Assembly: GCF_000499385.1 (NCBI RefSeq)
Contig: NW_013651854.1
Coordinates: 1 to 12,927, forward strand
DNA from: Eimeria necatrix
Lineage: Eukaryota > Apicomplexa > Conoidasida > Eucoccidiorida > Eimeriidae
Direction of reading: 5' to 3'
DNA length: 12,927 bases
The notes under the pieces: model-generated
What the model was told of the DNA's origin: nothing
Database searches by the model: none
The model's input: only the letters and a program-made list of their open reading frames with translations
Made by a program: the position numbers and the translations under genes
Part shown: in pieces, positions 1 to 12,927 of the stretch
Position numbering within the stretch: position 1 is the first letter of the stretch
How the letters are laid out: every line of letters starts with the position of its first letter

Positions 1-760
1 CCTGAAGGAACGGTCCTGCGGTTCATCACGCACCACGCTTACTTGGTCGCCTCATAGAATTTTGACGTCCAATAACAAGCGAAAACAAGCAATTTTCCAA
101 ACAGTTCGTATGCGCGCAAAACGAGATGAGGCGCCTACCCTGTGTCCAGCTACAAGTGCATGCGCCGAGGGTTCTCAAATTCCGCATGGGTGCGACTGTG
201 GCGTCCTTGCAGGCTCTCGAGCTACTTTGGGCTTTTGAGCAAAGGCCAGCGAAGCCGGAAACTGCACTTTAGCTGGGCCGGTGCTCTCTTTATCGTATGC
301 TGCATGCATGCTTGAGGAGCTTAGCCAAATCCATGGGCGAGACAATTTCGGAAACCCTGGGTGAATCACACGCTTTGGGGACGACCCCAGTGCAGCAGGC
401 CACAATACAAAAAAGACATCGACGAAACGACCGCCTCACCCCGGCCCCAAAATTTATCCCAGGTGCTATGTTCTTCCCAGTTCCCTTCAGCACGGCGCAG
501 CGATAGCTCAGCGAATACAACTGCGCATCAACTTGACTTTGGCAAACAAAACCGTCCATATTCATCGTCAGGCGCTTCAAGAAACTTGATGCACTGCATA
601 GAAAAGTAAATATTCTTCTGAAGCTAACGCGTGTGTTCACCATAATTGTGCCCAGGGCAGAGTTAGTAGCACGCACCTCTAATTCTGTAGCCCAGGTCTA
701 TGAACAAGGAGTGCAACGCGGCGGCCTGTATCAGGTGACAACATATCAGCGTCTCGCCAT
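1..760 (-). repeat. Partial repeat unit U0
   Basis: This is the upstream part (minus-strand sense) of a unit whose 3' motif lies outside the window. Its only notable content is an open minus frame at 290-676. Bases 1-170 show nothing recognisable. Confidence 0.5.
293..676 (-). CDS. Unassigned open frame in unit U0
   Basis: This is a 128-residue open minus-strand frame that begins at GTG, not ATG, so it may be an exon or a chance frame. It is basic and hydrophobic near the start (VSFRRIFTFLCSASSFLKRL) and Cys-rich later (RRCLFCIVACCTG). By position in the array it falls where the alpha segment and its upstream part should lie, and the first stretch could be alpha-like, but I could not align it convincingly. 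Plus-strand frames overlap it. There is no known-family match. Confidence 0.25.
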
Positions 761-771
761 CTTACTCCCTG
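761..771 (-). other. Periodic splice-like motif, copy 1
   Basis: The minus strand reads TTTTGCAGGGAGTAAG: a pyrimidine tract, CAG, GGA, then GTAAG. In the frame shared with most copies it codes Phe-Ala-Gly and then a phase-1 GTAAG donor. It marks the 3' end of unit U1 on the minus strand. Confidence 0.7.
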
Positions 772-844
772 CAAAAGGCAAGGCTTTTAGAGTACTTTTC
801 TTGAGCTCTCTATTTTCTTAAAACTGGGTTAGCCTGCTACATAC

Positions 845-919
845 TATTCAGCAGGCCAGTCGAGGCTTTAAATGAACCTTGTAGTATCCGCACCCGGCTG
901 CTCTCAATTTTCTTGATAC
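845..919 (-). CDS. Epsilon exon of unit U1
   Basis: This is the cleanest single exon in the window. Upstream on the minus strand is a long pyrimidine tract and acceptor (CCTTGTCTTTGTTTAGCAG), and downstream is a GTATGT donor at 844. The 75 bases begin and end in phase 1. The frame codes for 24 residues, including IKKIESSRVRILQG and KASTGLLN. The KASTGLLN stretch resembles KTSNGDLLR in the epsilon exon of U5 at nearly the same distance from the motif. A TAG follows in the same frame inside the proposed intron. The next coding piece would be the LKKSTLKALPFAG frame that runs into motif copy 1. No function is recognisable. Confidence 0.5.
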
Positions 920-1011
920 CTGCTAAACAAAGACAAGGAGGCGCATGAACTCATCACAGTCGCAAACACCAGGACGCACACATCATCCCTCTGTACTACA
1001 ATGCATCCCTA

Positions 1012-1266
1012 TCTCCCGTCGAGCACAACTGTATCTCCGTATATCCGTTTGCAAAGCACGTGGCTTAAATGCTCCTCACATTTCTGCGTGAAGCTCTCAA
1101 AAACATTTGAACGGGTGTCTTGTAGCTGGCCATACGTCTGTTCTGCTGTAGGCCCCACGAAAATAAAGCGGTCATGGTGAAATAGCAACTCGTAGCAGTT
1201 CGTTGGGTTGAGATAACATGGATCAACGGAGGAAGGACGCGCAGCACCAGCCAGTCTGCCAACCAT
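1012..1266 (-). CDS. Gamma/delta exon of unit U1
   Basis: This open minus-strand frame looks like globular protein: VDPCYLNPTNCYELLFHHDR, then FIFVGPTAEQTYGQLQDTRS, then FTQKCEEHLSHVLCKRIYGD. IFVG followed by QLQDTRSN can be set against IFIG followed by DLQNATHS in U4 at a similar offset. The delta Asp seen in eight other units is not evident; SHVLCK occupies about that position. The ATG at 1266 is probably internal, because the beta segment just upstream is in another frame and an intron or frameshift must lie between. There is no family match. Confidence 0.4.
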
Positions 1267-1287
1267 TTAAGCGGATAAACCGAGATG

Positions 1288-1305
1288 CAGTTTGACAAGA
1301 ATATC
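1288..1305 (-). repeat. Beta segment, 18-base identity (U1 copy)
   Basis: The + strand word CAGTTTGACAAGAATATC is identical at 7189-7206 in U5. The two copies lie 527 and 501 bases from their motifs. A diverged version (TGACGAAAATGTC) lies at 5697-5709 in U4, 515 bases from its motif. The minus strand reads AIFLSN in one frame and GDILVKL in another. The equal offsets make chance unlikely. Confidence 0.6.
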
Positions 1306-2167
1306 GCCAAAACAATGTTTAGTGGCTCTTCAAATACAGCAGCCGCGGATAAACGACCACATGATCACTCAAACCCATCAGCGTTGGACATCGATATTCA
1401 AGGTCTTCCCTATTCACCCACTGGCTGCACTCCGCGCGAAACATCCTGTATCTTGGTCAATCGTATTTTCTTGAGAGAATGCTGTAGACTTTCTATTACC
1501 GTAATTGGGTTATTACCCCGGAAAGACTCTTAGCGAAACATATTAGCAGTTCATCAGCTAAGTTGTAAGTGTCAAACATATGTGTTAACCTCAAGATAAG
1601 CCTTCCCAGTCATTTTGATACTTCAGCTTAATTTACGCTACAAATTTAGATTTTGGTCAAGCACACAAGTCACTCTGGGCATGCGGTCGAGATACTTTGG
1701 ACCAAATCTGGTACCATGAAGATGCGTCCTACATCCTGCGCCCACGAACTCGTGAGAAACAAAACGTTATCATCCAAAGGCGCATCATGCCCCAACCGAT
1801 GCAGCTACTCACAGATCAGTACTTTTTAACTAAAAAAGGCAACTAAACTGGCGCCAGATGTTTGGTTCTCAGTCATGATTGGATCTGCAAACGAAAAAAA
1901 GCCTCTGCACTGGCAACTGCTGAGATAGGGTCGGGCATCAAAATGCCATGCTGCCTCGCATCTACCAACAGTGGGAACTGCAGGTTGCCATTTACGTCGT
2001 ATGTACATGCACCAAATTATCAAAAGCGAATACCGTGAATGCAGGTTGATCCTGCGCTTTTATTTCAAACTTTCAAGCGCACTACTGACCCAACGATACA
2101 AAACACTACATATGGGTAGATATAGATGCAATGTCCACAGTTCCCTAACAACTCGCCTCCAATAAAA

Positions 2168-2178
2168 CTCACTCCCTG
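2168..2178 (-). other. Periodic splice-like motif, copy 2
   Basis: The minus strand reads GTTTCAGGGAGTGAG, coding Val-Ser-Gly and then a phase-1 GTGAG donor. The frame just upstream (2173-2227) is open and reads DSAAHTAPGTSKRIGVSG, preceded by a TAG acceptor-like triplet. Confidence 0.7.
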
Positions 2179-2242
2179 AAACACCGATTCTTTTCGAAGT
2201 TCCAGGAGCCGTATGTGCCGCAGAATCCTACCAGGCTTTTAC

Positions 2243-2393
2243 GGAACGATACAAAAGGAAGCGCACGTTTCCAATACATACAGCAGCATGCGCAGAATGA
2301 TGGTGAATATGCTTTTGATGAATGTTTGCGCAAGACCACGAAGAAGAGTGTAAACAATTGACACGACGTCAAACAGCAGCCCGCAGAGTTTCT
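2243..2393 (-). CDS. Epsilon exon of unit U2 (hydrophobic helix-rich)
   Basis: This exon follows the acceptor TTTTTAG in phase 1 and ends at a GTAAAA donor (2242) in phase 2, giving 151 bases and 49 full codons. The peptide is strongly protein-like and helical: KLCGLLFDVVSIVYTLLRGL, then AQTFIKSIFTIILRMLLYVL, then ETCASFCIVP. The part IILRMLLYVLETCAS aligns with RILRDLVYCSLTIAIAS (U5) and NILRRFLHIISALATAS (U4). It has few charged residues, so it could be a membrane segment or the buried core of a helical repeat; spaced Arg and Lys make the second more likely. Its join to the 3' motif frame is not resolved, since only 15 bases separate it from the open frame at 2173-2227. Confidence 0.5.
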
Positions 2394-2435
2394 CTAAAAA
2401 CATAAGTTCAAGTGAAAGGTATCACGGCCGTAAAC

Positions 2436-2540
2436 GCACCTTTAGAGAAGAATTCGTATTCAGCATGAGGTCTCTCCGAGAAATATTTGGCCTGATTGTG
2501 CAAAAGTCGAGCATTGCACCGTAGTTGAGCGCATGCACGA
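2436..2540 (-). CDS. Delta exon of unit U2
   Basis: This is a phase 1-1 exon of 105 bases between a TAAG acceptor (2541) and a GTTTACGG donor (2435). The peptide runs VHALNYGAMLDFCTIRPNIS, then RRDLMLNTNSSLKV. GAMLDFC matches RGMIDKC in U3 and VRAFDRC in U7, and the Asp codon (2506-2508) is 338 bases from the motif. The 42-base intron to the epsilon exon (2394-2435) has its donor in the same phase, and of similar sequence, as U3 and U5. A TGA inside this intron explains why no long frame is seen. Confidence 0.5.
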
Positions 2541-3011
2541 CTTACTGCACTTTCAATACTAACGGGACACTAGAAAAATCAGAGCATTCCTCCGAATAGG
2601 TATGTTCATAAGAAAAGCTAAAGCAGTGTTGTCTGGATCTCTGGACCAAAATCTGAATACACCCGCCTCTCTACATACCACCACCACACCAATGCTATTA
2701 ACTTGCTAATGGTTCTAAATTCAGACGTGAGAACTGGACAGATACGAAGTGCGAAATCCCCCATAGACTTAGGACAAGCGGAATTGCATCAAATTCCAAA
2801 TTCTGCAACCTCAGCTACCAATCACTAGCTTTTTGTTTTATCACATACAGGCTGCAAAAAAGAAGCGGATTCCTCATGCGCGCCCGTTGACCTCCAAACG
2901 CACCATATGACCACAAGCGTTGGCAGCGGCATTTTGGGGACTCAGAGGTTCAGGTGGTCATCATTTCACGTGAAGAGTACACGCTCAGTACCAAAATACG
3001 ATTTTTTCTCA

Positions 3012-3191
3012 GCATGCGGCAAAAATTCTTGACAAGAAACATTGAGCATCACCCACCAGTCTTATTGCGTAGCTGAACCAACAACAGAGCTCTGCAGAGA
3101 AGGCCGTTTCTTTTATCGTAAGAAGAATTTCAAGTTGAATTGGGCGAGGAGTTGCAGGATTCCTCACAATGATACGAGACACATCGAACAA
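3012..3191 (-). CDS. Alpha-like segment of unit U2
   Basis: This minus frame reads PIQLEILLTIKETAFSAELC and then further hydrophobic residues with WFSYAIRLVG. LEILLTIKETAFSAEL can be set against YEMLSIKEIASFIED in U4 at the matching offset (about +850 to +950); a three-base gap keeps the frame. The ATG at 3191 and the residues before RPIQ may belong to an intron. The similarity is short and judged by eye. Confidence 0.33.
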
Positions 3192-3746
3192 ACAATATCC
3201 CCATCAATCCAACATCTTTGGATCTCCCCATTCTAAGAAAGGAAGAGCACATAACATCCTTTCGCATAGACTCACCGGCTGTGCCAGATAGATGTAACGT
3301 CGTGCAGCAGAGCAACGTGATATAACAGCTGATGATCACAATGCCAGCGGCATGCTTCACTTTGATATGAAACGCAAAGGCATCTCAGCTTTTTGGTACT
3401 ACATGCTTTACAGATCTTAAAAAAAGCAAAGTGTCGGTCGTGTGCAGCTGCTGAACTTATGGGAAAAAATGCTCCACGCCTACGTCGCTATTGTGAAGTC
3501 GAAGGAACAAGCAAACAACCAGAATGCCTGTCACTCTCCACCCATTATAGAAAACTAACTATCCAAGCAGTAGCATTGTACCAGCTGGCAAAGGCAGCTC
3601 ACATGGAAGACAGACTACCTCGTTCGTCGAAAAAAACACCAAGGCATCTGCGGCGCCGGATAATAGCGAGCACAAAGCAACACAATTGGTCAATGTCGCT
3701 GCGCGACACTGATCAATTGTGTGCACTGAACTCTACTTCTTAGACG

Positions 3747-3757
3747 CGTACTCCCTG
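3747..3757 (-). other. Periodic splice-like motif, copy 3
   Basis: The minus strand reads TTTTTTCACCAGGGAGTACG. A GTAAGT lies 23 bases before the GGA, so a 23-base intron from GTAAGT to CCAG can be drawn. The alternative frame reads VGVFSPG into the GTACG donor. It is closely similar to copy 4 (CGTAAGT...CCAGGGAGTACG). Confidence 0.7.
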
Positions 3758-3813
3758 GTGAAAAAACTCCCACTTACGGTCTATATACAAGGCTTGTTTG
3801 TGCTGATTGCTAC

Positions 3814-3907
3814 CTAGACCGTCTATAATAATTGCGAATGCAGGACAGCAACATGGAGAAGCCCCTCAATTTACGAAAGACGCCGCTAAATCTGCTCTTA
3901 GCCTCTT
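3814..3907 (-). CDS. Epsilon exon of unit U3
   Basis: The acceptor is TTGTTCTCACTCTTAAG with a good pyrimidine tract, entered in phase 1; the donor is AG-GTAGCA (3813), left in phase 2. The peptide includes EAKSRFSGVFRKLRGF and SMLLSCIRNYYRRS. KSRFSGVFRKL resembles KSFALISGVFASL in U5, with SGVF identical. LLSCIRNYY fits the LLRILRDLVY position. The intron to the delta exon would be 117 bases (3908-4024). This is a third case of the same exon boundary. Confidence 0.48.
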
Positions 3908-4024
3908 CTTAAGAGTGAGAACAAAACGAAAAGGAATTTATACACGTAAACAGCAGGACGCAAGCAGCTTCTCCTTAAAGTGATATACGCTGTCGCCTCC
4001 GTTCACACAGTGTGTAGGTTCAAC

Positions 4025-4211
4025 TGGCTTCGAGGTGATATTTCCGCAATCCTTGACTACTCAAGCATTTGTCTATCATTCCTCTGGCAGCTGGGTAAGC
4101 GCGCCTGATTTTGCACAACCAATGAAGGAGCTGCGTGGCAAATTTCCAACAACTGAGGAGACATGGATGTGTAAAGCGGGCATGCAGCACTGCGCCGCCC
4201 CGCATATAACA
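4025..4211 (-). CDS. Gamma/delta exon of unit U3
   Basis: This open minus frame has LLSCWKFATQLLHWLCKIRR, then AYPAARGMIDKCLSSQGLRK, then YHLEA. RGMIDKC is the delta motif, with its Asp codon at 4071-4073, 324 bases from the motif. It leaves at a phase-1 A-GTTGAACC donor (4024), like A-GTTTAAAC in U5 and C-GTTTACGG in U2. A TGA follows at once in the intron. An ATG lies at 4205 but the frame is open a little further up, so the true 5' edge is unknown. Confidence 0.45.
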
Positions 4212-5181
4212 CTAGCAAAAACATATGTACCACAATTTCTCCCCTTTAATGATCACAGCTTTTCCACACGTGACAGCTAAGCAGATTTCCATTCCACGTC
4301 TCACAGCTTTTGCATAACAAACAAAGCCGCGTAAGATGCCGACGTCCACTACCGTAGCCATCAATAGTCACCACCCTGTCTTCACGTACTGGCTGAATGG
4401 CACATGAAACTCAATAAGCATGCGCTAAATAAGCGTCCCTTCTCTTATGAGCTGCTAATAATCAACATCGCCTTTTGTTAAAATTCGTGCATCGAAGTAG
4501 CTGATCAGCATATCACCAGGGGAAAGCGCATCGAACGCCAAGCAAGGAGTGCCGCCGCCAAAACTTGTAGGTTAAATAACTGGCTAGCAGGAGGTTTCGG
4601 TGGTGCTATGCTGCATTTTTGGTCCATCAAAAGCAGTTTGTCCATATACTATACGCCACGTCAACCAAAGGCATTACCTGTGACCGCCCAACTCCACGTA
4701 CAACGTACAAATACCTTAAAAGAAAAAGGCATACTCAGCACAGCCGACAACGTTGGAATCGTGTGCTATCATGTGTGTCTTTGAAGCAATAAAAGCAAAT
4801 ATTCGCAGCATGTGGGCTCACGGGCTGCACAGAAGCAATGCGATACTGTCCAAAAGCGCAGCGCGTCACATCCGCTGACATATGCGCAGGAAGCGCCATG
4901 TTTGATCCGAAGATGACTGTAAAAAAATCTTGTTGTTCTGGTACCCGTAATAGTCTGCGGCATCAGGGAGGCAAGTATATGCCGCGTGCAACTGGAAAGA
5001 TGATTACCAACCCCAGAGAGTCGTCGATACCTATGAGTCCTGAATAGCAGGAAGCAAAGTGATTGTGTTTCTCTTATCCAAAGCGGCATCCAAAGTGATC
5101 AGAAAAGGTTTTTTACCGATAGAGAGCATCAGTGCATCGCCGTACCCCGCGTAGTTGTTTGACGCCTCAAAATGGCCTCAA

Positions 5182-5192
5182 CGTACTCCCTG
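5182..5192 (-). other. Periodic splice-like motif, copy 4
   Basis: The minus strand reads GTTTCCCCAGGGAGTACG, with a perfect GTAAGT at 5215-5210 that would define a 26-base intron. The alternative frame reads VWKVVSPG, which resembles VGVFSPG at copy 3. Copies 3 and 4 are the most alike pair. Confidence 0.7.
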
Positions 5193-5215
5193 GGGAAACA
5201 ACTTTCCATACTTAC

Positions 5216-5397
5216 GTGACTTCAAGCAAAGCTCGTCTCAAGTGCTGTCCAGGCAATATCGACGCAGTCGCGAGAGCAGAGATGATATGCAGAAATCTTC
5301 GCAAAATGTTCAAGAGGCCGCTCAAGATGCATGAGCTCATGCAAATGCAGACACTACGTGCACGGAAGCAGCGCTGTCCAACCGCACAGAGACCCAT
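5216..5397 (-). CDS. Epsilon segment of unit U4
   Basis: This open minus frame ends at a perfect GTAAGT donor (5215) in phase 2. The core, SGLLNILRRFLHIISALATA, aligns without gaps to GDLLRILRDLVYCSLTIAIA in U5 and to KSIFTIILRMLLYVLETCAS in U2. The 5' edge is unclear. No phase-1 acceptor equivalent to those in U1, U2, U3 and U5 was found, and LYEKWVSVRLDSAASVHVVS upstream is in another frame behind a TTTTTTGCAG acceptor. Either an extra intron or a frameshift is present. If spliced at 5190, the product continues TEYVEAILRR. Confidence 0.42.
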
Positions 5398-5403
5398 TTC
5401 TCA

Positions 5404-5691
5404 TACAGCTGCAAAAAATGAACGGTGTGAATTCAATTGAAGCAGCACAAACTTTCCTAAACCATGAAATGTTGACGTACTCAGAAAAGTGTCCAAAATG
5501 AGCTGCCTAGAACCTTCCAGGCCGTTTGAGTGGATGTTCTCTTTTGCCTCGGAAGTGGGCGAATGTGTGGCATTTTGCAGATCAGAAGCAGATATGCGGA
5601 CCCCAATAAAAATGGAAAGCACCAGCACCCAGATCTGCCTGAAAGATTTCAATGAACAGAAGGCGCGCGCAACACGCGCCGATCCACACAC
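5404..5691 (-). CDS. Gamma/delta segment of unit U4
   Basis: This open minus frame reads RQIWVLVLSIFIGVRISASD, LQNATHSPTSEAKENIHSNG, then LEGSRQLILDTFLSTSTFHG. SRQLILDT matches IRHIVLDT in U6; the Asp codon is at 5491-5493, 309 bases from the motif. The hydrophobic start looks like a signal peptide, but the frame opens at GTG rather than ATG, behind a TTTCAG acceptor-like site. The resemblance to a secretion signal is therefore probably accidental. Confidence 0.42.
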
Positions 5692-6127
5692 TGCACTGAC
5701 GAAAATGTCGCCTCAACGACCTCTTCACACTGCCAGTAAAATTTGCAGAGGGAAGGTGCAAAAACATGCCTTTGTGCTTTAACACAAATACCAATCAAAG
5801 CAAATACAATTATATCAGTTGGCATTCGGCAGCGTATGTCGTAAAGTACTTGCTGAACTCCACAAGAAACGTGATGCGTCGAATTGTTCGGAAGCATTTT
5901 TGTCATTACGTCATAACTGCTTTGAATATAATATCTAAATTCGCGTAGAAGGAAACATTCAGCATAACAGATAAGCGTCATCTCGCTACATATATAGTCG
6001 GCACACACTAAGCATGCAGTGCTTGGCTCGATCATACGGCGCAGCGGGAATTTGTCTTCTATGAATGATGCAATTTCTTTGATAGAAAGCATTTCGTATT
6101 CTGTACGGATCTTGTTTGCCCAACCGT
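5652..6127 (-). CDS. Alpha/beta open frame of unit U4 (longest minus frame)
   Basis: This frame is open for 147 codons from the ATG at 6092 and 12 more codons upstream to a TTTCCTAG acceptor at 6128. The alpha part reads GWANKIRTEY, EMLSIKEIASFIEDKFPLRR, then STACLVCADY. In U6 the same offset holds VFIAGLVKYW and CTACRVA, so I(V)..IA..(V)I and TAC.V recur. The 3' part reads CEEVVEATFSSVQC, the beta position. A GTATGA at 6037 could end a 90-base alpha exon, but the match continuing into STAC suggests a longer one. It is Cys-rich, with no known domain. Confidence 0.42.
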
Positions 6128-6687
6128 CTAGGAAACGGAACTACAGTTTGACATAGGAAAAAACTTGAAAGCTAGGCTTGATGGAAAAATCACTATAAAC
6201 GTACAGCGAGCGTTTTCCAAATCTTTCCAGGTCTTTTGCTGCTCTGATAGCATTACCACAAAAATTTATACTGCATGCACGCACAGTCTTTGGAGATATA
6301 TTGCAACATTGTTCAAAGGCACAGCATGTTGCAACCGTTAAGGACTATACAACAAGTAGCATGCAGGGCATTGAAAAAGCGGTTAAAGTAGTGCTACTCT
6401 TTTAGTACATAGTGCTCCCTGCTGCTTCTAGAGAGCAATGACTACTAAGAGCATGAGCGTAAAGTGTATTTTACTAATATATTATATGGGGAAAATGAAA
6501 AGTAACAAGGCAGATATCCTACCAATAGTTTGTCAACCGCAGCAACCTAGCCTGAAAAGGATGCCGTCGTGTAGATCAGACGTCGTATGCAATACAACTA
6601 TCAGGCACAGTCAATCCTCCAAAGAATATCTATCATCTTGCATGGCCACACGCTCAACAATGTTTTGACACCTTACAATCAGTCCAA

Positions 6688-6698
6688 CTTACTCCCTG
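6688..6698 (-). other. Periodic splice-like motif, copy 5
   Basis: The minus strand reads CTGAACAGGGAGTAAG. A GTAAAC at 6717 would give a 22-base intron ending at this CAG. In the direct frame a TGA precedes Thr-Gly, so the spliced reading is favoured here. Confidence 0.7.
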
Positions 6699-6717
6699 TT
6701 CAGTCACTGCTGTTTAC

Positions 6718-6926
6718 ATGAAGCGCATTCTTCTGAAGTACCGGCCAGAACCTTTTTGAAGCAATCGCTATAGTGAGAGAACAATAAACTAAATCTCGCA
6801 AAATGCGCAAAAGGTCACCATTGCTGGTTTTGATGCCTTGACGAACATTGGCGCTTAAGGATGCAAAGACTCCGCTGATTAGAGCAAAGGATTTCGTTCC
6901 CGCATTGAGGTACAAGCGGATGGGAC
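6718..6926 (-). CDS. Epsilon exon of unit U5
   Basis: The exon enters in phase 1 after GAATTTAG and leaves in phase 0 at GTAAAC (6717); 209 bases, 69 codons. The peptide is LYLNAGTKSFALISGVFASL, SANVRQGIKTSNGDLLRILR, then DLVYCSLTIAIASKRF. It has the complete epsilon pattern and served as reference for the other units: SGVF is shared with U3, KTSNG(D)LL with U1, and LR.L.DL..... (U8: LFRTLSDLFHVLASFAFA) with U8. It has an even spread of Leu/Ile/Val and Arg/Lys, as in amphipathic helices. Spliced to the delta exon by a 37-base intron, it gives a continuous frame of about 94 codons. Confidence 0.52.
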
Positions 6927-6963
6927 CTAAATTCTCCGAGCAAGTGCATAGATCCGTTTAAAC

Positions 6964-7036
6964 TCTGCAAGGTTGCTGCGGCCAGCAAATATCTCGGCGA
7001 GACGTCCAGCGCCCTGTACACCTTTTGAGGAACAGT
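6964..7036 (-). CDS. Delta exon of unit U5
   Basis: The peptide TVPQKVYRALDVSPRYLLAA carries the delta Asp (codon 7004-7006, 316 bases from the motif). It ends A-GTTTAAACGG in phase 1 and rejoins at 6926 in phase 1. The 37-base intron contains none of the exon frame. The proposed acceptor GGATAG (7037) is entered in phase 0 and has only a weak pyrimidine tract, so the 5' edge is uncertain. VYRALD compares with VRAFD in U7. Confidence 0.47.
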
Positions 7037-7188
7037 CTATCCTTATCTTATGCGTGGAGGAAAATTCAATCTACTTTCATTTCTAATGTGAATCAGAAGA
7101 TGTTAACAATGCCAGAAAATTCTAGAAACGAGATCTTGAAAAAGCTGCGTGAACAAAAGAAGCACGAAACACACACGACCACGCATGC

Positions 7189-7206
7189 CAGTTTGACAAG
7201 AATATC
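7189..7206 (-). repeat. Beta segment, 18-base identity (U5 copy)
   Basis: Identical to 1288-1305 over 18 bases, 5.9 kb away and four units apart, at almost the same offset from the motif. The flanks differ, apart from some weak similarity upstream on the minus strand to U4 (GTGTGAA). Confidence 0.6.
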
Positions 7207-7584
7207 ACCCCACCAAATTCACACCTTGCAAATAGCAGTAGTCCCGAACAGACAAGAAAACGCCGCTTAATGCGCCATTCCTTGGCAAACAATCAACCAA
7301 CATGCTTAGAGGAAGTTGAAAATTTTACAGCCTCAACTATCAGGAATATTCGGTGTTTTCACATACATTCTGCATGCCACATGAGTACGTGGACAACTTA
7401 AACAGCCGCTTCTCAAGGCCAAATACTCCGTTACGTACTTCAAATGCGGAGATCGGAGATGAAGGACAACGTTCCGGCCAAAGATGCCTTTTACACGATG
7501 CCAGAGGAAAAGACGTGATGCATGAAACAATGGGTTTCGCACACACAGCCAATGTGTCAGACTTGTACCTCCCACTTTTCTTAC

Positions 7585-7640
7585 GTTAAAAACCAATAGT
7601 GCCTTTAGTACAAGATATACTGTCCATGGATTGGGTGTTC
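7585..7640 (-). CDS. Possible alpha exon of unit U5
   Basis: A 56-base stretch lies between an AATTAG acceptor and a GTAAGA donor. It enters in phase 1 and reads TPNPWTVYLVLKALLVFN. It sits at the alpha offset (+897 to +952) and is hydrophobic like alpha in other units, but the sequence match is weak. Confidence 0.28.
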
Positions 7641-8134
7641 CTAATTATGTGGAAAGCACTTGAGTTCGACCCAAAGCATAATTGTAGAACTCAGGACATC
7701 CACAGCGAAGACACAGTGTATTGCTCTGCAAGACTTCATCGAAATGCATGTGCTCACGACCTGCACAAAAATACAGCGACGTTGTTCGCGACAAAGACGT
7801 TTCAGAGCTGCTTACAGGTGCCCAGAAAGAGTCATGCTTGGCCAGGAGACGGCCGCCGTGGACATCCTAGTTTTTTGGCGTGCATTGCTGTGCTTTTCTC
7901 GAAGGGAGCACTAGACCTACTCCACTCAGTTCCGCAGGGCACAGAAACACCATACTTGAACCAACGGTCATTTTTAAACCGCAGGATATTTTGTAACCAA
8001 AAAGGTTGATATTCAGGCCAGATGTTACCTCCCATGGGATGCGAATATTTCAGAGCTTCAAGCACTCTGCGATATCGGAGAATAATGCAGGAAGCTGGCA
8101 CCGATTATATCCCGGCATTCCGCTTCTATTGGGC

Positions 8135-8145
8135 CTTACCCCCTG
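8135..8145 (-). other. Periodic splice-like motif, copy 6 (GGG variant)
   Basis: The minus strand reads GTTTGCAGGGGGTAAG. The upstream frame runs straight in as LLTLTFAG with no intron needed. It ends in Phe-Ala-Gly, as copy 1 does. It was found by looking at the position the period predicted. Confidence 0.6.
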
Positions 8146-8413
8146 CAAACGTAAGGGTCAATAAATATGCAGTGCGCAATCGTGTCAATCTCCGGCAAGT
8201 TCCTGTAGAACAATGGCGAAGACACGAAATGACCCATAAAACATGCGTCAGAACGCATTGAGTAAGTTTCTGATGCGTGCAAATGGACTCCGCCGAATGT
8301 AGCCTTAATGGTTCTTCACAATTGACTGTAAGCAATGATGCCAATATTTCATTTGCGCAATTAGCACTATCACTCGGCACAAATTTTTCTCTCAGTACAT
8401 GTAGAAATGACAA
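8140..8413 (-). CDS. Epsilon/zeta open frame of unit U6
   Basis: The minus frame is open through the epsilon position and straight into motif copy 6 without an intron: NCANEILASLLTVNCEEPLR, LTQCVLTHVLWVISCLRHCS, then AYLLTLTFAG before GTAAG. CVLTHVLWVISCL sits where LLRILRDLVYC lies in U5. The end LTFAG matches LPFAG in U1 and LISAG in U9. The overlap with the gamma/delta frame at 8392-8413 means an intron boundary lies about there; AT-GTACTGAG at about 8400 is a candidate donor. Confidence 0.4.
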
Positions 8414-8682
8414 AAAGCTATGAATTCAATTGCCTCTGCCGGGATCGTATCAAGCACAATGTGGCGGATACGTTCACCAGGATTCTTAAGAGGAGTCTGG
8501 GAGGGGTTTTCTGTACGTTGTACTATGTCCAGCCGAGAGTCCACCATTGATTTGTACTGCGTTGTATCGGATTTTCCACGCAAGTGAAACGGACTCAGCA
8601 AGACAGGCCAAAGCAGCAAGTTCGCCAGCCGGAAAAACGTCTGTGAAAGAGAAAAGCACAGAGCATCTGTTGAATCGCACAA
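8414..8682 (-). CDS. Gamma/delta exon of unit U6
   Basis: This long open frame reads LSQTFFRLANLLLWPVLLSP, GKSDTTQYKSMVDSRLDIVQ, then NPGERIRHIVLDTIPAEAIE. IRHIVLDTIP carries the delta Asp (codon 8449-8451, 314 bases from the motif) and matches SRQLILDTFL in U4 and LTLDNSIPPVAA in U9. GKSDTTQ parallels SASDLQ in U4. It opens at GTG, so it is an internal exon or its start is elsewhere. Confidence 0.45.
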
Positions 8683-8939
8683 TACGCTGGCAGCAGTATT
8701 GCAAGAAAAGATATCCGCCTGGTGGGACTTTGCTCCTTTTTGTTTGCTTAAACTGTCAAAAAATGTTCATCTATCTGGCCGTTAGTCCCGATGCGCCAAG
8801 CGGATGAATATTTATTTGACGGTTTGCACAAGCTATGAACAGCAAAGCCCCAGCAGTTCAAAATGTTCAACTGCCTCAACAATCAATAATTAAAACAGTG
8901 TGCCTGCACTTACTGGCTTTAAAGGTTTCGCATTTTTCA

Positions 8940-9095
8940 TCCAAGAGACCAAATCTGCCCAAGAACCGCAACACGACACGCTGTACAAACCCGAAAATAA
9001 TCAGAAGTCCAGTATTTTACTAGGCCTGCAATGAATACGTGAGAAACATGGAATTTCGCTCTGAACACAAATTTCTCGGTAGTTACGCGATGATG
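8940..9095 (-). CDS. Alpha exon of unit U6
   Basis: This stretch of 52 codons is open without any ATG: TEKFVFRAKFHVSHVFIAGL, VKYWTSDYFRVCTACRVAVL, then GQIWSLG. It follows a GTAGCTAG acceptor-like site and stops at a TGA (8937-8939). VFIAGL..Y and TAC.V echo IKEIASFIED and STACLV in U4. T-S, F, R and C positions also match KLTSSSVAFSRCIAS in U7. The ATG-less frame would be missed by ordinary ORF finding. Confidence 0.4.
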
Positions 9096-9730
9096 CTAGC
9101 TACCACGCATTTAACTCGTGCGAACAAGCCATTTGAAAATAAAACACATGTCATCATCTGCCGAAACACGTCTCATAGCAACGTCCAAAACGCCATTCGC
9201 TAAATCTACGAAACAATCGTAGAAATGGGCAACTCAATACACCATGCGCACAACTAATGCCGCTAAGGTGTTTCCAGATCGTCTTTCCCCATAAATCGCG
9301 TAACAAAAATGTTATACTACATCTACTCACACGCTGCAGAGAAATGACGTAATGTGACGCAGTGGCTGATGGCTCCACAGCAACCAGCATGCTGCGCTTT
9401 GAGATAACGACCCAATGCATTCCGGTTCTCTGATACGCAATGCTTTTCAAATCGCCAATAAAGCCTATAGTCGGTCACACACAACTGCTGAGTGTTTTGG
9501 CAACGGCCTTTCTTGTTTACGTCGGTAGCTATAATATCGGCAACCAATAATTGAAAACCGAACTTCTTTCATTCGCTTATCCACCGCAGACCACTAATTG
9601 AGAAATGCGCCCAGAGCCTTCGTCATTCACTTTTCCACTGCTGATCAGCAGTTCGCAAAAGCAGTTGAGGCAGACGCTGTCGCGGATGTAAGGGCCGATG
9701 CAGCGCCGCGACATTTAGCAGCACAGGGCA

Positions 9731-9741
9731 CTCACCCCCTA
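9731..9741 (-). other. Periodic splice-like motif, copy 7 (TAG variant)
   Basis: The minus strand reads TTTTTACTAGGGGGTGAG. The CAG is replaced by TAG, which is also an allowed acceptor, and GTGAG is kept. It was found at the position the period predicted. Confidence 0.58.
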
Positions 9742-9963
9742 GTAAAAAGAGCCTCCAACCGTCGATATATGTTTAGGCTTCATTGCTGCGTGCCAACTAG
9801 CAGAGATCTGGATGATGTCTTTAGCACGCTGCTGGCGCTTTGTATTTAGTTTGATTGCTGGCTTACTGCTATTAATGAGTGTAAATGTTTGTGATCCTAA
9901 TAGAAATGGGATGATGACAGCAAAATCGCACCACATGGCCAGATACTTTTTAGAAACCCCCAT
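9742..9963 (-). CDS. Epsilon segment of unit U7
   Basis: This open minus frame reads YLAMWCDFAVIIPFLLGSQT, FTLINSSKPAIKLNTKRQQR, then AKDIIQISASWHAAMKPKH. AKDIIQISASWHAAM can be placed on LRDLVYCSLTIAIAS. Just before motif copy 7 a GTTGGA could start a 21-base intron ending in TAG. It is polar and Lys-rich in the middle, unlike U2, which shows how far the units have drifted apart. Confidence 0.38.
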
Positions 9964-10098
9964 GATGGGAAAAATGCGACACTCGCCCCCCTGCAGTTCG
10001 CGCTGACAAGGCTACTGCCAATCTGACCTTAATCCCGCTGATTGCAGTCGCAGTGCATCTGTCAAAAGCACGGACGTCTATTTCGCAGCTTTTAGCAT
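9964..10098 (-). CDS. Delta exon of unit U7
   Basis: The frame starts after the acceptor TTTTTCTTGAGCAG (good pyrimidine tract), entered in phase 1, and reads AKSCEIDVRAFDRCTATAIS, then GIKVRLAVALSARTAGG. VRAFDRC is the delta motif (Asp codon 10061-10063, 330 bases from the motif), close to YRALD in U5 and MIDKC in U3. No phase-1 GTTKA donor was found, so the 3' edge is unknown; the frame stays open to a TAA at 9950. Confidence 0.45.
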
Positions 10099-10581
10099 CT
10101 GCTCAAGAAAAACCCGCGAAGTGCACCATTCCCTAGTGTCTCAACTATCAATGCTCAAAAGTCATGCGTCTACGCATACTGGCTACAAGCCTCGAAAAGC
10201 GGACATCCCACAACAGCTCTGCCTTCTGGCAAACAGATTGAAGGACTTTAACCTAAACCAACCGGGTGCGTGCAGCGGCAGACATTTACCAAGATAGAAG
10301 TCTGATGCCCAACACGCGGCTTTCAATTCTAGTATGCAATCTCCTCCAAAATTCAAAAATCAATCCTGCGATAGTCGTGGCTTTGTAAATTCCTGTTTGG
10401 CTTCGCCGGGTAACAGAGTTTGTGAGCTCTGCATAACATGCAGGATGCCAAAGTCAAAATCGCACCTGCTATTTTGCATTAATAAGTTAACGTACTGCGC
10501 GTACTGCAGCGGACAACACGGTCCGCCAAACGTCCTGCACTCACGGGCTTCACAAAAACATAGAGCCTTAATCGGGAACTA

Positions 10582-10710
10582 CGACGCGATGCATCTGCTG
10601 AAGGCTACAGAGCTAGAAGTAAGCTTTCCAAGGAGAGAAAAAACAATCAGACAGCGTTTCGCACCACCCACATATCTATTGCCGTTTAGAGAAAAAGCCT
10701 TTCCAGAACG
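10582..10710 (-). CDS. Alpha exon of unit U7
   Basis: These 43 codons lie between a CCTAG acceptor-like site (10711) and a TAG, with no ATG: GKAFSLNGNRYVGGAKR, then CLIVFSLLGKLTSSSVAFSR, then CIAS. It lies 851-979 bases from the motif, the same window as alpha in U4 and U6. Residues VF, K.T.S, F and C match U6. The composition is protein-like. Confidence 0.38.
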
Positions 10711-11024
10711 CTAGGGGATTTTCAGTATTCAACAATCATTCAAAAGCACAGATCTGCCTCAACCAATTGCACAGAGAACAACGGGTGTAAAACATCGATT
10801 TTATTTTGACAGCTATTTGGGAGGGGCAAGAAATAAGCACAGACACACATTATCCCATTCACATGTCCACCGAAGCATCCCTTTCGTCAGATGCATTTGA
10901 TGCAGACGGGAGGTGCCGTCGTGCAGGCAACTCAAACCTCATACGAATTCGGCGAGTCAGTAGTATTAAAAAGCAATGCATCGGTGGTGCCATCACAGTA
11001 GACGACACATCAAATTCACTGAAT

Positions 11025-11035
11025 CATACTCCCTG
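11025..11035 (-). other. Periodic splice-like motif, copy 8
   Basis: The minus strand reads GCTTCTACAGGGAGTATG. The upstream frame reads NAASTG into a phase-1 GTATG donor. A GTAAAT 30 bases upstream could alternatively open a 30-base intron ending at this CAG. Confidence 0.68.
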
Positions 11036-11100
11036 TAGAAGCAGCGTTTCTGGAGTATTTACTTATGACGTGTGCTCGCCTGGGAACGAGGTCTGTGCAC
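11030..11100 (-). CDS. Zeta exon at motif 8, with overlapping epsilon frame of unit U8
   Basis: After the acceptor TTTGCTTTTCAG (pyrimidine tract) an open frame reads CTDLVPRRAHVISKYSRNAA, then STG, into the phase-1 GTATG donor. AH...SK..R...SG also occurs in the frame before motif 2 (AHTAPGTSKRIGVSG). Upstream, in another frame, is an epsilon-like stretch, CLFRTLSDLFHVLASFAFAF (about 11100-11165), matching L.R.L.DL.....L...A.A of U5. That stretch is preceded in frame by a TGA with no acceptor between, so U8 epsilon may be broken or start differently. Confidence 0.42.
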
Positions 11101-11216
11101 CTGAAAAGCAAACGCGAAGGAGGCTAAGACATGGAATAAATCAGATAACGTGCGGAACAGACACACCACCAAGGATAGTCATGTCTATTGACAAAAAGCA
11201 TGCAAAGGCGCAATTA

Positions 11217-11411
11217 GTCCATACACGCTAAAAGCGCCTTCTCGCTACACAGATACCCATATGTCGTGATAGAAAACACATGAGAGCACCTTAACATGAA
11301 CGACCTAGGCTGAGAGCGCTGCCCAGACACTGCACGACTTTCGTTGTCAACAAAAATCCACATGAGGGGTGTAAACTGTGGACTCCCCCCACGCCCATTG
11401 AACGTCTGCCC
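11217..11411 (-). CDS. Delta exon of unit U8
   Basis: These 65 open codons include SPQFTPLMWIFVDNESRAVS, then GQRSQPRSFMLRCSHVFSIT and SEKALLACMD. The WIFVDNESRAVSG part fits the delta position, with Asp at 11346-11348, 321 bases from the motif. It compares with LTLDNSIPPVAAR in U9 and RHIVLDTIPAEAI in U6. The exon edges are not resolved. Confidence 0.38.
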
Positions 11412-11827
11412 TCAATTGCCTTGTTACTGGACAACTACTCCTTAGTATCACGCTATGCATATACTTAGAGAGCAAAAAAGCAGAGAACTAGCAACGATTT
11501 GATATGTCTCCAAAACTTCGGTACGCGCTGGCCTGTTTACCAGAGCGACGTAAGTATTGCCCTGCCAGCTTTTTCAGTTCGGTGATAGGAGTTACTCCCG
11601 GCGAGGCAAATGAATTTACCTTCAATTCGCCTTCTACATACACGCGAAAAAATGCCAGATGATGTGACAGACCCTACTACCTCAGCTATTATTCTTCACC
11701 ATTTGCAATCACATACTCGCTGCACGTCATGACGCGTTAGCTATCATTCCATGCGAATGCATATTTTTTGTGCCAGCATGGATACTTGATCACAAAATCA
11801 GAAGGCGTACAATGAAAATGTTCATCA

Positions 11828-12034
11828 AAGACAATATTCGAGGTCCAACCACTGCAGTAGGTCAAGCCTGCTAAGGCCCTCAATAGATTGCCCAAAAGAT
11901 ACGTACAAGACAACCTTTAGCCGTCGCCTGTTGAGGTTATTGTGCAATATTTCTTTCTGCTGTAAGCAATACCGCCACGTGGTTATGCACGCACAAGCAG
12001 GGAACGCCGCACAGCGTGAACCTACCAGCTGCAC
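11828..12034 (-). CDS. Alpha-position open frame of unit U8
   Basis: This minus frame lies at the alpha offset and reads CLQQKEILHNNLNRRRLKVV, then LYVSFGQSIEGLSRLDLLQW. It is protein-like and helical, but I could not align it to alpha in other units. There is no family match. Confidence 0.3.
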
Positions 12035-12068
12035 AAAAACAGTGCAAAGTTCCCCAAATTGCCAGTTA

Positions 12069-12404
12069 CGCGCAAGTTTGCAGTAATATCAATTGCTTTA
12101 TTTGATTCAATATAAAATATCCCACGTTTGTGGTATGTCTGGGTAGCATGAAAACGTAGGAAAGCTGTGTGCGACATTCATAGCTGACCCACTTATTGCA
12201 GGCTGGCATGTGAAGCGACGACATCTTAGACGTCGCTTTTCCCTGAATCTTTTGCTGCTCACTCCCAGCAGATATCAACGCGGCAAGCTGCTCACGAAAG
12301 AAGCGTTGATCCATGCAACGGGGAACAAGCCATAAATATGCATGACTGGGCGCGCTGTGGCAACACTGTGACGGCGTTACATAGAAATTCTGCGCAACAG
12401 TTAT
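12069..12404 (-). CDS. Open frame across motif 9 (U9 into U8)
   Basis: The frame is open for about 112 codons without a needed ATG: FYVTPSQCCHSAPSHAYLWL, VPRCMDQRFFREQLAALISA, then G at the motif. It then continues past it with GSEQQKIQGKATSKMSSL and further. The ending LAALISAG parallels LTFAG (U6) and LPFAG (U1). AYLWL and AYLLT (U6) share GCA TAT TTA codons at a similar distance. The part after the motif may be intron read-through, since GTGAG is kept. An ATG at 12314 is internal. Confidence 0.38.
12213..12238. other. Hairpin, 8-bp stem
   Basis: AAGCGACG and CGTCGCTT form a perfect 8-bp inverted repeat around a 10-base loop, followed on the + strand by two more T. It lies 20 bases from motif 9. 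It may be a nucleic-acid structure or chance. Confidence 0.35.
12258..12268 (-). other. Periodic splice-like motif, copy 9 (acceptor AG lost)
   Basis: The minus strand reads ATATCTGCTGGGAGTGAG, so the expected YAG is CTG here, while GGA-GTGAG is kept. The direct frame reads LAALISAG. This copy argues that the Gly codon plus the GTRNG donor are the conserved part, not the acceptor. On the + strand the copy sits in the loop of a 5-bp CTGCT/AGCAG stem. Confidence 0.55.
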
Positions 12405-12429
12405 TTACTAAAGACAAAGAATGGCGGTC

Positions 12430-12624
12430 TCACAAAACACGGAACACGCTTTTCTGTGGCCGTTGTCCGCTGAGTTCCGTTGCGCTACAAAATATCTCGC
12501 ACTGGATGCACAAGAAAGCCACACCACAACATATTAATAGAAACCAGGCCGTGGCTGCGCACCATGTGAGCCCCGCGCATTCACGCGCGGCAACTGGCGG
12601 AATCGAGTTATCAAGCGTCAGCAC
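12430..12624 (-). CDS. Delta segment of unit U9
   Basis: This open minus frame (GTG at 12624) reads LTLDNSIPPVAARECAGLTW, then CAATAWFLLICCGVAFLCIQ. LTLDNSIP matches VLDTIPAEA in U6, with its Asp codon at 12610-12612, 352 bases from the motif. The following 25 residues are hydrophobic and Cys-rich and could span a membrane or form a buried helix. Confidence 0.38.
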   Translation of the reverse strand: MLTLDNSIPPVAARECAGLTWCAATAWFLLICCGVAFLCIQCEIFCSATELSGQRPQKSVFRVL

Positions 12625-12804
12625 GCCATTTCGTATCTGTGTCTAGCTAGTGCTGGCAAGGCATATGAGGAACGGCTGCGGAAGAAGATACCGAAGAGTG
12701 CAGTTGTCCGTGAATCCCGAGTTCCCCGCACTATGAGAATATCATTTGGTTCATATCAAGAAGCAAGGGCCGTGTTGGGGCTATTGAGCTCTAGTGCTAC
12801 TTCG

Positions 12805-12854
12805 CGGCTCGGAGCGCCCTTACGAGCCGAGATATATACACTCTGCGAAGAGTG
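12805..12854. other. Two adjacent small hairpins
   Basis: CGGCTCG/CGAGCCG (7 bp, 11-base loop, 12805-12829) is followed ten bases on by CACTCT/AGAGTG (6 bp) closed by the GNRA-type loop GCGA (12839-12854). Two stems so close suggest a structured RNA or a chance pair. No known RNA family is recognised. Confidence 0.3.
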
Positions 12855-12927
12855 CAAGACGGCGAAATAGATGCACATTTACGATTTGCCGCGGCGTCGC
12901 GAACTCCCGCATCGGCGCGCAGGAGTG

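Follow-up and report, generated by a model that had tools for sequence, protein, structure and literature searches.

A diverged tandem array in Eimeria necatrix as the probable interior of a collagen-like gene with one codon per exon

The window analyzed here, i.e. the whole 12,927-nt contig NW_013651854.1 of Eimeria necatrix (C328), is very probably an internal stretch of a collagen-like gene on the minus strand, in which each codon would be an exon of its own, joined by stepwise splicing (judging from the sequence, we put the probability of this reading at roughly 0.86). A splice-site model identifies 24 acceptor-NNN-donor units on the minus strand, three per repeat of ~1.4 kb, and their middle triplets read LR-GPP-GRP-GVN-GTQ-GPP-GPP-GDP-G, a stop-free Gly-X-Y series of the collagen type, with glycine in 8/8 third positions of the chain and in 0/16 of the others. 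The predicted 24-residue peptide matches the Pfam Collagen family (PF01391) with an E-value of 2.7e-4 and 21.1 bits (curated cut-off 27.2), and the corresponding pieces of the homologous contigs C260 and C337 score 20.7 and 14.9 bits against the same cut-off. The likeness to the collagen triple helix consists in the unbroken Gly-X-Y series rich in proline; the exons of animal fibrillar collagens, however, hold whole Gly-X-Y triplets, often in 54 bp, whereas in the window each residue is separate. The encoded protein would be a collagen-like rod, perhaps secreted or located at the surface.

The strict pattern CAG-N3-GTRNG occurs at 18 sites on the minus strand of the window and at 3 on the plus strand, one of them conserved; other spacers within 0–15 bases yield 0–4 sites on either strand, and 300 dinucleotide shuffles of the window give a mean of 1.6 and a maximum of 8. 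All 18 minus-strand sites, which were picked without regard to conservation, are kept in all aligned homologs. The splice-site model, trained on another contig (C485, described below) and blind to the three middle bases, finds 26 sites above the threshold (>7) on the minus strand and 3 on the plus strand, compared to 0–8 on the minus strand for spacers of 0–2 and 4–30 bases and to a mean of 3.7 (maximum 10) in 100 shuffles. The Gly-X-Y series takes in 24 of the 26; we dropped 10471 (TAG-CAG-GTGCGA), whose splice sites are not conserved in C260, and 3783 (TAG-ACC-GTAAGT), whose distance to the Gly exon 3757 is 26 bases and whose acceptor is lost in C224. Among the 24, the acceptor is AAG in three cases and TAG in two, and a single donor is without G at +5. 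Fourteen other loci (L002–L007 and the SAG loci L033–L040, two of which overlap) have 0–1 three-base sites per strand.

The preliminary description of this DNA reported nine copies of a splice-like word, CTYACTCCCTG, in a single orientation, and regarded the window as one ancient tandem array. The copies were indeed found at 761, 2168, 3747, 5182, 6688, 8135, 9731, 11025 and 12258, and their spacing (1407, 1579, 1435, 1506, 1447, 1596, 1294 and 1233 bases) agrees with the reported range. With up to two mismatches allowed, the window contains 14 matches (3.96 expected, at most 9 in 200 shuffles), 13 of them on the plus strand. The splice-like character was likewise borne out, as on the minus strand the word reads as a CAG acceptor, a GGR triplet and a GTRNG donor; it has to be added, however, that every unit carries two further classes of element besides the word. 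With three acceptor-NNN-donor elements in each unit, the period would amount to a single Gly-X-Y triplet in a collagen-like gene read on the minus strand. Eight copies qualify as candidate exons of three bases; the ninth (12258..12268, minus strand), previously listed with the others, shows CTG where the AG acceptor is needed and is not counted as an exon, and the stretch around it was masked because its alignment is poor in every homolog. Three of the remaining five matches (7753, 9326 and 11712) are X/Y exons of the Gly-X-Y series, and two (11591 on the plus and 8256 on the minus strand) fall outside the series.

Similarity between the units reaches past the 11-base word. Self-matches at the array period were found between 5119–5738 and 6626–7234 (56%, E-value 1e-11), 3312–3560 and 9349–9599 (3e-11), and 679–802 and 10944–11064 (7e-5), and 13 of 28 unit pairs (eight units compared) beat the best reversed or reverse-complement control (Wilcoxon 3.8e-6). 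The window ends with its contig, but the array runs on in C260, which matches positions 4–12927 at 79% and extends past both sides. The region 4..643 (plus strand) is the edge of a younger tandem array with a period of ~1.28 kb, which continues in C337, C224, C173 and C260, as revealed by an nhmmer unit profile and a genome DNA search. A whole-unit profile built from the young units alone reaches, besides 4–645, a part of the old units (E-values 3e-5, 0.004 and 0.007); the remaining old units were assigned by direct self-matches, intermediate contigs, the unit-pair comparison and an iterative search with the window itself in the database.

A long diverged array in one orientation, with a short conserved motif in background-like DNA, could also be a satellite with a periodic protein-binding motif (an insulator, origin or centromere-like box), which we consider very improbable, since the motif is composed of two half-sites whose free middle triplet follows Gly-X-Y without stops, and since C485 exhibits the same design with no single repeated unit and an ATG exon in front. 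Even less credible is an array of decayed SAG surface-antigen genes, with the word as the SAG exon start: PF11054 matches number at least 137 in the genome, and CAG-GGAGTGG stands at such a place in one SAG gene, but words of this type occur in 1 of 8 SAG loci examined, and among the matches listed (at least 137) the arrays are on other contigs, with a spacing of about 2.2–2.5 kb, and none is on C328. A trypanosome VSG-like array was rejected for lack of a spliced-leader match. The long conserved exon expected after the word was not found, the identity dropping to about background beside the motif; the Pfam scan of 10 of the 26 window ORFs yielded no family above its cut-off, and the RNA-family search of the window yielded none at the gathering threshold.

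According to the one-codon reading, each exon would comprise three bases (one phase-0 codon) flanked by NAG and GTRNG(T), the introns of ~300–770 bases would evolve like the background, and three exons would make up one tandem-duplicated ~1.4 kb unit, i.e. one Gly-X-Y triplet, with eight glycine exons in the window. The candidate exons, all on the minus strand, start with CTG (Leu, X; 12026..12028; CAG-CTG-GTAGGT, identical in C260), CGA (Arg, Y; 11717..11719; CAG-CGA-GTATGT, C260 CAA) and GGA (Gly; 11030..11032, word copy 11025; CAG-GGA-GTATGA, identical in C260). They are followed by CCC (Pro, X; 10545..10547; AAG-CCC-GTGAGT, identical in C260), CCA (Pro, Y; 10180..10182; TAG-CCA-GTATGC, C260 CAG-CCA-GTATGT) and GGG (Gly; 9736..9738, word copy 9731; TAG-GGG-GTGAGT, C260 CAG-GGG-GTAAGT), and by CGT (Arg, X; 9331..9333; CAG-CGT-GTGAGT, C260 AGA, also Arg), CCA (Pro, Y; 8914..8916; AAG-CCA-GTAAGT, identical in C260) and GGG (Gly; 8140..8142, word copy 8135; CAG-GGG-GTAAGG in the window, C337 and C260). 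Next in the chain are GTC (Val, X; 7758..7760; CAG-GTC-GTGAGC, C337 CTC, C260 CCC), AAT (Asn, Y; 7367..7369; CAG-AAT-GTATGT, AAT in C337 and C224, ATT in C260) and GGA (Gly; 6693..6695, word copy 6688; identical in C337, C224 and C260), and after them ACT (Thr, X; 6285..6287; AAG-ACT-GTGCGT, sites kept in 3/3 aligned homologs), CAA (Gln, Y; 5850..5852; CAG-CAA-GTACTT, homologs GAA, GAT and CCA with GTACGT) and GGA (Gly; 5187..5189, word copy 5182; codon identical in C337, C224 and C260). Then come CCC (Pro, X; 4822..4824; homologs CCT, CTT and CCC), CCA (Pro, Y; 4390..4392) and GGA (Gly; 3752..3754, word copy 3747), the latter two codons identical in 3/3 aligned homologs; CCG (Pro, X; 3276..3278; sites kept in 4/4 homologs, C260 CTG), CCT (Pro, Y; 2849..2851) and GGA (Gly; 2173..2175, word copy 2168), the latter two identical in 4/4 homologs; and finally GAT (Asp, X; 1733..1735; homologs CCA, CCA, CCA and TCA) and CCA (Pro, Y; 1422..1424; homologs CCA, CCA, CCG and AGA), both with sites kept in 4/4, and GGA (Gly; 766..768, word copy 761; GGA in 3/4 homologs, C260 GAA).

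Comparison with four diverged homologous contigs (C337, C224, C173 and C260) revealed that the splice dinucleotides are under constraint, as in GT-AG spliceosomal introns: AG is kept in 120/120 and GT in 120/120 cases, which, with two of the 26 model sites dropped, applies to the chosen 24 exons. Codons are kept in 62/63 cases for Gly and 85/117 for X/Y, compared to a background of 26165/31149 (0.84). As C337, C224 and C173 are 93–95% alike, they are not independent comparisons; C260 alone gives 96/96 for AG and GT, 23/24 for Gly and 34/48 for X/Y, with a background of 0.822. The constraint observed concerns the splice sites and the codon for glycine rather than the unit as a whole. The X/Y codons change faster than their surroundings (85/117 vs 0.84, binomial p 0.002 with non-independent comparisons), which hints at diversification of the encoded proteins. 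Owing to the tandem origin the repeated GGA is partly inherited, but inheritance leaves unexplained why GGA is retained while X/Y diverge. It is unlikely that the window holds a dead copy (pseudogene or relic) of a family that once had one-codon exons, as could be argued from the ninth word without the AG acceptor, from the adjoining younger repeats, in whose units the set of three exons is incomplete, and from GAA in C260 and, once, CGA in C173 at expected Gly codons: the preservation of 240/240 splice dinucleotides over 14–19% divergence and the absence of stops in 24 codons suggest that constraint acted until recently.

The predicted design is present also in other genes of this genome, including non-collagen ones. 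In C485, a predicted ATG exon of 95 codons (26280–25996, minus strand) ends in phase 0 at GTAAGT and is followed by a chain of 209 predicted one-codon exons, which are not copies of a single repeated unit and are free of stops (0 of 209; P 6e-7 given the composition of introns). At codon position 1 the chain is G-rich and T-poor (p 5e-14), and positions 2 and 3 are weakly biased (p 0.07 and 0.02). No homolog of the C485 body (165 aa) or of the first exon was found in the search, whose length filter would exclude a full-length protein. Genome-wide, CAG-NNN-GTRNGT occurs 4,987 times (control 1,571) and its counterpart with a four-base spacer 1,847 times (control 1,895). Among the middle triplets, the two stops counted, TAA and TGA, are at chance level (53, control 62), while the matched sense triplets AAT and GAT reach 233 (control 39). 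Two strict sites with a stop triplet, CAG-TAA-GTGTG in C260 and CAG-TGA-GTGTG in C485, were not counted, each overlapping a chained site at a distance of four bases. The extrapolated genome total is roughly 6,900 three-base exons.

Since simultaneous binding of a 3' and a 5' splice site is hardly feasible at a distance of three bases, a stepwise, ratchet-like splicing would be the likely mechanism: splicing of an intron would join the 3-base exon, whose end would then serve as the next donor. We infer that these genes are expressed and that their splicing takes place in this order. The ratchet points of Drosophila, as described in PMC8605326, have a similarly juxtaposed acceptor and donor, which makes splicing run in steps, but in that description they appear to hold zero bases, whereas in the present genes a codon would be gained at every step; with spacer 0 there is one site on the minus strand of the window, and it is not conserved. 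Could the elements be non-coding stations of this kind, which remove a giant intron and whose three bases carry no message? Both the juxtaposed structure (PMC8605326) and the background-like evolution of the flanks would fit, and yet we find it improbable, given the enrichment in spacer 3 alone, the retention of Gly but not of X/Y codons, the chain of C485 with no stop in 209 codons, and the genome-wide excess of sense triplets without one of TAA/TGA.

If the elements are codons, the closest analogs known to us by design are the micro-exon genes of Schistosoma, parasite genes whose coding region is described as mostly very small symmetrical exons (PMC4350168); by the sequence model such exons would prevail here too (24 three-base exons in the window, 209 in C485), but here they are of three bases and one codon, 209 of them consecutive in C485, and the organism is a coccidian, not a flatworm. 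Isolated microexons of 1 and 3 nt can be spliced, e.g. in Arabidopsis APC11 (PMC4674806, PMC8831610), but in these reports they sit among normal exons, while here they would form most of the coding region. The literature search found no precedent for genes with one codon per exon.

The genome probably holds a whole class of one-codon-per-exon genes, of which the collagen-like ones would grow by duplication of the three-exon Gly-X-Y unit. The messages of the class would be assembled through a ratchet of successive splicing steps, each adding a single amino acid, and ordinary gene finders would likely have missed such proteins in Eimeria-like parasites. If true, these would be split genes at their limit, with an intron between every two codons, a natural system for obligatory stepwise splicing, in which the minimum exon length for the spliceosome and the order of intron removal become directly testable, and a hidden protein set in an Eimeria-like parasite. 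Among other contigs, C379 has 2 strict three-base sites, and C759 and C593, which share DNA with the window, show just 6 and 2 three-base sites, respectively, C759 having more of them (10) on the antisense than on the sense strand.

The nine plus-strand copies of the word CTYACTCCCTG listed in the preliminary description, at intervals of 1233-1596 bases, were borne out by the count in the window; with up to two mismatches allowed, 14 matches are found vs 3.96 expected, 13 of them on the plus strand. The view of the window as one ancient tandem array also holds: self-comparison, profile search and unit-to-unit comparison revealed that the units are akin outside the 11-base word as well. The window spans the full contig C328, and the array runs past it, as the homologous contig C260 matches positions 4-12927 at 79% and extends beyond on both sides. 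Four homologous contigs (C337, C224, C173 and C260) share 81-86% identity with the window. Conserved islands are absent: in the matching parts of C337 and C224, identity per 100 aligned bases ranges from 75 to 96%. The eight alignable words are conserved in 225 of 231 base comparisons vs the 84% background; when nine 11-mers were drawn at random 20,000 times, no draw came up to this level. The conserved part comprises two half-sites of the minus strand, CAG and GTRNG, preceded by a base that is free in the eight words (8/17 conserved) and less free over all 24 sites discussed below (44/56). A free base in front of CAG is also a feature of 3' splice sites.

The half-sites are separated by exactly three bases. 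When CAG-N(k)-GTRNG was counted for k = 0 to 15 on both strands of the window, the minus strand exhibited 18 sites for k = 3, not one of which is lost in any homolog aligned there, and 0-4 sites for each other k; the plus strand has 3 sites for k = 3 (one conserved), and 300 dinucleotide shuffles gave a mean of 1.6 and a maximum of 8. A splice-site model trained on a different contig (C485) and blind to the three middle bases (threshold 7) identified 26 sites on the minus strand and 3 on the plus strand, with 0-8 minus-strand sites for spacers 0-2 and 4-30 and a mean of 3.7 (maximum 10) in 100 shuffles.

Twenty-four of the 26 sites, spaced by 309-774 bases, were kept. Two were dropped: site 10471 is not conserved in C260, and site 3783 lies 26 bases from a candidate glycine exon and has lost its acceptor in C224. 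Read from right to left, the candidate codons spell L R G P P G R P G V N G T Q G P P G P P G D P G, with glycine at 8/8 third positions and 0/16 elsewhere in the 24-residue chain. Since every third predicted residue is glycine, the period noted in the preliminary description corresponds, on this reading of the sequence, to one Gly-X-Y triplet per tandem unit. C260 reads LQ GPP GRP GPI GPP GPP GLP GSR E, preceded by two more sites (D, C) and followed by another (V), and C337 reads GLN GSE GPP GPP GPP G, to which younger repeats add D L T F G G. The Pfam Collagen matches (E-values: window 2.7e-4, C260 3.6e-4, C337 0.023) are all under the curated cut-off.

Across the four homologs, AG and GT are each conserved in 120/120 comparisons (for the chosen 24 of 26 sites), donor position +5 in 57/60, +4 in 49/60, Gly codons in 62/63 and X/Y codons in 85/117, with a background of 26165/31149. 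Because C337, C224 and C173 are mutually 93-95% alike, the values were recomputed with C260 alone: AG+GT 96/96, Gly 23/24, X/Y 34/48, background 0.822. The X/Y codons diverge faster than the background (binomial p 0.002, from comparisons that are not independent), a pace in keeping with collagen that may reflect diversifying selection.

The same design is also seen in C485, whose first 20 kb contain 130 strict sites (CAG-N3-GTRNG) on the minus strand and none on the plus strand, while no other spacer length between 0 and 12 gives more than 7; the one TGA triplet among them lies four bases from another site. A chained model with a minimum spacing of 80 comprises 209 one-codon exons with no stops, introns of at least 90 bases (median about 112), exclusively GT donors, and CAG (166), TAG (31) or AAG (12) acceptors. 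To the right of the chain lies a predicted first exon (C485:25996-26280, L053:5996-6280, minus strand) that opens with ATG, spans 95 codons and closes, in phase 0, right where GTAAGT follows; no sites above 8 were found in the 26-33 kb region. The peptide encoded by this exon is hydrophobic at its N-terminus and in a second segment, and contains the sequence RRLAA, reminiscent of a TEXEL-type export motif. Nine weaker matches to the exon, several of them partial, lie elsewhere in the genome (E 3e-7 to 0.003). The best, in C200, is followed by the putative one-codon design: 17 sites score above 8 (one inside the matching exon), as against 0-4 with any other spacer length between 0 and 12.

Further examples are C3, where one strand has 21 strict sites and the opposite one 5, and C342, where the counts are 17 and 2 and the order is in part Gly-X-Y; fourteen other loci (L002-L007, chosen for carrying the word pattern, and the surface antigen (SAG) loci L033-L040; two overlap) have 0-1 sites per strand. 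Across the 44.0 Mb genome (1148 contigs), CAGNNNGTRNGT occurs 4,987 times vs 1,571 in the control, and its four-base version 1,847 times vs 1,895. For the triplets to be codons, the excess over control would have to lack stops: TAA+TGA, two of the three stops, were counted 53 times vs 62, the composition-matched AAT+GAT 233 vs 39, GGN 315 vs 95 and CCN 378 vs 36. The pattern fits 0.478 of the C485 exons, and division of the genome-wide excess by this fraction suggests, as a rough figure, about 6,900 three-base exons.

From the sites, their spacing, their constraint and their codon content, all observed in the DNA, we infer that splicing occurs at the sites. Simultaneous occupation of 3' and 5' splice sites three bases apart is hardly possible, so stepwise joining would be expected, each step adding one codon. 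Recursive splicing is likewise stepwise, but the proposed process would differ from it in gaining one codon per step. Neighboring minus-strand sites of C485 (10664/10530, 207/60 and 619/359) are one-codon exons with near-identical flanks, which appear to be recent duplications of an exon-intron unit. Such local duplications in C485 (12 self-matches), together with three-exon unit duplications in the window, suggest that genes of this design lengthen by duplication of exon-intron units.

Single 3-nt and 1-nt exons (PMC4674806, PMC8831610), micro-exon genes (MEGs; PMC4350168) and recursive splicing (PMC8605326) have already been published. In the open-access literature, judged by titles and best-ranked matches, we found no gene of serial three-base exons, no paper on microexons in Eimeria and, by title, no apicomplexan paper on three-base exons. 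One published study (PMC5718062) reportedly deals, by its title, with how the gam genes of E. nieschulzi are spliced.

The genome also encodes poly-Q/A/S-rich open frames, and the SAG domain (PF11054) matches it at least 137 times vs not once in 14 control genomes; SAG gene arrays with a spacing of about 2.2-2.5 kb are present in C26, C38, C79, C58, C996 and C1056. For a helicase of this genome, 12 related proteins were listed; of those from named species, the nearest belong to Eimeria acervulina (67% over 58% of the length) and to E. mitis. The open frames, the SAG matches and the helicase led us to regard the genome as Eimeria-like. Window positions 4-643 form the edge of a second array of tandem repeats, younger and with a period of about 1.28 kb, which adjoins the old one, is found also in C337, C224, C173, C1070 and C260, and keeps recognisable three-base exons in only some units. 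Self-comparison revealed a 43-bp imperfect hairpin palindrome (3680-3722, 84%), with inverted matches in C337 and C224. An imperfect inverted repeat of 160 bp (63%) is located at 8708-8867, and a small inverted match between the homologous arrays connects 5945-6069 with C260:9131-9255 (79% identity).
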